Positions 1-64,000 of a stretch of 64,000 bases of DNA are shown piece by piece. Source of the stretch: Arthrobacter sp. B3I9 (GTDB lineage Bacteria; Actinomycetota; Actinomycetes; Actinomycetales; Micrococcaceae); the NCBI RefSeq assembly GCF_030816935.1, contig NZ_JAUSYO010000001.1, positions 3,968,001 through 4,032,000 of the forward strand, in the 5' to 3' direction. Numbering within the stretch: the first letter of the stretch is position 1; the number at the start of each line of letters is the position of its first letter. The notes under the pieces are model-generated. The model ran no database searches and was not told where the DNA came from. It saw nothing but the letters and a program-made list of their open reading frames with translations. The position numbers and the translations under genes were made by a program.

Positions 1-527
1 AACTGCCGCCCGAGCCAGAACGGGAACCGGAACCGCCCCGCTATGCGCCCGCGGCAGCCCAGATCCCGCAGTATGCTGCCGCCGGATCGGTGGCTTCCGC
101 TGCGCCCGCCAGCGACCCGGACGGCTGGGGGGCCCCGCAATTGGTGCCTGTCGGGGCCGCTCCTGCCGACCGGGCCTCGCTCGCCGCCGCCGATATTGCC
201 CCGATAACGGCACCGTCGACGCCGGTCGCGGCGCCGCAGAGACCCATCCCCGCTCCGGATTCTGCTGGGCACTCAGCGCAGGAGAGCGCCGGGCGGCTGA
301 GCCTCTATCAGCGGTTGTCCAACAGCCCTGAAGCCGAGGCCGGACGAGCCAAAGCGCCAGCCCGTGCGGCGTCACCTGCGACGTACGTTCAGGACGTCCC
401 CAGCGCAGACGACGAGACCATCGAGGAATCAGGCGTCTTCGGCCGCGCCGCCGTCGAGCGTATTCTGGGCGGGAAGCTGGTGGAAGAGCGGTCCTTGGAC
501 GGCACTCCATTGGCCCCGCGCTTCTAG
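1..527 (+). CDS. dnaX: DNA polymerase III subunit gamma/tau, C-terminal fragment
   Basis: Partial gene; the reading frame is open from base 3 and the 5' part lies outside the window. It would encode the clamp-loader ATPase of the replicative polymerase, but only the tail is visible. What is seen is a low-complexity linker rich in Pro, Ala and Ser, an acidic stretch, then the ending [14 protein letters not shown] followed by about a dozen residues. A Pro/Ala-rich linker with a short conserved end just before recR is the usual arrangement for actinobacterial dnaX. No ATPase motifs are present here, so the call rests on the ending and on synteny with recR 53 bases downstream. Confidence 0.8.
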
Positions 528-580
528 CCGCCCGGCCCGCCCCGTGGCCCCCGCCCACTCCCCTAACGAACGAGGAAATT

Positions 581-1180
581 GTGTACGAAGGTGCAGTTCA
601 AGAGCTGATCGACGAGCTCGGACGCCTTCCCGGGGTCGGGCCCAAGTCCGCGCAGCGCCTGGCTTTCCACATTCTGGAGGCCGACCCACAGGACATGAAA
701 CGCCTGGTCGAGGCGATCACGACCGTCAAGGAACGCGTTAAATTCTGCACCGTCTGCGGAAACGTCACAGAGCAGGAGTTGTGCAATATCTGCCGCGATC
801 CGCGCCGGGACCCCTCAGTGATCTGCGTCGTCGAAGAATCGAAAGACGTGCTCGCCGTCGAGCGGACCCGTTCGTTCCGTGGCAGGTACCACGTACTCGG
901 CGGCGCCATTAACCCCATCGCCGGCGTCGGCCCCGAGCAGCTCCGGATCCGTGAGCTCCTCACGCGGCTCAACGACGGCGCCATCCAGGAAATCATCATC
1001 GCCACCGATCCCAACCTCGAAGGTGAGGCCACGGCCACCTATCTCGCGCGGATGCTCAAGTCGATCGGCATTGCCGTCACGAGGCTTGCCTCCGGGCTGC
1101 CAGTCGGCGGGGACCTCGAATACGCCGATGAAGTCACCCTTGGCCGGGCCTTTGAAGGCCGCCGCAGCGCGTTGAGCTGA
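581..1180 (+). CDS. recR: Recombination protein RecR
   Basis: A 199-residue protein, the normal length for RecR, which works with RecF and RecO to load RecA at gapped DNA. The N-terminal helix-hairpin-helix ([17 protein letters not shown], about residues 15-31) is followed by a four-cysteine zinc motif (CTVC...CNIC, about residues 57-72) and a Toprim domain (ICVVEESKD, then the [11 protein letters not shown] region). The start is GTG at 581 with GAGGA four bases upstream. It follows dnaX, a conserved pairing, and is probably cotranscribed with it. No unusual residues were seen. Confidence 0.96.
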
Positions 1181-1229
1181 CCGCCGGTCTGCACGCACCA
1201 GACTTGCCATCATCGTCAGCTCAGCCACT

Positions 1230-1279
1230 GGACATGTACCGTGCCTCACGCCAGGAACGGACATGATGCCAATATGTCC
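1230..1279. promoter_or_regulatory. Cluster of GGACAT half-sites upstream of aspartokinase
   Basis: The motif GGACAT occurs at 1230-1235 and 1259-1264 and in inverted orientation (ATGTCC) at 1274-1279. The last two form a perfect 6-base inverted repeat with a 9-base spacer. The cluster lies in the 263-base gap between recR and the aspartokinase gene and could be an operator. No regulator is linked to it, so the function is a guess from spacing and symmetry. Confidence 0.25.
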
Positions 1280-1338
1280 AGTCCCCGCAGCAAAAGGAGG
1301 GCATGTCCCGGCGGGAGGCGTCTGGCATGCGGTCACAA

Positions 1339-1367
1339 TTTATCGCCGGAGGGCCGCCGGCGATAAA
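1339..1367. promoter_or_regulatory. Perfect 11-bp hairpin in the aspartokinase leader
   Basis: TTTATCGCCGG (1339-1349) and its exact complement (1357-1367) flank a 7-base loop, 76 bases before the aspartokinase start. No T-run follows, so it is unlikely to be a simple terminator. It may be an operator for a dimeric regulator or an RNA structure in the leader. Confidence 0.35.
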
Positions 1368-1443
1368 CTTGGGAAAGAAGTTACGCGGTCGCGCCATTTG
1401 GCTGCTTGGCCCAGAACCCCGATGATCCAGTGAGGGTGCGCGC

Positions 1444-2802
1444 ATGAGTTTGCCCACTACAGAAGCCCAGCCCGGACAGCAGCCGCAGCAGCTGCCTGCC
1501 TCGACCGCCGTCACCCAGCACCTCGTGGTGAAGAAGTTCGGCGGATCCTCGGTGGCGGATGCGGAAGGCATCAAGCGCGTCGCCCGGCGGGTCGTCGATG
1601 CCCACAACGCCGGGGACGAAGTGGTTGTGGTGGTTTCAGCCATGGGCGACACCACCGACGAACTGCTCGACCTTGCCGCCCAGGTTACTGATTCAGCCCC
1701 CGCCCGTGAGATGGACATGCTCCTCTCCGCAGGAGAGCGGATCTCGATGGCACTGCTGGCGATGGCGATCAACAAGTTCGGCGCCTCCGCCCAGTCCTTC
1801 ACCGGATCCCAGGCCGGCATGATCACTGACGGCATCCACGGCAAGGCACGGATCATCGACGTTGATCCGCACCGAATCCGCACCGCCCTGGACAAGGGCC
1901 ACATCGCGATCGTCGCCGGCTTCCAGGGCATGAGCCGCACCACCAACGAAATCACCACGCTGGGACGCGGCGGTTCAGACACGACGGCGGTGGCACTCGC
2001 CGCTGCGCTCGAGGCCGACGTCTGCGAAATCTTCACGGACGTCGACGGCATCTACACCGCCGATCCACGAGTCGTTTCGTCCGCCCGGAAAATCGACCGG
2101 ATTTCCAGCGAGGAAATGCTGGAACTGGCCGCCTCCGGAGCCAAGATCCTCCACCTGCGCTGCGTGGAATACGCGCGCCGCTTCGGCGTGCCGCTGCACG
2201 TCCGGTCCTCATTCAGCCAGAACGAAGGCACCTGGGTAATGCCCAGTGCCGACGACAAGATCACGACCCAAAAGGGAGTTGCCTTGGAGCAGCCAATCAT
2301 CTCAGGTGTCGCCCACGACCGTTCCGAAGCGAAGGTCACGGTCGTCGGAGTCCCCGATATCCCCGGCAAGGCTGCGGCGATCTTCCAGGTCATCGCCGAT
2401 GCGCACTCGAACATCGACATGATCGTGCAGAACGTCTCGACCCACGGCACCGGCCGGACCGACATTTCGTTCACGCTGCCCATCATCGAGGGCGCCGACG
2501 CCCTCGCCGCCCTCCGTGCCGCGCAGGCCGAAATCGGCTTCGAGAACGTCGAGTACAACGAGAAGATCGGCAAGCTGTCCCTGATCGGTGCCGGCATGCG
2601 CTCCCACCCGGGCGTTTCGGCGCGCTTCTTTGCGGCGCTCTCCGCGGCAGGGATCAACATCAACATGATCTCCACCTCGGAAATCCGCATCTCGGTGGTC
2701 ACGCACGCGGACCTGCTGGATGACGCCGTCCGCGCCATCCACAAAGCGTTCGACCTGGACACTGAGGATGAGGCGACTGTCTACGGGGGCACCGGCCGCT
2801 GA
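1444..2802 (+). CDS. lysC: Aspartokinase
   Basis: Phosphorylates aspartate, the first step towards lysine, threonine, methionine and diaminopimelate. The protein has 452 residues. An N-terminal extension of about 28 residues (Gln/Pro-rich) precedes the kinase motif KFGGSS (residues 31-36); [13 protein letters not shown] follows in the kinase domain. The C-terminal third holds two ACT domains ([18 protein letters not shown] and [14 protein letters not shown]) that bind feedback inhibitors. Actinobacterial homologues are usually near 420 residues, so the long N-terminus may mean the true start is further in; ATG 1444 has GAGGG upstream. It ends GGTGR, as in Corynebacterium. A terminator at 2931-2962 closes the unit. 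Confidence 0.95.
2271..2286 (+). promoter_or_regulatory. Candidate internal start for an aspartokinase beta subunit
   Basis: AAAGGGAG (2271-2278) lies 5 bases before an in-frame TTG (2284-2286) inside lysC. That codon begins [17 protein letters not shown], which lines up with the recalled start of the Corynebacterium glutamicum beta subunit (MEEAVLTGVATDKSEAK), where ATG is the internal start. Use here would give a separate 172-residue ACT-domain subunit (2284-2802). The Shine-Dalgarno match is seen; use of the start is inferred. Confidence 0.35.
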
Positions 2803-2875
2803 GGCAGGTGCCCCCGAGTTCCCCCGGCCGCTGAGGCAGGTGCCCCCGAGTTCCCCCGGCCGCTGGGGCAGGTGC
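2794..2875. repeat. 32-bp tandem duplication spanning the lysC stop codon
   Basis: A 32-base unit starting GGCCGCTGAGGCAGGTG occupies 2794-2825 and is repeated exactly at 2826-2857; a third partial copy with one mismatch runs 2858-2875. The first copy contains the last codons and TGA stop of lysC, so the repeat arose by duplication of the gene end without altering the protein. Confidence 0.9.
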
Positions 2876-2930
2876 TTAAAGCCGGCGCCAACAGCCGGAC
2901 GGAGCGGACAGCAACGCGAGTGGAACAATA

Positions 2931-2962
2931 AAAGGGAGCGGCACCGGCCGCTCCCTTTTTTT
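2931..2962 (+). terminator. Rho-independent terminator after lysC
   Basis: AAAGGGAGCGG pairs with CCGCTCCCTTT across a short loop and is followed by a run of seven T (2956-2962). It lies about 130 bases after lysC and just before the convergent minus-strand gene ending at 2983; the A-run on the other side means it may serve both directions. Confidence 0.85.
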
Positions 2963-2982
2963 CTGCCCTTGCGGGGCACTAT

Positions 2983-3219
2983 TCAGACTTGCTCTTTCGG
3001 GAGGTCTTCCCGGCGGACCGCGTAGTGGTGTCCCTGAGCATCGGTCTCCACTTCAAAACCTGCCAGGTCCGACTCGGAGGCCAGCTCGAAGTCGTCATGC
3101 CTGTGAATGACCGGCGCGGCGTAGTCCCCGCGTTGGGCCGGGCCAAAAAGGAAACGAGCCCACGACGACGGGTGCAGGTGCTGCCTCAGCACACCCAGTG
3201 CAATTGCCACAATTCCCAC
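2983..3219 (-). CDS. Small hypothetical protein
   Basis: A 78-residue protein starting with GTG at 3219, with GGAAAG and a G-run just upstream. The first dozen residues (MGIVAIALGVL) are hydrophobic and could be a short membrane or signal segment; the rest is hydrophilic, rich in His, Asp and Glu. I do not recognise a family. It sits between the lysC terminator and another small minus-strand gene and has ordinary codon use for this GC content. It could be a spurious frame, but the ribosome-binding site and the convergent position after a terminator favour a real gene. Confidence 0.5.
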   Translation of the reverse strand: MGIVAIALGVLRQHLHPSSWARFLFGPAQRGDYAAPVIHRHDDFELASESDLAGFEVETDAQGHHYAVRREDLPKEQV

Positions 3220-3358
3220 CCCCTTTCCACCGTTGGGGTCCGGCAGAAACGGCGCTGGCGCAAAGCTGGTGCCGTTGAGGTCATCTTACGCCCCACCTGC
3301 AGGGAAAGGCACGGGATGCCGGCGTCCGAACCGCATGCCGACCGGCCGCCGGAGCTGC

Positions 3359-3583
3359 CTACCGCAGGGATTTATCGTCGGGGTTTTTGGGCACAACGTA
3401 GGTGCTGCCGTCCGGCCGGCGCACCGTTTCCCACTGTTGGGTTTCGGCCTCGCGCTGGGCCAGCAGCTGCCGGTTCTGCTCCGTCATTTCGTGCACGGCG
3501 GACGTCCGGCTGGCGGGGCCGAAAATCGCCCGGAGCTTGCCGGTTTTGCGCATGAACCTCTGGGCTGGGCTTTCCTTTTCCAT
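3359..3583 (-). CDS. Small hypothetical protein divergent from a MarR regulator
   Basis: A 74-residue, charged, Gln-rich soluble protein with no signal peptide or membrane segment. ATG 3583 is preceded by GGAGTGGA, a good ribosome-binding site. The middle (about residues 30-52, EMTEQNRQLLAQREAETQQWE) looks helical and possibly coiled-coil; the end PDGSTYVVPKNPDD suggests a short beta turn. It is divergent from the MarR gene at 3667 across an 83-base gap that holds a palindrome, so the two are probably controlled together. No function can be given. Confidence 0.62.
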   Translation of the reverse strand: MEKESPAQRFMRKTGKLRAIFGPASRTSAVHEMTEQNRQLLAQREAETQQWETVRRPDGSTYVVPKNPDDKSLR

Positions 3584-3620
3584 TTATCCACTCCACTCCT
3601 CAGGACGAACGACTTCCATC

Positions 3621-3646
3621 AGTGTACGCTAATCATTAGTGCGTTA
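3621..3646. promoter_or_regulatory. Palindrome in the divergent gap before the MarR gene (probable operator)
   Basis: Within the gap, ACGCTAAT and ATTAGTGCGT (about 3627-3644) form an imperfect inverted repeat around a central C. AT-rich palindromes of this size next to a divergent marR gene are typical autoregulatory operators. It lies 20-40 bases before both starts. Binding is inferred. Confidence 0.45.
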
Positions 3647-3666
3647 ACTATCGACCGGAGGCGCCC

Positions 3667-4170
3667 ATGACAAATCTGACCGAAGTCCCAGCCGAAAGCC
3701 CCGGCGGGCAAGCTGCAGCTGACGACGACCTTCTGCTGGAGCGGCAACTCTGCTTCGCCCTGACCGTCGCATCCCGCAGCGTGGTGGGCGCCTACAAGCC
3801 CGTACTCGACAAGCTCGGCCTGACGCACCCGCAATACCTCGTCATGCTCAGCCTGTGGGAGTCCAGTCCCCGGTCGGTCCGGGACATCAGCGAGGCGCTG
3901 GCCCAGGAGCCCGCAACCATTTCGCCGCTGTTGCGCCGTCTGGAAGCCGCGGGCTTCATCACCCGGCAACGCATCCCAGGAAATGAACGCACCCTCGCGG
4001 TGGGCCTGACCCCCCTCGGAGCCGCCCTGCGGCAGCAGGCCACCGAGGTCCCGACAACCATGATGGCGCGGCTGAGCCTGACCCGGGAACAGGTCGGCCG
4101 GCTCCATGCGTCGATGATGGAGTTGATTGCCGCCACCCGCGCCACTGCCGAAGAAACGCCCCGGCGGTAG
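3667..4170 (+). CDS. MarR-family regulator, OhrR-like
   Basis: A 167-residue winged-helix repressor. The segment LERQLCFALTVASRSVVGAY followed by KPVLDKLGLTHPQYLVMLSLWE matches the start of OhrR-type organic-peroxide sensors, including the reactive cysteine (Cys29). The recognition region RDISEALAQEPATISPLLRRLE and the wing (RIPGNERTLAVGLT) follow. ATG 3667 has GGAGG five bases upstream. OhrR usually sits beside ohr; no ohr is seen here, and the divergent neighbour is an unknown 74-residue protein. The protein should therefore sense a thiol oxidant by its cysteine, but its target is open. It could be a more general MarR repressor. Confidence 0.9.
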   Translation: MTNLTEVPAESPGGQAAADDDLLLERQLCFALTVASRSVVGAYKPVLDKLGLTHPQYLVMLSLWESSPRSVRDISEALAQEPATISPLLRRLEAAGFITRQRIPGNERTLAVGLTPLGAALRQQATEVPTTMMARLSLTREQVGRLHASMMELIAATRATAEETPRR

Positions 4171-4198
4171 AATGTGCGTAAAAAGAGGAGGACTGCTG

Positions 4199-4750
4199 AT
4201 GTTCAAGCAACTGAGCCGTGCCGCGTTGGTCCTTACGGCGGTGGCAGGACTTGCCGCCTGCAATCCCGGTGCGGCGCCGTCCCCCTCGCCTTCCGCCCCA
4301 GCAAGCGCCAGCCCTTCCGCGTCCTCGGGCACCCTCGCCCCGGACACGGAGACCACTGCCCCGGCGCCTTCGCCGTCGGCAGCGCCGCTGACTGCCGGCC
4401 CGGGCCAGGGCAACGCGGAACTCTCCATCATGGTCAAACCCTCCGAAAACGGCGCGCCTTCCAACTTCACGCTCGTCTGCCAGAACGGGGTCCCCGCCGC
4501 GGAAAGCCAGCACCCTAATGCCGCCACCGCCTGCACTGCCCTTAAGGGCAACGCGGCCATTGTCAGCCCGGCCACAAAGGCACCGGACCAGACCTGCACG
4601 CAGCAGTACGGCGGCCCGCAGCAGGCCACGGTCTCCGGCGTGGTGGACGGCAAGCCTGTCGAAGCGAGCTTCAGCCTGAGTGACGGCTGCCAGATTGCCG
4701 CCTGGAATGCCGCGAAGGACGTCCTTGGGTCAACTGCAGGGGCTGTCTGA
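4199..4750 (+). CDS. Lipoprotein with subtilisin-inhibitor-like (SSI) domain
   Basis: A 183-residue lipoprotein. Residues 1-21 form a lipoprotein signal ending LAAC (Cys21); residues 22-70 are a Pro/Ser/Ala linker; residues 75-175 resemble the Streptomyces subtilisin inhibitor fold. Four cysteines (94, 112, 133, 164) match the two SSI disulfides, with HPNAATAC corresponding to the conserved HP...AC region. In SSI the reactive P1 residue is two after the third cysteine; here CTQQY places Gln at P1. ATG 4199 follows AGAGGAGG. The next gene overlaps its end. It would sit on the outer membrane face and could inhibit a secreted protease; the subtilase at 6188 is the obvious candidate. Confidence 0.8.
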   Translation: MFKQLSRAALVLTAVAGLAACNPGAAPSPSPSAPASASPSASSGTLAPDTETTAPAPSPSAAPLTAGPGQGNAELSIMVKPSENGAPSNFTLVCQNGVPAAESQHPNAATACTALKGNAAIVSPATKAPDQTCTQQYGGPQQATVSGVVDGKPVEASFSLSDGCQIAAWNAAKDVLGSTAGAV

Positions 4751-5702
4751 GCTGGTGCACCTTCCGCAGGAAGACTGGCTGCCGCGCCAGGCCGCGCACC
4801 AACAGCGTGTCCGGCACTATTCCGAGCCCTACCTCGCCCGCCGTTCCGCCGGCCGCAAGCACCCCGTGGAGGATTTCCTCTTCACGTACTACACGCAGAA
4901 ACCCGGGCAGCTGCTGCGCTGGCACGCCGGTGCCGGCGTCGTCCTTTCCGGCCCCGAGGCGGCCGAGCGCAGCGGGTGGAAGTATTACCGCCCTGCCGAC
5001 GACGGCGAGCGCGCCGCCGCTGGCATCCCGGGCGGCACCGCTGCGGTGACGGTCGACGTCGACTCCTTCCTCCGGGACCGCCGCCCGGCCGTGGAGTTCG
5101 CGGCCGTCATCCTGGCCGGCACGGCCGGAAGGCCCGCACAATTCGGTTGTTTCGGCCTGCATGAATGGGCCATGGTCTACCGGCAGGACAAGTTCGAGCT
5201 GCGGCACGAATACCTGCAGCTGCGGCTCGGCTCCGAACAGACCGACCAGGTGGTGGAGGACAACCGGATCCGCTGCAGCCATTTCGACGCTTTCCGCTTC
5301 TACACGCCGGACGCCGTGCCGCTGAACAGCCTTGCGCCGAGCCGCGAAAACCAGCGGGTCATGGAGCAACCCGGCTGCCTGCACGCCAATATGGATCTCT
5401 ACAAATGGGCGTACAAGCTCGCTCCCCTGCTTCCCAGCGAACTCGTCATGGACTGCTTCGAATTGTCCTGGCGCATCCGGACGATGGACATGCAGGCGTC
5501 CCCCTATGACCTCGGCGAATGGGGTTACCCGCCCATCCGCATCGAAACGCCCGAAGGCAAAGCCGAGTACGTGGAGCAGCAGCGGTCCTTTGCCGCCGAA
5601 TCGCAGGAGCTGCGGGCGCGGCTGCTGCACGAACTCGCGCCGACTCTCCAGGCGCTGACATTGACCGGCGCCCGCAGCCTGAGCCCGGAGGGAGCACAAT
5701 GA
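4725..5702 (+). CDS. 3-methyladenine DNA glycosylase-family protein
   Basis: About 325 residues, cytoplasmic. The pattern HxxRV...YLARR...KHPVEDFLFTYY near the start and the conserved HLGEW-like ending are what I recall from an actinobacterial family annotated as 3-methyladenine DNA glycosylase; the biochemical basis of that name is unclear to me. The start is uncertain: TTG 4725 has GAAGGA five bases upstream and overlaps the preceding gene by 26 bases; GTG 4755 is an alternative. The stop overlaps the next start (ATGA at 5699). It is thus locked by translational coupling between two SSI-like genes, an odd partner for a DNA-repair-type protein. Confidence 0.75.
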   Translation: MGQLQGLSELVHLPQEDWLPRQAAHQQRVRHYSEPYLARRSAGRKHPVEDFLFTYYTQKPGQLLRWHAGAGVVLSGPEAAERSGWKYYRPADDGERAAAGIPGGTAAVTVDVDSFLRDRRPAVEFAAVILAGTAGRPAQFGCFGLHEWAMVYRQDKFELRHEYLQLRLGSEQTDQVVEDNRIRCSHFDAFRFYTPDAVPLNSLAPSRENQRVMEQPGCLHANMDLYKWAYKLAPLLPSELVMDCFELSWRIRTMDMQASPYDLGEWGYPPIRIETPEGKAEYVEQQRSFAAESQELRARLLHELAPTLQALTLTGARSLSPEGAQ

Positions 5703-6079
5703 CCATTCCCGATGAGGCACCGAGCAGGCTCGACGTCGACCTGACCATCCGTCTGACCGAGGCACCGGGCGGCCCGCAATACACGTTCCGGCTGGAAGCC
5801 AGCGGCGGCACCCCCGGCGCCGGCTGCACGCTGCCGGATCCTGCCGCGGCCCTCAAGGCGGTGCAGCGGTTCGGCGAGGACATCTTCTTTCCGAGGCCAG
5901 GGCCGCCGAAGATGTGCACGCAGCAGTATGGCGGCCCCCAGGTGGCAGTGGTGACGGGCTGGTTCATGGCCCGCAAGGTGCACAGCCAGTTCAGCCGTAC
6001 CGATGGCTGCGAGATCGCGCGCTGGCGGGCCATGGCACCGCTGCTCGGCGGCGTAGCCGGCTCCACGGGCGCGGTTTAG
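5699..6079 (+). CDS. Second SSI-like protein, no signal peptide
   Basis: A 126-residue paralogue of the lipoprotein at 4199: both contain CTQQYGGP, a DGC(Q/E)IA(A/R)W segment and end GST(A)GAV. It has no signal peptide or lipobox in this frame and only three cysteines (43, 73, 104); the residue matching Cys112 of the paralogue is missing, so one SSI disulfide cannot form. ATG 5699 overlaps the upstream stop. It could be a cytoplasmic derivative with a new role or a decaying duplicate. The first disulfide loss and missing export make a role as extracellular inhibitor less likely than for the first copy. Confidence 0.7.
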   Translation: MTIPDEAPSRLDVDLTIRLTEAPGGPQYTFRLEASGGTPGAGCTLPDPAAALKAVQRFGEDIFFPRPGPPKMCTQQYGGPQVAVVTGWFMARKVHSQFSRTDGCEIARWRAMAPLLGGVAGSTGAV

Positions 6080-6124
6080 CCGGACCGCGGCCGCACCAAC
6101 CAGACCGGCACAGTCCGGCCCAAG

Positions 6125-6168
6125 AAACGGCAATGGCCGGCGGTGGAGACCGCCGGCCATTGCCGTTT
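6125..6168. terminator. Bidirectional hairpin between convergent genes
   Basis: A perfect 20-bp stem (6125-6144 with 6149-6168) around the loop GGAG, starting AAACGG and ending CCGTTT. It lies between the SSI-like gene and the convergent subtilase, and A/T ends on both sides suit termination in both directions. Confidence 0.9.
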
Positions 6169-6187
6169 AAGGGGCTGCAGTGCGTGC

Positions 6188-9100
6188 TTAGATGGCGTTG
6201 TTGGGAGCGTGCTTGGGATCCTCGTTCTGGATCTTGCCCTTCTCCTTCTTCACCTTCTTGCCCTTGTCCTTCTTGTCCTTCTTGTCCTTCTTGTCCTTGC
6301 TTTCGTGCTTGCCGCCGTCGTCGCCGCTGTCACCGGGACCGTCATTGCTGTCCTGGTCCTCGGAGACCGGCGGAACCAGGACGGTGCCCGCCGGTGTCAC
6401 GAGGACGCTGACGAAGGTCGGATCACTGGCTCCGGCGAATGTTACGCGGCCGATGTAGGAGCCGGCCTCCAGGCCCTTCCAGTTCAACGAAACCGAGCCG
6501 GATTTGCCGCTCGCCAGCCGCAGCGGATTCGGCGTGAGCGTCGCGTTGCCCACGTTCGGTACCAGCACTGACGCATCGACGCTTCCCTTGGTGGCCCGCA
6601 TGTCCGGGCTCGCGAACAGGTTCGCATAGATCGTGTATTCGCCCGGCGTCGGGTCCGGAATGGAAACCGACTCGCTGGCGGACGAGGTAGCAACCGTCAA
6701 CGGGCCGTCGGGGGTCATCACGTACATGTCGAAGTCCGCGTCCGGGTCCGAGGAAAAGACAGAGAACTTCGCCAGCGGGCTGCCGGCCGGGACCACGACC
6801 GTCTTGGTGAAGGTCGAGGCGTCCGTATCGCCGGGAACGAGTTCAATGGGTGTGGAATCGGCCTTGGACAGCCCGTCCAGGGTCATGCTGATGGGGCCGT
6901 TGGTGCCGGAGACCACCTTGATGGCCCCGGAACCGGTGCCGCCCTCGGAGGTGAAGGCGACATCCGGCGCGGCCACTGCCGACTGCGGACGGACCGCGAC
7001 CGGGGATGCCACGGTCTTGTTGGCACCCTGCCAGGTGAGGGAACCCATGGCGAACCGGCCGAGAGCGGCGTTCTGGTTCTCGAAGGAGACCTTGAAGGTC
7101 TTCTTCTCGCCCGCTGCACTGAAGTTCAGCACACCCGGGCTCACGTTGACCTTGATACCGGGAACATCAGCACTGACCCGGTAGGTGCCAGGGGTCAGCG
7201 CCGTCAGCGTACGGGTGACTTCGACTTTTCCCGTCAGGTTGCCCAACGAGAACGACGGAACGTTCATGTCACGCGGCTTGGTGGTACCCAGGCCCTCCAT
7301 GCCGAGATCGGTGCCGGTGCCCTGGACGAAGGCAAGGTAGTCGTTCGTGCCGGCGTCGTACACCAGGCCCGGATCCAGCACGCGGGCGGGGTCCACCTGG
7401 CCGGCGCCGGTAGCGAGGACGTCCCTATCCTTTGCGCCATTGGCGAGCTTGACGTCGCCTGCCGTGGTCATCATGGCGGACTTCACGACGGCGGGTGACC
7501 ACTTGGGGTTCTTAGCCAGGATCAGGGCGGCGAACCCCGCAACGTGCGGTGAGGCCATGGACGTGCCGGACAGGAAGCCGAAGTTGTCCCCGCCCGTTCC
7601 GATCGGTGACACACCGGCCAGCACCGCAACACCCGGGGCCGCGACATCGGGCTTAAGAAGGTCGGATCCGGCAGCGAGGAGCGGGCCGCGGGAGGAGAAG
7701 CCGGCGATCTGCGGCTGCGCCTCGAGCGGCTCCCCCGTGGTGTCCTTGTTGACGAGGGACACGGTCAGCGCCGGGTTGGCGGCAACCAGGTCCTTGATCG
7801 CCTCGGTGGCGGGCGGATTCACGTGGACCGTGGGGACGGCGTGCTTGTCCGTGTCCAGCGAGGAGTTGCTCAGGTTCACCAAAATCATGCCGACACCGCC
7901 GCCGCGGGCTACCTCAGCGCTTTTGGCCACACGGTCAAACACACCGCGGTCGCAGACGACAACATTGCCGGCCACTTTGGCCGGATCCAGCGTGTCCGGT
8001 CCGCAGAGCGCCGCGTTGGAATCCCCTACCGTGGAGGCTGCATCGGCGGAGAGGACGACGCTGGCGTTCGCCACCTCGCGGTTCATGATGCTGGCACCAC
8101 GGAACTTGCTGCCGTTGGAGAATTCGATGGTTCCCTGCAGTTCCTGCGAGAAGCTGGTGGCGGCAACCGTGGTGACCCACGGTTCGCCGTGGGTGACGGA
8201 ACTGGCGGCGGGGCCGGAGTTGCCGGCCGATACAGCGACGAAAATACCGGCCGAAGCGGCCGAAAGGAACGCCATCGACACAGGATCCGTCGTCGTGGTC
8301 GTCGAGCCGCCGATCGAGTAGTTAAGCACGTCTACGCCGTCGTGGATAGCTTGGTCGACGGCGGCAACGGCGGAGGAGCTGTAGCAGCCTCCGCTGTTGG
8401 GGTCGGTGTCCTCCCAGCAGACCTTGTAGATGGACAGCTTGGCCGCCGGGGCCACGCCGCTTGTCTTTCCAAAGCTGCGGCCGTCAACGACGGCTTCAAC
8501 GTTGGCGTTGCCGGCAGCGGTGCTCGCGGTGTGGGTGCCGTGGCTGTCCACATCGACCGGGGACAGCACTTCCTGGGATGCCCGGCCTTCTTCCGGGACG
8601 TACCTGAGGAAGTCGTCGGAGAAGTAGTGGGCGCTGAGGACCTTCGAGTTGCAGGCGGAGCCATCGAAGTCCGCGCCGGTTCCGACGCCCTTCTGGCACT
8701 CTCCGACGAATGTGTCGCCGTCGGACTTGAGCATCGCGATTTTGCCGTCGTCGGTGCGGTAGGGCATGCCGACCACGGGGTCTCCTACGAGCGGCTGTAC
8801 CTGCTCGCCCGCGAAGAACGGGTTGGACGGGGTGTAGCCGGTGTCGATGACGCCGACCACCACCCCCTTACCGGCACCGTCCTGGCCGCCGAACTTGGTG
8901 TCCCAGGTGCCGCCGGAACCGCTGAGCTTCAGGAAATCGGAGGTGGAATAGTCCGGAGCGTTTTCCGTGTCCGGAGCAACCACCAGGACGCCAGGATCCT
9001 TGGCGAGCTTGACGGCCTGGTTCGCAGTCAGGGTCGCGCTGAACCCGTTGACCGCCGCCGTGAACTGCCGCTGGATCTGGATCTTCTGCTGCCCGGCGAC

Positions 9101-9457
9101 ATCCGCCTGCCTCTTGGCGAGGTGCTCCTCGTACTTCCGGACCTCGGCCTTGCCGGCGTCGAGCTTCTTGCCGGGTTCGGGTTTGGTGGACGGCAGGCCG
9201 GGGGTGCCGCCGTCATAGGTGGCGGCCGGCTTTTCCGCGAGGACGACGATGTAGCGGCCGTCCCGGTAGCTGTTCGGGTCCAGATTCTTCTGGACCGCGT
9301 TCTTCTGAACCGCGCCGGCTTTGGACGGTCCTTCCGAGGGGGCTGCTGTTGCGGGTGCAATTGCAGCCCCTGTCAGAAGGACCGGCAAGCCCAGGGTCAA
9401 AGCCGCGGCCCTCCGGAGTCCCCCGCTTCGAAGGAAGCTCTTTCCTGGTGATTTCAC
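6188..9457 (-). CDS. Secreted S8 (subtilisin-family) serine protease
   Basis: A 1089-residue exported protease. Residues 1-39 are a signal peptide ending ATAA; about 65-165 form an I9-type inhibitor propeptide (GRYIVVLAEKP). The catalytic triad is visible: Asp205 (VIDTGY), His306 (DSHGTH) and Ser633 (GTSMASP), with oxyanion Asn412 (AGNSGP). A PA-type insert lies between His and Ser (about 440-580). After the catalytic domain come beta-sandwich, Fn3-like domains, and a highly charged Lys/Asp tail (repeated KKD). Start GTG 9457 was chosen because the signal peptide follows it; an upstream in-frame extension has no secretory features. It is convergent with two subtilisin-inhibitor-like genes. 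Confidence 0.92.
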   Translation of the reverse strand: MKSPGKSFLRSGGLRRAAALTLGLPVLLTGAAIAPATAAPSEGPSKAGAVQKNAVQKNLDPNSYRDGRYIVVLAEKPAATYDGGTPGLPSTKPEPGKKLDAGKAEVRKYEEHLAKRQADVAGQQKIQIQRQFTAAVNGFSATLTANQAVKLAKDPGVLVVAPDTENAPDYSTSDFLKLSGSGGTWDTKFGGQDGAGKGVVVGVIDTGYTPSNPFFAGEQVQPLVGDPVVGMPYRTDDGKIAMLKSDGDTFVGECQKGVGTGADFDGSACNSKVLSAHYFSDDFLRYVPEEGRASQEVLSPVDVDSHGTHTASTAAGNANVEAVVDGRSFGKTSGVAPAAKLSIYKVCWEDTDPNSGGCYSSSAVAAVDQAIHDGVDVLNYSIGGSTTTTTDPVSMAFLSAASAGIFVAVSAGNSGPAASSVTHGEPWVTTVAATSFSQELQGTIEFSNGSKFRGASIMNREVANASVVLSADAASTVGDSNAALCGPDTLDPAKVAGNVVVCDRGVFDRVAKSAEVARGGGVGMILVNLSNSSLDTDKHAVPTVHVNPPATEAIKDLVAANPALTVSLVNKDTTGEPLEAQPQIAGFSSRGPLLAAGSDLLKPDVAAPGVAVLAGVSPIGTGGDNFGFLSGTSMASPHVAGFAALILAKNPKWSPAVVKSAMMTTAGDVKLANGAKDRDVLATGAGQVDPARVLDPGLVYDAGTNDYLAFVQGTGTDLGMEGLGTTKPRDMNVPSFSLGNLTGKVEVTRTLTALTPGTYRVSADVPGIKVNVSPGVLNFSAAGEKKTFKVSFENQNAALGRFAMGSLTWQGANKTVASPVAVRPQSAVAAPDVAFTSEGGTGSGAIKVVSGTNGPISMTLDGLSKADSTPIELVPGDTDASTFTKTVVVPAGSPLAKFSVFSSDPDADFDMYVMTPDGPLTVATSSASESVSIPDPTPGEYTIYANLFASPDMRATKGSVDASVLVPNVGNATLTPNPLRLASGKSGSVSLNWKGLEAGSYIGRVTFAGASDPTFVSVLVTPAGTVLVPPVSEDQDSNDGPGDSGDDGGKHESKDKKDKKDKKDKGKKVKKEKGKIQNEDPKHAPNNAI

Positions 9458-9930
9458 GAGCGATTTAAGCCTTTCATAGGTACGGTTCCGGCGTCCTCGC
9501 CGGATGCTGCAGACCGGCTGCGCGGTGGGACAGGTGAGACCAATACTTCGCGCAGCCGCGGCGTATACCAGCCGAGTCAAACAGTACAGACTGAGAGCGA
9601 GTTATGACATGCTTCACAACCGATAATCGAAATCTGTCACGCAGTGCGACAGGCCGCCGCGGCAGAGTCGCTGCAGAGTACGGCCGGCCGGAGCGCCGAA
9701 ACGAGGACGCGGATGATGTGCCGAGGGCAGGCAGAGGCGGCCGAACTCCGCTGGGCGGAAGGCCTGGAACGGGCACCAGGAGGGACCGGACCGGCAATGC
9801 CGGCCCGGTCCATGCGTGTGATGAGGGTGGCCGGAAAAGGCCCAGGAGTTACCCGGAGATTACCGCCGGGGGCCGTAGCACGGGGCCGTAGTAGAGGAAG
9901 CGCGGGCGACGGCCGGGCGCTAGCAGGAAG
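9458..9930. other. Intergenic region with one hairpin
   Basis: This 473-base gap separates the subtilase from a small membrane-protein gene. A 13-bp hairpin with one mismatch (GGACCGGACCGGC at 9783-9795 against 9799-9811) is the only clear structure. I see no convincing promoter or gene; short open frames here look like GC-rich noise. Confidence 0.35.
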
Positions 9931-10116
9931 CTACTGCCGGGGCGTCCGGACAACCTCGCTGATCCATTCACGTGTCTTTTCATCAAGGGGACCGGCCACG
10001 TTGGTAGCCCGGGCCGCCCGGTCCGCCTTGATCTTCTGGAGGACCATCCGGCCGAGGCCCGCGAAAACGGCTGCGGCGAGGACGGGCAACAGGACGGATT
10101 TTGATTTCTCAGACAT
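9931..10116 (-). CDS. Small single-pass membrane protein, unknown
   Basis: A 61-residue protein. Residues 5-22 (SKSVLLPVLAAAVFAGLG) form one hydrophobic segment; the remainder is basic then acidic, ending EWISEVVRTPRQ. ATG 10116 is chosen over an upstream in-frame start because AGGA stands eight bases before it and the hydrophobic segment then begins at once. I do not recognise a family. It is alone on its strand between the subtilase region and the purine operon. Confidence 0.6.
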   Translation of the reverse strand: MSEKSKSVLLPVLAAAVFAGLGRMVLQKIKADRAARATNVAGPLDEKTREWISEVVRTPRQ

Positions 10117-10428
10117 GCGGCCAATCCTACTGACCGGCTCCGACACAGGCCAGAGGCACTGCGGCCGCAGCCGTCGAGTGGCCCGGCCGGCCGCCCCTCC
10201 GCACCGGCCGTGGAGCCCTGAATGCGGCCGCAGGCACCGCGGCCGGTAGAATAGGTATGCAAGCTCGCGGAGCGCCCGATCCCGTCTGTTATTGACAGGT
10301 CGATTGACAAAGTTTGACGGACCGTCCCAGTGATGACCCCCGTCCGAGGTTCATATCGACACCGACCGGCGTGAGACGGCATCACTCCGCTGCGCCCTTA
10401 CCCAACGCTCACGCACAGGAGTTACCGG
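10117..10428. other. Leader region of the purSQL operon
   Basis: A 312-base gap upstream of purS. It contains very GC-rich sequence (10170-10245), a TAGAAT hexamer at 10245-10250 and three TTGAC motifs (10292, 10304, 10313) without matching -10 elements. A promoter for the purine genes must lie here, but I cannot place it with confidence. No purine-riboswitch pattern was seen. Confidence 0.3.
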
Positions 10429-10680
10429 ATGCCCCGGATCGTTGTCGACGTCATGCCCAAGCCCGAGATTCTGGACCCCCAGGGGAAGGCCATCGTGGGT
10501 GCACTCCCCCGGCTGGGTTTCACCTCCTTCAGCTCTGTCCGCCAGGGCAAGCGTTTTGAACTGACGGTCGACGGCGAGGTGACCGAGGAGATCCTTGCCC
10601 AGGCCCGCGACGCCGCGGAGACGCTGCTGTCCAACCCCGTCATCGAGGACGTCGTCAACGTCGAGGTCGTCGAGGCCTGA
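10429..10680 (+). CDS. purS: Phosphoribosylformylglycinamidine synthase subunit PurS
   Basis: An 83-residue protein, standard for PurS, the small bridging subunit of the three-part FGAM synthase (PurS-PurQ-PurL) in de novo purine synthesis. The motif [17 protein letters not shown] and the ending [15 protein letters not shown] are characteristic. ATG 10429 has CAGGAG upstream. It is followed after one base by purQ, which then overlaps purL, so the three subunits are translated from one message. Confidence 0.95.
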
Positions 10681-10681
10681 C

Positions 10682-11455
10682 ATGACTGAACTCCCCCTGA
10701 TCGGCGAGGCCATCGCTGTGGCCGCGGAGCCCAGCCTCGCGGGCGCCCGGATCGGCGTCGTCACCTTCCCCGGAACCCTTGATGACCGGGACGCCGCGCG
10801 TGCCGTCCGCCTTGCCGGCGGCACCCCGGTTTCCCTCTGGCATGCCGACACGACGCTGGGCGACGTCGACGCCGTCGTCATCCCCGGAGGCTTTTCCTAC
10901 GGCGACTATCTCCGTGCCGGCGCGATCGCACGGTTCGCGCCCCTGATGTCCAAGGTCATCGACGCCGCCAATTCGGACGCCAAACTGCCCGTACTCGGTA
11001 TCTGCAACGGCTTCCAGATCCTCACGGAATCGCACCTGCTGCCCGGCTCCATGATCAAGAACGACCACCTGAAGTTCATGTGCCGCGACCAGACCCTCCG
11101 GGTGGAGAACAACACCACGGACTGGACCGGCGATTATGCCGCCGGCCAGGAAATTGTCGTGCCGCTGAAGAACCAGGACGGCCAGTACCTCGCGGACGAG
11201 AAAACCCTCGATGCCCTGGAGGCTGAAGGCCGCGTCGTGTTCCGCTACGTCGGCTTCAACCCGAACGGCTCCCGCCGCGACATCGCCGGCATCTCCAACG
11301 CCGCCGGCAACGTGGTGGGCCTCATGCCGCACCCGGAACACGCGGTCGAGGTAGGCTTCGGACCCGAATCGCTCGACGGCATCGGCGGCTCCGACACCCA
11401 CGGCCTCGGTTTCTTCACCTCCGTCCTGAACAAGATTGTGGGAGGCGCCAAATGA
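10682..11455 (+). CDS. purQ: Phosphoribosylformylglycinamidine synthase subunit PurQ
   Basis: A 257-residue class I glutamine amidotransferase that supplies ammonia to PurL. The nucleophile elbow GICNGFQ carries the catalytic cysteine, and the PHPEHA segment near the end supplies the catalytic His/Glu. The N-terminus [19 protein letters not shown] is typical; the first 20 residues are a short extension. ATG 10682 comes one base after the purS stop. The stop overlaps the purL start by four bases. The reading frame is also open upstream inside purS but that part has no homology. Confidence 0.96.
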
Positions 11456-13761
11456 GCATCGACACCACCAAGAAATTCAACATCGACACCGTTGAAAACG
11501 CCGCCAAAACCCCGGACACCGAGCTTCCTTGGGCAGAACTGGGCCTGAAGCAGAACGAGTTCGAGGAGGTCGTGAAGGTCCTGGGCCGCCGTCCGACCGG
11601 CGCCGAGCTCGCCATGTACTCCGTGATGTGGAGCGAGCACTGCTCCTACAAGTCCTCCAAGAACCACCTGCGCCAGTTCGGCGAGAAGGTGACCGAGGAG
11701 ATGAAGAAGGACATGCTGGTCGGGATCGGCGAAAACGCCGGTGTCACCAACCTCGGTGACGGCTGGGCCGTGACGTTCAAGATCGAGTCCCACAACTCGC
11801 CGTCGTTCGTGGAGCCCTACCAGGGTGCCGCAACCGGCATCGGCGGCATTGTCCGCGACATTATCTCCATGGGTGCCCGCCCGGTGGCCGTGATGGATCC
11901 GCTGCGCTTCGGCGCCATCGACCATCCGGACACGGCCCGCGTCATGCACGGCGCCGTGGCCGGTATCGGCGGCTACGGGAACTCCCTGGGGTTGCCGAAC
12001 ATCGGCGGCGAGATGGTCTTCGACTCCGTGTACCAGGGGAACCCGCTGGTCAACGCCCTGGCAGTCGGCGTGATGCGCCACGAGGACATCCGCCTCGCCA
12101 ACGCCTCCGGCAAGGGCAACAAGGTGGTGCTGTTCGGCGCCCGCACCGGCGGTGACGGCATCGGCGGCGCCTCCGTGCTGGCCTCGGAGTCCTTCGACGA
12201 CACCAAGCCCTCCAAGCGTCCCGCGGTGCAGGTGGGTGACCCCTTCGCCGAGAAGGTCCTGATCGAGTGCTGCCTTGAGCTGTTCAAGGGTTCGCTGGTT
12301 GAAGGTATCCAGGACCTCGGCGCCGCGGGCATTTCCTGCGCCACGTCCGAGCTCGCCTCCAACGGCGACGGCGGCATGGAAGTCGAGCTGACTTCCGTGC
12401 TGCTGCGCGACCCGACGCTGACCCCGGGCGAAATCCTGATGTCTGAGTCGCAGGAACGCATGATGGCCGTGGTCACCCCCGAGAACGTCGCCGCCTTCGA
12501 GGCGGTCATGGACAAGTGGGCCGTCGAGTACTCCTGGCTGGGCCACGTCACCGACACGGGCCGCCTCATCATCACCTGGGACGGCGAGGTCATCGTCGAC
12601 GTCGACCCGCGGACCGTGGCGCATGACGGACCGGTCTACGACCGCCCGTACGCCCGCCCCAAGTGGCAGGACTCCGTGCAGTCCGACGTCTTCACCGGAT
12701 CCGTGCAGGACGCCGGCCGGCCTTCCACCGCGGAGGAGCTGGCCGCAGCCGTCACCGAGCTCATTGCCTCGCCGAACATGTGCGACAAGTCCTGGATCAC
12801 CAACCAGTACGACCGGTACGTCGGCGGCAACACCTCGATGGCCATGCCGGACGACGCCGGCGTGGTCCGGGTGGACGAGGAAACCGGCCTGGGCGTGGCC
12901 CTGGCCACCGACGCCAACGGCCGCTACACCTTCCTCGACCCGTACCACGGTGCGCAGCTGGCCTTGGCCGAGGCGTACCGCAACGTTGCCACCGCCGGCG
13001 CCGTGCCGATGGCCGTCAGCGACTGCCTGAACTTCGGCTCCCCCGAGGACCCCGACGTGATGTGGCAGCTGGCGGAGGCCATCCGCGGCCTCTCCGACGC
13101 CTGCATGGAGCTGGGCATCCCGGTCACGGGCGGCAACGTCTCGCTGTACAACCAGACCGGAACTGTCCCGATCCACCCCTCCCCGGTGGTCGCGGTGCTC
13201 GGCAAGCTCGACGACGTCGCCCGGCGCACGCCGTCGGGCTGGCGCGAGGACGGCCAGGCCATATACCTGCTCGGCACGACGGCGGCAGAGCTGGACGGTT
13301 CGGAGTGGTCGAACCTCCGGGGCCACCTGGGCGGGCTGCCGCCGAAGGTTGATCTCGGCGCTGAACGGGCGCTGGGCGAAATCCTGATCAACGCCTCGCG
13401 CGACGGCATGATCGATTCCGCCCACGACCTCTCCGAAGGCGGCCTCGCGGCAGCCCTCGTGGAGTCCTCGCTGCGCTACGGCGTGGGAGCGCGGATCGCC
13501 CTCCAGGATGTCCTGGACCGCGACGGCGTGGACCTGTTCACGGCGCTGTTCTCCGAGACCCAGGGCCGCGCCGTCGTGGCCGTGCCCCGCTCAGAGGAGA
13601 TCCGGTTCACGGACATGTGCACCGCCCGCGGCTTCGCCCACGTCCGGATCGGTGTTGTGGACGCCGAGAGCGGCAAGCTGGAGATCAACGGCGTCGAGAG
13701 CCTGTCGCTCGAGTCGCTCCGCGAAGCCCACGAGGCGACCCTGCCGAAGTACTTCGACTGA
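11452..13761 (+). CDS. purL: Phosphoribosylformylglycinamidine synthase subunit PurL
   Basis: A 769-residue large subunit, the ATP-dependent catalytic part of FGAM synthase. Landmarks are [11 protein letters not shown] near residue 61, [21 protein letters not shown] (residues about 108-128), the [14 protein letters not shown] segment, and the second-half [11 protein letters not shown] and [11 protein letters not shown] motifs of the PurM-like repeats. The length matches small-type PurL, which needs PurS and PurQ, both just upstream. ATG 11452 overlaps purQ (ATGA). A family-A palindrome begins five bases after its stop and may act as the operon end. Confidence 0.97.
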
Positions 13762-13765
13762 GTTT

Positions 13766-13827
13766 CATCGATTGCTCCGTAACCGCCGTTTTGAACCCTC
13801 AAAATGGCAGTTGCGGAGCAATCGTTG
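13766..13827. repeat. Palindromic repeat family A, copy 1
   Basis: Arms 13769-13794 and 13799-13824 (26 bases each) pair with three mismatches around a 4-base loop. The arm begins CGATTGCTCCG and ends TTTTGA. It lies between the purL stop and the stop codon of the DUF559 gene, which is read from 13831 towards higher positions on the opposite strand. Copies 2 and 3 are at 14824 and 15213. Confidence 0.9.
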
Positions 13828-13828
13828 G

Positions 13829-14770
13829 TTAACGGCCGGGCCGCCAGCCGGCCTGAAGGAGTGCGGCGCGCACCTTGGCCACCGCGGCTTTGGCGTCATT
13901 GAGCATGTGCTGCTTGGAAATACGGACCTCGGTCCAGCCCAGGGCCGCGTACCGCTCGGACCGGGCAATGTCCCGGACGATCTGCTCGTTGTCACCGTGG
14001 TGTTCGCCCTCGTACTCGATGCCGATCCTGTACCGGCGGTACGCGAGGTCGGGCTCGTGGTGGCGGACGCCGTCGTCCGTAATGATGGGCTTGTTCAGCT
14101 CCGGCTCGGGCAGGCCTGCCCGCACAATCGCCAGCCGGAGCATCGTCTCCTGCGGAGAATCAGACCCCACCCGGATGAGCTCGATCGCTTCCTTGGCCTT
14201 GCGGATGCCTGGCTTCCCCTTGTGCCTGTAGATCATCCGCTGCAGGTCAGAAACGTCGCAGTGCGGGCTGTCCCGGCCCTCAAGGTCGGCCCGCGGCACG
14301 CGAACACAGCTATCCCCCAGAGCCACAACCTCATCCACGGACAGCGTTTCCGCCATGTCCAGCCAGGTGCGCTCAGGAGTGGTTACAGAAATGCCTCGCA
14401 CCGTGGTGATTTCGTCGTCGTACAGTTTCATCCGGTGCACGACGACGTATGGCCGGTTGAGATGGGCCGCGCCCTCCGGCCTGATGATGTGAAAGGTCTC
14501 GGGAGTTTCTTTCCGCCGTCGTCGCGGCAGCAACAGGAGCTCCGCCGCGGTGACGTGCGACGCGGCGCACCGCTCGTTGACTTCAATAAAGGGGCGCACT
14601 CTGATGCCCAGGGGGAGCTCGGCCGTCGTCGCGGGACCCCTGATTCCCTTACCGAGGGCGTGCAGCGAACCATGCCGCAGCCGCTTCGGCGACACTCCGG
14701 CGTGTGCAGCCTCAGCAACGGTGAAAGGGCGGTCCTGGAGCTCCCCCGGCAATTGCCTTGCGGTCTTCAT
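13829..14770 (-). CDS. AbiEi-type winged-helix plus DUF559 (Vsr-like nuclease) protein
   Basis: A 313-residue protein. Residues about 10-35 (FTVAEAAHAGVSPKRLRHG) resemble the winged helix of AbiEi-type antitoxin proteins; residues about 235-305 resemble DUF559, a Vsr/restriction-endonuclease-like domain, with EPDLAYRRYRIGIEYEGEHH giving candidate catalytic Asp241 and Glu252/Glu254. The start ATG 14770 gives the usual N-terminus; its ribosome-binding site is weak. The stop codon lies four bases beyond palindrome A1, and palindrome A2 lies 54 bases before the start, with TTATCCACA between. A truncated relative at 36062 has the same arrangement. Function is unknown; DNA cleavage is a family-based inference. 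Confidence 0.8.
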   Translation of the reverse strand: MKTARQLPGELQDRPFTVAEAAHAGVSPKRLRHGSLHALGKGIRGPATTAELPLGIRVRPFIEVNERCAASHVTAAELLLLPRRRRKETPETFHIIRPEGAAHLNRPYVVVHRMKLYDDEITTVRGISVTTPERTWLDMAETLSVDEVVALGDSCVRVPRADLEGRDSPHCDVSDLQRMIYRHKGKPGIRKAKEAIELIRVGSDSPQETMLRLAIVRAGLPEPELNKPIITDDGVRHHEPDLAYRRYRIGIEYEGEHHGDNEQIVRDIARSERYAALGWTEVRISKQHMLNDAKAAVAKVRAALLQAGWRPGR

Positions 14771-14808
14771 CGACCCATCGGACCAGAATCCGGCCGGCCG
14801 TGCAGAAG

Positions 14809-14817
14809 TTATCCACA
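14809..14817. other. TTATCCACA motif between the DUF559 start and palindrome A2
   Basis: The 9-mer lies 6 bases inside palindrome A2. A near-identical ATATCCACA is found at 36891-36899, 8 bases inside palindrome B2 beside the second DUF559 gene. The 9-mer also equals the consensus DnaA box, but a single site here gives no reason to think of an origin. Confidence 0.4.
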
Positions 14818-14823
14818 CGGCCC

Positions 14824-14884
14824 ATCGATTGCTCCGCAACGGCCCTTTTGAGCCTTCAAAACGGCCGTTGCGGAGCAATCGTTG
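14824..14884. repeat. Palindromic repeat family A, copy 2
   Basis: Arms 14826-14851 and 14856-14881 match at 25 of 26 positions with loop GCCT. The outer edges read ATCGATTG on the left and CAATCGTTGGGG on the right. It stands upstream of the DUF559 gene and downstream of the DUF503 gene. Confidence 0.92.
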
Positions 14885-14905
14885 GGGGTTAGCAGTCGAT
14901 GGGTG

Positions 14906-15199
14906 TTAGTCGTCGCTGCGGAGTTCGCGCTGGCGGGCGCTGAGCAGCTCGAGTTCCGGGCGTGCTGCCATGAAGCGTTCGACGGCGGTCAGCACCTCCA
15001 CGAGGTGCGCCCGGTCCGCAGCCACCAGTCCGACGCCGATCACGGTGCGCCGGTACTGGTCCTGCAGCCCCGCTTCGGTGACGGAAACGTCGAACCGGCG
15101 CTTGAGCTCGGCGAGCACGGGACGCACCACCGAGCGCTTCTCCTTGAGACTGTGGACGTCGCCAAGCAGCAGGTCGAATTCAATCCAGCCAATCCACAT
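14906..15199 (-). CDS. DUF503 family protein
   Basis: A 97-residue protein starting MWIGWIEFDLLLGDVHSLKE, the standard N-terminus of DUF503 (YlxP-like), a small family often encoded near translation factors; its role is not settled. The family pattern KEKRSVVRPVLAELKRRFDVSV is intact. ATG 15199 has AGGA only one base upstream, so initiation may rely on a near-leaderless message. It is placed between palindromes A2 and A3, away from its usual infB/rbfA/truB neighbours. Confidence 0.88.
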   Translation of the reverse strand: MWIGWIEFDLLLGDVHSLKEKRSVVRPVLAELKRRFDVSVTEAGLQDQYRRTVIGVGLVAADRAHLVEVLTAVERFMAARPELELLSARQRELRSDD

Positions 15200-15210
15200 G
15201 TCCTAAGCCT

Positions 15211-15273
15211 ATCCATTGCTCCGTAACCGCCCTTCTGAGGCTTCAAAACGGCGGTTACGGAGCAATCGATGGG
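15211..15273. repeat. Palindromic repeat family A, copy 3
   Basis: Arms 15213-15238 and 15243-15268 pair around loop GGCT; the right arm matches the family consensus exactly (TCAAAACGGC through CGGAGCAATCG), the left has two changes. The right edge reads CAATCGATGGGG. It lies between the DUF503 gene and the ABM gene, both on the minus strand. Confidence 0.9.
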
Positions 15274-15274
15274 G

Positions 15275-15592
15275 TTAGATGGTGAGTTCGCCCATCTGGT
15301 CCCAGCCCTCGCCGTCGAGCTGGCGGCTGATGATCCGGGGTGTCTCCGCGAGGGCCTGTGGCATGTCCGCCATGGCCTTCTGGAAGTGGGCACTGTTAAC
15401 GTGGTCCCCGGCGGCGTCGTCCTTGAAGGCCTCGACCAGGACGAACTCGTTAGGGTCCTCGATGCTCCGGGACCAGTCGAACCACAGGTTCCCCGGCTCC
15501 CGGCGGGTTGCCTGCGTGAAGTCCTCCACAAGGCCGAGCCAACGCTCGGACCATTCGGGCTTGACCTTGAACTTGACGACAATGAAAATCAC
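15275..15592 (-). CDS. Antibiotic-biosynthesis-monooxygenase (ABM) domain protein
   Basis: A 105-residue dimeric ferredoxin-like barrel protein of the ABM/YgiN type. The beta strand IFIVVKFKVKPEW, the segment EPGNLWFDWSRS and the FVLVEAFKDDAA-H motif are characteristic. Such proteins act as cofactor-free quinol oxygenases or remain unassigned. GTG 15592 has AAAGGGA seven bases upstream. The stop lies seven bases from palindrome A3. It heads a run of small minus-strand genes; no substrate can be inferred. Confidence 0.85.
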   Translation of the reverse strand: MIFIVVKFKVKPEWSERWLGLVEDFTQATRREPGNLWFDWSRSIEDPNEFVLVEAFKDDAAGDHVNSAHFQKAMADMPQALAETPRIISRQLDGEGWDQMGELTI

Positions 15593-15649
15593 TGGCTGAT
15601 CCCTTTCCTGGGGTTTTCGAAGTTTCCGAAGCTTCCATTCTGCAGCACC

Positions 15650-16252
15650 TCAACAGGCACCGATGGCCTCCCGTGCCAGCTGCTGCTGCTGCGGGGTTCC
15701 CACCCTGACGGCCCACTGTTCGGCGAGCTGGAACTCCACCATCGCCTCGGTGCAACGCCCGGCGTGGTGCAGGATCCAGCCCAGCTTGATGTGCAGCGCC
15801 GCGAGCCACCGCCTGGTCCGGTCGTCGTGTACCGTCGACGCGTACTCCAGGGCGCTGCGGGTCCACGTCTCGGCGTGGGCTGTGTCCGCGGCCGCCAGCA
15901 TCTGGAGCGCATCGACGGCCAGGTATTCCTCGCTCAGATGGTCAGCGAGCTCGGCGGCCTGTTCGAGCAGCGGCACGGCCATTTCCGCGTGGCCGCTCGA
16001 GTTCAGCACCCTCCCGCGCTCCAGCAGCACCCGGACCGCCACGGTCGGCTCGTCGCCATCGATGGCGTCTAGCACCGCGTCCGCCTCCTCGAAACGGCCT
16101 TGCAGCCCGATCGCCCGGCCCAGCTGGGTTCCAAGTTCGGCGCGTTCGTCCGGGTCAAACCGGTCCTCGGACATCGCGGCGCGGAAGCGGGCTTCCGAGA
16201 TCTCCGGGTGCTCGAAGTCCCAGAGTTGGTCAAGGGTCTGTTGGGTCAGCAT
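15650..16252 (-). CDS. Tetratricopeptide-repeat protein
   Basis: A 200-residue soluble, Ala/Leu/Glu-rich protein built of helical pairs: ELGTQLGRAIGLQGRFEEADAVLD, RVLLERGRVLNSSGHAEMAVPLLEQA and ALHIKLGWILHHAGRCTEAMVEF fit the TPR pattern. It probably serves as a protein-interaction scaffold. ATG 16252 has AGGAG eight bases upstream. It lies 14 bases after the DUF1990 gene in the same direction and may belong to that transcript. No catalytic domain is attached. Confidence 0.85.
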   Translation of the reverse strand: MLTQQTLDQLWDFEHPEISEARFRAAMSEDRFDPDERAELGTQLGRAIGLQGRFEEADAVLDAIDGDEPTVAVRVLLERGRVLNSSGHAEMAVPLLEQAAELADHLSEEYLAVDALQMLAAADTAHAETWTRSALEYASTVHDDRTRRWLAALHIKLGWILHHAGRCTEAMVEFQLAEQWAVRVGTPQQQQLAREAIGAC

Positions 16253-16266
16253 GTGCGTGCTCCTGA

Positions 16267-16815
16267 TCAGCTCTCACCGGCGGCCAGTTGACGTGCACTT
16301 TCAATGTAGCGGGAAGTGACCCGGCTCCGCGCCCACTTCGTCAGGGCGCCGCCCGCGGCGTAAAACCAGTTGGAGGGCGTGCCGAAGGCGGTAATGGCGA
16401 TGCTGACGCGGCCTTCCCCGTCGATCTCGACCTCGAAGGCTTCCTCGCCGCGGACGGGATGTCCGGGCAGCGTCCCGTATCCGAATCCTGCGGATTGCGG
16501 CCCGTCGCCGGGCAGCGGCCGCCGGACCCAGACCACCTCGCAGGGGGCGTTGATGCGGAACGGGCCGAGACCGAATCCGCTGACCACCCGCGTGCCAGGG
16601 ACCACCGCGTCGGACTCCGCGCGCACACGCAACCCGGCGCCCTTCTGCAGCCGCCAGGTCAGAATGCCGTCGGCCACGCGCCGGTACGTCGCATGGCCTT
16701 CTCCCAAGTAGGCCCGGGTGATGACGGATTCCAGGTGCGCGGGGAGAGGCCCATGCTCTGTGAGGCCAATCCCGTCGTAGTTCAGCTCACCCGCGGCGAG
16801 CCGAGGACCGGTCAC
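16267..16815 (-). CDS. DUF1990 family protein
   Basis: A 182-residue protein with the DUF1990 signatures: an N-terminal LNYDGIGLT, the GxGxATYRRVADGILTW region, a VVWV core strand and the late PSNWFYAAGGALTKW motif. The fold resembles lipid-binding START-like domains, and the function is unknown. The start is GTG 16815, overlapping the stop of the MmcQ gene by four bases, so translation is probably coupled. Confidence 0.88.
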   Translation of the reverse strand: MTGPRLAAGELNYDGIGLTEHGPLPAHLESVITRAYLGEGHATYRRVADGILTWRLQKGAGLRVRAESDAVVPGTRVVSGFGLGPFRINAPCEVVWVRRPLPGDGPQSAGFGYGTLPGHPVRGEEAFEVEIDGEGRVSIAITAFGTPSNWFYAAGGALTKWARSRVTSRYIESARQLAAGES

Positions 16816-17294
16816 CGCCGTCCCTGCGGGCCAGTCCCCCGCGGACCGGCATCCTCCGGACCAGGACCCTGCGGACCGGCATCCTCCGGGCCAGGACCCT
16901 GCGCCAGCCGGGACCAGCCCAGCTGCTCCTGCTGGCGCCGGCTCAGGGTGGCTACGACCAGGTCGTAGGAGTCCTCAACCATGTCCCTGATCATCGAGTC
17001 CGGCAACGTGCCGTCCAACCGGACGCCGTTCCAGTGGGTCTTGTTCAGGTGCCAGGCTCCGGTGATCTCCGGGTGTGCGGAGCGCAGCTGCTCGGCCAGC
17101 GCCGGCTCACACTTCAGGCTCACGGAAAAGTCGTCCTCGTCCATGGCGGACAGTGCGAACATCTTGGCTTCGTGGCGGCCGCCGTCCGCAACCGCCGCGC
17201 GTACCTTGAAGACGGACGTCTCAGGCCCGAACGGAAAATCCTCGAAGGCGCCGGGAAAGTCCAGGCAGAATTTCCGGAGCGCAGCTGGATCCAT
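16812..17294 (-). CDS. MmcQ/YjbR family protein with repeat tail
   Basis: A 160-residue protein. Residues 1-125 match the MmcQ/YjbR fold, a CyaY-like DNA-binding domain of unclear role: FCLDFPGAFEDFPFGPETSVFKV, MFALSA, SLKCEP and the HLNKTHWNGVRLDG block. The C-terminal 30 residues are low-complexity repeats of GPGPEDAGP encoded by a 30-base tandem duplication (16841-16900). This tail is not part of the family and is probably a lineage-specific addition. It overlaps the DUF1990 gene. Confidence 0.88.
   Translation of the reverse strand: MDPAALRKFCLDFPGAFEDFPFGPETSVFKVRAAVADGGRHEAKMFALSAMDEDDFSVSLKCEPALAEQLRSAHPEITGAWHLNKTHWNGVRLDGTLPDSMIRDMVEDSYDLVVATLSRRQQEQLGWSRLAQGPGPEDAGPQGPGPEDAGPRGTGPQGRR
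16841..16900. repeat. 30-bp tandem repeat coding the MmcQ tail
   Basis: Two adjacent copies of a 30-base unit (16841-16870 and 16871-16900) differ at one base. Because 30 is a multiple of three, it adds ten residues without changing frame. Confidence 0.9.
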
Positions 17295-17342
17295 GCCTAG
17301 AGCCTACTTCGCTTGCCGTTCATTCGGCGGCGGTCCCGCGGC

Positions 17343-17768
17343 TTAAAGCCCGAAACGCCGGGCGTCCTGGGCCGGGCAGGCGTTCATGATGACATCGAGA
17401 CCGGCCGCCTTTGCTCGTGCGGCGGCCTCTTCGTCGATGACTCCCAGCTGCATCCACACGGCTTTGGCCCCGACGGCGATCGCCTGGTCCACGACTGCCC
17501 CTACTTTTTGGGAGTTCACAAAACAGTCGACGACGTCGATGGGGCGCTTTTCCGCGGGGATGTCGGCAAGCCGTTCGTAGCCTGGCTCGTTGTGGACGGG
17601 GTCGCCGGGAAGATTGACCGGGATGATCTCCATGCCGAGCCGGTCCCGGATGAACAGCGAGGTGTCGTAGGCCGCCCGCCACTGATTGGTGGTCAGGCCG
17701 ACGATGGCCCATCGTCCCTTGGTGCGCAGGAGCCGTTCGAGGACGGCAGGATCGTTGACGTGAGGCAT
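17343..17768 (-). CDS. CoA_binding_2 domain protein
   Basis: A 141-residue Rossmann-fold protein of the YccU-like CoA-binding family. WAIVGLTTNQWRAAYDTSLF is the nucleotide-binding start, followed by IPVNLPG, VDCFVNSQKV and AVWMQLGVIDEEAAARA, and the MNACPAQD end. ATG 17768 is preferred; GTG 17774 two codons earlier is possible. A second member of the same family ends the sulfur operon at 25679, and the two share the order of motifs but not close sequence. Confidence 0.88.
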   Translation of the reverse strand: MPHVNDPAVLERLLRTKGRWAIVGLTTNQWRAAYDTSLFIRDRLGMEIIPVNLPGDPVHNEPGYERLADIPAEKRPIDVVDCFVNSQKVGAVVDQAIAVGAKAVWMQLGVIDEEAAARAKAAGLDVIMNACPAQDARRFGL

Positions 17769-17940
17769 GAGCACAGCCTAGCCCCCGCGGCAGCACTGGC
17801 ACCTGCTGCGGCGGCGCGCACAAGGGATGTCCCCGAAGATGTGAATGACCGGCCAGTGCCGGGACGCCACGTGACCGAATATTACGCGGCGCCACAAAGA
17901 AATTAGGCAAATCTGGTCGGCTCCGTTTTAGTAGGAAGTG

Positions 17941-18109
17941 ACCATCCCGAGCGGCCGAGAGACCTGGATCGATGAAGCCGCAGCAACCCTGGTCGCCGGA
18001 AGTCCTCCCTGGGCTTCGGCGATAGCAAGGATTTGAGCCACGGGAACCATCGGACTGACCACCCGATACAACGGCTCATTCCGTAGGGTGCTACTGCCAG
18101 GACCGATGG
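17941..18109 (+). promoter_or_regulatory. SAM riboswitch (SAM-I/SAM-IV type) before the sulfur operon
   Basis: The conserved core is visible: CCATC...GAGCGGCCGAGAGACCTGG, then GCCGCAGCAACCCT, then GGGTGCTACTGCCAGGA, closed by GATGG that pairs with the opening CCATC. The order matches the S-box superfamily, which binds S-adenosylmethionine. About 80 extra bases lie between GCAACC and GTGCTAC compared with the second copy at 32143, implying an enlarged helix. The closing helix runs into GGAG (18108-18111), the ribosome-binding site of the first gene, so ligand binding should block translation. Confidence 0.85.
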
Positions 18110-18118
18110 AGTATTCCT

Positions 18119-18967
18119 ATGTCTGCTGTCCTGTCCTCTTCCGCGACCGAAACACCCGCCGCGGGCACTTCCAGCGGAACGCCCGCGCTGCCGGTTTCCT
18201 TCCGCGGGCTGCGCCGCACCTTCGGTAAGGGCTCCGGCGCCCGCACCGTCCTCCGGGACCTTGACTTCGACGTCCATGCCGGCGAGGTCCTGGCGATCCT
18301 CGGCACGTCAGGCTGCGGCAAGTCCACCCTGCTCCGGGCTACGGCCGGGCTCGACTCCCCCACCTCGGGAAGCGTCGACATCGACGGCACCCCGGTCCAA
18401 GGCATCGACGCCCGCTGCGCCTTCGCCTTCCAGGAACCCCGCCTGCTTCCGTGGCACACCCTGCAGGCCAACATCGCGATTGGCCTGCCCACCGGGGTCA
18501 GCGCCCGGGACGGCAAGGCCAGAGTGTCCCGCCTGCTCGAACTTGTCGGCCTCCAGGACTTCGCCAAGCACCGCCCGCGCGAGATCTCCGGCGGCATGGC
18601 CCAGCGCGCCTCCCTGGCCCGCGCCCTCGCCCGCAACCCGGGCGTCCTGCTGCTCGATGAGCCGTTCGGCGCACTCGATGCCCTCACCCGGATCAAGATG
18701 CAGGACCTGTTGCTGGACATCCACCGCGCGGCGCCCACCACGGTGCTGCTGGTAACCCACGACGTCGACGAGGCCCTCCAGCTTGCCGACCGCATCATCA
18801 TCCTCGGCAAGGAACCGGCCGGGGACGGCTCTTCCGCCGCCGCGCCGGGGGCCACGATCGTCCGCACGGTCACGGTGCCGGGCAAACGGCCCCGGGACCG
18901 CGGCTCCGTGGAACTGGCCCGAATGCGGGCCTCGCTGCTCGAAAGCCTCGGCGTCGACGGCCACTAG
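18119..18967 (+). CDS. ABC transporter ATP-binding protein, sulfonate type
   Basis: A 282-residue ATPase of the SsuB/TauB class that powers uptake of organosulfur compounds. Walker A is GTSGCGKST (62-70), the Q-loop is FQEPRLLPW (Gln105), the signature is SGGMAQ (157-162) and Walker B is VLLLDE (176-181). An N-terminal Ser/Thr/Ala extension of about 25 residues is not conserved. ATG 18119 lies seven bases after GGAG in the riboswitch closing stem. It is first in an operon with a binding protein and permease. Control by SAM agrees with a role in sulfur supply. Confidence 0.92.
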   Translation: MSAVLSSSATETPAAGTSSGTPALPVSFRGLRRTFGKGSGARTVLRDLDFDVHAGEVLAILGTSGCGKSTLLRATAGLDSPTSGSVDIDGTPVQGIDARCAFAFQEPRLLPWHTLQANIAIGLPTGVSARDGKARVSRLLELVGLQDFAKHRPREISGGMAQRASLARALARNPGVLLLDEPFGALDALTRIKMQDLLLDIHRAAPTTVLLVTHDVDEALQLADRIIILGKEPAGDGSSAAAPGATIVRTVTVPGKRPRDRGSVELARMRASLLESLGVDGH

Positions 18968-19108
18968 CCCTACTGGTGCCCGTGCCCGGCCGGCCGGACG
19001 CCTCACCCGCCCGGCTGCCCCGGGACACCGCAAACCTCCCCCGCAAACCCCGCCCCGATCTTCTCCTCCTCCGCTCGCCTCATCCGATCTCTGTCCCGAA
19101 GGATCTCC

Positions 19109-20167
19109 ATGTCATTCGCCCGCAAAGCCACCCGCAACTCAGTACCGCGCCGTTCAGTGCTTGGTGCGGCCGCCGTTTCGGCCGCCCTCCTGCTGAGCGG
19201 CTGCGTCGCCGGTGAGGGTTCCGGCGGGGCGCCGGCAGCGAGCGGCGCCGTCGAAGGCGGCACCCTCAACATCGACTTCGCCACCTACAACCCGCTGAGC
19301 CTGGTCATCAAGAAGAAGGGCTGGCTGGAAGCCTCGCTCAAGGACCAGGGCGTGACCGTCAACTGGGTGCAGTCCGCAGGATCCAACAAGGCCAACGAGG
19401 CACTGCGCTCCGGCGCCGTCGACGTCGGCTCCACCGCGGGATCCGCCGCGCTGCTGGCCCGGGCCAACGGCTCACCGATCAAGACCATCGACATCTACTC
19501 CCAGCCGGAGTGGGCAGCGCTGGTGGCCGGCCCCGCGTCCACCATCACCAAGGTCGCGGATCTCAAGGGCAAGTCCGTGGCTGCGACGAAGGGCACGGAC
19601 CCGTACTTCTTCCTGGTGCAGTCCCTTGCCGAGGCCGGGCTCTCCGCCAAGGACGTCACGGTGCAAAACCTCCAGCACGCGGACGGGCGGACCGCGCTGG
19701 AAAACGGGTCGGTGGATGCGTGGTCCGGCCTGGACCCGATCATGGCAGGGGCCGAGCAGAAGGGCGCCAAACTCTTCTACCGGAACCTGTCGTTCAACAC
19801 CTATGGCTTCCTCAACGCGACCGAAACGTTCCTGAAGAACAAGCCCAAGCAGGCGCAGGCTGTGGTCAACGCCTATGAGAAAGCCCGGGCCTGGGCCGCT
19901 GCCAACCCGGACGAAACCGCACAGATCCTCGCCGACGTCGCGGGCTTGGACCTCGCCGTTGCTAAGACTGTGGTGCTGGAACGCAGCAACCTCGACGTCG
20001 ACCCGGTGCCGGGCGAAGCGCAGCGGAAGGTCCTGGCGAAGATCGGTCCCACCTTCGTGGAGACCGGAGATGTCGCCAGCCAGAAGCAGGTCGACGACGC
20101 CGTTGCCTCCATTCTTGATGACTCGCTGGTGAAGAAGGCGGACGCGTCCGCCATCAAGGATTCCTGA
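19109..20167 (+). CDS. ABC transporter substrate-binding lipoprotein, sulfonate type
   Basis: A 352-residue lipoprotein of the SsuA/NrtA-like family. The signal carries two arginines (PRRSVLG) and a lipobox LLSGC, so it may use the Tat route before lipid attachment. The mature part shows ligand-binding features of the family: LNIDFATYNPLSLVIKK, GAVDVGSTAGSAAL and SAWSG-like (VDAWSGLDP). ATG 19109 follows AAGGA. It is separated by 141 bases from the ATPase gene and overlaps the permease start by one base. The substrate is likely a sulfonate, sulfone or related compound. Confidence 0.9.
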   Translation: MSFARKATRNSVPRRSVLGAAAVSAALLLSGCVAGEGSGGAPAASGAVEGGTLNIDFATYNPLSLVIKKKGWLEASLKDQGVTVNWVQSAGSNKANEALRSGAVDVGSTAGSAALLARANGSPIKTIDIYSQPEWAALVAGPASTITKVADLKGKSVAATKGTDPYFFLVQSLAEAGLSAKDVTVQNLQHADGRTALENGSVDAWSGLDPIMAGAEQKGAKLFYRNLSFNTYGFLNATETFLKNKPKQAQAVVNAYEKARAWAAANPDETAQILADVAGLDLAVAKTVVLERSNLDVDPVPGEAQRKVLAKIGPTFVETGDVASQKQVDDAVASILDDSLVKKADASAIKDS

Positions 20168-21068
20168 TGTCCCGCCTCGGAAATCCCTTCCTCACCGGCA
20201 ACAGTGTTGCGGGCGGACGCGCTGCAGCCGTCCCCGCAACTCCAGCAGACGCTGCCCAGCCGGGCTCGCCCGAAACAGGTGCGAGCGGCTCCCCGGCGAA
20301 CGGATGGTCCCCCGCCGGGATCCTGGCCAACGGCTGGGCGCGTCTGCTCCTTGGACTGATTCTGCCGGCGGCGGTGCTGGCGGCCTGGCAGCTGTCCACC
20401 GCTGCCGGGATCTTCAGCGTCGTACAGCTCCCGCCGCCCGCCATGGTGCTGGAGGCCGGGCTCGATCTGCTCCAGCGCGGGCAGCTGGGCCAGCACATTG
20501 CCATCTCCACCCAGCGCGTGCTGGTCGGCTTCGCCGCCGGGGCTGCCCTCGGGCTCGTGCTCGGCTCGCTCGTGGGACTGTCCCGGTTGGCCGACGTCCT
20601 GCTGGCCCCGACCATCGGGGCGCTGCGGGCTGTACCGTCCCTGGCATGGGTGCCGCTCCTCATCCTCTGGATGCGCATTGGCGAGGACTCCAAAATCACC
20701 CTGATCCTGATCGGCGCTTTCTTCCCGGTCTTCACCACGGTCTCCCTGGCCCTGCGCCACGTTGACCGGAACCTCGTCGAAGCGGCGCGGGCCTTCGGGC
20801 TCAAGGGCGTCAGGCTCCTGACCACCGTCCAGCTCCCCGCGGTCGTCCCCGCGGTCTTCTCCGGACTCCGGCTGGCCCTGGCGCAGGCATGGTTGTTCCT
20901 GGTGGCTGCCGAACTCATCGCATCCTCGATGGGGCTTGGCTTCCTGCTGACGGATTCCCAGAACAACGGCCGCACCGACCGGCTGCTGCTGGCAATCGTG
21001 TTGCTCGCGGTGATTGGAAAAATAACGGATGGCCTGCTGGGCCTGGCAGAGAAATGGGCGGTGAAACG

Positions 21069-21078
<10 letters not shown>
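20167..21078 (+). CDS. ABC transporter permease, sulfonate type
   Basis: A 303-residue inner-membrane permease of the SsuC/TauC class. After an Ala/Pro-rich N-terminus of about 50 residues come hydrophobic segments and the EAA loop EAARAFGLKGVRLLTTVQLPAVVP, which contacts the ATPase. The end (LLLAIVLLAVIGKITDGLLGLAEKW) is the usual last membrane helix. Its ATG shares a base with the preceding stop (TGATG at 20165-20169), and its last ten bases overlap the acyl-CoA synthetase gene, so the three genes are translated together. Confidence 0.92.
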
Positions 21079-23120
<2,042 letters not shown>

Positions 23121-23128
23121 GGAACACC

Positions 23129-24322
23129 ATGACCGAGATCAGCAACGTCGCACGCCTCTCCGAACCACTCAAATTCGCCTACTGGGTTCCGAACGTCTCC
23201 GGCGGCCTGGTGGTGTCCACGATTGAACAACGCACCAGCTGGGACTTCGACTACAACAAGAAGCTCGCCCGCATCGCAGAAAACTCGGGCTTCGAATACG
23301 CGTTGTCCCAGACGCGCTACGCCGCCTCCTACGGCGCGGACAAGCAGCACGAGGCGACCTCGTTCAGCCTGGCCCTGCTCGCGGCAACCGAGCGGCTGAA
23401 GGTCATCGCGGCCGTCCACCCGGGCATGTGGCACCCCGGTGTCCTGGCGAAGTACATCATCACCGCCGACCACATCTCCAACGGCCGCGCGGCCGTGAAC
23501 ATCGTCTCGGGCTGGCTGAAAAGCGAGTTCACCAACTTCGGCCTCGAATGGCTGGAACATGACGAACGCTACGTCCGCACCGAGGAATTCATCCGCGTGC
23601 TCCGCGGACTGCTGACCGAAAAGAACTTCAGCCAGTCCGGCAAGTACTACAACATCACCGACTTCACCCTGCAGCCGGCCCCCGTGGATGTGCCGGGACG
23701 TGCGCACCCGGAGATTTTCTTCGGCGGCAACTCCACGGCAGCCCAGGCCACGGCCGGCCGCGTGGCGGACTGGTACTTCTCCAACGGCAAGGACCTCGAG
23801 GGCTTCAAGGAGAACATCGCCGGCGTCTTGGCTTCCGCAGGAGAAAGCAAGCGCGGCACGGAGGGTGCCCTGGCGGCCCCGAAGTTTGGCCTCAACGGCT
23901 TCGTGATTGCCCGCGATTCCGAAAAAGAAGCGCGCGAAACCCTGCGCGAGATTGTGGCGAAGGCGCACAAGCCTGCCGTCGAGGGCTTCCGCGACGCCGT
24001 GCAGGAAGCCGGCGCCTCCACCAAGGACGGCAAGGGCATGTGGGCCGATTCCTCCTTCGAGGACCTGATCCAGTACAACGACGGCTTCAAGACCCAGCTG
24101 ATCGGCACCCCGGAGCAGATCGCCGAACGGATTGTGGAGTACAAGAAGATCGGCGTGAACCTGCTCCTGACCTGCTACCTGCATTTCCAGGAGGAGGTGG
24201 CCGCGTTCGGCAAGGACATCCTGCCGATTGTCCGGGAGCTTGAGGCGGACCTGGCCCGCAAGCACGGCACCGAGCTTGACCTCTCGCAGACGCCCGCCAC
24301 GAAAATTGAGGTAAACGCATAA
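23129..24322 (+). CDS. sfnG: FMNH2-dependent dimethylsulfone monooxygenase-like (SfnG)
   Basis: A 397-residue LLM-class flavin monooxygenase. The N-terminus KFAYWVPNVSGGLVVSTIEQ is the recalled signature of SfnG, which converts dimethylsulfone to methanesulfinate. NIVSGWLKSEF, EHDERYVRTEEFIR and HPEIFFGGNS are further matches. It needs reduced FMN from a separate reductase, and none is encoded nearby. RBS AAGGA is close upstream; the stop overlaps metY by one base. A SAM riboswitch and sulfonate-type transporter in the same operon support a role in sulfur scavenging. The true sulfone or sulfonate is not proven. Confidence 0.88.
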   Translation: MTEISNVARLSEPLKFAYWVPNVSGGLVVSTIEQRTSWDFDYNKKLARIAENSGFEYALSQTRYAASYGADKQHEATSFSLALLAATERLKVIAAVHPGMWHPGVLAKYIITADHISNGRAAVNIVSGWLKSEFTNFGLEWLEHDERYVRTEEFIRVLRGLLTEKNFSQSGKYYNITDFTLQPAPVDVPGRAHPEIFFGGNSTAAQATAGRVADWYFSNGKDLEGFKENIAGVLASAGESKRGTEGALAAPKFGLNGFVIARDSEKEARETLREIVAKAHKPAVEGFRDAVQEAGASTKDGKGMWADSSFEDLIQYNDGFKTQLIGTPEQIAERIVEYKKIGVNLLLTCYLHFQEEVAAFGKDILPIVRELEADLARKHGTELDLSQTPATKIEVNA

Positions 24323-25682
24323 TGGCTGACCGCACCTTTGGATTCCGCACCCGCGCCCTGCACGCCGGCGGCACCCCCGACGCCGAACACGGTGCCCGCG
24401 CGGTGCCGATCTACCAGACCACGTCCTTCGTGTTCAAGGACACCCAGGACGCCGCGAACCTGTTCGCGCTGCAGAAGTACGGCAACATCTACTCCCGGAT
24501 CGGCAACCCCACGGTCGCCGCGTTCGAGGAGCGCATCGCCTCGCTTGAGGGCGGCATCGGTGCCGTGGCCACGTCCTCGGGCATGGCCGCGGAGTTCATC
24601 ACCTTCGCCGCGCTGACCCAGGCCGGAGACCACATCGTGGCGGCGTCCCAGCTTTACGGCGGCACCGTGACCCAGCTGGACGTCACGCTGCGGCGCTTCG
24701 GGGTCGACACCACCTTTGTCCCGGGGACGGACCCGGCGGACTACGCCGCCGCCGTGCGGGAGAACACGAAGGCGATTTTCGTCGAGGTGGTGGCCAACCC
24801 CTCCTCGGAAGTCCAGGACCTTGCCGGCCTCGCGAAGGTTGCGAACGACGCCGGCATCCCCCTCGTCGTCGACGCCACCTTGAGCACGCCCTACCTCGTG
24901 CGGCCGCTCGAACACGGTGCGGACATCGTGATCCACTCCGCCACGAAGTTCCTCGGCGGCCACGGCACCACCCTCGGCGGCGTGATTGTCGAAAGCGGCC
25001 GCTTCAACTGGGGCAACGGCAAGTTTCCCACCATGACCGAACCCGTCCCCTCCTACGGCAACGTCTCCTGGTGGGGCAACTTCGGCGAATACGGCTTCCT
25101 GACCAAGCTCCGCTGCGAGCAGCTGCGCGACATCGGACCCGCGCTGTCCCCGCAGTCGGCCTTCCAGCTGCTGCAGGGCGTCGAAACGCTCCCGCAGCGC
25201 CTGGACGAGCACCTGAAAAACGCCCAGGCCGTTGCGGAATGGCTCGAGGCCGACGACCGGGTGGCCTACGTGAACTTCTCCGGGCTGCCCTCGCATCCGC
25301 ACTTCGAGCGGGCCAGGAAGTACCTGCCGCTGGGACCGGGCTCGGTGTTCTCCTTCGGTGTGAAGGGCGGCCGCGCCGCGGGCCAGAAGTTCATCGAGGC
25401 TTTGCAGCTGGCCTCGCACCTGGCCAACGTGGGCGACTCCCGGACCCTGGTGATCCACCCCGGTTCCACCACACCCACCAGCAGCTGAGCCCGGAACAGC
25501 TCGAATCCGCCGGCGTTCCGGAGGACCTGGTCCGGATCTCGGTGGGGCTCGAAGACATCGAAGACATCCTCTGGGACCTGGACCAGGCCCTGGACGCCGC
25601 ATCTGCCGTAGAAGCGGACACCGAGTCCTCCACGGCGCTTGAGCCCACCGCGGAGACCTGCACGATTGGAGCACTGTCATGA
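24322..25682 (+). pseudogene. metY: O-acetylhomoserine sulfhydrylase-like gene with a frameshift near its end
   Basis: Reads as a Cys/Met-metabolism PLP enzyme for 382 residues: YSRIGNPTVAAFEERIASLEG, SSGMAAE, and the PLP lysine in [13 protein letters not shown]. Near 25468-25475 the sequence CCACCACACCCACC has two bases more than expected for HPGSTTHQQL, so the frame ends at TGA 25486-25488. The missing end (HQQLSPEQLESAG, VRISVGLEDIEDI) continues intact in the next frame to 25682, overlapping the next gene. The lost part holds the arginine that binds the substrate carboxylate. Either a recent mutation, a sequencing error, or (less likely) recoding. Confidence 0.85.
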
Positions 25683-26173
25683 GCACCGAAGACCGCACCT
25701 GGACGGGCCCTTCCGCTCCGGAACGGCTGAACCTGCTGCGGCAGGCAAAGTCGATCGCGATTGTGGGGGCCTCGGACAAGCCCTCGCGTGCCAGCTACTT
25801 CGTGGCGACCTACCTGCAGTCCTCCACCCGGTACAAGGTGTACTTCGTGAACCCCGTGGTGAAGGAGATCCTGGGTGAACCGACGTACGCCTCGCTGGCC
25901 GACCTGCCGGAGAGCCCGGACATCGTGGACGTCTTCCGCAAGCACGACGACCTGCCCGGGGTCCTCGACGAGGCCATTGCGGCGGGCGCCAAGACCCTCT
26001 GGCTGCAGCTCGGTTCGTGGCATGAGGAGGTGGCCAAGGAAGCGGAAGCGGCCGGCCTCGACGTCGTGATGGACCGCTGCGTGAAGATTGAGCATGCCCG
26101 CTTCCACGGCGGCCTGCACCTGGCCGGCTTCGACACCGGCGTCATCTCCTCGAAGCGCCAGGTCCTGGCCTAG
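25679..26173 (+). CDS. CoA_binding_2 domain protein
   Basis: A 164-residue Rossmann protein: SIAIVGASDKPSRASYFVA is the nucleotide-binding strand-loop, followed by YFVNPVV, DVFRKHDDLP and TLWLQLGSWHEEVAKEA. ATG 25679 overlaps the restored metY stop (ATGA), which itself supports the idea that the intact metY frame ran to 25682. The family often follows metY-type genes in actinobacteria as I recall it, so it may be linked to sulfhydrylase function, but no reaction is known. An 18-base tandem repeat starts at its stop codon. Confidence 0.88.
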   Translation: MSTEDRTWTGPSAPERLNLLRQAKSIAIVGASDKPSRASYFVATYLQSSTRYKVYFVNPVVKEILGEPTYASLADLPESPDIVDVFRKHDDLPGVLDEAIAAGAKTLWLQLGSWHEEVAKEAEAAGLDVVMDRCVKIEHARFHGGLHLAGFDTGVISSKRQVLA

Positions 26174-26217
26174 CTGTATCACCTGGCCCAGCTGTACTAC
26201 CTGACCCAGCTGTACTA
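26171..26217. repeat. 18-bp tandem repeat beginning at a stop codon
   Basis: Units at 26171-26188, 26189-26206 and a partial 26207-26217 share the pattern AGCTGTA(T/C)(T/C)ACCTG(G/A)CC with a few differences. The first unit begins with the TAG stop of the CoA-binding gene, as with the repeat after lysC. Confidence 0.8.
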
Positions 26218-26226
26218 AACAGTCCC

Positions 26227-26256
26227 GTCCCCCTGCCGGCGTGCCGGCAGGGGGAC
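26227..26256. terminator. Hairpin terminator of the sulfur operon
   Basis: GTCCCCCTGCCGGC (26227-26240) pairs exactly with GCCGGCAGGGGGAC (26243-26256). No long T-run follows. It sits between the convergent CoA-binding and glycosyltransferase genes. Confidence 0.8.
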
Positions 26257-26269
26257 AACCATCGGGACA

Positions 26270-27154
26270 TCAGGGCTTCGCGGTGCCGGCGTCCTCCCGC
26301 AGAACCACCTTGTACGCCTCCACCCTCCGGTCCGTGACCGTCGTCGGCGACTCCAGGTGCACGGCCCCTGAGGGCAGGATGCCGGCCCCGCCGAACTTCT
26401 CCATCACCCGCCACTGCGCAACGACATCCTCGCCGGCGTGCTCCGGGGGCAGGAGGTCCCAGAAGCGGAAGCCGCCGGTGTCCTCCAGCGCCTGGCGGTT
26501 GTACAGGGCGCAGCCGCCCAGCCAGGCCACCCGGTAAGGAACCCACTCCCCCGGCTGCAGCTCGAGGTCCGCACTGAGGTGGCTGAGGTTGGCGGCGTTG
26601 TGCAGCGGCCACCGTTCGAAGCCCGGGCTCTCCGGCCGGACCCTTTCCGGTGTGACGGCTCCGTCCCACCGTTCGAAGGTCACTACCTCCTGGGGTCGCC
26701 GGTCAGTGAGGTAAGACAGTCCCTGCGGCGCCATGCCCACAAAGCCGCAGCCTAACTCCAGCAGTGCCTTGTCCATCCGTTGCAGCGCGCCCGGTTCCAG
26801 CCAGATGTCGTCGTCCAGAAACAGGCAGTGCCGCGTTCGGGCCTGCTCCAGCAGAAAATGCCGGTGTTCGGCCAGGCCCAGCCGGGGTACATGGCGCAAC
26901 ACCACTACTTCGCGGCCCTGGGCCTGCAGGACACGGATCATCGCGGCAGGGGCAGGGTGCTGCCACGCCGGCTGTTCGCGGGACTGGTCGCTGATCACCA
27001 CCCGGAAGGACGGGTCGCGCTGGGCCGCCAGGCCGGCCAGCGTGACAGCGAGCTCCGCGGGTCGGTCGCACGTCGGTATCAGGACATCCACGCTGGGAGG
27101 CTCGGCGGAGGCATCGGGTTCACGCGCCCACGATTCCGATGTCCTGTGGCTCAT
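26270..27154 (-). CDS. Glycosyltransferase family 2
   Basis: A 294-residue GT-A transferase that would move a sugar from a nucleotide donor. The start SVDVLIPTCDRP leads the nucleotide-binding fold and DDD (114-116 in LFLDDDIWL) binds the metal. WLGGCALYNRQALEDTGGF and the later PPEHAGEDV correspond to the acceptor-side region. No membrane segment is seen, so it acts on the cytoplasmic side. ATG 27154 with GGGAGAAGG upstream is chosen over 27178. A 43-residue acidic protein lies just upstream on the same strand. Acceptor unknown. Confidence 0.88.
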   Translation of the reverse strand: MSHRTSESWAREPDASAEPPSVDVLIPTCDRPAELAVTLAGLAAQRDPSFRVVISDQSREQPAWQHPAPAAMIRVLQAQGREVVVLRHVPRLGLAEHRHFLLEQARTRHCLFLDDDIWLEPGALQRMDKALLELGCGFVGMAPQGLSYLTDRRPQEVVTFERWDGAVTPERVRPESPGFERWPLHNAANLSHLSADLELQPGEWVPYRVAWLGGCALYNRQALEDTGGFRFWDLLPPEHAGEDVVAQWRVMEKFGGAGILPSGAVHLESPTTVTDRRVEAYKVVLREDAGTAKP

Positions 27155-27174
27155 GACCTTCTCCCGTCCCCGGA

Positions 27175-27306
27175 TCAATCCTCGGTGTCGGGGCCTTCGG
27201 CAGGATCCTGCGTGTGGACCCGGATCTCCGATGCATCGGCGTCCGGATCCCCTTCAGCGGGCACCTCGCTGTGGCGGCGCTCGCCTGCCTCTGGCGTTTC
27301 GCTCAT
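27175..27306 (-). CDS. Small acidic hypothetical protein
   Basis: A 43-residue protein composed mostly of Glu, Asp, Pro and Ala. ATG 27306 has AAAGGA eight bases upstream. It ends 20 bases before the glycosyltransferase start and may be cotranscribed. No family was recognised, and the short length and composition leave open that it is not a gene. Confidence 0.42.
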   Translation of the reverse strand: MSETPEAGERRHSEVPAEGDPDADASEIRVHTQDPAEGPDTED

Positions 27307-27478
27307 GTCGAATCCTTTCCTGTACCTCCCCCAACGGCCGGTCTGCGGCCGCTCCTTGGCACTGGCCGGGAATCCCTGGCAGTGCCGGAAGGCTTTTTTC
27401 TCATGGTGTCTTGGACGCGAACCGCGGTCAAGGCCTTGTTCAACGCCGACGGCGGACCGCCCAAACACCTGAGTAACA

Positions 27479-27494
27479 ATGCATTGGAATGCAT
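27479..27494. promoter_or_regulatory. Perfect palindrome upstream of the FAD oxidase gene
   Basis: ATGCATTGGAATGCAT is a perfect 7-2-7 inverted repeat, 72 bases before the start of the oxidase gene. The size and position fit an operator for a dimeric GntR- or IclR-type regulator; no such gene is adjacent. Confidence 0.45.
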
Positions 27495-27566
27495 CATTTG
27501 GAGGGCTAGCGTTGTCCCTTAGGGCGCACTGGCCCGTTTGACCGCTTTTTTGGCAAAGGAGCTGCA

Positions 27567-28979
27567 ATGAGCAGGATCACCGTCCAGGCAGCCAGCTTGG
27601 CGCAGGACCTTACAGGTTTGGTGCCGGGGGGCAGGGTGCTGACCGACACGGAGTCCCTCCTCCGCTACAGCCATGACGACGCCGAGTGGGCACCCTACGA
27701 GACCCCGCTCGCCGTCGTGCTGGCATCGGCAACGGAAGAAGTCGCGAATGTCGTCCGCTACGCGGCACAACGGGGACTCCATGTCGTACCCAGAGGCGCG
27801 GGAACGGGATTGTCCGGCGGTGCAAACAGCGTGGCCAACTGCATCGTGCTGTCCTTGGAGCTCATGACTGCGATCCTTGAGATCGATACCGACGAGCGTC
27901 TGGCCGTTGCCCAGGCCGGCGTCATCAATGACGTCCTCCGCCAGGCGGTGGGGCGGGTGGGGCTCTGGTACCCGCCGGACCCGGCCAGTTCCGCCATCTC
28001 GACCATCGGCGGCAATGCAGCCACCAATGCCGGCGGGATCTGCTGCGTGAAGTATGGCGTCACCCGGGATTACGTGCTGGGTATGACAGTGGTGCTTGCC
28101 GACGGTGAAATCGTCCACCTTGGGCACCGGACTGCAAAGGGCGTGACCGGCTACGACCTGACCGGGCTGATGGTCGGTTCAGAGGGCACGCTGGGGATCA
28201 TCACGGAGGTCACCGTGAAGCTCCTGCCGTTGTCCGGCCGGGAAGAAAAGGGCATCATCGGGTACTTCCCCTCACTGCGCGCCGCGGGGGATGCCGTGGC
28301 CGCCGTATCCGCAGCAGGCGTGGTGCCTGCCGCCCTGGAACTCATCGACCATACCTGCCTGCGGGCGGTCGACGAGTGGCTGGGCCTTGGCCTGCCCGGG
28401 GACGTTGAAGTTCTCCTCCTTGCCAAGATCGATGAACCCGGAACTACCGGTGCTGATCTCGCCGACCGTCTGGCGGGCATCTTCACCGATTCCGGCGGCA
28501 CCAATATCGAACAGGCCACGGACCCGGAGGAGATAGACCGGCTCTTCCTTGCCCGGCGGATGGCATATCCCGCCCTTGAACGGCTTGGCCCGGTCCTAAC
28601 CGAGGATGTGTGCGTGCCCCGGTCCGCCGTTCCGGAAATGCTCTCCCGCATCCAGTCATCAGCGGTTAAACACAATGTGGTCATCGCGAACATCGCCCAT
28701 GCCGGTGACGGAAACCTCCACCCGCTCATCATCGCACCTGTCGGCGCCCTGGCAGCGGTGGCCCGGGCCAAGACAGCCTTCGACGAGATCGTCGACGACT
28801 GCCGTGAGCTGGGCGGCACCGTGACGGGTGAACACGGAGTCGGCCTGCTCAAACTGCCCGGGGCGGCCGAGGAACTGGAGCAACGAGTCATCAGCCTCCA
28901 CGGCAGCATCAAAAGTGCCCTCGACCCCCTCGGCACCCTTAACCCAGGCAAGGCATTCCCCCAGCAAACCCAGCCATAG
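27567..28979 (+). CDS. FAD-linked 2-hydroxyacid oxidase (GlcD-like)
   Basis: A 470-residue flavoprotein of the GlcD/D-lactate dehydrogenase class. The FAD-binding PCMH domain is clear: PRGAGTGLSGGANSVANCIV, the GGNAATNAGGICCVKYG segment and TGYDLTGLMVGSEGTLGIITE. The C-terminal half has the HAGDGNLHP metal/substrate motif and TGEHGVGLLK. ATG 27567 follows AAAGGAG. It is followed 46 bases later by an MFS transporter, so the pair probably imports and oxidises a hydroxyacid such as glycolate, lactate or a sugar-acid derivative; the exact acid cannot be told. Confidence 0.9.
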   Translation: MSRITVQAASLAQDLTGLVPGGRVLTDTESLLRYSHDDAEWAPYETPLAVVLASATEEVANVVRYAAQRGLHVVPRGAGTGLSGGANSVANCIVLSLELMTAILEIDTDERLAVAQAGVINDVLRQAVGRVGLWYPPDPASSAISTIGGNAATNAGGICCVKYGVTRDYVLGMTVVLADGEIVHLGHRTAKGVTGYDLTGLMVGSEGTLGIITEVTVKLLPLSGREEKGIIGYFPSLRAAGDAVAAVSAAGVVPAALELIDHTCLRAVDEWLGLGLPGDVEVLLLAKIDEPGTTGADLADRLAGIFTDSGGTNIEQATDPEEIDRLFLARRMAYPALERLGPVLTEDVCVPRSAVPEMLSRIQSSAVKHNVVIANIAHAGDGNLHPLIIAPVGALAAVARAKTAFDEIVDDCRELGGTVTGEHGVGLLKLPGAAEELEQRVISLHGSIKSALDPLGTLNPGKAFPQQTQP

Positions 28980-29025
28980 ACGCCGGCTAGCTCTTACGGC
29001 CGAGCTCCTAGCACCGAGGACCACA

Positions 29026-30393
29026 ATGACCTCTTCCACTCAGCTGTCCGCCGCCGATGCAGCCATGCGCAAACTGGTTGTGCGCAAAGTGTCCCGTCGG
29101 CTGCTTCCGTTTCTCGGCCTCCTGTACCTGATCAACTATCTGGACCGAACGAACCTGGCCTTTGCAGCGCCTCACGGCATGAACGAGGCGCTCGGGCTGA
29201 CGGCGACCACGTTCGGGTTGGCCTCAGGCTTGTTCTTCATCGGCTACCTGATCCTCGAGGTGCCCAGCAACCTGGCCCTGCACAAGTTCGGCGCCAGACG
29301 TTGGATGGCCCGGATCATGGTCAGCTGGGGGATCATCGCCACGCTGATGACTTTCGTCCCGAACGCAGAGACCCTGTACGTCCTTCGCTTCCTGCTCGGG
29401 GTGGCGGAGGCCGGGTTCTTCCCGGGCATCATCTTCTACATGACCTTCTGGTTCCCGAAGCAGCAACGGGCCAAAGCCCTCGCCCTGTTCATCCTGGCCG
29501 TTCCCCTGTCCTCGGCCGTCGGAAGTCCGCTGTCCTCGATGCTCATCACGGCAGGCCACCAGGTATTCTTCGGGCTGGACGGCTGGCGGTTCATGTTCCT
29601 GGTTGAAGGTATTCCTGCCATCGTCTTTGGCGTCATCTGCTGGTTTTACCTGACGGACAGGCCGGCGAAGGCCACCTGGCTGAACCCGAACGAACGTGAG
29701 TGGCTCCAGCGTGAGATCGACTCCGAGGCCGAGGACACCGCCAGCCGCCACCACCTGTCCATCAAGGACGCACTGACCAAGGGCCGCGTCTGGGCCCTAG
29801 CGTTCGTCTACTTCGGCATCGTTTACGGCCTCTACGCCATCAGCTTCTTCCTGCCCACGATCGTTGCCGGCTTCAAGAAGGAGTTCAACACCGATTTCAC
29901 GGTGTTGCAGCAGGGATTCATCGTCGCAATTCCCTTCGCCTTCGGGTGCCTGTCCATGTACTTCTGGGCCATGCACGGCGACAAGACCGGCGAGCGGATC
30001 TGGCACGTCGCGGCACCCACAGCAATTGGTGGGATAGCCATTCCCATCGCCCTGTACCTGAACTCTCCCCTGGCCGCCATGGCAGCCATTACGGTGTGCA
30101 CCATGGGCATCTGCGCCGCACTGCCCACATTCTGGCCGCTGCCCAGCCTGTTCCTGACCGGCGCTTCCGCGGCCGCCGGCATTGCTCTCATCAATTCCTT
30201 CGGCAACCTGTCCGGCTTCATCGGGCCGCTGGTGACAGGCAAGCTGGCCGAGGTCACAGGCTCCCAGCAGGCCGGGATGTGGGTCGTGGGCGCGGTCATG
30301 GTCCTGGCGGCCGTCGTCGTGGTGGCCCTGAAGTCCACCCTCGCGCCGGACCTCCGAGGCGCGACCGCAGCCGAAGCGGACAAGGCGGCCTAG
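29026..30393 (+). CDS. MFS transporter, anion:cation symporter (ACS) type
   Basis: A 455-residue membrane transporter with about twelve helices. LPFLGLLYLINYLDRTNLAFA at the start and the FFIGYLILEVPSNLALHKFGARRWMARIM block are the standard marks of the ACS group that carries organic acids such as tartrate, phthalate or hexuronates by proton symport. The central GVAEAGFFPGIIFYMTFWFP is typical. ATG 29026 with GAGGA six bases upstream is chosen over an upstream open frame inside the oxidase gene. Partner of the FAD oxidase. Confidence 0.92.
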   Translation: MTSSTQLSAADAAMRKLVVRKVSRRLLPFLGLLYLINYLDRTNLAFAAPHGMNEALGLTATTFGLASGLFFIGYLILEVPSNLALHKFGARRWMARIMVSWGIIATLMTFVPNAETLYVLRFLLGVAEAGFFPGIIFYMTFWFPKQQRAKALALFILAVPLSSAVGSPLSSMLITAGHQVFFGLDGWRFMFLVEGIPAIVFGVICWFYLTDRPAKATWLNPNEREWLQREIDSEAEDTASRHHLSIKDALTKGRVWALAFVYFGIVYGLYAISFFLPTIVAGFKKEFNTDFTVLQQGFIVAIPFAFGCLSMYFWAMHGDKTGERIWHVAAPTAIGGIAIPIALYLNSPLAAMAAITVCTMGICAALPTFWPLPSLFLTGASAAAGIALINSFGNLSGFIGPLVTGKLAEVTGSQQAGMWVVGAVMVLAAVVVVALKSTLAPDLRGATAAEADKAA

Positions 30394-30423
30394 TAAAACC
30401 CGGCACGGTCACTTTAACGCGAT

Positions 30424-30465
30424 ACGGTCGTTGCACCTCCCGATGAAGGGTGGTGCAACGACCGT
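30424..30465. terminator. Hairpin after the MFS gene
   Basis: ACGGTCGTTGCACC (30424-30437) pairs exactly with 30452-30465 around a 14-base loop. It lies between the transporter and the convergent purA gene. No T-run is present, so termination is likely but not certain. Confidence 0.7.
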
Positions 30466-30564
30466 CAGAACCCAGGCTTTCCCGCGAAGGCGACCCTCCG
30501 CCGTCGTACTCTCCCCGTAAGTGGGTCCGCCGTAGGCGGGGCAGGCGACGTCAGTCAGTCAGGG

Positions 30565-31854
30565 TCAGTCAAGGATCAGGTCGTTGATCACGATCGTCTG
30601 GTCGCGGTCCGGGCCCACACCGATGGCCGAGAACCGCGTTCCAGAAAGCTTTTCCAGGGCCAGCACGTAGTTCTTGGCGTTTTCCGGGAGGTCCTCCAAG
30701 GTGCGGGCCCCGGTGATGTCTTCCGTCCAGCCCTCGAAGTACTCGAAGATCGGCTTGGCGTGGTGGAACTCGGTCTGGGTCATCGGCATTTCGTCGTGCC
30801 GGACACCATCAACGTCGTAGGCCACGCAGACCGGGATCTGCTCGATGCCGGTGAGCACATCGAGTTTGGTGACGAAGTAGTCCGTGAAGCCGTTGACCCG
30901 GGAGGCGTGGCGCGCCAGCACGGCGTCGTACCATCCGCAGCGGCGCGGACGGCCGGTGTTGACGCCGAACTCGCCGCCGGTCTTCTGCAGGTACATGCCC
31001 ATCTCGTCGAACAATTCTGTGGGGAACGGCCCGGCGCCGACGCGGGTGGTGTACGCCTTGATGATGCCGATGGAACGCGAGATCCGGGTGGGGCCGATGC
31101 CCGACCCGACGGAGGCGCCGCCGGCCGTCGGGTTGGAGGACGTCACGAACGGGTACGTGCCGTGGTCGACGTCCAGGAACGTGGCCTGGCCGCCTTCCAT
31201 CAGGACAACTTTGCCCTCGTCAAGGGCGGTGTTCAGGACGAAGGTGCTGTCGATAACCAGCGGGCGGAGGCGCTCTGCGAAGGACAGGAAGTAGTTCACG
31301 ATCTCGTCCACCTCGATGCTGCGGCGGTTGTAGACCTTGACCAGCAGACCGTTCTTCTGGCGGAGCGAGCCCTCGACCTTCTGGCGCAGGATGGAGGCGT
31401 CAAAGACGTCCTGCACCCGGATGCCGAGGCGGGCCACCTTGTCCATGTAGGCCGGGCCGATGCCGCGGCCGGTGGTGCCGATGGCCCGGCTGCCGAGGAA
31501 GCGCTCGGTGACCTTGTCCAGCACCTGGTGGTAGGGGGCCACGAGGTGGGCGTTGGCGGAGACGCGCAGCTTCGACGTGTCCGCGCCGCGGGCTTCCAGT
31601 CCGTCAATTTCCTGGAACAGGGCCTCCAGGTTCACCACGCAGCCGTTGCCGATGATCGGAACCGCGTTCGGGCTCAGGATGCCGGCCGGAAGGAGCTTGA
31701 GCTCATACTTCTCACCGCCCACGACGACGGTGTGGCCCGCGTTGTTGCCGCCGTTGGGCTTGACGACATAGTCAACCCGGCCGCCAAGCAGGTCAGTGGC
31801 TTTACCTTTACCTTCGTCGCCCCACTGGGCTCCGACGATCACGATTGCTGGCAT
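30565..31854 (-). CDS. purA: Adenylosuccinate synthetase
   Basis: A 429-residue enzyme, the usual length, joining IMP and aspartate with GTP on the way to AMP. The start [18 protein letters not shown] contains the catalytic Asp and the phosphate loop; [18 protein letters not shown] and GVRHDEMP follow. ATG 31854 has GGAGGATCCC directly upstream; the longer open frame lacks homology. It stands alone on the minus strand, about 17 kb from purSQL. Confidence 0.97.
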
Positions 31855-32142
31855 GGGATCCTCCCCCATTCGTTCGGGCTGACCTTCGGTGATCCACCAG
31901 GGAGCCATGGGATGCTCCGAGGTGCTTCGCCTGGGGTCAGCGCCGTTCATGAGAATGCCCCGAATCTACCGCTGTGCTCTTCCATCAACGCCAGAGTCCG
32001 GGGCTCTTACCACCCAAGTTTAGCGGATAGGGGCCCGTAGCCCGTAGCGGGTGTTGACGCAATATGCGCCAGCCGGGCCTGCAGGCGACATACTGCAACC
32101 CCGACTTGCGGAACATCCGGCAGTGCAATTGAGTGGGAGTTG

Positions 32143-32242
32143 ACCATCCCGAGCGGCCGAGGGACCTGGACCTTTGACGCCGCAGCAACCCTGACCGGCA
32201 CCCGCATGTGACCGGCAAAGGTGCTACCGCCAGGACCGATGG
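32143..32242 (+). promoter_or_regulatory. SAM riboswitch (SAM-I/SAM-IV type) before a MetE-like gene
   Basis: Compact 100-base copy with the same core as at 17941: CCATCCCGAGCGGCCGAGG, GACGCCGCAGCAACC, GGTGCTACCGCCAGGACC and the closing GATGG. The closing strand (32238-32242) abuts the ribosome-binding site GGAAGGA (32241-32247), six bases before ATG 32254. Ligand binding is therefore expected to reduce translation of the methionine gene. Confidence 0.88.
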
Positions 32243-32253
32243 AAGGAACCGCT

Positions 32254-33462
32254 ATGCTCCCGAACACAGACCACATCCGGGTAACCCACGCCGGCTCCCT
32301 GCCCCGCACCCCCGAATTGATCGCCGCCAACAAGGCCAAGGAAGCGGAGGGCATAACGCCCGAATTCCTCGACCTGCTGGAGACCTCCGTTGTGGACGTG
32401 GTGCAGCGCCAGAAGGACCTCGGCATCGACATTGCCAACGACGGCGAATACGGGCACACCATGTCCAGTTCCGTTGACTACGGGGCCTGGTGGAACTACT
32501 CCTTTTCCCGCCTCGGAGGCCTGGTGCCGACGGACGTCGACCGCTGGGCCGACGCAAAAGTGCACCGCTCCAGCCCCGGAAACATCGTCCTGACCTCCTT
32601 CCCGGACCGGCGCGACCGGCAGAAGTTCGACGAGGCGTACAGCGACCCCTCATCCGGAATCCTGGCGCACCGCCGGAGCGTCACCCAGCCGAAGATCGCC
32701 GGGCCCCTGACTTACACCGGACAGGCACTCGTGGCTTCGGACATCGCCAATCTCAAGACCGGGCTGGCCGCGGCAGGGCTTACCGAGGGCTTCGTTGCGT
32801 CCTTGTCCCCCGGGTCCTGCGCCCGCGTCGCCAACGAGTACTACGCAAGCGATGAGGAACTGCTCTACGCCTGCGCCGACGCCATGCGCGAGGAGTACAA
32901 GGCCATCATCGACGCCGGGCTCACGGTACAGCTCGACGACCCCTCACTGGCCGAAAGCTGGGACCAGATCAACCCCGAGCCAAGCCTGCCGGACTACCTC
33001 AAGTTCATTCAGCTCCGCGTCGAGGCCACGAACTGGGCCCTGCGCGATCTGCCGCAGGAGCGGATCCGGCTGCACGTCTGCTGGGGCTCCTGGCACGGGC
33101 CCCACACCACGGACATCCCCTTCGCGGACATCATCGATTCCGTCCTGCAGATCAATGCCGGCGGCTACTCCTTCGAGGCCGCGAACGTCCGGCACGAACA
33201 CGAATGGCGGGTCTGGGAGAACACAAGGCTTCCCGAGGGCAAGGTCATCATCCCCGGCGTCGTCTCGCACGCCACCAACGTCGTGGAACACCCGGACCTC
33301 GTGGCGGACCGGATCGTGCGGTTTGCGCAGCTTGTTGGCCGGGAAAACGTGATTGCGTCCACGGACTGCGGCCTCGGCGGCCGGGTGCATCCGCAGATTG
33401 CTTTCGCCAAGCTGGAAGCACTCGGCGAGGGCGCACGCCGTGCCAGCCGGAGACTCTGGTGA
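32254..33462 (+). CDS. Cobalamin-independent methionine synthase-like protein
   Basis: A 402-residue protein matching the C-terminal catalytic barrel of MetE but without its N-terminal half. RVTHAGSLPRTPELI opens the domain; HVCWGSWHGPH and STDCGLGGR hold the His/Cys zinc ligands, and QLDDPSLAESW is a substrate-side block. Such single-domain enzymes transfer a methyl group to homocysteine from a donor that is often not methyl-tetrahydrofolate-polyglutamate. ATG 32254 follows the riboswitch RBS. Control by a SAM riboswitch supports a methionine role. Confidence 0.9.
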   Translation: MLPNTDHIRVTHAGSLPRTPELIAANKAKEAEGITPEFLDLLETSVVDVVQRQKDLGIDIANDGEYGHTMSSSVDYGAWWNYSFSRLGGLVPTDVDRWADAKVHRSSPGNIVLTSFPDRRDRQKFDEAYSDPSSGILAHRRSVTQPKIAGPLTYTGQALVASDIANLKTGLAAAGLTEGFVASLSPGSCARVANEYYASDEELLYACADAMREEYKAIIDAGLTVQLDDPSLAESWDQINPEPSLPDYLKFIQLRVEATNWALRDLPQERIRLHVCWGSWHGPHTTDIPFADIIDSVLQINAGGYSFEAANVRHEHEWRVWENTRLPEGKVIIPGVVSHATNVVEHPDLVADRIVRFAQLVGRENVIASTDCGLGGRVHPQIAFAKLEALGEGARRASRRLW

Positions 33463-33650
33463 CCGGCTGGAGCCCTCGGGGGTTTCCTGGCCGGTCCAGC
33501 ACGTCGCGGGGCTTGATAGACTGATAAGGATCGACTCGGAATCGGTCCACCTCACCTTTTCAATCCACACCATGTTTTGGCGTGCCCGTACAACGGCGAG
33601 CCGTGCACGGCCTGGCAGCTTGACCAATCCCGCAGGAGACTCAGCAATAT

Positions 33651-34283
33651 ATGACAGCCTTGGCTACTGAAAATTTTCGCGAACAGCTACTGAGCCGCCG
33701 CTACGAACCTAGCGTCGCAGCCGTAAACGAGCTGTGCGACACGCTCCAGTCCGCCAAGCCCGGTACGAATGTCGCGTACGTGGACCCCATCCATGACGTC
33801 GACGAGTGCCGCATCATCAGCCTCTACTCCAACATCGGCACCGCCGACCCGTCCGGCTTCATCACCGCCGGTGAGGACGAAGCGGCCACCCGCATGCTGG
33901 GCATCCAGTGGAAGCTGGGCCTGCGGCCGGAGTTCGTCATGCCCTGGAACGTCCACCCGTGGAACGTGGCAGGCCAGCCCAACGGCAAATTCACCCCCGA
34001 CCAGATCTCGGCCGGCCTGAAGCCGCTGCTGAAGTTCCTGGCCCTCGTGCCGCGCGCGTCCGTGATCGTCGCGCACGGGACCGAGGCCAACCGCCTGGCG
34101 AACATGCTGCTCAAGACCGAAGTGCCCATGATCTGGCGCCGCGGCCTCAAGACCTACAAGGTCCGTTCACTCAGCGGCCGCGCCTTCGCCGGAACCCCTG
34201 CCCGCCAGGAACAGTATCTCGAGGAGATGCACGCGGCCTACGCCGATGCCATGGCCCGCACCGGGTTGACCAAGGCCAGCTGA
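33651..34283 (+). CDS. Uracil-DNA-glycosylase-superfamily-like protein
   Basis: A 210-residue soluble protein. The order of blocks (VAYVDPIHDVDECRIISLY, GEDEAATRM, FVMPWNVHPW and SVIVAHGTEA) resembles the layout of uracil-DNA glycosylase-fold proteins, but the classical catalytic motifs are not clearly present, so glycosylase activity is doubtful. ATG 33651 has GGAG about 13 bases upstream, which is long. It is a single gene between the MetE-like gene and a strong terminator. An alternative is a conserved protein of unknown function. Confidence 0.55.
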   Translation: MTALATENFREQLLSRRYEPSVAAVNELCDTLQSAKPGTNVAYVDPIHDVDECRIISLYSNIGTADPSGFITAGEDEAATRMLGIQWKLGLRPEFVMPWNVHPWNVAGQPNGKFTPDQISAGLKPLLKFLALVPRASVIVAHGTEANRLANMLLKTEVPMIWRRGLKTYKVRSLSGRAFAGTPARQEQYLEEMHAAYADAMARTGLTKAS

Positions 34284-34352
34284 TCCCCACCCGCCCCCTG
34301 ACCTCGCACGCTCGGCCAGGGAACCCGGCGGGCGTGGGCCCAAACCGGCTTA

Positions 34353-34394
34353 ACGACGGCGGGCGCCCACCGAAAGGTGGGCGCCCGCCGTCGT
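34353..34394. terminator. Strong bidirectional hairpin
   Basis: A 19-bp perfect stem (34353-34371 with 34376-34394) capped by the GAAA tetraloop and flanked by TTAA sequences on both sides. It separates the plus-strand UDG-like gene from the convergent DUF3151 gene. Confidence 0.9.
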
Positions 34395-34411
34395 CGTTAA
34401 TGCAGTTGCAG

Positions 34412-34834
34412 CTACCCGGCTTCGATCGCGGCCTTGGCGTTGGGAGCGGAGTCCTTGAGGAACTTCTCGATCCGCTCCGGTTCCTCGGCTTCGCCGATCG
34501 CCGCGGAGGCCCGTCCCAGCGAGTACAGGGCACGCAGGAAACCGCGGTTGGGCTCGTGCTCCCACGGGATCGGCCCGACGCCGCGCCAGCCGTTACGGCG
34601 CAGCGAGTCGAGCCCGCGGTGGTAGCCGACGCGGGAGTAGGCGTAGGAATCGATGGTCCGGCCCTCGTTCCACGCTTCCTCGGCCAGCACGGCCCAGAGC
34701 AGCGAGGAGGTCGGGTGCTTCTCCACCAGGTCCAGCGCTTCCTGGCCCGCATCCAGCGCCGCGTAAACCTCCGTCTCGGCCGGCAGCAGCGTCGGCTCGG
34801 GGTCCATCAGGTTCTTGCGGAACTCGTCGGACAT
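34412..34834 (-). CDS. DUF3151 family protein
   Basis: A 140-residue actinobacterial protein of unknown function. PTLLPAETEVYAALDAGQ, the SSLLWAVLAEEAW block and SYAYSRVGYHRGLDSLRRNGWRG are characteristic of the family. It is soluble and helical, with TPR-like spacing. The start ATG 34834 shares a base with the stop of fba (TAATG), so it is translated after the aldolase; this pairing is common in actinobacteria as I recall it. Confidence 0.9.
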   Translation of the reverse strand: MSDEFRKNLMDPEPTLLPAETEVYAALDAGQEALDLVEKHPTSSLLWAVLAEEAWNEGRTIDSYAYSRVGYHRGLDSLRRNGWRGVGPIPWEHEPNRGFLRALYSLGRASAAIGEAEEPERIEKFLKDSAPNAKAAIEAG

Positions 34835-35856
34835 TACTTGAGGGACTTGCCGGTGGAGCCGAGCTGCTGGGCAGCCTCCACGACGCGGGCCGCGAGGCCG
34901 GCTTCGGCGGATGCACCCCAGACACGGGGATCGTAGAGCTTCTTGTTGCCCACTTCGCCGTCGACCTTCAGCACGCCGTCGTAGTTGCGGAACATGTGGT
35001 CCACCACCGGGCGGGTGTAGGCGTACTGCGTGTCGGTGTCGATGTTCATCTTGATCACGCCGAAGGAGACGGCGTCGGCGATCTCCTTGTCGGAGGAGCC
35101 GGAGCCGCCGTGGAAGACGAGGTCGAACGGGTTGTTCTGGCCGATCTTGGCGCCCACCTGCTCCTGGATGTCCTTGAGGATCTCCGGGCGGAGCTTGACG
35201 CCGCCGGGCTTGTAGACGCCGTGAACGTTGCCGAACGTCAGCGCGGTGATGTAGCGGCCGTTCTCGCCGGCGCCAAGGGCGTCGATGGTGGCCAGGGCGT
35301 CCTCGACCGTGGTGTAGAGCTTCTCGTTGATGGCGTTCTCCACGCCGTCTTCCTCGCCGCCGACGGTGCCGATTTCGACCTCGAGGATGATCTTGGCGGC
35401 GGCGGTGCGCTCGAGGAGTTCACGGCCGATGCGCAGGTTTTCCTGCAGAGTCTCTGCGGAGCCGTCCCACATGTGGGAGTTGAACAGCGGGTTGCGGCCG
35501 GCCTTGACCTCGGCCTCGGAGGCGGCGAGCAGCGGAAGAACGAAGCCGTCCAGCTTGTCCTTCGGGCAGTGGTCGGTGTGCAGCGCGACGTTGACGCCGT
35601 AGTTCTTGGCGACTTCGCGGGCAAACGCGGCGAAGCCCAGCGAACCGGCCACCATGTCCTTGGTGGAAGCGCCGGACCAGTAGGCGGCGCCGCCGGTGGA
35701 CACCTGGACGATGCCGTCGGACTCCGCTTCGGCGAAGCCGCGGAGGGCCGCGTTGAGGGTCTGGGAGGACGTGACGTTCACGGCCGGGAACGCGAAGCCG
35801 TCCGCCTTCGCGCGGTCGATCATCTCGGAGTAAATCTCTGGGGTTGCAATGGGCAT
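34834..35856 (-). CDS. fba: Class II fructose-bisphosphate aldolase
   Basis: A 340-residue zinc aldolase of glycolysis and gluconeogenesis. MPIATPEIYSEMIDRAK starts the barrel; HTDHCPKDKLDGF carries a zinc His and the catalytic Asp, EVEIGTVGGEEDGVE is the next conserved block, and HGGSGSSDKEIADAV binds the phosphate. Length matches type IIA enzymes. ATG 35856 has AGGAGTC upstream. An inverted repeat at 35916-35935 lies before it. It heads the fba-DUF3151 pair. Confidence 0.96.
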   Translation of the reverse strand: MPIATPEIYSEMIDRAKADGFAFPAVNVTSSQTLNAALRGFAEAESDGIVQVSTGGAAYWSGASTKDMVAGSLGFAAFAREVAKNYGVNVALHTDHCPKDKLDGFVLPLLAASEAEVKAGRNPLFNSHMWDGSAETLQENLRIGRELLERTAAAKIILEVEIGTVGGEEDGVENAINEKLYTTVEDALATIDALGAGENGRYITALTFGNVHGVYKPGGVKLRPEILKDIQEQVGAKIGQNNPFDLVFHGGSGSSDKEIADAVSFGVIKMNIDTDTQYAYTRPVVDHMFRNYDGVLKVDGEVGNKKLYDPRVWGASAEAGLAARVVEAAQQLGSTGKSLK

Positions 35857-35915
35857 GCTGACTCCTAAAGTGAATTTCGTCTGCTGGCTGGGTTGACCCT
35901 GAAGTGAACCTCCTC

Positions 35916-35935
35916 GGCTAGGAACCATCCTAGCC
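35916..35935. promoter_or_regulatory. Inverted repeat upstream of fba
   Basis: GGCTAGGA and TCCTAGCC flank ACCA, a perfect 8-4-8 repeat 60-80 bases before the fba start. It could be an operator or a small RNA hairpin in the leader. Confidence 0.35.
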
Positions 35936-36012
35936 ATTCCTGCCCGCGGGCAGTGTTTCTCCTCACTCGGGCCCTGTAACACTGGGGTGCAGACGGCTCC
36001 CCGTTCCTCCAT

Positions 36013-36069
36013 CGAGTTGGCACTTCGCAGCAGTGCCGGCGCGAAACACTGCGGCGAACTGTCAACTCG
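36013..36069. repeat. Palindromic repeat family B, copy 1
   Basis: Arms 36013-36035 and 36047-36069 (23 bases, three mismatches) with an 11-base loop; the arm begins CGAGTTGGCAC and ends GCAGTG. The stop codon of the second DUF559 gene (36062-36064) lies inside the right arm. Confidence 0.85.
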
Positions 36070-36850
36070 TGCTCCAGCCACGGGCCGCCAAGGCATTGCA
36101 GACCTTCGGGACGGCGGCAGGACGCTCACCCAAGAGGTCGAGCCGGGAGATACGTACCTCATGCCAGCCGGACCGCGCCGTCGTATCTGCCCTGCGGATG
36201 TCGCGCAAGTACTGGTCCTCACCGTTGTGGTGGGCCCCTTCGTACTGCAGCGAAACCCGCCATGGTGGGAACGCAGCGTCGGGCCACAGGACAGGCCAGC
36301 CCCTGCCGCCCCAGGGATCCTCGCTCCAAACAACGTGGTTGAGTACCGGTTCCGGCAGGCCGCCCCGGATAAGGACCAGGCGCAGGCGCGTTTCCGGCGG
36401 CGAGTCGGCGCCCACCCTGATGAGCTCGACGGCGGCCCGGGCTTTGCGTATCCCGCGGCTGCCGGGGTGCCGCTCCAGCACGGACCGCAACTCCTCGATG
36501 CTGCACAGGGCCTCGCGAGGGCGCGGGAATTCCGGTCCGTGCTCGTACACCATGGAATCACCAACGATGACAAGCTCATCAGCGCTGAGGACCGAGGCGA
36601 GGTCCAGCCAGGTCCGGGCAGGCGAGGTGAGCCGGACGCCGTCGAGCTCCACCACCTCATGCGGGAGCAATGCGAGCTGGTGTCCTACAACGTTGACCCG
36701 TCGTGGAGTGCTTTGTCCCCGCCGCCGGGCGAGGTGGATGCGCCAGTCGTCCTCGAGCCGGCCGGGCAGCGGAGCGTTCCAGAGCCGCGCGGCCGAGCCG
36801 AGGCTAAGGTGGTCAGGTGAGGCGGAAGCGGTGCCCTGCGCATGGCCCAT
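36062..36850 (-). CDS. DUF559-domain protein, N-terminally truncated
   Basis: About 262 residues, related to the gene at 13829 in order of blocks: TSPARTWLDLASVLSADELV, IRKARAAVELIRVGADSPPETRLRL and a DUF559 end (WPDAAFPPWRVSLQYEGAHH...WHEVRISR). About 65 residues, including the winged helix, are missing; the sequence before the start runs directly into palindrome B2. The first Glu of the relative's IEYEG is Gln here (LQYEG), which may abolish cleavage. The start is uncertain (36850 or 36862). It is probably a decaying copy, though the frame is open throughout. Confidence 0.7.
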   Translation of the reverse strand: MGHAQGTASASPDHLSLGSAARLWNAPLPGRLEDDWRIHLARRRGQSTPRRVNVVGHQLALLPHEVVELDGVRLTSPARTWLDLASVLSADELVIVGDSMVYEHGPEFPRPREALCSIEELRSVLERHPGSRGIRKARAAVELIRVGADSPPETRLRLVLIRGGLPEPVLNHVVWSEDPWGGRGWPVLWPDAAFPPWRVSLQYEGAHHNGEDQYLRDIRRADTTARSGWHEVRISRLDLLGERPAAVPKVCNALAARGWSTS

Positions 36851-36890
36851 TGTGGCCCGCATTTCCAAGGCGCACCGGCGATATCCACAG

Positions 36891-36899
36891 GCCCGGCCC
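36891..36899. other. ATATCCACA motif just inside palindrome B2
   Basis: Shares TATCCACA with 14810-14817, at nearly the same distance from the flanking palindrome and on the same side of the DUF559 gene. Shared placement is the evidence; function unknown. Confidence 0.4.
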
Positions 36900-36907
36900 G
36901 CCCGGCA

Positions 36908-36970
36908 CATCGAGTGGGCACTTCGCGGGGGTGTTTGCGCAAAACACTGCCGTGAAGTGCCAACTCGATG
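36908..36970. repeat. Palindromic repeat family B, copy 2
   Basis: Arms 36908-36936 and 36942-36970 (29 bases, about three mismatches) with a 5-base loop. Left edge CATCGAGT, right edge AACTCGATGGGGG. It lies between the truncated DUF559 gene and the end of the TrmH gene. Confidence 0.9.
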
Positions 36971-36989
36971 GGGGTGCGTGCGGGGGAAC

Positions 36990-37670
36990 CTAGCCCGGGA
37001 GCTGGTTGAAAACGTGGCGCCGGATCCAGGCGTGCATCGCGATGGCCGCGGCGGAGGCGGCGTTGATGGACCGGGTGGAGCCGAACTGCTCGATGGACAG
37101 CGTGTCCACCGCGGCCTCGTGCACCTCCGGGGTCAGCCCGGGCCCTTCCTGGCCGAACACCAGCACGCAGTCCTTGGGCAGTTCGTAGGTCTCCAGCGGC
37201 ACGGAGTCCGGGAAGATGTCGATTCCGATGATGGCCAGCCCCTCCCCCTTTGCCCAGGCCACGAATTCCTCGACTGTGGCGTGGTGGCGGACATGCTGGT
37301 AGCGGTCGGTGACCATTGCCCCGCGGCGGTTCCACCGGCGTCGGCCGATGATGTGGACCTCCTTGGCGAGGAAGGCGTTGGCGGTGCGGACGACGGTGCC
37401 GATGTTCATGTCGTGCTGCCAGTTTTCAATCGCGATGTGGAAATTGTGCCGCTTCGCGTCGAGGTCGGCCACGATCGCTTCGTGCTTCCAGTAGCGGTAT
37501 TTGTCCACGACGTTCCGCCGGTCGCCGTCGGCCAGGAGGTCCGGATCCCAGTGCCCGCCGGCGGGCAGTTCGCCTACCCAGGGGCCGACGCCGACCTCCG
37601 CCTTGGTTTCCGCTTCTTCCGGAACAGCAGAGTTGGCGGCGGGTTCACTGGGCGTCTCCGGTTCGGTCAC
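36990..37670 (-). CDS. TrmH-family RNA 2'-O-methyltransferase
   Basis: A 226-residue SPOUT methyltransferase acting on rRNA or tRNA with SAM. NWQHDMNIGTVVRTANAF is the first conserved motif, LVFGQEGPGLTPE the second and FGSTRSINAASAAAIAMHAW the third, forming the knot. A 55-residue Pro/Glu/Ala N-terminus precedes it. GTG 37670 has GAGGA directly adjacent, too close for a normal site, so the start may be a little downstream or the message leaderless. It diverges from the HAD gene with a 52-base gap. Confidence 0.9.
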   Translation of the reverse strand: MTEPETPSEPAANSAVPEEAETKAEVGVGPWVGELPAGGHWDPDLLADGDRRNVVDKYRYWKHEAIVADLDAKRHNFHIAIENWQHDMNIGTVVRTANAFLAKEVHIIGRRRWNRRGAMVTDRYQHVRHHATVEEFVAWAKGEGLAIIGIDIFPDSVPLETYELPKDCVLVFGQEGPGLTPEVHEAAVDTLSIEQFGSTRSINAASAAAIAMHAWIRRHVFNQLPG

Positions 37671-37722
37671 TCCTCAACACTAGACTGGGACGGTTAGCGG
37701 CACACTATCGGCGGAGGGCACC

Positions 37723-38577
37723 ATGGCGGAGCAGCGCAGACACGAAGGAAGAGACCCGGACCAGGTACGTTCCTCGGCATCGGTGTACCGCAGCGGACAG
37801 GACATCGAGTGCTGGCTGACCGACATGGACGGCGTGCTGGTGCATGAGAACCAGCCCATTCCCGGCGCCGCGGAACTGATCCAGCGGTGGGTGGACACCT
37901 CGAAGCGTTTCCTCGTGCTGACCAACAATTCGATCTTTACGCCGCGGGACCTCGCCGCCCGCCTCAAGAGCTCGGGCCTGGAAATCCCGGAGGAGAACAT
38001 CTGGACCTCCGCGCTGGCCACGGCCCAGTTCCTGAAGGACCAGGTGAGGGGCTCGGACTCGGGCAACCGTGCGTACACCATCGGTGAGGCGGGACTCACG
38101 ACGGCGCTGCACGAGGCCGGCTTCATCCTCACCGACCAGGACCCGGACTTCGTGGTGCTCGGCGAAACCCGTACGTACTCCTTTGAGGCCATCACCATGG
38201 CGATCCGGCTGATCCTCGGCGGCGCACGCTTCATCGCCACCAACCCGGACGCCACCGGACCCTCCAAGGACGGCCCGATGCCCGCCACCGGCGCCATCGC
38301 GGCGCTCATCACCAAAGCCACCGGCCGCGAGCCATACATCGTCGGCAAGCCGAACCCGATGATGTTCCGCTCGGCCATGAACCAGATCGACGCCCATTCC
38401 GAGACCACCGCCATGATCGGCGACCGGATGGACACCGACATCATCGCCGGGATGGAGGCGGGCCTGCACACCGTCCTGGTGCTCAGCGGCATCACGCACA
38501 AGGACGATATCGCTGCCTACCCGTTCCGGCCCAACCAGATCCTGGACTCCGTGGCCGACTTGAAGAACCAGATCTGA
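37723..38577 (+). CDS. HAD-IIA family phosphatase (NagD-like)
   Basis: A 284-residue phosphatase. DMDGVL (Asp34 nucleophile, Asp36 acid) is motif I; VLTNNS is motif II; the late GKPNPMMF lysine and MIGDRMDTDI are motifs III and IV. The order and the large cap between motifs II and III mark subclass IIA, which includes NagD and phosphoglycolate-type phosphatases. The first 25 residues are a charged extension. It stands alone, divergent from trmH. Substrate unknown, probably a small phosphate ester. Confidence 0.92.
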   Translation: MAEQRRHEGRDPDQVRSSASVYRSGQDIECWLTDMDGVLVHENQPIPGAAELIQRWVDTSKRFLVLTNNSIFTPRDLAARLKSSGLEIPEENIWTSALATAQFLKDQVRGSDSGNRAYTIGEAGLTTALHEAGFILTDQDPDFVVLGETRTYSFEAITMAIRLILGGARFIATNPDATGPSKDGPMPATGAIAALITKATGREPYIVGKPNPMMFRSAMNQIDAHSETTAMIGDRMDTDIIAGMEAGLHTVLVLSGITHKDDIAAYPFRPNQILDSVADLKNQI

Positions 38578-38619
38578 GCTGCCCCGAAAGGGGGACCCCG
38601 CTTAGGATCCCTGGACCGC

Positions 38620-39660
38620 CTAGAACGCGGTTCTCTTGCCGCCGCCGGAAGGCAGTGGGAAAAGGCCGTCCTGCAGGGTGTCGATGATCGGCCGGTACAC
38701 CGACGGGCTCCAGCCCGGGCTGGCGTGCGCCGGACGTGCGCCGTCGGTGCGGAGCGTTTCCGGGTCCATGTTGTCCTTGAACGTCAGCGTCCAGGAGTCC
38801 CGCGCTGTCTCGTAGTCCACGGTCTGGTCCCTGGGGTTGCCGATGAAAGCCATCCGCGTACCGCCGAGGTGTCCGGCGAAACGGCGGGCATCAAAGTGAT
38901 AGATGTAGGCGGACTCGGACTGGATCAGCACGTTTGAGGGGGCGATGGGTGCCAGTTGCTCCAGCGTCTGGTCCAGGATCTGCCCCCAGCTGCGCTCATC
39001 CTTGTGCAGCATCCGCTCACCGAGTTCGTAACCGCCGCGCAGCACCGTAGGGAAACGGAATCCGCTCTCATAGAGGAGCACAACACCTTCAAACCAGCTC
39101 TGGTCCAGAACGTCGTATCTGCTGTACGGGCTGGAGTCGAGCAGGATGAAGGCAACCTCCAGGCCGTGCAGCTCTCGGAGCCGGGCTGCAACCTGGGTGG
39201 CCACCATGCCGCCGAAGCTGTGGCCGTAGAAGTACAGCCGGGTCAGTTTGAGCGCCCGCACATGCTCGACGACGGCGATGACGATCTGGTCGATGTCCAG
39301 GCCCATGTTGGAGTATCCGACGGCGGCGAGCTGGCCGCGCTGGTTCAGCGACCCGCGCAGGGCGTTGAGGATCCAGAGGGCTTCTTCCCAGCTGGTCTTG
39401 TAGCCCGGGAACAGGAACCAGCTTGCATTGGGGAAGTACTTCTCGGCCGTCTCGTCCGGGACCGTCAGGATCTTGTGGACGCGGCGTTCAGCCTGGACCC
39501 GCCGGGTGAACAGCATGTCCGCCGCCAGCAACGAAGCAGACCCGGCGCCGAAGAGGAAGTTCCGGCGCGAAAACCGCTTCAGCTCGGCGGCATGCCGAAG
39601 GACACGGGCCTCGGCGGCGCCGGGACCCCGGGGATCGTTGTCTTCCGTCGTACCCGGCAC
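38620..39660 (-). CDS. Tat-exported alpha/beta hydrolase
   Basis: A 346-residue hydrolase. SRRNFLFGAGSASLLAADML (31-50) is a twin-arginine signal, so the protein is likely exported folded. GHSFGG with Ser148 is the nucleophile elbow; the acid and His would be near the end (NPRDQTVD and later) but are not fully clear. LRGSLNQRGQLAAVGYSNMGLD lies before. It may act on the cell surface as an esterase or lipase. It is convergent with the HAD gene. A retained RR protein with the signal as membrane anchor is an alternative. Confidence 0.82.
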   Translation of the reverse strand: MPGTTEDNDPRGPGAAEARVLRHAAELKRFSRRNFLFGAGSASLLAADMLFTRRVQAERRVHKILTVPDETAEKYFPNASWFLFPGYKTSWEEALWILNALRGSLNQRGQLAAVGYSNMGLDIDQIVIAVVEHVRALKLTRLYFYGHSFGGMVATQVAARLRELHGLEVAFILLDSSPYSRYDVLDQSWFEGVVLLYESGFRFPTVLRGGYELGERMLHKDERSWGQILDQTLEQLAPIAPSNVLIQSESAYIYHFDARRFAGHLGGTRMAFIGNPRDQTVDYETARDSWTLTFKDNMDPETLRTDGARPAHASPGWSPSVYRPIIDTLQDGLFPLPSGGGKRTAF

Positions 39661-39747
39661 ACCCCTACCGTATCCAGTGCCGAACTGGGATCAGAAGTCG
39701 GAGCGGATCACGGCTCGGCAACGGGTCGGGCCCAGGGCGGAATCCGG

Positions 39748-40299
39748 CTACACGGGTTCCGGCTGGCGTCCGTCCTCGCGCCTGCTGATCTCCAGGCTGA
39801 TGGCATCGTAGGAGGCCAGGAGTTCGGAACCCGCCATGTCCGAGGGGTCGTCCAACATGCCGAACACGGAGTCGCTGGCGGCCAGGAGTTCATCGTCGGT
39901 GAACCGGGTCAGCGGACCTGCTTCGGAAGAACCGGCCGGGTCCGTGATTCCGGCGGTGAGGTCCAGGGACTTCAGCACCGCCTTCGGATCATCCGCGTGC
40001 GGGTTCAACTCGAGGGAAACACCGCTCACCAGTGGCTCCGCGCCTGCTGCGTCCGGCCGGGCAACACCGGAATCCGTGGCGTTGAGGTCGTTGCGGAGTC
40101 CGGCAAGGGCCGCGGACTCGACAAACCTGGCGTGGCCGAGGTCAACGCGGATGTGGGAGTTGATGCCCATCTGGCGCACACGGCGGATGGTTTCCAAAAG
40201 GGAAGGGCGGGAGGCCTGCGAAAGGCTTCCCCGGACGTCTATCCAGACGACGTCGGAGGCGGTGTCGAGTTTAACGTCGGCATTAAGGCTGGTGTCCAT
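39748..40299 (-). CDS. STAS-domain protein
   Basis: A 183-residue protein. Residues 5-75 match the STAS fold of anti-sigma-factor antagonists: VVWIDVRGSLSQASRPSLLETI and the HIRVDLGHARFVESAALAGL loop, where Ser of ESAAL corresponds to the phosphorylated serine. The remaining 110 residues are acidic with no recognised domain. ATG 40299 follows TGGAG. The neighbouring gene encodes a GAF-ANTAR protein on the same strand, suggesting a stress-signalling pair. No anti-sigma kinase is seen nearby. Confidence 0.82.
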   Translation of the reverse strand: MDTSLNADVKLDTASDVVWIDVRGSLSQASRPSLLETIRRVRQMGINSHIRVDLGHARFVESAALAGLRNDLNATDSGVARPDAAGAEPLVSGVSLELNPHADDPKAVLKSLDLTAGITDPAGSSEAGPLTRFTDDELLAASDSVFGMLDDPSDMAGSELLASYDAISLEISRREDGRQPEPV

Positions 40300-40410
40300 A
40301 GGTACTCCAAAAAAGGGTGTCCATGGCCGGCGGCTCAACCGCTTTCAGCCTAACGGGGCCGCCGCTCACGGCACAAGTCAGGCCGCTCGCCGAAATCCAG
40401 GGGCGCGGGC

Positions 40411-41205
40411 TTACACCGCTTCTTTTCGTTCTGGCTCTTCGAAGTGCGTGCGCGTTGCACTTCCTCCCACGGACTGCACAAGGGAGGCGGCGATGTCGCG
40501 AAGCTTCACGTTGCCGTTGCTGGACGCATCGGTGAGGATCCGGACGGCTGTCTGCTGGTCGCACCGGTTTTGCGCCATGACGATGCCAATGGCCATGTCG
40601 ATGACGGTGCGCGATTCGAGGGTTGCCCGGAGGTTCGTTGCGCTGTCCGACTGCAGCGAGAAGCGGACGGCGAGCCGCAGCGCCTGGGAGATCTCCCGGG
40701 TGTAGCCGCGAGCGCGGGCGGCGAGGTCGCCGTCGAATTTTCGGGGAACGTCCGAGTACAGGTTGAGGGCCGCCTGGGCTTCTCCCTGCAGGTGGAACGG
40801 CACTGACAGCACCGAGCGCAGCCCGTGCGAGGCGACCGCTCGGGCGTAGTCGGGGCCCCAGCGGTCCTCGTCATGAAGGTCCGGGACGTAGACCTCCCGT
40901 TCCTCCTTCGCCGCCGTGAGGCACGGCCCCTGGGAAAGCGAGTACTGGATCTGGTCCACCTCGCGGGCGGAGTCGCTGCTCCAGCCGATGGTCGCGGCCT
41001 TCCGGTCCCGCAGGAGCGTGATGCCGCACAGGGCGTCCTCGCCCGAGCCCGCCATCTGGTGCGCGGAAAACCGGGCCAGTTCGTTCAGGAACGCCTCGAA
41101 GTCCGCGCTGTCGAGGATCAGGTTCTGGATCTGCTCGACTGTGGTCAGCGGCAACGCGGAAAGCGGCGAAGGATCCGTGCTCGGGAACTGTTCGGGCGGG
41201 ACCAT
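40411..41205 (-). CDS. GAF and ANTAR domain regulator
   Basis: A 264-residue regulator. Residues about 30-170 form a GAF sensor domain (FSAHQMAGSGEDALCGITLL and SHGLRSVLSVPFHLQGEAQAALNLYS). The C-terminal part is an ANTAR RNA-binding three-helix bundle (TLESRTVIDMAIGIVMAQNRC...AVRILTDASSNGNVKLRDIA). Proteins of this kind bind paired hairpins in leader RNA and stop termination. ATG 41205 is chosen at the MVPPEQF start. The ligand of GAF is not known. It precedes the STAS gene on the same strand. Confidence 0.9.
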   Translation of the reverse strand: MVPPEQFPSTDPSPLSALPLTTVEQIQNLILDSADFEAFLNELARFSAHQMAGSGEDALCGITLLRDRKAATIGWSSDSAREVDQIQYSLSQGPCLTAAKEEREVYVPDLHDEDRWGPDYARAVASHGLRSVLSVPFHLQGEAQAALNLYSDVPRKFDGDLAARARGYTREISQALRLAVRFSLQSDSATNLRATLESRTVIDMAIGIVMAQNRCDQQTAVRILTDASSNGNVKLRDIAASLVQSVGGSATRTHFEEPERKEAV

Positions 41206-41306
41206 GGGCGCGTGTTCTCCAAGGGCGAGTACTGACGGGTAATTAGGACATGATAGGGCAGCCCGGCACACCGGTCCACAGGCGGCGGGCGGGTGACGCG
41301 GCAGGC

Positions 41307-41891
41307 TCAGGCCAGGCCGAGCTCGTCTTTGCCGAAGGCGAACAGGTAGGGAACGCCTGCCTCGGCTTCGATCTTTTCCTTGGCGCCGGTATCGCGGTCC
41401 ACGATCACGGCCACGGCCACCACGTTCCCGCCGGCTTTGCGGACGCCCTCGACGGCGGTCAGTGCGGAGCCGCCGGTGGTGGAGGTGTCCTCCAGGACCA
41501 GCACCTTGCGCCCCTCAACGGACGGGCCTTCCACCTGCCGGCCCATGCCGTAGGACTTTTGCGCCTTCCGGACGACGAAGGCATCGACCGGGCGGCCGGC
41601 GTCGACGGCGGCGTGCATTACCGCCGTGCCGACGGGATCCGCTCCCATGGTGAGGCCGCCGGCGCACTCAAAATCGATCCCGGCGTCGTCCAGCAGCGAA
41701 AGCATCACCTGGCCGACCAGCTTGGACGCCTCATGGTGCAGGGTGATCCGGCGCAGGTCGATGTAGTAGTCCGCCTCCGCGCCGCTGGAAAGGATGACCT
41801 TGCCGCGCACGACGGCCAGTTCCTTGGTCAGTTCCAGCAGGCGGGCACGGGCGGAGGCAGCATCAGCCGCAAAATTACTGGAAGCAGTCAT
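41307..41891 (-). CDS. pyrE: Orotate phosphoribosyltransferase
   Basis: A 194-residue enzyme joining orotate and PRPP in pyrimidine synthesis. The PRPP loop LEDTSTTGGS (133-142), the VRKAQKSYGMGRQVEG lysine loop and SSGAEADYYIDLRRITLH substrate loop are intact. ATG 41891 with TGGAACC upstream gives the normal start; a longer upstream open frame lacks homology. It is 31 bases shorter in gap from the GAF-ANTAR gene than a usual operon partner and is probably transcribed alone. Confidence 0.94.
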   Translation of the reverse strand: MTASSNFAADAASARARLLELTKELAVVRGKVILSSGAEADYYIDLRRITLHHEASKLVGQVMLSLLDDAGIDFECAGGLTMGADPVGTAVMHAAVDAGRPVDAFVVRKAQKSYGMGRQVEGPSVEGRKVLVLEDTSTTGGSALTAVEGVRKAGGNVVAVAVIVDRDTGAKEKIEAEAGVPYLFAFGKDELGLA

Positions 41892-42026
41892 GGGTTCCAG
41901 TTTAGTGGGAGCCCGACGGCGAAAATCCAGCCGCGGGGTCCGGATTCCCGGCGCCCGCATCCCAGGCGGTGTGCGCGGGAACCCCGTTACCCTGCGGTGT
42001 TGCCCGCGCATCCCGGTCAGGCGCGC

Positions 42027-43274
42027 TCAGGGCAATGACTGCACGCGCCGCGCAAACTCCGGTGCATGCTCCGGCCGCGGCCCGAAGCCGATGAGCCTGG
42101 GCATAATGCGGCGGACCGCCGGGGCGTGCCGGGCCACGAAGAGCGCGGCGGCCGGAAACCTCGTCCGCTTCCCGGCCATAATCGGGCCGAAGACGGCCCG
42201 GTGCATGAGCCGCTGAGCGGTCTGCACGATGACGGTGGGTGGCCGCCGTCGTCGTTCGACGCGTCGGAGGTCGGCCGTGGTGACCCTGCCCCGGAGCAGG
42301 GCCGGGGCAAGAAGCTCCGCCGCCGCGACGGCGTCCTGAATGGCCAGGTTGATGCCGACGCCGCCGGCCGGTGACATCGCATGCGCGGCGTCACCGATGC
42401 AGAGCAGTCCGTTGATGTGCCACGAATGCAGTCGGTTTAGGCGCACATCGAGCCAGTGCAGGTCATCGAGCGAACGGATGGCGTCAACGCGGTCGGCGAG
42501 GTCCGGGCGGAGCCCGGCTATCCTCCGCCGGAAACCTTCGACGCCCTCCGCCCTGATCCTGGCATCCGCACCCTTGGGGGCGAGGTAGCCCATCTGGTAG
42601 TAGTCGCTGCGGGTGAGGGCCACCATCGCTTCCCCCGGGCCGAACGCCGGTACCAGGCCGGCCACCTCACCGGCTTCGGCGGCATGCCGGGGCAGCCGGA
42701 ACCACCAGGTGTCGAAAGGCACCGGAAACTCCTTCGGCGCCAGCCCCGCCGCGGCGCGGAGCGCGGAATGCCTGCCGTCCGTGGCGACCACCAGGTCCGC
42801 CAGCAGTTCGTCCTGAGCGCCGTCCGGGCCACGGAATCGCACTCCGCGGACACGGCCCCCGCTGCGGACTAGGCCGGTGGCGGTGTGGCTCATGAGCAGC
42901 GTGAACCCGGGTTCCTCGGCGGCGGCCGCGGCGAGGAAGTTCAGGAAGTCCCACTGCGGCATCATGGCGATGTAGTTGTAGGGCGGCGGCAGGGCATCAA
43001 AGTCGCCCATCGTCACCGGCGGGCCGCCCGCGACCGGGAGGACGACACTCTTCAGGCGGCTCTGCGGCAGCTGGCGGAACTCCTCGCCGAGGCCGAGTTC
43101 GTCGATCAGCCGGATCGTGGAGGGATGCACCGTGTCTCCGCGGAAGTCGCGCAGGAAGTCTGCGTGTTTCTCCAGGACCGTCACCTGCACCCCGGCCCGG
43201 GCCAGCAGCAGGCCGAGCATCATGCCTGCCGGGCCGCCGCCCGCCACCACGCATCCGGTCTTCTCCATGGCCAT
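42027..43274 (-). CDS. FAD-dependent aromatic-hydroxylase-like monooxygenase
   Basis: A 415-residue class A flavoprotein. GGGPAGMMLGLLLARAG binds the ADP part of FAD; the DLVVATDGRHSALRAAAG and GDAAHAMSPAGGVGINLAIQDA motifs complete the FAD site. The middle TWWFRLPRHAAEAGEV corresponds to the substrate domain. Reactions in the family are hydroxylations of phenolic or polyketide substrates; none can be named here. ATG 43274 or 43268 may be the start. It is divergent from nadE across 97 bases. Confidence 0.88.
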   Translation of the reverse strand: MAMEKTGCVVAGGGPAGMMLGLLLARAGVQVTVLEKHADFLRDFRGDTVHPSTIRLIDELGLGEEFRQLPQSRLKSVVLPVAGGPPVTMGDFDALPPPYNYIAMMPQWDFLNFLAAAAAEEPGFTLLMSHTATGLVRSGGRVRGVRFRGPDGAQDELLADLVVATDGRHSALRAAAGLAPKEFPVPFDTWWFRLPRHAAEAGEVAGLVPAFGPGEAMVALTRSDYYQMGYLAPKGADARIRAEGVEGFRRRIAGLRPDLADRVDAIRSLDDLHWLDVRLNRLHSWHINGLLCIGDAAHAMSPAGGVGINLAIQDAVAAAELLAPALLRGRVTTADLRRVERRRRPPTVIVQTAQRLMHRAVFGPIMAGKRTRFPAAALFVARHAPAVRRIMPRLIGFGPRPEHAPEFARRVQSLP

Positions 43275-43371
43275 ACGCTACGCCGCTGCGGCCGCGAGCG
43301 GCAGGATTTTCGGGGCGGATTCTGCCGGACACAGTTGAGCGTTGTTGACACTGCTGGCTAGGCTTTGAGGC

Positions 43372-44226
43372 ATGCGTGAACTCCAGGCGAAGATCATTGA
43401 AGAAATGGGCGTGCAGCCCCGGATCGACCCCGCCGAGGAGGTGCGCAAACGCGTCACGTTTTTGAAGGAGTACCTCAAGGCGACCCACACCAAGGGCTTC
43501 GTCCTGGGCATCTCGGGCGGACTGGATTCCTCCCTGGCAGGGCGCCTGGCCCAGCTCGCGGTGGAGGAGTTGGCATCGGAAGGCGTGGAGGCGAACTTCG
43601 TGGCGGTCCGCCTTCCCTATGGCGTGCAGCATGACGAGGACGACGCCCAGGCGGCCCTGGACTTTGTGCGGGCCAAGACGGAGTGGACTTTCAACATCTC
43701 GGCCGCGGTGGACGGCTTCGAGGATGAATTCGAAAAGACCGTAGGAAACGGCATTTCCGACTTCCACAAGGGCAACACCAAGGCCCGCACGCGCATGATC
43801 GCGCAGTACGCCTTGGCCGGGGAGCACAACTACCTCGTGATCGGCACCGACCATGGCGCAGAGTCCGTGACCGGGTTCTTCACCAAGTACGGCGACGGCG
43901 GCGCGGACATCCTTCCGTTGTTCGGCCTCAACAAGCGCCAGAACCGGGCCTTGCTCGCGGAGCTGGGTGCCCCGGCGCGAATCTGGGACAAGGTGCCCAC
44001 AGCAGACCTCCTCGACGGGAAACCCGGCCGCACCGACGAGGACGAACTGGGCCTGAAGTATGACCAGATCGATGACTACCTCGAGGGCCGCGAGGTCCCG
44101 GACGAGGTGGCCGACCGCATCGAGCAGATGTATCTCCGGACCCGGCACAAGCGAACCGTTCCGGTCAGCCTTTTCGATACCTGGTGGAAGCACGAGGGCC
44201 CCGAGGAAGCGCGCGCCGGTCTCTAA
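43372..44226 (+). CDS. nadE: Ammonia-dependent NAD+ synthetase
   Basis: A 284-residue enzyme that amidates nicotinic acid adenine dinucleotide. The ATP loop SGGLDSS (48-54) and the blocks [51 protein letters not shown] and [16 protein letters not shown] are intact. The length matches the short form without a glutaminase domain, so ammonia is used. It is followed by a weak convergent hairpin and the IclR gene. Confidence 0.96.
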
Positions 44227-44231
44227 GCCGG

Positions 44232-44250
44232 GCCCCCCGACGGCGGGGGC
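44232..44250. terminator. Weak GC hairpin after nadE
   Basis: GCCCCC (44232-44237) pairs with GGGGGC (44245-44250) around seven bases, eight bases after the nadE stop. There is no T-run; a terminator role is possible only. Confidence 0.4.
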
Positions 44251-44366
44251 ACCTTCCAAAGGGCACTTTGAGCCGCGTTTGGGCTATTTCAGCCTCCTGA
44301 AGCGGCGTGTCCGTGTCAATATGCCCCCGGAAGGTCCGCAACCCGATCCGCTGGAACCGGGGCCTG

Positions 44367-45143
44367 CTACCCGGCACCCTGCAGCAGGGTGGAGATCCGG
44401 TGGGCCTCGTCCATCAGCAGCCGGCCCAGGTGCGCCCGGCGCTCCTGCCGGAAACGCGGCTCGATGCCGGTCAGGGAAACTGCCCACGCAGGGCGGCCGC
44501 GGCGGTCGAATACCGCAGCCCCCATCCCCCAGCTTCCCTCCAGCACCAAGCCCGGGTTCACGGAGTATCCGGCCTGCCGTGTGGCCTCCAGGTTCCGGCG
44601 GACCAGCGACTCGGTGTGCGCGGCGGAGAAGCTGCCCGCATGCGCGGCCCAGTCGGCCAGCAGTTCCTCCTGCTCCTCCGGCGGCAGGAACGCCATGATG
44701 GCAGTGCCGGCCGAGGCGACCCCCAGCGGGAAGCGCACACCCTCGTGCAGCACGAAGGACCGCACCGGAAAACTCCCCTCCTCCCGCAGCAGGCATACCG
44801 TCTCACCGCCGCGGCGGATGGAAAAGAAGGCGCTTTCGCCCGTCTCCTCAGCCAGCCGCCGGAGGCTGGGCCTGGCGATATCCTCAAGGGGGAACCGGGC
44901 GGAGGCCACTGAACCCATCAGCAGGATCTCCGGCCCCAGCACCCAGCTGCCGCTGCCCCCGTCCTGGTCCAGCAGGCCTTCGGCTGCCAGGGAGCTCAGC
45001 AGCCGGTGCACTGTGGGACGGGTGAGGCCGGACTCACGGACCAGCTCCGCCAGCGCCGAGCCCCCGGGGTTGCGTCCAATGATCCGCAGCAGCGCCGCCA
45101 CCCGGCTGACCACCTGCGCACCCTGGACCGGCACCGCGTTCAT
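44367..45143 (-). CDS. IclR-family regulator of the CoA-transferase operon
   Basis: A 258-residue regulator. The N-terminal winged helix is SRVAALLRIIGRNPGGSALAELVRES...RPTVHRLLSSLAAEGLL; the C-terminal effector domain contains GETVCLLREEG and VRFPLGVASAGTAIMAF. ATG 45143 with GAGGCGG upstream gives the usual start. It is divergent from the CoA-transferase genes and almost surely controls them; matching inverted repeats (45187-45215 and 45296-45314) lie between. The effector is likely an acid or CoA ester of the pathway. Confidence 0.92.
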   Translation of the reverse strand: MNAVPVQGAQVVSRVAALLRIIGRNPGGSALAELVRESGLTRPTVHRLLSSLAAEGLLDQDGGSGSWVLGPEILLMGSVASARFPLEDIARPSLRRLAEETGESAFFSIRRGGETVCLLREEGSFPVRSFVLHEGVRFPLGVASAGTAIMAFLPPEEQEELLADWAAHAGSFSAAHTESLVRRNLEATRQAGYSVNPGLVLEGSWGMGAAVFDRRGRPAWAVSLTGIEPRFRQERRAHLGRLLMDEAHRISTLLQGAG

Positions 45144-45186
45144 GTTTACCGCCTCATCGAGTAGAAAAGTCCTCAACCATCCATAA

Positions 45187-45215
45187 TGTGGACGCTCCTA
45201 AGCCTAGCGTCCACA
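45187..45215. promoter_or_regulatory. Inverted repeat, probable IclR operator 1
   Basis: TGTGGACGCT (45187-45196) and AGCGTCCACA (45206-45215) form a perfect 10-9-10 repeat 44 bases upstream of the regulator start. It contains the GTCCAC half also seen in operator 2. Confidence 0.6.
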
Positions 45216-45251
45216 CTGTAAAAGCGCGCGGGCGGGCGTCCTAAACCTTCA

Positions 45252-45314
45252 TTGACAGCCCCTGTTTCCACCCGTACGCTCCAAGGTCAGAGAACGAGTC
45301 CACAACGTGGAGTC
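45252..45314 (+). promoter_or_regulatory. Promoter and probable IclR operator 2 of the CoA-transferase operon
   Basis: TTGACA (45252-45257), a 17-base spacer and TACGCT (45275-45280) form a credible promoter. Sixteen bases later GAGTCCAC-A-ACGTGGAGTC (45296-45314) is a near palindrome sharing the GTCCAC half with operator 1. Binding there would block the early transcribed region. Confidence 0.5.
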
Positions 45315-45366
45315 AGTCGGCGGATCTACCGGCCGCCCTTGAACCGAAGCTCAACGAGGAGATGCA

Positions 45367-46128
45367 ATGTCAAAGGTGAAATCCGGCGCGGCCGCCGCGC
45401 TGCAGGACGTCCTGCGGGATGGAATGACCCTGGCCGTCGGCGGCTTCGGCCTCAGCGGCATCCCGGCGGACCTTATCGAGGCGGTGCGTGATTCCGGCGT
45501 TCAGGATCTCACGGTGGTGTCCAACAACATGGGCGTCGACGGCAAGGGCCTCGGCGTGCTGATCGAGGCCGGGCAGGTCCGCAAGGTCATCGCCTCCTAT
45601 GTGGGTGAAAACAAGCTCTTCGCCGAGCAGTACCTTGCCGGAAAGCTCGAGGTGGAGTTCACCCCGCAGGGCACCCTCGCGGAACGTCTCCGCGCCGGCG
45701 GGGCCGGCATCCCTGCCTTCTACACCAAGACCGGCGTGGGCACGCTGGTCGCCGAAGGCAAGCCGCTGGCCGAGTTCGACGGCGAGACTTTCGTCCAGGA
45801 GCGCGGCATCAAGGCCGACGTGGCGCTGGTCCATGCACACACCGCGGACACCGACGGCAACCTGATTTACCGCTACACCGCACGGAACTTCAACCCTGTG
45901 GTGGCAACGGCGGGCGCCATAACCGTCGCGGAAGCCGAGGTGATCGTCCAGCCCGGCGACCTCGACCCCAACCACATCGTCACCCCCGGCGTCTTTGTCC
46001 AGCGCCTGGTCCAGGCCAGCGGGCGTGAAAAGGACATCGAGCAGCGCACCGTCCGTCCCCGCACCGCCGCGGCCGGGACGGCCAATACTTCCGCCGGAAC
46101 GCCCAGCACTGCCGCCGTCACCGTCTGA
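45367..46128 (+). CDS. scoA: 3-oxoacid CoA-transferase subunit A
   Basis: A 253-residue alpha subunit of a class I CoA-transferase, moving CoA from succinyl-CoA to a 3-oxoacid. GMTLAVGGFGLSGIPADLIEAV is the N-terminal motif, ENKLFAEQYLAGKLEVEFTPQGTLAERLRAGGAGIPAFYT the central one. The last 30 residues (RTAAAGTANTSAGT...) are an Ala/Thr tail. RBS is GAGGAGATG before ATG 45367. Subunit B follows 39 bases later. The acid could be acetoacetate or 3-oxoadipate (pcaI); the thiolase type here favours acetoacetate. Confidence 0.9.
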   Translation: MSKVKSGAAAALQDVLRDGMTLAVGGFGLSGIPADLIEAVRDSGVQDLTVVSNNMGVDGKGLGVLIEAGQVRKVIASYVGENKLFAEQYLAGKLEVEFTPQGTLAERLRAGGAGIPAFYTKTGVGTLVAEGKPLAEFDGETFVQERGIKADVALVHAHTADTDGNLIYRYTARNFNPVVATAGAITVAEAEVIVQPGDLDPNHIVTPGVFVQRLVQASGREKDIEQRTVRPRTAAAGTANTSAGTPSTAAVTV

Positions 46129-46167
46129 TCCGGCCTCACCGCCCCACAATTTTTCAGGAGAATCGTC

Positions 46168-46872
46168 ATGGCTTGGACCCGCAACGAAATGGCCGCTATT
46201 GCGGCCGAAGAACTCAACGACGGCGACTACGTCAACCTCGGCATCGGCATCCCCACGCTGGTCGCCAACAACCTGCGCGAGGGCGTCCGCGTCGTCCTGC
46301 AAAGCGAGAACGGCTTGCTGGGCATGGGCCCGTTCCCCTACGAAGGGGAAGAAGATGCGGACCTGATCAACGCCGGAAAGCAGACCGTCACGGTACTGCC
46401 CGGCGGCAGCATCTTCGACTCCGCGACGTCCTTCGGCATGATCCGCGGCGGACACGTCAAGGTCGCGATCCTCGGCGCCATGCAGGTCTCCGGCGCGGGT
46501 GACCTCGCAAACTGGACCATCCCCGGCAAGATGGTCAAGGGCATGGGCGGTGCCATGGACCTCGTCGCCGGCACGCCGCGCGTCGTTGTCCTCACCGAGC
46601 ACAACGCCAAGGACGGCACCGCCAAGATCGTCAAGGAATGCACCCTGCCCCTGACCGGCCTGAGCTGCGTGGACCGCATCATCAGCGACCTCGCGGTCTT
46701 CGACCTTGTGAAGCAGGAACAAGAAACGGACGGGGCCCGACGCCTCACGCTGACCCGCCTCGCCCCGGGCGTCACTGTCGAGGAGATCCGCGCGAAGACC
46801 GAGGCAGAGTTCGACGTCGCCCTCGAGGACGCTCCGGAGGACGCGCCGGAACTCGAAGGGTCCCCGGCATGA
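46168..46872 (+). CDS. scoB: 3-oxoacid CoA-transferase subunit B
   Basis: A 234-residue beta subunit carrying the catalytic glutamate in [12 protein letters not shown], preceded by [44 protein letters not shown] and [12 protein letters not shown] follow as in the family. ATG 46168 has CAGGAG upstream. Its stop overlaps the thiolase start (ATGA), coupling the two. Works with the alpha subunit upstream as a heterotetramer in the cytoplasm. Confidence 0.93.
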
Positions 46873-48065
46873 GTTTGCGTGAGCAGTTCGGCAAGGACGT
46901 CCTGCTCACCGGCTGGGGGCACAGCCGCTTCGGCAAGCTGACCGACGAGACCCTGGAATCGCTGATCGTCCAGGTTGCCACGGAGGCGATCGGCAACGCC
47001 GGCATCGAGCCCGGGCAGATCGACGAGATCTACCTCGGCCAGTTCAACTCGGGCATGTTGCCCCTGGCCTTCCCCTCCTCGCTCGCCCTGCAGGTGTCCG
47101 AACAGTTGGCCAATGTCCCGGCGACCCGTGTCGAGAACGCCTGCGCCTCCGGCTCAGCCGCGTTCCAGCAAGGCACCAAGTCCCTGCTGGCCGGCACTGC
47201 CAAGACCGTGCTGGTGATCGGCGCAGAGAAAATGACCCAGGCCGGTGCCGACGTCGTCGGCGCCGCCCTCCTCGGGGCCGACTACGACATGGCGGGCCAG
47301 CCCTCCACCACAGGCTTCACCGGGCTGTTCGCCGACGTCGCCAAGCACTACGAGAAGCGCTACGGCAACGGGTCGGGCAAGCTTGGGGACGTCCTGGGCA
47401 CGATTGCGGCCAAGAACCACCACAACGGCGTGGACAACCCCTACGCCCAGCTCCGCAAGGACCTCGGCGAGGACTTCTGCCGGACCGTCTCGGACAAGAA
47501 CCCGATGGTCGCGGATCCCCTGCGCCGCACCGACTGCTCCCCGGTCTCCGACGGCGCGGCCGCCGTCGTGCTCAGCGTTGCCCCCACCGGCGGCGCCGCA
47601 GCCCCGGTCCGGCTCGCGGGCTTCGGCCAGGCAAACGACTTCTTCCCGGCCGACCGCCGGGACCCCTCCGCCTTCACCGCGACCCGCGCCTCGTGGCAGC
47701 GCGCGCTGGCGATGGCCGGCGTCGGGCTCGAGGAGCTGGACTTCGCGGAAGTGCACGACTGCTTCACGATCGCAGAACTGCTGATGTACGAGGCCATGGG
47801 ATTGACCGAACCCGGCCAGGGCGCCCGGGCGCTCGAGGAGGGGTGGGTCTTCAAGGACGGCAAGCTTCCCGTCAACGTTTCCGGCGGGCTCAAGGCCAAG
47901 GGCCACCCGGTCGGCGCCACGGGGGTGTCCCAGCACGTCATCACCGCGATGCAGCTCAGCGGCACCGCCGGCGCCATGCAGCTTCCCAACCCGCGCCGTG
48001 CCGCCGTCCAGAACATGGGCGGCGTGGGCATCGCCAACTACGTCAGCGTGCTCGAGGCGGTCTAG
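46869..48065 (+). CDS. SCP-x-type thiolase (acetyl-CoA acetyltransferase family)
   Basis: A 398-residue thiolase. Catalytic Cys92 is in [12 protein letters not shown], the HDCF motif ([10 protein letters not shown]) replaces the NEAF of classical thiolases, and [14 protein letters not shown] provides the final Gly-His. The HDCF pattern is that of the SCP-2/SCP-x thiolase group. ATG 46869 overlaps subunit B. Together with the CoA-transferase it would split a 3-oxoacyl-CoA into acetyl-CoA and a shorter acyl-CoA. A KAS-like beta-ketoadipyl thiolase (pcaF) is less likely by motif. Confidence 0.9.
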
Positions 48066-48145
48066 GGCTCGAGGCGGTCAAGGACCCGGCTGCTTCCGTG
48101 GGGATAAACTCGAGCGAAGTCCACAGCCTCTACGTCAGGAGCCCC

Positions 48146-49201
48146 ATGCGCGCCACCATCATCCACGGCCCGGGCGACGTCCGGGTCGAAGACCGCGACT
48201 ACCCGAGCATCCAACTGCCCAGCGACGTGGTGGTAAAAGTCACCGCGTCCTGCGTCTGCGGCTCGGACCTGTGGCGGTACCGCGGCGTTAAGCCCGTCCC
48301 CCGGCCGACCGCCATCGGGCATGAGTTCATCGGCACGGTGGAATCCGTTGGCAACGCGGTCACCACCCTGGCGGTCGGTGACCTCGTGATCGCCCCGTTC
48401 GTCGTCAGCTGCGGCGCCTGCCCGCAATGCCGGAACGGCGTGACCGTGGCGTGTGACCACCTCGCCGGCTGGGGCGGCCAGGACGGCTCCGGCCTGGCCA
48501 TCGACGGCGGCCAGGGCCAGGCGGTCCGCGTCCCGCTGGCTGACTCCACGCTGGTAAAGGTTCCCGGCATCAAGGAGCCGGATGATGCTCTTAAGAAGAG
48601 CCTGTTGACCCTGTCCGATGTGATGGCCACCGGCCACCACGCGGCCCTGGCCGCGAAGGTCGGCCCCGGCCGGACCGTCGTGGTAGTGGGCGACGGCGCG
48701 GTCGGACTGTGCGGGGTCCTCGCTGCCAGGCGGCTCGGGGCGAAGCGGATCATCGCCATGTCCCGGCACGCTGACCGGCAGGCCATCGCCCTGGAGTTCG
48801 GCGCCACCGACATCGTGGCCGAGCGGGGCGACGACGGCGCCGCGAAGGTCCGCGAACTCCTCGGCGGAGTGCTCGCCGACTCCGTCCTCGAGTGCGTCGG
48901 AACCAAGGAATCCATGGAGCAGGCCCTGCACACCGTCCGCCCCGGCGGGGCGCTGGGCTTCGTGGGTGTCCCGACGGGCGGCGCCGAGGCACCGCTGCGC
49001 TACCTCTTCGACACGAACATTTCGATTGCGGGCGGCATGGCCCCGGCGCGGACGTACATCCCGGAACTGCTGGCCGACGTCCTTGACGGCTCCATCAATC
49101 CGGGCCGGGTTTTCGACGTCGTTCTGCCGCTGGAAGAAGCCCCCGAAGCCTACCGGGCGATGGATGAGCGGCGTGCCATCAAGGTCCTGCTGACCCCGTA
49201 G
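48146..49201 (+). CDS. Zinc-dependent alcohol dehydrogenase
   Basis: A 351-residue medium-chain dehydrogenase. Catalytic zinc ligands are Cys in CVCGSDLWRYRG and His/Glu in GHEFIGTV; the structural zinc site is CGACPQCRNGVTVAC. The Rossmann start VVVVGDGAVGLCGVLAARRLGA binds NAD(P). ATG 48146 with AGGAG upstream is chosen over the long frame that overlaps the thiolase gene. It follows the thiolase by 80 bases in the same direction and may be in the IclR-controlled transcript. Substrate unknown. Confidence 0.9.
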   Translation: MRATIIHGPGDVRVEDRDYPSIQLPSDVVVKVTASCVCGSDLWRYRGVKPVPRPTAIGHEFIGTVESVGNAVTTLAVGDLVIAPFVVSCGACPQCRNGVTVACDHLAGWGGQDGSGLAIDGGQGQAVRVPLADSTLVKVPGIKEPDDALKKSLLTLSDVMATGHHAALAAKVGPGRTVVVVGDGAVGLCGVLAARRLGAKRIIAMSRHADRQAIALEFGATDIVAERGDDGAAKVRELLGGVLADSVLECVGTKESMEQALHTVRPGGALGFVGVPTGGAEAPLRYLFDTNISIAGGMAPARTYIPELLADVLDGSINPGRVFDVVLPLEEAPEAYRAMDERRAIKVLLTP

Positions 49202-49333
49202 CCAGCGCCCGACGGCGGCGGCCGGGGCCGTGGCGGGGGCCGTGGCGGGTGTGGGTGGCGCACTCTATTGCACTGCCCAACGCGGAGGTCTAGCCTGATG
49301 CGCATCAGCATCCGCCGCCGTCAAGGAGCCGTC

Positions 49334-49651
49334 ATGGCCAGGTTTGTGCAGATCATTGAATTCAAGACCTCACGCATTGACGAAATCGAGGAACTGGGCC
49401 GGCCGTCGCGGACGGAGGGAAGCACCGCCCCCACGTTCGGCCGGATCCTGGCCACCGCCGACCGCGACCGTTCCGGAACGTACCTGACCATTGTCGAGTT
49501 CGAGTCCTACGAGTCCGCGATGGAAAACTCCAACCGGCCGGAAACCTCTGATTTCGCCGCCAGGATGGCTGCCCTGTGCGACGGGCCTCCTGTCTTCCGC
49601 AATCTCGACGTGATGTGGGAAGACACTGCGGGAACGGCGGACGTTTCCTAG
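49334..49651 (+). CDS. Small hypothetical protein, dimeric-barrel-like
   Basis: A 105-residue soluble protein. ARFVQIIEFKTSRIDEIEEL, the RDRSGTYLTIVEFESYESAMENS segment and PVFRNLDVMWED have the strand-helix-strand order of ABM-type ferredoxin-like barrels, but no family motif can be confirmed. ATG 49334 has AAGGAG upstream, preferred over ATG 49298 and 49268. It is ten bases before the large PEP-dependent enzyme gene, so the two are likely one transcript. Confidence 0.7.
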   Translation: MARFVQIIEFKTSRIDEIEELGRPSRTEGSTAPTFGRILATADRDRSGTYLTIVEFESYESAMENSNRPETSDFAARMAALCDGPPVFRNLDVMWEDTAGTADVS

Positions 49652-49660
49652 GAGAGGGAC

Positions 49661-52396
49661 ATGGTTGCTGCAGACCGGACTTCCCCGGCCAGTTCTGCGG
49701 CGGATGATCTCCTGGCGGCGCCCCTTGTGATCGATCTCCACGAGGCCGGCTCGGCTCCGCTGGAATCTGTGGGCGGCAAGGCACTCAACCTCGGCAAGCT
49801 CCTAGTAGCGGGCTTTCCCGTCCCGTCCGGCTTCTGCCTGAGAACCGAGGCCTATAAGCGGGCGGTTCCGGCGCAAGTGGCGCACCTGGCGTTACAGCTC
49901 GACGCCGCGGCCACCGGAGCCCAGCCCCCGCCCGCAGATGCCGCGCACGGAACTTCCAACCGGCCAACACCGGACGCCGCCGCGGAGCGTGCGAGGGACC
50001 TGGTCGGAGCCTCCCCGGTTCCGCCCGATGTGGAAGCCGCTCTCCGCGCGGCCTACGCCGGACTCGGCGGCGCCGGGGGTGCCGAGCCGGTGGTCGCCGT
50101 GCGGTCTTCGGCCACGGCCGAGGACCTGCCGTCCGCCAGTTTCGCCGGCCAGCAGGACACGTACCTGGATGTTGTGGGTGCGGCTGCCGTAGTCGACGCC
50201 GTCCGGGGGTGCTGGGCGTCCCTCTGGAATGACCGGGCGGTGGCCTACCGGTCCGCCAACGGGGTCAGCCATTCCGGCGCGGGGCTCGCCGTCGTCGTCC
50301 AACGGCAGGTGGACGCCGCCACCGCCGGAGTGCTGTTCACCGCCAATCCGGTCACCGGAACGCGGACCGAGACCGTGATCGATGCCAGCCCCGGCGCCGG
50401 GCAGGCGGTGGTCTCCGGCATGGTCAATCCGGACCACTTCGTGCTGGAAACGGCGACGGCCAAGGTCCTGCACATTACACGCGGCGGATCGGAACCCCGC
50501 CGGCCAGCCAGCCTCGACGACGCACAGCTGGGCGAACTCACGGCGTTGGGCAGCGGCGTCCAGCGCCTTTTCGGCAACCCCCAGGACGCGGAGTGGGTGA
50601 TCGATGCGGGGGGCAAGATCTGGCTGACCCAGTCCCGGCCCATCACCACGCTGTATCCGCTGGAAGACCCGCTTGCCGGGAACGGGAAGGGCCTTGCGCA
50701 GGAGGCCGGGACGCGGGTGTACTTGTGCGGCTCCCTGCTCCAGGGGCTCACCCGTCCGCTCACGCCGATGGGGCTCTCGGTTCTGGGCAGCATGGGCAAC
50801 CGGAACGGGCCCTGGCAGTACTTCAACCCCGGGTTGCGCATGTTCATCGACCTGACCGCCGCCGTCCGCAGCAGGACCGGCCGCCGCTACCTGCTGAAGA
50901 TCCTGCCGGCCGCGGACGGGAGGTCCGCCGCGGTATTTCCCGCGCTGCTCGAAGATCCCAGGTTCAGGGACCTGTTGCATTCTCGGGAGCGCAGCGCCAC
51001 GGTGAAGGGCTCCGGCCGCGCTGCGCGGACCCGGGGTGCCCAGGGGGCCTACGGTCCCGGCGTCTTCCTCAAGATGGTACCGGCGCTCGTCAGGGCGGCA
51101 GTCAGGCCCGGCACGGAAGCGGGCCGGGCGAGGGCCTACGGAAACCGGCTTGCCGCCGAACTGGAACTGCCCGAGCCTGCCACCGCCCTTCAACGGCTCG
51201 ATCACGCCCGGCATGTCCTGGACCGGACGGTCGCCCCTCTGATGGAGGCCACCCTGCCCGGTCCGGCCACCGGCTACCTCATGCTGGCCGTGGCCCGAAG
51301 GCTGCTGCGCGGTATTGCCCCCGCGCGCGAGCTGGAGGCGGTGCTGCGGGGACTGCCGCACAATGTCACCACCGAAATGGACCTGGAACTCTGGGATCTC
51401 GCCGTCGCCGTCAAAGCCGATCCGGCTTCCCGGGAGGAGTTCCTGGAACGGCCCCCGGACCAGCTCGCCGCCAGCTACCGCGCCGGCTCGCTCCCTCCCG
51501 TGGCTCAAGCCGGAGTCCAAGGGTTCCTGGCGGCGTATGGCCACCGCGCCGTGGCCGAGATCGACCTCGGCATGCCGCGGTGGGCCGAGGAACCGGACCA
51601 TATCCTCGGCATGATCTCCAACTACCTGCAGGTGGAAGACCCTGAACAGGCCCCCGACCGGCAGTTCACCCGGGCAGCGGAAGGCGCCGAAGCCCGGATC
51701 CGGGCCCTGGTGGAGCAGACCGCCGCCCGGAGCCGCTGGCGGGCGCGGCTCCTGGGGTTCGCCCTGAGCAGGGTCCGGGAACTCTGCGGGCTGCGCGAGC
51801 TGCCAAAGTTCGACATCATTCTGGTGCTCGCCGAAATGCACCGGCAACTCCCCGTAATCGGCGGCGAACTGGCCGGAAGCGGCAGGATCACGGCCGCCGC
51901 CGATGTCTTCTTCCTGGATTTCGATGAGCTGCAGGTAGGCCTGCGCGGCGCTGACCTGACGGGCATTGTTGCCGGCCGCCGCCGCCTTTACGACCGGGAA
52001 CTGCGGCGCCGGCATATCCCGCGGATCCTCCTGTCCGACGGCACCGACGTCGAGGCGGCCATAATGGCGAAGTCTCCGCCAGGCGACGGCCTCGCCGGCA
52101 CCCCTGCCTCGGCCGGCACGGCCACCGGAAAGGTGCGGGTGGTCCTGGATCCGGTGGGCGCGCATCTTGAACCGGGTGAAATCCTGGTGGCACCCTCAAC
52201 CGATCCGGGCTGGACGCCGTTGTTTCTGACCGCGGGCGCCTTGGTCATGGAGATGGGCGGTGTCATATCGCACGGTTCTGTAGTGGCCCGGGAGTACGGC
52301 ATCCCGGCCGTCGTGGGGGTACCCGATGCCACCACGCGCCTGAGCACCGGGCAGACGGTGACTGTGGACGGCTCCGCGGGTACCGTCCGCCTTTGA
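49661..52396 (+). CDS. Rifampicin phosphotransferase / PEP-synthase-like protein
   Basis: A 911-residue enzyme. The N-terminal ATP-grasp part shows GGKALNLGKLLVAGFPVPSGF, AVRSSATAEDLPSASFAGQQ and NPVTGTRTETVIDASPGAGQ. A helical middle of about 400 residues follows. The C-terminal swivelling domain has GGVISHGSVVAREYGIPAVVG with the catalytic His. The three-part order matches Rph, which inactivates rifampicin with ATP, and differs from true PEP synthase, which has a C-terminal PEP barrel. ATG 49661 follows AGGAGAGGG. Length is slightly above the about 870 usual for Rph. The substrate may not be rifampicin. Confidence 0.78.
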   Translation: MVAADRTSPASSAADDLLAAPLVIDLHEAGSAPLESVGGKALNLGKLLVAGFPVPSGFCLRTEAYKRAVPAQVAHLALQLDAAATGAQPPPADAAHGTSNRPTPDAAAERARDLVGASPVPPDVEAALRAAYAGLGGAGGAEPVVAVRSSATAEDLPSASFAGQQDTYLDVVGAAAVVDAVRGCWASLWNDRAVAYRSANGVSHSGAGLAVVVQRQVDAATAGVLFTANPVTGTRTETVIDASPGAGQAVVSGMVNPDHFVLETATAKVLHITRGGSEPRRPASLDDAQLGELTALGSGVQRLFGNPQDAEWVIDAGGKIWLTQSRPITTLYPLEDPLAGNGKGLAQEAGTRVYLCGSLLQGLTRPLTPMGLSVLGSMGNRNGPWQYFNPGLRMFIDLTAAVRSRTGRRYLLKILPAADGRSAAVFPALLEDPRFRDLLHSRERSATVKGSGRAARTRGAQGAYGPGVFLKMVPALVRAAVRPGTEAGRARAYGNRLAAELELPEPATALQRLDHARHVLDRTVAPLMEATLPGPATGYLMLAVARRLLRGIAPARELEAVLRGLPHNVTTEMDLELWDLAVAVKADPASREEFLERPPDQLAASYRAGSLPPVAQAGVQGFLAAYGHRAVAEIDLGMPRWAEEPDHILGMISNYLQVEDPEQAPDRQFTRAAEGAEARIRALVEQTAARSRWRARLLGFALSRVRELCGLRELPKFDIILVLAEMHRQLPVIGGELAGSGRITAAADVFFLDFDELQVGLRGADLTGIVAGRRRLYDRELRRRHIPRILLSDGTDVEAAIMAKSPPGDGLAGTPASAGTATGKVRVVLDPVGAHLEPGEILVAPSTDPGWTPLFLTAGALVMEMGGVISHGSVVAREYGIPAVVGVPDATTRLSTGQTVTVDGSAGTVRL

Positions 52397-52567
52397 CGGT
52401 GCGCCGGTACGGTGCGCCGGCGTAAGGGCGGGCTTCGCAACGAAAGTCACTCAGAAGCAACAATTGTTGACTATCAGATACCCTTCAGGTTTACTGACAC
52501 CCGGGGCGGATGTGAACTGGGACACGCCTGGGCAAAAAACTACAATCAACGCTGAGAGCGAGTTCTC
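52397..52567 (+). promoter_or_regulatory. Promoter with palindromic operator before the NTF2-NCS1 pair
   Basis: CAACAATTGTTG (52458-52469) is a perfect 12-bp palindrome. It overlaps a candidate -35 box TTGACT (52467-52472), followed after 17 bases by TTTACT (52490-52495). A repressor bound to the palindrome would block polymerase. The transcript would carry the NTF2-like and permease genes. Confidence 0.5.
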
Positions 52568-52981
52568 GTGGACCTAATGACCATCGCCGAGGTGGAGGCA
52601 GCAGCGAAGAGGCTGCTATCCGCCTTCGCTGCCACCGACACAGACGAGTACTTCGACTGTTTCGCGCCTGAGGCAACCTTCATCTTCCATTCCGAACCGG
52701 ACCGCCTCACTTCTCGTGCGGAATACCGCGCCTTGTGGCAGAACTGGCTGGAAGATGGTTGGAGGGTCGCAGGGTGCACAAGTTCCAACGCCCACATCCA
52801 GACCGCCGGCCCTAGCGCCGTGTTCAGTCATGATGTCGAGACCGTAATCGAAGTTGACGGAACCGAAGAGACCCTTCACGAGAGGGAAACCATCATCTTC
52901 ACGAGGACGGAGTCTGGCAGCGTGCTCGCCGTTCATGAGCATCTTTCTGCTGCGCCCGCTAGCCAGAAGGGCATCTCATGA
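52568..52981 (+). CDS. SnoaL/NTF2-like domain protein
   Basis: A 137-residue protein with the cone fold of the NTF2 superfamily: IAEVEAAAKRLLSAFAATDTDEYFDCFAPEATFIFHS opens it, and RETIIFTRTESGSVLAVHEHLS is the closing beta sheet. Members bind or transform small molecules or act as unknown accessory proteins. The start is GTG 52568 with a GAG-rich leader. Its stop overlaps the permease start by four bases, so it may act on the transported compound. Confidence 0.85.
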   Translation: MDLMTIAEVEAAAKRLLSAFAATDTDEYFDCFAPEATFIFHSEPDRLTSRAEYRALWQNWLEDGWRVAGCTSSNAHIQTAGPSAVFSHDVETVIEVDGTEETLHERETIIFTRTESGSVLAVHEHLSAAPASQKGIS

Positions 52982-54525
52982 CCAAGGACACCAAAGCCCC
53001 TGCCGTGACCGAAGTCGAAAGGCATGGGATCGAACCGATTCCCGCCGGGGACAGGACTGCGACGCCGCTGGACCTGTTCCGCCTGGTGTTCGGCGGCGCA
53101 AACACCTTTGCAACGGTGGTCCTGGGATCGTTCCCCATCCTCTTTGGACTGTCCTTCAAGGACGCGGCGTTGGCCACTGTCCTGGGGGTCGTGGCTGGCG
53201 GCCTGATACTTTGCCCGATGGCCGTTTTTGGTCCTACCAACGGAATGAACAATGCCGTTTCGTCCTCTGGGCATCTGGGCGTCCACGGCCGCGTGGTGGG
53301 ATCTTTCCTGTCTCTCTTGACGGCCTTCGCTTTCTTCTCCATCTCCGTATGGAGCTCCGGGGACGCTCTGGTAGGGGGCGCCAACCGTCTGGTCGGCCTG
53401 CCCCAGAACGCCGTAACACTGAGCCTCGCCTACGGTGTCTTTGCTGTCCTGATCCTGACCGTGTGCATCTATGGGTTCCGTTTCATGCTGTGGGTCAACA
53501 AGATCGCGGTGGTCGCGGCCTCCCTGCTGTTCCTGCTCGGCATCTTTGCATTCGCGGGTTCGTTCGACGCGTCCTACGCGGGGACGTTCGGGCAGGCGGC
53601 GGACGTTGCTACTAACGCCCTGTTCTGGCCGTCCTTCATAGGATCGGCACTCATCGTCATGTCTAACCCGATCTCCTTCGGCGCATTCCTCGGGGACTGG
53701 TCCCGGTATATCCCGGCTGAAACGCCAAAGCGAAAGGTCATGGCTGCTGCCTTCCTGGCCCAGGTGGCTACCCTCGTGCCATTTGGCTTCGGGCTGGTCA
53801 CAGCCACCATCATTGCCACGGAGGCGCCGTCGTTCTTTGAAAACTCGGACTACGTGGGCGGGCTCCTGGCTGTCTCCCCTGCCTGGTACTTCCTGCCGGT
53901 GTGCCTTATAGCCCTGGTGGGCGGAATGTCTACAGGCACCACCGCGCTCTACGGAACGGGCCTCGACTTCTCCAGCGTCTTTCCCAGGTTCTCCCGCGTC
54001 CAGGCCACACTGTTCATCGGGTCCATCGCCATCGTATTCATCTTTGTGGGCCGCTTCGCTTTCAACATTGTGCAGAGCATCTCCACCTTCGCGGTGCTCA
54101 TCATTACCTGTACCGCTCCGTGGATGATCATGATGATGATCGGGTACGTGACGCGCCGGGGCTGGTACGACGCCGACGCCCTTCAGGTTTTCAACCGCCG
54201 CCAGGTTGGCGGCCGGTACTGGTTCAACCGTGGGTGGAACTGGCGGGCGATGGGCGTCTGGATCTTCTCTGCAGTCATGGGGATCATGTTCGTGAACGTT
54301 CCGAACCAGTTCGTCGGTGCGCTAGGCAATCTCGCCGCGGGAGTGGACCTGAGTATCCCCGTCTCAATTGGCCTGGCTGCAGTACTTTACCCCGCAGTAC
54401 TGTGGCTCTTCCCGGAACCAGCAGATGCCTACGGGCCGGACGGGCCAAGGTTCGTCAGGGCGGCGGCACCGAAGAGCATTCCGATCGTCGAAGACAAAAA
54501 AGATCTCGAGTCCGTGATGTCCTAG
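52978..54525 (+). CDS. NCS1-family cytosine/purine-type permease
   Basis: A 515-residue membrane transporter of about twelve helices. FRLVFGGANTFATVVLGSFPILFGLSF is the N-terminal helix pair of nucleobase:cation symporter-1 proteins; SNPISFGAFLGDWSRYIP is the conserved central motif. The end is hydrophilic (KSIPIVEDKKD). Possible substrates are cytosine, allantoin, hydantoins or thiamine-like bases. It is coupled to the NTF2-like gene by an ATGA overlap. A 191-base gap follows with no gene or clear signal. Confidence 0.92.
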   Translation: MTKDTKAPAVTEVERHGIEPIPAGDRTATPLDLFRLVFGGANTFATVVLGSFPILFGLSFKDAALATVLGVVAGGLILCPMAVFGPTNGMNNAVSSSGHLGVHGRVVGSFLSLLTAFAFFSISVWSSGDALVGGANRLVGLPQNAVTLSLAYGVFAVLILTVCIYGFRFMLWVNKIAVVAASLLFLLGIFAFAGSFDASYAGTFGQAADVATNALFWPSFIGSALIVMSNPISFGAFLGDWSRYIPAETPKRKVMAAAFLAQVATLVPFGFGLVTATIIATEAPSFFENSDYVGGLLAVSPAWYFLPVCLIALVGGMSTGTTALYGTGLDFSSVFPRFSRVQATLFIGSIAIVFIFVGRFAFNIVQSISTFAVLIITCTAPWMIMMMIGYVTRRGWYDADALQVFNRRQVGGRYWFNRGWNWRAMGVWIFSAVMGIMFVNVPNQFVGALGNLAAGVDLSIPVSIGLAAVLYPAVLWLFPEPADAYGPDGPRFVRAAAPKSIPIVEDKKDLESVMS

Positions 54526-54716
54526 GCTGCCGGCGAGGTGCGCCGGACGACACGGTCAAAATTGGGACCGCCCCAAGCCCAGGTGGTCCTCACCCCTATT
54601 CCAGCTTTCCCCATTTCGTCCCTGTGCCGGAGTGTCAGAAGCAGTCATCGGCGCATCAGCCCACCGGCTAGGGAAGAATCGGGCAGTCAGCCTAGTGAAG
54701 AGGAGAACAACACCCA

Positions 54717-55244
54717 ATGACATCCCGTGACCCTTACGAGGATCTTCCCCAGCTTCCGGAATTTGAGGTAACCAGCACCGACATCGAGCACGGTCTTGTG
54801 CTTCCCCCGGCGCAGCGCAGCGGGAAGATGGGCATTGAAGGCGGCCAGGACCGATCCCCGCAGCTGTCGTGGTCGGGGTTTCCGGCGGAGACCAAGAGCT
54901 TCGCGGTTACCGTCCTGGATCCCGACGCTCCCACCGGGAGCGGTTTCTGGCACTGGGCTGCCTTCAACCTGCCGGCGTCGACCACCTCCCTGCCCTCCGG
55001 CGCAGCGGAGAACGGGCTGCCCGAGGGCGCCGTCCAGCTGGCGAACGATGCCGGCTTCCGCGGCTTCGTGGGTGCAGCCCCGCCCTCCGGCCACGGCGTG
55101 CACCACTACCACGCGGTGGTACACGCGCTGGACGTGGAGAAGCTCGACATCCCCGCTGAGGCCAGCCCCGCTTACCTGGGGTTCAACCTCTTCTCGCACG
55201 CCATCGGACGGGCACGGCTGGTCGGTACTTTCGAGCAGCGCTAA
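54717..55244 (+). CDS. YbhB/YbcL-type Raf-kinase-inhibitor-like (PEBP) protein
   Basis: A 175-residue phosphatidylethanolamine-binding-protein fold. [31 protein letters not shown] is the ligand-site motif, [14 protein letters not shown] the second conserved loop. Bacterial members are of unknown role. ATG 54717 follows GAAGAGGAG. It is monocistronic as far as can be seen, 191 bases after the permease. No signal peptide. Confidence 0.92.
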
Positions 55245-55557
55245 CCCCTAGGCGGGTTGCTTTTCCGAGCGGAGTTAGCACGGTTGTGCCACTTGCGCCG
55301 CAGCCCCGCGAGCGCGGGTCGTGCGGCGCCGGAAGTGCGGGCTAGACAGGAGGCTCTCCACCCGGTTTTGGAAGTGGCCGGCGACGCGAAACGCCGGCTT
55401 CGTGGCCGGCCATAAGACTTCACACGCGAAGAAAAGGCCCCCCTGGCCCCTTGCACCCTAGCCCGGCGCCCCGTACGTTTGGGACAGCGGACGAATGTCT
55501 CCGCAGCCGTTGGCCTTCGGGCCGCCGGAGATCAGCAGCGTTTCAGAAGGATATGGC
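55245..55557 (+). other. Long leader upstream of the cold-shock gene
   Basis: A 313-base stretch without a gene. It is likely to hold the csp promoter and a long 5' untranslated RNA, as cold-shock genes often have, but I could not identify specific elements. AAGGA (55547-55551) just before the gene is the ribosome-binding site. Confidence 0.4.
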
Positions 55558-55761
55558 ATGGCTACAGGCACAGTTAAATGGTTCAACGCCGAAAAGGGTT
55601 TTGGCTTCATTGCCCCGGATGACGGGTCGGCCGACGTTTTCGCCCACTACTCGGCAATCGCTTCCAGCGGCTACCGCTCGCTGGACGAGAACCAGAAGGT
55701 TGAGTTCGACGTCACCCAGGGCCCGAAGGGCCCGCAGGCTGAGAACATCCGCCCGCTCTAA
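55558..55761 (+). CDS. Cold-shock protein, CspA family
   Basis: A 67-residue OB-fold single-strand RNA/DNA-binding protein. [20 protein letters not shown] carries RNP1 (KGFGFI) and [12 protein letters not shown]2. It keeps RNA unfolded, often after cold or as a constitutive chaperone. ATG 55558 with AAGGA upstream fits the length of the family. A strong inverted repeat follows (55814-55854). Confidence 0.96.
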
Positions 55762-55813
55762 GTACTTCGGATAGCAGCACCGGCCAGCCGGCCGCCATGC
55801 TTTCCCCAACACC

Positions 55814-55876
55814 ACAAACGCCCCTCCGGAGGATTCCTCTGTAGGGGCGTTTGTCGTTGCCGCAACAAACGCCCCT
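55814..55876. terminator. Terminator with a third copy of its arm
   Basis: ACAAACGCCCCT (55814-55825) pairs exactly with AGGGGCGTTTGT (55843-55854). The left arm occurs again at 55865-55876, so the complement can pair either way, giving two alternative hairpins. It lies between the convergent csp and acyl-CoA dehydrogenase genes. Confidence 0.75.
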
Positions 55877-55917
55877 ACGGGCCCTCCCGCGGCCCGGGCT
55901 GTCCTAGGCGGCCTGCC

Positions 55918-57154
55918 CTAGACGAAGGCGGACTTCCCCGTCACAGCTCTTGCCACAATAAGGGAGTTGATCTCGTAGCTGCCCTCGTAGGTGTAGAGGA
56001 TTTCGGCGTCCCCGAAGAGCTTTCCCATCTCGTAGTCGCTGCTGATGCCATTGCCGCCCAGAAGGGACCTGCCCATCGCCACCGACGCCCGCGCCAGCCG
56101 GGTGGTGGTGGACTTTGCCATCGCGGCCTGTACCATCTCCAGCTTCCCCTCTTCCTGGATCCGGGCCAGCTCCGCCATCAACGCCAGCGAGGCCGTGGCG
56201 TTGCCCAGAATCTCGGCCAGCTGCTGCTGGACGAGCTGGAAGCGCGCCAGCTCCTTGCCGAACTGCTTCCGCTCCAGGGAATAGGACCGTGCGACGTCGA
56301 ACGCCGCCAGCTGGATGCCGGCAGCCTGCCACCCCACCCAGGCGCGCGAATCCCGCAACAGTTCATTGGCCTTCGAGAAGTCCGTGGCCCCGGGAAGCAG
56401 GTTGGACTCCGGGATCCGCACCTCCTCGAGCACGATGTCGGCATTCTGCATGATCCGCAGCCCGATCTTGTTGGCGATCTTCGTGGCGGTGTAGCCGGGG
56501 CGCTCCGTCTCCACGATGAAGCCCTTGATCTGCTGGTCGGCGACGTCGCGTGCCCAGACCAGGGCGAAATCTGCGATGGTGGCGGCCCCGATCCAGCGCT
56601 TCGCTCCGTTGATCACCCATTCGCCGCGCTCCAGCCGTGCAGTGGTGGACAGCCCGCCGGCGATGTCCGAGCCGTGGTCAGGCTCGGTGAGGGCGAAGGC
56701 GCCGAGCTGGGTGAAGGCGGTGAGCCCGGGCAACCAGCGTGCCTTCTGCTCTTCCGAGCCGAGCTCGTCGATCATCCCGACAATCAGTTCGTTGTGGATA
56801 CCCACCAGGGCTGAGAGCGAGACGTCCGCCCGCGCCACCTCGACATACATCAGGCCCTTGAAGAGCATGGAGCTGCCGTCGGTCTGCAGTCCTCCCAGGC
56901 CGTACTTCCCCAGCTCGGCCAGCAGGTCGAAGGGGAACTCCTCACGGTTCCAGTAGTCGATAGAGGCGGCCCCGGATCCGGGACTGCAGGAACTCCCGCA
57001 CCTCCTGGTAGCGGCGCCGTTCCGCCACGGGCAGGAGATCCACAACGTACATCATGTCGGCGTCGGGGAACGGGGGAGCCGCCGGACTTTCCGGCTCCGC
57101 CGCCACTGCGTCGTCCGACCGTCCGCTGGCATGTCCTCGTGGCTGCACGGGCAT
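55918..57154 (-). pseudogene. Acyl-CoA dehydrogenase gene with a one-base frameshift
   Basis: Codes for a glutaryl-CoA-dehydrogenase-like flavoprotein: AFALTEPDHGSDIAGGLSTTAR, GAKRWIGAA, LRDSRAWVGWQAAGIQLAAF and GGNGISSDYEMGKLFGDAEILYTYEGSYEIN are present. The N-terminal 60 residues (MPVQPRGHAS to EFLQSRI) lie in one frame from ATG 57154; the rest starts AASIDYWNREEFPFD in the next. The switch is at a run of four C (56970-56973) where three are expected. Either an inactivating mutation or a homopolymer sequence error. It is divergent from an acyl-CoA ligase gene. Confidence 0.85.
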
Positions 57155-57213
57155 AGATCCCTTCCTGACGGGCCGCTGGGCAACAGCCTCGGCTCTTCCA
57201 AACCCTTGGATGT

Positions 57214-57247
57214 CCTAGTATATTGCACAGTGACGGGGATCACTAGG
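57214..57247. promoter_or_regulatory. Nested inverted repeats between divergent acyl-CoA genes
   Basis: CCTAGT (57214-57219) and ACTAGG (57242-57247) flank a second repeat AGTGA (57229-57233) and TCACT (57240-57244). The site lies between the dehydrogenase and ligase starts and is a plausible operator, perhaps for the MarR protein encoded at 59117. Confidence 0.4.
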
Positions 57248-57314
57248 AAACGCGGCTCCCCGCACCGGCGCTGGCTCCTGAACGGCTGCGCCTGAAGACG
57301 TTGAAAGGTGCATC

Positions 57315-59081
57315 ATGACCGCCACCGAGGAGTTCCGCGCAGCGCGGGACAGGCTGCTTGCCCTCCGGGAGGACTATTCCCGGGCCCGGGGCGAATTCCG
57401 GTGGCCACGGTTTGAGCAATTCAACTTCGCCCTCGACTGGTTCGACCAGATCGCCGCGGACCCGGCCAGGGGTGGCCGGCCAGCCCTCGTGATCGTGGAA
57501 CAGGACGGCTCCGCGACCCGGCGGAGCTTCGCTGAACTGTCCCGCAGTTCCGCCCAGGTGGCCAACTGGCTGCGCACAAAAGGCGTCCGGCGCGGCGACC
57601 GGATGATCATCATGCTCGGCAACCAGGTGGAACTCTGGGAGCTCATGCTGGCAGGCATGAAGCTCGGGATCGTAATGATTCCCACCACCACCCTGATGGG
57701 CACAGCGGATCTGCAGGACCGGGTGGACCGCGGCAAGGCGGACTGGGCCACCGTCGGGAGCGCCAACATCGGTAAGTTCGCCGGGGTGACCGGCGGCTAC
57801 GGCCTGATTGAGGTCGGCGCGGGAACGGAGCGGGCGGATCAGGGAGCGGCCCCGGCCGCCCTGCAGTACGCCGAGGCCTACCGCGCCCCCGCAGGATTCA
57901 GCCCTGACGCTCCGACGCTCGCGGATGAGACCCTGCTGCTCTACTTCACCTCCGGAACCACCTCCAAGGCCAAGCTTGTGGAGCACACCCACACGTCCTA
58001 CCCGGTGGGCCACCTGTCCACGATGTTCTGGATCGGCCTGGAACCGGGCGATGTGCACCTTAACGTGGCTTCCCCGGGGTGGGCGAAGCATGCCTGGTCC
58101 AATGTCTTTACGCCCTGGATCGCTGAGGCCTGCGTCTTCATCTACAACTACGAGCGCTTCGACGCCAAGGCCCTGATGGAGCAGATGGAGCGCGAAGGCG
58201 TCACCAGTTTCTGTGCCCCGCCCACGGTATGGCGGATGCTGATCCAGGCCGACCTGACGCTGCTCAAGAACCCGCCCACTAAGGTGGTTTCCGCCGGCGA
58301 ACCGCTTAACGCTGAGGTGATCGACCAGGTCCGCCGCGCCTGGGGACAGACAATCCGTGACGGGTTCGGACAGACCGAGACCACTGTCCAGGTTGCCAAC
58401 ACGCCGGGCCAGCCGATCAAGATCGGCGCCATGGGCAAGCCGCTCCCGGGCTACGACGTCGTGCTGGTGGATCCTGCCACGGGCGAGGAGGGCGACGACG
58501 GCGAGCTGTGCCTGCGCCTGGACCCGCGGCCCGTCGGGCTGATGAAGGCCTATCACGGAGATCCGGCAAAGACGGCGGAGGCGTTCCGCGGCGGCTACTA
58601 CCACACGGGCGACATGGCCAGCCGGGATGGGCAGGGCATCATCACCTATGTCGGCCGGGATGACGACGTCTTCAAGTCCTCCGACTACCGCCTCTCCCCT
58701 TTTGAATTGGAAAGCGTCCTGATCGAGCACCCGGCCGTGGCGGAGGCCGCCGTCGTCCCCTCACCGGACCCGCTCAAGCTGTCCGTGCCCAAGGCGTTCG
58801 TGGTACTCGCCCCCGGGCAACAGGCGGGGCCTGAACTGGCTGAGGATATCCTCCGGTACTGCCGGGACCACCTCGCACCGTTCAAACGGATCCGCCGGAT
58901 TGAGTTCGCCGAACTGCCCAAGACGATCTCGGGCAAGATCCGGCGCGTGGAACTGCGGCATACCGAGGAAATCCGGCACGGCGGCGGGGCGCTCCCGTCC
59001 GGATTCGGGAGGGAATACTCCGAATCCGATTTTCCCGGGCTGAAGAGCCCGGCCGCACACCCGCCTGAGCAGCAGCACTGA
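57315..59081 (+). CDS. AMP-forming acyl-CoA ligase
   Basis: A 588-residue ligase. ATP loop LLLYFTSGTTSKAKLVEHTH, GFGQTETTVQVAN, YYHTGDMASRDGQG and the final LPKTISGKIRRVELR lysine motif are intact. The GTTSKAKLVEH variant is that of medium-chain acyl-CoA synthetases. ATG 57315 has GAAAGG upstream. It is divergent from the broken dehydrogenase and followed by a MarR gene, making a small acid-activation and oxidation module. The substrate may be a branched, medium or aromatic acid. Confidence 0.92.
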   Translation: MTATEEFRAARDRLLALREDYSRARGEFRWPRFEQFNFALDWFDQIAADPARGGRPALVIVEQDGSATRRSFAELSRSSAQVANWLRTKGVRRGDRMIIMLGNQVELWELMLAGMKLGIVMIPTTTLMGTADLQDRVDRGKADWATVGSANIGKFAGVTGGYGLIEVGAGTERADQGAAPAALQYAEAYRAPAGFSPDAPTLADETLLLYFTSGTTSKAKLVEHTHTSYPVGHLSTMFWIGLEPGDVHLNVASPGWAKHAWSNVFTPWIAEACVFIYNYERFDAKALMEQMEREGVTSFCAPPTVWRMLIQADLTLLKNPPTKVVSAGEPLNAEVIDQVRRAWGQTIRDGFGQTETTVQVANTPGQPIKIGAMGKPLPGYDVVLVDPATGEEGDDGELCLRLDPRPVGLMKAYHGDPAKTAEAFRGGYYHTGDMASRDGQGIITYVGRDDDVFKSSDYRLSPFELESVLIEHPAVAEAAVVPSPDPLKLSVPKAFVVLAPGQQAGPELAEDILRYCRDHLAPFKRIRRIEFAELPKTISGKIRRVELRHTEEIRHGGGALPSGFGREYSESDFPGLKSPAAHPPEQQH

Positions 59082-59116
59082 AGCCATGCCGCTCGCGACA
59101 ACAAGCAGGGAGCACC

Positions 59117-59635
59117 GTGGGAATGCCGCTGCCGCGTGATCCGATTGCCGACGCCCGGCTGAACTGGGAACGGCACGGGTGGTCAGATGTCGCCGCCCCC
59201 ATGGCGGCCATCACGGCCATCATGCGCACCCAGCAGATCCTGCTGGCCCGCATCGAGGGGGCCCTCAAGCAGTTCGGGCTGACCTTCGCCCGGTACGAAC
59301 TGCTGGCGCTGCTGAGTTTTGCCCGCAGCGGAGCGCTGCCGATGAACAAGGCCAGTGCACTGCTGCAGGTCCACCCGACCTCGGTGACCAACGCCGTCGA
59401 CCGGCTGCAGGTGGCAGGGCTGGTGCTCCGCTCCCCCCACCCCACCGACGGGCGCACCACGCTGATCGAACTCACGCCCGAGGGACGGACGCTGGCCAAG
59501 CGGGCGACGGCGGTCCTGAACTCTGAGGTCTTCGGACAATCAGGCTTCGCCGAGCAGGACGTGGACGAGCTGATCCGGATCCTGGGAAATTTCCGCCGGA
59601 ACGCCGGCGATTTCAATGACGGAGGAGAAACTTAA
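59117..59635 (+). CDS. MarR-family regulator
   Basis: A 172-residue winged-helix regulator. FGLTFARYELLALLSFARSGALPMNKASALLQVHPTSVTNAVDRLQVAGLV holds the DNA-binding helices; SPHPTDGRTTLIELTPEGR is the wing. No reactive cysteine as in the OhrR-like protein at 3667. GTG 59117 follows GGGAGC. It is 35 bases after the acyl-CoA ligase and probably controls that transcript, perhaps with an acyl-CoA as ligand. Confidence 0.92.
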   Translation: MGMPLPRDPIADARLNWERHGWSDVAAPMAAITAIMRTQQILLARIEGALKQFGLTFARYELLALLSFARSGALPMNKASALLQVHPTSVTNAVDRLQVAGLVLRSPHPTDGRTTLIELTPEGRTLAKRATAVLNSEVFGQSGFAEQDVDELIRILGNFRRNAGDFNDGGET

Positions 59636-60064
59636 ATGGTTCCGGAGATCAACTTCTGGGGAGTCCTGGTGGCCACGTTGTCCAGCATGGTGGTGGGGTC
59701 CGTCTGGTACACACCGAAGGTCTTCGGCAGCTACTGGATGCGCGTTGCCAAGGTCACGCCGAGCGGGGAATCCCGGGACGCCGTCAAACCCATCCTGATC
59801 ACCCTGGTGGTCAGCTTCGTCAGCGCCTGGGTCCTGGCCGGGTCCGCCGCCATCTCACAGCACTTCTACGGCGGAAACTTCCTGACCAACGCGCTGGTCA
59901 CGGCCCTGATCCTCTGGGCGGGGTTCACGGCCGCCCGGTTCATCACCCACGACGCCTTTGAAGGCCGCCCCGCCGGCCTGACGGTCCTGAACTGCGCCCA
60001 CGAGCTGGCAACCCTGATGGTCATGGCCCTGGTCATCGGCTTGTTCGGGATCAGCGGGGCGTAA
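59636..60064 (+). CDS. DUF1761 membrane protein
   Basis: A 142-residue protein with four hydrophobic segments (about 8-28, 51-70, 80-100, 118-140). INFWGVLVATLSSMVVGSVWYTPKVFG is the DUF1761 signature; SFVSAWVLAGSAA and ALILWAGFTAARFITHDAFEGRP follow. Function unknown. Its ATG follows the MarR stop directly, so it is part of the same transcript. Confidence 0.9.
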   Translation: MVPEINFWGVLVATLSSMVVGSVWYTPKVFGSYWMRVAKVTPSGESRDAVKPILITLVVSFVSAWVLAGSAAISQHFYGGNFLTNALVTALILWAGFTAARFITHDAFEGRPAGLTVLNCAHELATLMVMALVIGLFGISGA

Positions 60065-60120
60065 CCGAGTGACGCGCTAGCTGCCTGGGGGATGTGGCGC
60101 GACGGCAACCGCGCCCGTGC

Positions 60121-60900
60121 CTAGCGGTGGTTGAATTCCGGCTGGCGCTTCTCGCTGAAGGCCGCCATTCCTTCCTTCTGGTCCTCGGTGGCGAACAGCG
60201 AGTGGAACACACGCCGCTCGAACAGCACGCCCTGCGCCAGCCCGGTCTCGAAGGCGGCGTTGACCGCTTCCTTGGCCACCATCGCCACCGGCTTGGATTT
60301 GGAGGCAATCACCGCGGCGGCTTTCAACGCCTCCTCGACGACGTCCGAGGCAGGGACCACGCGGGACACCAGCCCCGAGCGCTCGGCTTCCTCCGCGTCC
60401 ATGAAGCGGCCGGTCAGGATCATGTCCATGGCCTTGGACTTGCCGACAGCGCGGGTCAGCCGCTGGGAGCCGCCCATGCCGGGAAGCACTCCGAGGTTGA
60501 TTTCCGGCTGGCCGAACTTGGCGTTGTCCCCGGCGATGATGAAGTCGCACATCATCGCGAGCTCACAGCCGCCGCCCAGCGCGAAGCCGGACACCGCGGC
60601 CACCACGGGAATCCGGAGCCGGGTGAAATCCTCCCAGCCACGGAACCAGTCGGCCGCGTACATGTCCATGTACCCCTTGGACTGCATCTCTTTGATGTCG
60701 GCACCCGCTGCAAAGGCTTTCGCGGAGCCCGTCACCACCACCGCGCCCACCTCCGGGTCGGTGTCCATGGCAGTCACGGCGGCCACAAGCTCGTCCATCG
60801 TGGCCTTGTTGAGGGCGTTCAGGGCCTCGGGCCGGTTGAGCGTCACCAGGCCCACCCGGCCGCGGCGTTCCACCAGGATGTTTGCGTACTGTTCCGTCAT
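60121..60900 (-). CDS. Enoyl-CoA hydratase
   Basis: A 259-residue crotonase. The oxyanion region [11 protein letters not shown] and [15 protein letters not shown] match short-chain enoyl-CoA hydratase; the catalytic glutamates lie in the [19 protein letters not shown] segment (Glu of PEI, and the position two residues before PG replaced by VL). The second Glu seen in some hydratases cannot be placed with certainty. It is last in the valine-degradation operon, 49 bases after mmsB, and would hydrate methacrylyl-CoA. Confidence 0.92.
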
Positions 60901-60949
60901 GGTCGTCCCCTTGGGTTTGTCTCAGGTTGAAAACTCGGGCGCCGCGCCG

Positions 60950-61891
60950 CTAGGACGCGGACTTGTCCCGGATGTCCGTGATGATGCCGGAGAAGTCCCG
61001 CCCGGCACCGCCTTCCGCGGCAAACGTATCGTAGATTTCGGAGGCGAGCGGGCCCAGCCGGGCTGCGACCCCGGTACTTTGCAGGGCATTGAGCGCCAGC
61101 TTGAGGTCTTTCGCCATCAGGGCGCCGGCAAATCCGGGCTGGTAGTCGCGGTTGGCGGGGCTCGTCGGCACCGGACCGGGAACGGGGCAGTTGGTGGTCA
61201 GCGCCCAGCATTGCCCCGAAGCCGCAGACGCGACGTCGAACAACGCCTGGTGGGTCAGCCCCAGCTTCTCGCCGAGCACGAAGGCCTCACTGACGGCGAT
61301 CATGGAGACGCCGAGGATCAGGTTGTTGCAGATCTTGGCGGCCTGTCCCGCGCCGTGCTCTCCGCAGTGCACTACGCGCTTTCCCATCACGTCCAGCATC
61401 GGCTTCACCGCTTCGAAGTCCTCCGGCAGCGCCCCGACCATGAAGGTCAAGGTCCCTGCTTCGGCTCCCACGACGCCGCCGGACACTGGAGCGTCAACTG
61501 AGCGGTGGCCTGCGGCCACAGCCAGTGCCGCGGCCTCGCGGGCCTCGTCCACGTTGATGGTCGAACAGTCCAGGAACAGCGTGCCCGGGGCGGCAGCCTG
61601 CAGCAGCCCCGGTTGGCCGTCGGTGCCGCGGTAGGCGTCCAGCACGTGCCTGCCGCTTGGCAGCATGGTCAGCACGACGGCGGCTCCGGCCAGAGCGTCG
61701 ACGGCGGAGTCCACCGTCGGAATGCCGTGCGACCGGGCGGTGTCCAGCGCCGCGGGGACGACGTCGAACCCGGTCACCGTGTATCCGGCCTTGACCAGGT
61801 TGACGGCCATCGGTCCTCCCATATGGCCGAGGCCGAGGAACGCGATGGAACCCGCGGCGGGCTGGCCCAAGGGCTGCACGTTGTCAGACAT
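60950..61891 (-). CDS. mmsB: 3-hydroxyisobutyrate dehydrogenase
   Basis: A 313-residue NAD-dependent enzyme of valine breakdown. IAFLGLGHMGGPMAVNLVKAGYTVTGFDV is the Rossmann motif; DAPVSGGVVGAEAGTL is the substrate loop and GHGAGQAAKICNN (HCGEHGAGQAAKICNN) holds the catalytic lysine. DYQPGFAGALMAKDLKLA closes the domain. ATG 61891 is chosen; the start overlaps the preceding gene by eight bases. Family signature residues are intact. Confidence 0.95.
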   Translation of the reverse strand: MSDNVQPLGQPAAGSIAFLGLGHMGGPMAVNLVKAGYTVTGFDVVPAALDTARSHGIPTVDSAVDALAGAAVVLTMLPSGRHVLDAYRGTDGQPGLLQAAAPGTLFLDCSTINVDEAREAAALAVAAGHRSVDAPVSGGVVGAEAGTLTFMVGALPEDFEAVKPMLDVMGKRVVHCGEHGAGQAAKICNNLILGVSMIAVSEAFVLGEKLGLTHQALFDVASAASGQCWALTTNCPVPGPVPTSPANRDYQPGFAGALMAKDLKLALNALQSTGVAARLGPLASEIYDTFAAEGGAGRDFSGIITDIRDKSAS

Positions 61892-62987
61892 GATCCTTCT
61901 CCTCGTCCTTCTCCTGCGGAGAGAGCTGCAGTTCACGCCCGCCCAGCGGCGCGAAGAAGGACTCGACGTCCTGGCGGCCGACCTCCGCGAGCGTGGCGGG
62001 CTGCCAGCGCGGAGTGCGGTCCTTGTCCACCACCTGGGCGCGGATGCCTTCGCGGAAGTCGGGGCCGGCGAGGCAGCGCAGGCCCACCCGGTACTCCTGT
62101 TCCAGGGCCTCCTCGAGGCTCAGCCCGCGGACGCGGCGCAGGGATTCCAGGGTGACCTTCACGGCCGTCGGTGACTTGGCCTCTATCGTGTCCGCGGCTT
62201 CCGCGGCTTCGGGCCCTGCTTCGCCGTCAAAGCTGCGCAGCCGGCGCAGGATCTCCTCGGCGTCATCACTGGCGTAGCAGGAGTCAATCCAGCCACGCTG
62301 TGCCGCCAGCGCCGCGGGCGGAGCCTGTTCGCTGAAGCGCCCGACGGCGGCGTCCGCGGGCCCGGCCTCGAGCGCGGCCGCCAGTTCGGACAGTCGCGCG
62401 GAGGGCACGTAGTGGTCCGCCAGTCCGAGGAACAAAGCGTCGGACCCGCTCAGATGCGCGCCGGTCAGCGCCGCGTGGGTTCCCGACTCCCCCGGTGAGC
62501 GGGCGAGCAGCAGGGTGCCGCCGACGTCGGGCACGAACCCGATGGTGGTCTCCGGCATGCCCGTCCGGGTGCGCTCCGTGACGATCCGGACAGAGCCGTG
62601 CGCGGAGATTCCCACCCCTCCGCCGAGGACCAGCCCGTCCATGAAGGCCACATACGGCTTCGGGAAGGCGGAGATGAGCGCGTTGAGACGGTACTCCGAT
62701 GCCCAGAAGTCCGCTGTGGCCGAGCCTCCGTCGAGCATGTCACGGTAGATGGCCACGATGTCGCCGCCCGCGCACAGTCCGCGGTCACCGGCGCCATGGA
62801 CCAGCACCGTGGCCACGGCGTCGTCCTCGGCCCACATTGTGAGCTGGTCCAGCATGGCCGCGGCCATGCCGGCGGTGAGCGCGTTGACGGACTTGGGCCG
62901 GTTCAAGGTGACGACGCCGAGGCGCCCGCGGCGCTCGAACAGAACCTCGGCCGCGGAGTCCGGGGCGTCCTGGACGGGCGCCGCCAT
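61884..62987 (-). CDS. 3-hydroxyisobutyryl-CoA hydrolase
   Basis: A 367-residue crotonase-fold hydrolase; the length exceeds simple hydratases by 100 residues, as in the HIBCH group. RGLCAGGDIVAIYRDML and FMDGLVLGGGVGISAHGSVRIV form the oxyanion hole; PETTIGFVPDVGGTLLLAR holds the catalytic Glu/Asp pair. It frees 3-hydroxyisobutyrate, the substrate of mmsB. ATG 62987 shares a base with the mmsA stop (TGATG). The C-terminal 20 residues are charged. Confidence 0.93.
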   Translation of the reverse strand: MAAPVQDAPDSAAEVLFERRGRLGVVTLNRPKSVNALTAGMAAAMLDQLTMWAEDDAVATVLVHGAGDRGLCAGGDIVAIYRDMLDGGSATADFWASEYRLNALISAFPKPYVAFMDGLVLGGGVGISAHGSVRIVTERTRTGMPETTIGFVPDVGGTLLLARSPGESGTHAALTGAHLSGSDALFLGLADHYVPSARLSELAAALEAGPADAAVGRFSEQAPPAALAAQRGWIDSCYASDDAEEILRRLRSFDGEAGPEAAEAADTIEAKSPTAVKVTLESLRRVRGLSLEEALEQEYRVGLRCLAGPDFREGIRAQVVDKDRTPRWQPATLAEVGRQDVESFFAPLGGRELQLSPQEKDEEKDHV

Positions 62988-64000
62988 CAGCTTCCTTCCG
63001 GCATGACGAAGCTGCTGCCGGACCGGATGCCCGAGGGCCAGCGGGTGGTGACGGTCTTGGTCTTCGTGTAGAAGCGGAAAGCGTCGGCGCCGTGCTGGTT
63101 GAGGTCACCGAAGCCGGAGGCCTTCCAGCCACCGAACGTGTAGTACGCAATGGGGACCGGAATCGGCACATTGATTCCCACCATGCCCACCTGGACGCGG
63201 CTCGCGAAGTCCCGGGCAGCATCGCCGTCGCGGGTGAAGATGGCCACGCCGTTGCCGAACTCGTGCTCGCTGCACAGCCGCAGGGCCTCATCGTAGTCGT
63301 CGGCCCGGAGCACACTCAGCACCGGCCCGAAGATCTCCTCCTGGTAGATCTTCATGTCTTTGGTGACGTTGTCAAAGAGCGTCGGCCCCACCCAGAAGCC
63401 GCCGTCGTAGCCTTCCACCTTCAGTCCGCGGCCGTCGGTCACGAGGCTCGCGCCTTCCTCCACGCCGGAAGCGATGTACCCCTCGATCCGCTCCTTGGCG
63501 GACGCCGCCACGACGGGGCCGAAGTCGGAATCCGCGGCGAGGGACGGGCCCACCTTCAGGCCCGCGATCCGCTCCTGCAGTTTGGCGACGAGCGTGTCGG
63601 CCGTCTTCGGGCCGACGGGCACCGCCACGGAGATTGCCATGCAGCGCTCGCCCGCGGAGCCAAAACCGGCCCCGATCAGCGCATCCGCCGCCATGTCGAG
63701 GTCCGCGTCGGGCATGATCACCATGTGGTTCTTGGCGCCGCCGAAGCACTGGGCGCGCTTGCCGTTCGCCGCCGCTGTGGCGTAGATGTACTGGGCGATC
63801 GGAGTGGACCCGACGAAGCCGATCGCCTGGACCCGGGGATCCTCCAGCAGCGTGCCCACGGCTTCCTTGTCCCCGTTGACCACGTTGAAAACGCCGTCGG
63901 GCAGGCCGGCCTCGGTGAACAGCTCGGCGAGGCGGAGCGGCACGGAAGGGTCGCGTTCGGAGGGCTTGAGGATGAAGGAGTTGCCGGCGGCGAGCGCCGG
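62987..64000 (-). CDS. mmsA: Methylmalonate-semialdehyde dehydrogenase (CoA-acylating), partial
   Basis: C-terminal 337 residues; the frame runs off the right edge (PALAAGNSFILKPSERDPSV at the window end), so the N-terminal third and start are missing. It converts methylmalonate semialdehyde to propionyl-CoA. QCFGGAKNHMVIMPDADLDM and the catalytic cysteine in GSAGERCMAIS are present, with EEIFGPVLSVLRADDYDEAL and YTFGGWKASGFGD near the end. It is the first visible gene of the valine operon (mmsA, hydrolase, mmsB, hydratase), all overlapping or closely spaced. Confidence 0.94.
   Translation of the reverse strand, partial: PALAAGNSFILKPSERDPSVPLRLAELFTEAGLPDGVFNVVNGDKEAVGTLLEDPRVQAIGFVGSTPIAQYIYATAAANGKRAQCFGGAKNHMVIMPDADLDMAADALIGAGFGSAGERCMAISVAVPVGPKTADTLVAKLQERIAGLKVGPSLAADSDFGPVVAASAKERIEGYIASGVEEGASLVTDGRGLKVEGYDGGFWVGPTLFDNVTKDMKIYQEEIFGPVLSVLRADDYDEALRLCSEHEFGNGVAIFTRDGDAARDFASRVQVGMVGINVPIPVPIAYYTFGGWKASGFGDLNQHGADAFRFYTKTKTVTTRWPSGIRSGSSFVMPEGS

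Follow-up and report, generated by a model that had tools for sequence, protein, structure and literature searches.

Why does a putative nuclease gene of Arthrobacter sp. B3I9 stand between two copies of one palindrome, and is this arrangement peculiar to the locus or a property of the gene family? The gene (gene A, Table 1) lies in the window, by which we mean the whole 64,000-nucleotide stretch that was analysed (G000:C1:3968001-4032000), from a genome that consists of one contig of 4.12 Mb. A homologue search, of which the best 80 of 532 relatives were used, placed its nearest named relatives in Arthrobacter and Pseudarthrobacter.

Gene A, its palindromes and its product

The two palindromes of gene A, which align over 63 nt (13766-13828 and 14823-14885), are 89% identical. 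Their loops are 4 nt long, and their arms of 29 and 31 nt are 86% and 94% complementary, respectively. The flanks of the gene share a repeat with a local alignment score of 91. An earlier sequence-only reading had described this bracketing with arms of 26 nt, and its layout was right to within a few bases: the arms of A1 finish at 13824, four bases from the 3' end of the gene, and about 50 bases separate A2 from the ATG, counting the longer arms. The sequence element which it had pointed out between A2 and the gene start is also present, as TTATCCACA. Gene B, its second example, does have a palindrome of another family on both sides (flank score 54), but the gene itself is broken, since relative to its counterpart in genome G010 residues 13-67 (most of the helix-turn-helix region) are missing and the first 12 codons are in a different frame.

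Table 1. Features of the gene A and gene B loci (positions in the window)
Feature	Position	Strand	Remark
purL	11452-13761	plus	gene A neighbour; named by eye
Palindrome A1	13766-13828	none	3' of gene A stop codon
Gene A	13829-14770	minus	313 aa; AbiEi-like + Vsr/I-Bth0305I-like nuclease (predicted)
TTATCCACA, DnaA-box-like element	14809-14817	plus	between A2 and gene A start
Palindrome A2	14821-14886	none	upstream of gene A
DUF503-like gene	14906-15199	minus	gene A neighbour on the other side; named by eye
Third A palindrome, solo	15203-15278	none	absent at the matching place in relative G010
Palindrome B1	36013-36069	none	overlaps gene B stop codon
Gene B open frame	36062-36910	minus	broken
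ATATCCACA	36881-36889	plus	between B2 and gene B; one mismatch from TTATCCACA
Palindrome B2	36908-36970	none	upstream of gene B

The gene A protein is predicted to combine an AbiEi-like half (residues 3-200, 14171-14764) with a nuclease of the Vsr/I-Bth0305I type (residues 205-309, 13844-14158) that has conserved active-site residues. The domains were assigned with VIA-align, profile hits and a weak sequence match to 3hrl (DUF559; E 0.0019), and a Foldseek search found nothing in the PDB at E<=0.001. When 60 family members were aligned, D241, H258 and D267 were invariant and E208 was present in at least 90%. EDxHD is the active-site pattern of Vsr-type homing endonucleases, and both the predicted nuclease fold and the conserved residues agree with that group. 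The MTES_1575 Pfam model matches 56 of the 60 members at E<=0.01, with gene A itself scoring 31.5, under the curated cut-off of 38.2.

PADLOC AbiEi models match 51 of the 60 members, so that by these models and by fold the AbiEi-like domain has the character expected from AbiE type IV toxin-antitoxin systems. This speaks for a role in defence or as a toxin-antitoxin system, in which the AbiEi-nuclease fusion would attack foreign DNA and the palindromes would be regulatory or self-marking sites. However, no toxin partner was recognised by eye next to gene A, where the neighbours are purL and a DUF503-like gene, the palindromic sites flank the nuclease gene itself, and most genomes of the genus carry several diverged homologues (2-10 each); we consider such a role very improbable.

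Matched palindromes flank most homologues

The 300 nt upstream of each homologue were compared with the 300 nt downstream by local alignment, and flanks were counted as matched at a score of at least 36. Of the same-family loci, which represent the best 80 of 532 relatives, matched flanks were present in 68 of 79 (median score 68), against 2 of 389 arbitrary 935-nt spans taken from the same loci. L072, at a contig end, was excluded from this count (it scores 38 separately), and the broken genes L082, L110 and L121 were retained as misses. The repeats at the named loci are imperfect palindromes of about 60 nt, of which the downstream one usually begins a few bases from the stop codon and often contains it, and the upstream one mostly finishes 47-72 bases ahead of the match start. 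Of the five homologues in the genome of strain B3I9 itself, A (91), B (54) and C (46) have matched pairs, and D (31) and E (19) score under 36; by eye, D has palindromes on both sides and E on its 3' side.

The family reaches well beyond the genus, with a homologue at E<=1e-15 in 240 of 393 Actinomycetes genomes and 93 of 122 genera. A class-wide sample from 14 families, taken from among the matches listed, of which at most 5 per genome were scored (28 new loci and 60 from high in the list, some skipped), had matched flanks in 68 of 88 loci, compared with 21 of 2160 mismatched flank pairs reaching 36. Only two of the 88 loci are from the genus of strain B3I9. Outside it, 66 of 86 were matched, and 12 of the 13 other families contributed at least one of these (the exception, f39, had 0 of 2); the single own-family locus outside the genus scored 33. 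A loose hairpin test was passed by 65 of the 68 matched class-wide loci. Within the genus, genomes lacking gene A had matched flanks in 26 of 40 homologues (12 of 15 such genomes sampled, with part of their homologues). Unmatched homologues thus numbered 11/79 in the same-family set and 20/88 in the class-wide sample.

Open reading frames from rough calls were used as a further control. A score of 36 was reached by 4 of the 217 frames in 300 kb of the B3I9 genome; for G010 (400 kb) the figure was 4 of 291, and gene A is among them in both genomes. Those from B3I9 are gene A, a FAD-oxidase-like gene and two non-palindromic matches; both genomes together gave gene A in each, the FAD-oxidase-like gene, an IS30-like transposase gene and four non-palindromic matches. 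Gene B was absent from the top frames in the rough calling of B3I9. The sequence-only reading had allowed that the link might be coincidental, but most homologues have matched flanks in all three samples, and control spans and ordinary frames rarely do. Palindrome bracketing is therefore the rule in this nuclease family, the association is very strong, and its extension far beyond the two loci first described is confirmed.

The FAD-oxidase-like gene (named by eye; G000:C1:3831071-3832801, outside the window) lies between two A palindromes, and the flanks of that stretch have no counterpart in the piece of G010 compared. The IS30-like transposase gene (by eye; G010:C1:322883-324086) is enclosed by C-type palindromes, a placement that would suit their use by the element as a target. 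The flanks of a separate Vsr-like gene (L288, score 22) and a separate AbiEi-like gene (L284, 18) contain no matched pair.

Gene specificity and dispersal of the palindromes

For two loci in each of nine named genomes, the palindromes of the same gene scored 39-115 when paired, versus 17-46 for cross pairs of upstream and downstream palindromes; the exception is L074/L091 in one genome, with a cross pair (46) that outscores an own pair (39). It is clear that the palindromes are largely gene-specific. They are also dispersed, as palindrome A was found in 25 places of the B3I9 genome and palindrome B in 8 (E<=0.01). By rough ORF calls, 24 of the 25 A palindromes adjoin a gene 3' end; 14 of the 25 are between convergent genes, 10 between tandem genes and 1 between divergent genes.

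We then compared their occurrence with that of the gene. An orthologue of gene A (at least 71% identity) is present in 22 of 37 genomes of the genus, truncated in G011 and frameshifted in G036, and these 22 have 13-32 palindrome A matches, among the matches listed and with both orientations counted. The 15 genomes of the genus without gene A have 0, 0, 0, 0, 0, 2, 2, 2, 2, 4, 5, 8, 9, 16 and 29, so that 13 of 15 have 0-9 (raw counts, with kinship ignored). The exceptions are G004, with 16 matches and no gene A, and G019, with 29 and a contig end at the gene A site. The 22 genomes outside the genus had no palindrome A match. The palindromes thus follow the gene, scattered where it is present and few or none in most genomes where it is absent.

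The purL site of the genomes without gene A was also inspected, and 8 of the 15 have one clear palindrome of the AACGCGGGGTCACTT... family there (G004, G005, G008, G014, G023, G030, G033 and G034), whereas G001, G018 and G024 have one of another family, GCGCGAACGGACACTTG or similar. In the remaining genomes the site has a degenerate form (G031), a short hairpin resembling A (G022), a longer stretch containing another hairpin (G016) or a contig end (G019). On the view that a solo palindrome belongs to a nuclease gene of its own genome, a homologue between copies of that palindrome is expected in these genomes. This was the case in 7 of the 8, where the AACGCGGGGTCACTT-type palindrome also flanks a resident homologue, on both sides in G004, G008, G014, G023, G030 and G033 and on the one available side in G005; in G034 it was at neither of the two homologues compared. 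For the GCGCGAACGGACACTTG-type family, one flank of a resident homologue matched in G024 and G018 (43 and 45), and the palindrome was at none of two homologues compared in G001. Solo palindromes, then, track the resident gene.

The placement at gene 3' ends would suit a reading without mobility, in which the palindromes would act as operators, terminators or insulators for a gene that regulates itself, and hairpins of this kind elsewhere would serve other genes. Some solo copies hold their position between species and remain palindromic, and AbiEi antitoxins bind inverted repeats at their own promoter, both of which agree with this. Yet terminators need neither a genome-wide shared sequence nor co-occurrence with one gene, the conserved nuclease active site and the concerted change of both copies (see below) would be unexplained, and a purely regulatory role does not account for dispersed copies that follow the gene. 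We regard the absence of mobility as quite unlikely. Ordinary terminators as a full explanation were rejected, since shared two-sided sequence is rare at control spans and ORFs and the palindrome families follow gene presence.

A DnaA-box-like element upstream of the nuclease genes

The sequence TTATCCAC or TATCCACA, on either strand, occurs within 90 bases upstream in 76 of the 80 named loci, nearly always 44-50 ahead of the match start, against 6 of 4314 background stretches. Outside the genus, 29 of 86 loci have TTNTCCACA in the 160 nt upstream, versus 0 of 952 background stretches. The B3I9 genome has only 20 sites of TTATCCACA (the reversed pattern has 3). Six of them lie within 670 bp (G000:C1:295321-295990, outside the window); one, some 16 kb away, is in the presumed gap between dnaA and dnaN, and single sites upstream of gene A and of gene D are among the others. 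From the small number of genomic sites, their cluster and the site in the gap, TTATCCACA is probably the DnaA box of Arthrobacter sp. B3I9. DnaA may act at the upstream element of the nuclease genes, and a conserved DnaA site in a promoter also fits plain regulation. TTATCCACA is also upstream of L288 and of L284, the latter encoding 204 aa (G000 near 3654042 and 2151400; both named by eye).

Movement, loss and concerted change

A position beside purL is common to 42 of the 79 named loci, and most A-type units keep one chromosomal site. The purL-side homologues of A. koreensis, A. citreus and A. gandavensis (L101, L099 and L111) have 44-46% identity and other palindromes, with both palindromes of the unit altered together. 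An A-type gene with A-type palindromes is present at another locus in L058 and in the second copy of G012 (L418). The tree unites the G012 copy with the purL-site locus L081 (100/82) and places L058 as their neighbour (97/91), which implies at least one move by an A-type unit. The fba-trmH site was compared in 23 genomes of the genus: 7 have a unit, 2 a solo B-type palindrome and 1 another gene, and 13 are without, among which is counted G020 with half a palindrome. These hand-labelled states are scattered across the trmH tree, for which repeated loss is the simplest reading and repeated gain the alternative.

With regard to the solo palindromes, G010 has 22 bp in place of the solo A palindrome of the window, other solo copies being common to both genomes; in this one filled/empty pair the ends are not sharp and a target-site duplication is not readable. 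Possible spread of the repeat is represented by one present/absent solo pair, together with the single relocated A-type unit.

These observations also bear on a close rival of a REP-like system, namely homing of whole units, in which the nuclease would cut a solo palindrome, repair from a palindrome-gene-palindrome donor would turn the solo site into a unit, and recombination between the palindromes would make it solo again. As nearly all units of one type are at one place, which fits vertical descent and loss, and no solo site was observed turning into a unit, we think this unlikely.

The two palindromes of one unit change in concert. Pairs of A palindromes from the same locus are 0.795 alike versus 0.741 for different loci, a value reached by 0 of 5000 permutations (31 of 35 loci; L058, L072 and L082 excluded), although orthologous downstream A palindromes are 0.811 alike. 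For the copies within the B3I9 genome, 20 of the 25 were aligned, the five partial ones being excluded. Stem cells were paired in 88.5% versus 86.6 in shuffles, 23 cells were doubly changed versus 13.9 +/- 2.9, pairs changed on both sides numbered 7 versus 6.1 and further pair types 19 versus 16.1; these last two, out of five measures of stem pairing, are not clearly over shuffling, and 12 of the 20 copies share one stem position without pairing.

Plasmids or phages were rejected as the main vehicle, as tblastn with gene A matched 3 of 72,556 plasmid and 2 of 50,697 phage records. The three plasmid matches are all on Arthrobacter replicons of 0.75-1.35 Mb. One phage record (MT837503.1:4953-5957), from a 6.7-kb unannotated 'Bacteriophage sp.' sequence from faeces, contains a homologue with 35% identity. 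Another dispersed repeat, TGGGCCCACGCCGGCGAGGG...GGTGGGG with variants, accompanies some palindromes, lying within or next to them, and is tandemly repeated at some empty sites (L418, L058, L185 and L197; also L212 and L218).

Relation to known repeat systems

RAYTs are Y1 (HUH) transposases, and to our knowledge this is the one enzyme type with which REP-type palindromes are known to pair. A profile search of the B3I9 genome for the Y1 transposase family (PF01797) gave no match, and on this ground a RAYT acting in trans from this genome was rejected. The system resembles REP/RAYT systems (REPtrons, REPINs) in that a gene lies between its own palindromes and copies, as imperfect hairpins, are dispersed at gene 3' ends. 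It differs in its enzyme, AbiEi-like and Vsr-type instead of Y1/HUH, and in its palindromes, which at about 60 nt and in 25 (A) or 8 (B) places are unlike REPs, usually present in more than 100 copies according to the available part of PMC2817692. The GTAG or CGTC tag of REPs is absent from palindrome A (20 copies, by eye), which ends in CATCGATTG/CAATCGATG. Of the features of a REPtron, the own flanking palindromes and the dispersal are therefore present, and the Y1 transposase and, for palindrome A, the tag are not. Without a Y1 family match in the genome it is not a REPtron by definition, and it may nevertheless work like one.

Among other relatives, TIRtrons (TIRYT), as far as covered by the accessible text of PMC3733652, likewise have gene-specific inverted repeats flanking the gene, some from dispersed families, but their enzyme is a tyrosine transposase and not an AbiEi-nuclease fusion. 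Fusion to an AbiEi-like half and bracketing by palindromes set the gene A nuclease apart from I-Bth0305I, Vsr nucleases and DUF559 (3hrl), and fusion to a nuclease, with no partner toxin recognised by eye, from the AbiEi antitoxins of AbiE type IV systems. The MTES_1575 REase is like the family in its Pfam model, with gene A itself under the curated cut-off, but in the part of PMC3710099 available it is a large multi-domain fusion, unlike the two halves, AbiEi-like and nuclease, of gene A. Palindromes around DUF559 or AbiEi-nuclease genes are not described in the literature searched, which included the accessible parts of PMC3710099, PMC12306157 and PMC3733652 and covered subscription journals thinly.

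A proposed REP-like system with a homing-type nuclease

Taken together, the dispersal, the cognate distribution, the concerted change and the presence/absence pair suggest a REP-like repeat system served by an enzyme of the homing-endonuclease type in place of a Y1 transposase, to which we assign a probability of about 0.6. Each unit is ordered as palindrome, DnaA-box-like element with promoter, nuclease gene and palindrome, the same palindrome also standing solo at other gene ends. The AbiEi-like half may recognise the palindrome, possibly folded into a cruciform or, at the replication fork, into a single-stranded hairpin, the Vsr-type domain would nick or cut it, and repair or replication would copy the palindrome, rarely the whole unit, to new places, with expression possibly coupled to replication via the DnaA-box-like element. 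Against this REP-like reading are the units remaining mostly at one site, the 25 copies, which are low for REP-type repeats, the unmatched homologues, including D and E of the B3I9 genome, the palindrome A counts of G004 and G019, and the L074/L091 cross pair.

The interpretation offered by the sequence-only reading, a DUF559/Vsr-like nuclease in a REP-like relation with its palindromes, is thus partly supported: the gene is bracketed by palindromes of its own, and their recognition and mobilisation by the nuclease protein are what we infer, with most A-type units at one site and one change of place.

At roughly even odds, the family would be an undescribed class of selfish repeat found across the Actinomycetes, in which each AbiEi-nuclease fusion would be a homing-type enzyme for its own palindromes of about 60 nt, timed by DnaA, and would spread solo palindromes and at times whole units. 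It would have an origin independent of Y1/RAYT, and much palindromic intergenic DNA in these bacteria would be its product. According to the part of PMC3733652 available, some palindromic repeat families, such as the CGTC REPs, are without a known enzyme, and a second, unrelated nuclease family with palindromes of its own would give such orphan palindromes a candidate enzyme. The link between enzyme and repeat is directly testable, as there are several orthogonal pairs in one genome, and the finding offers a possible function for the many genes currently annotated as DUF559 or AbiEi-like.
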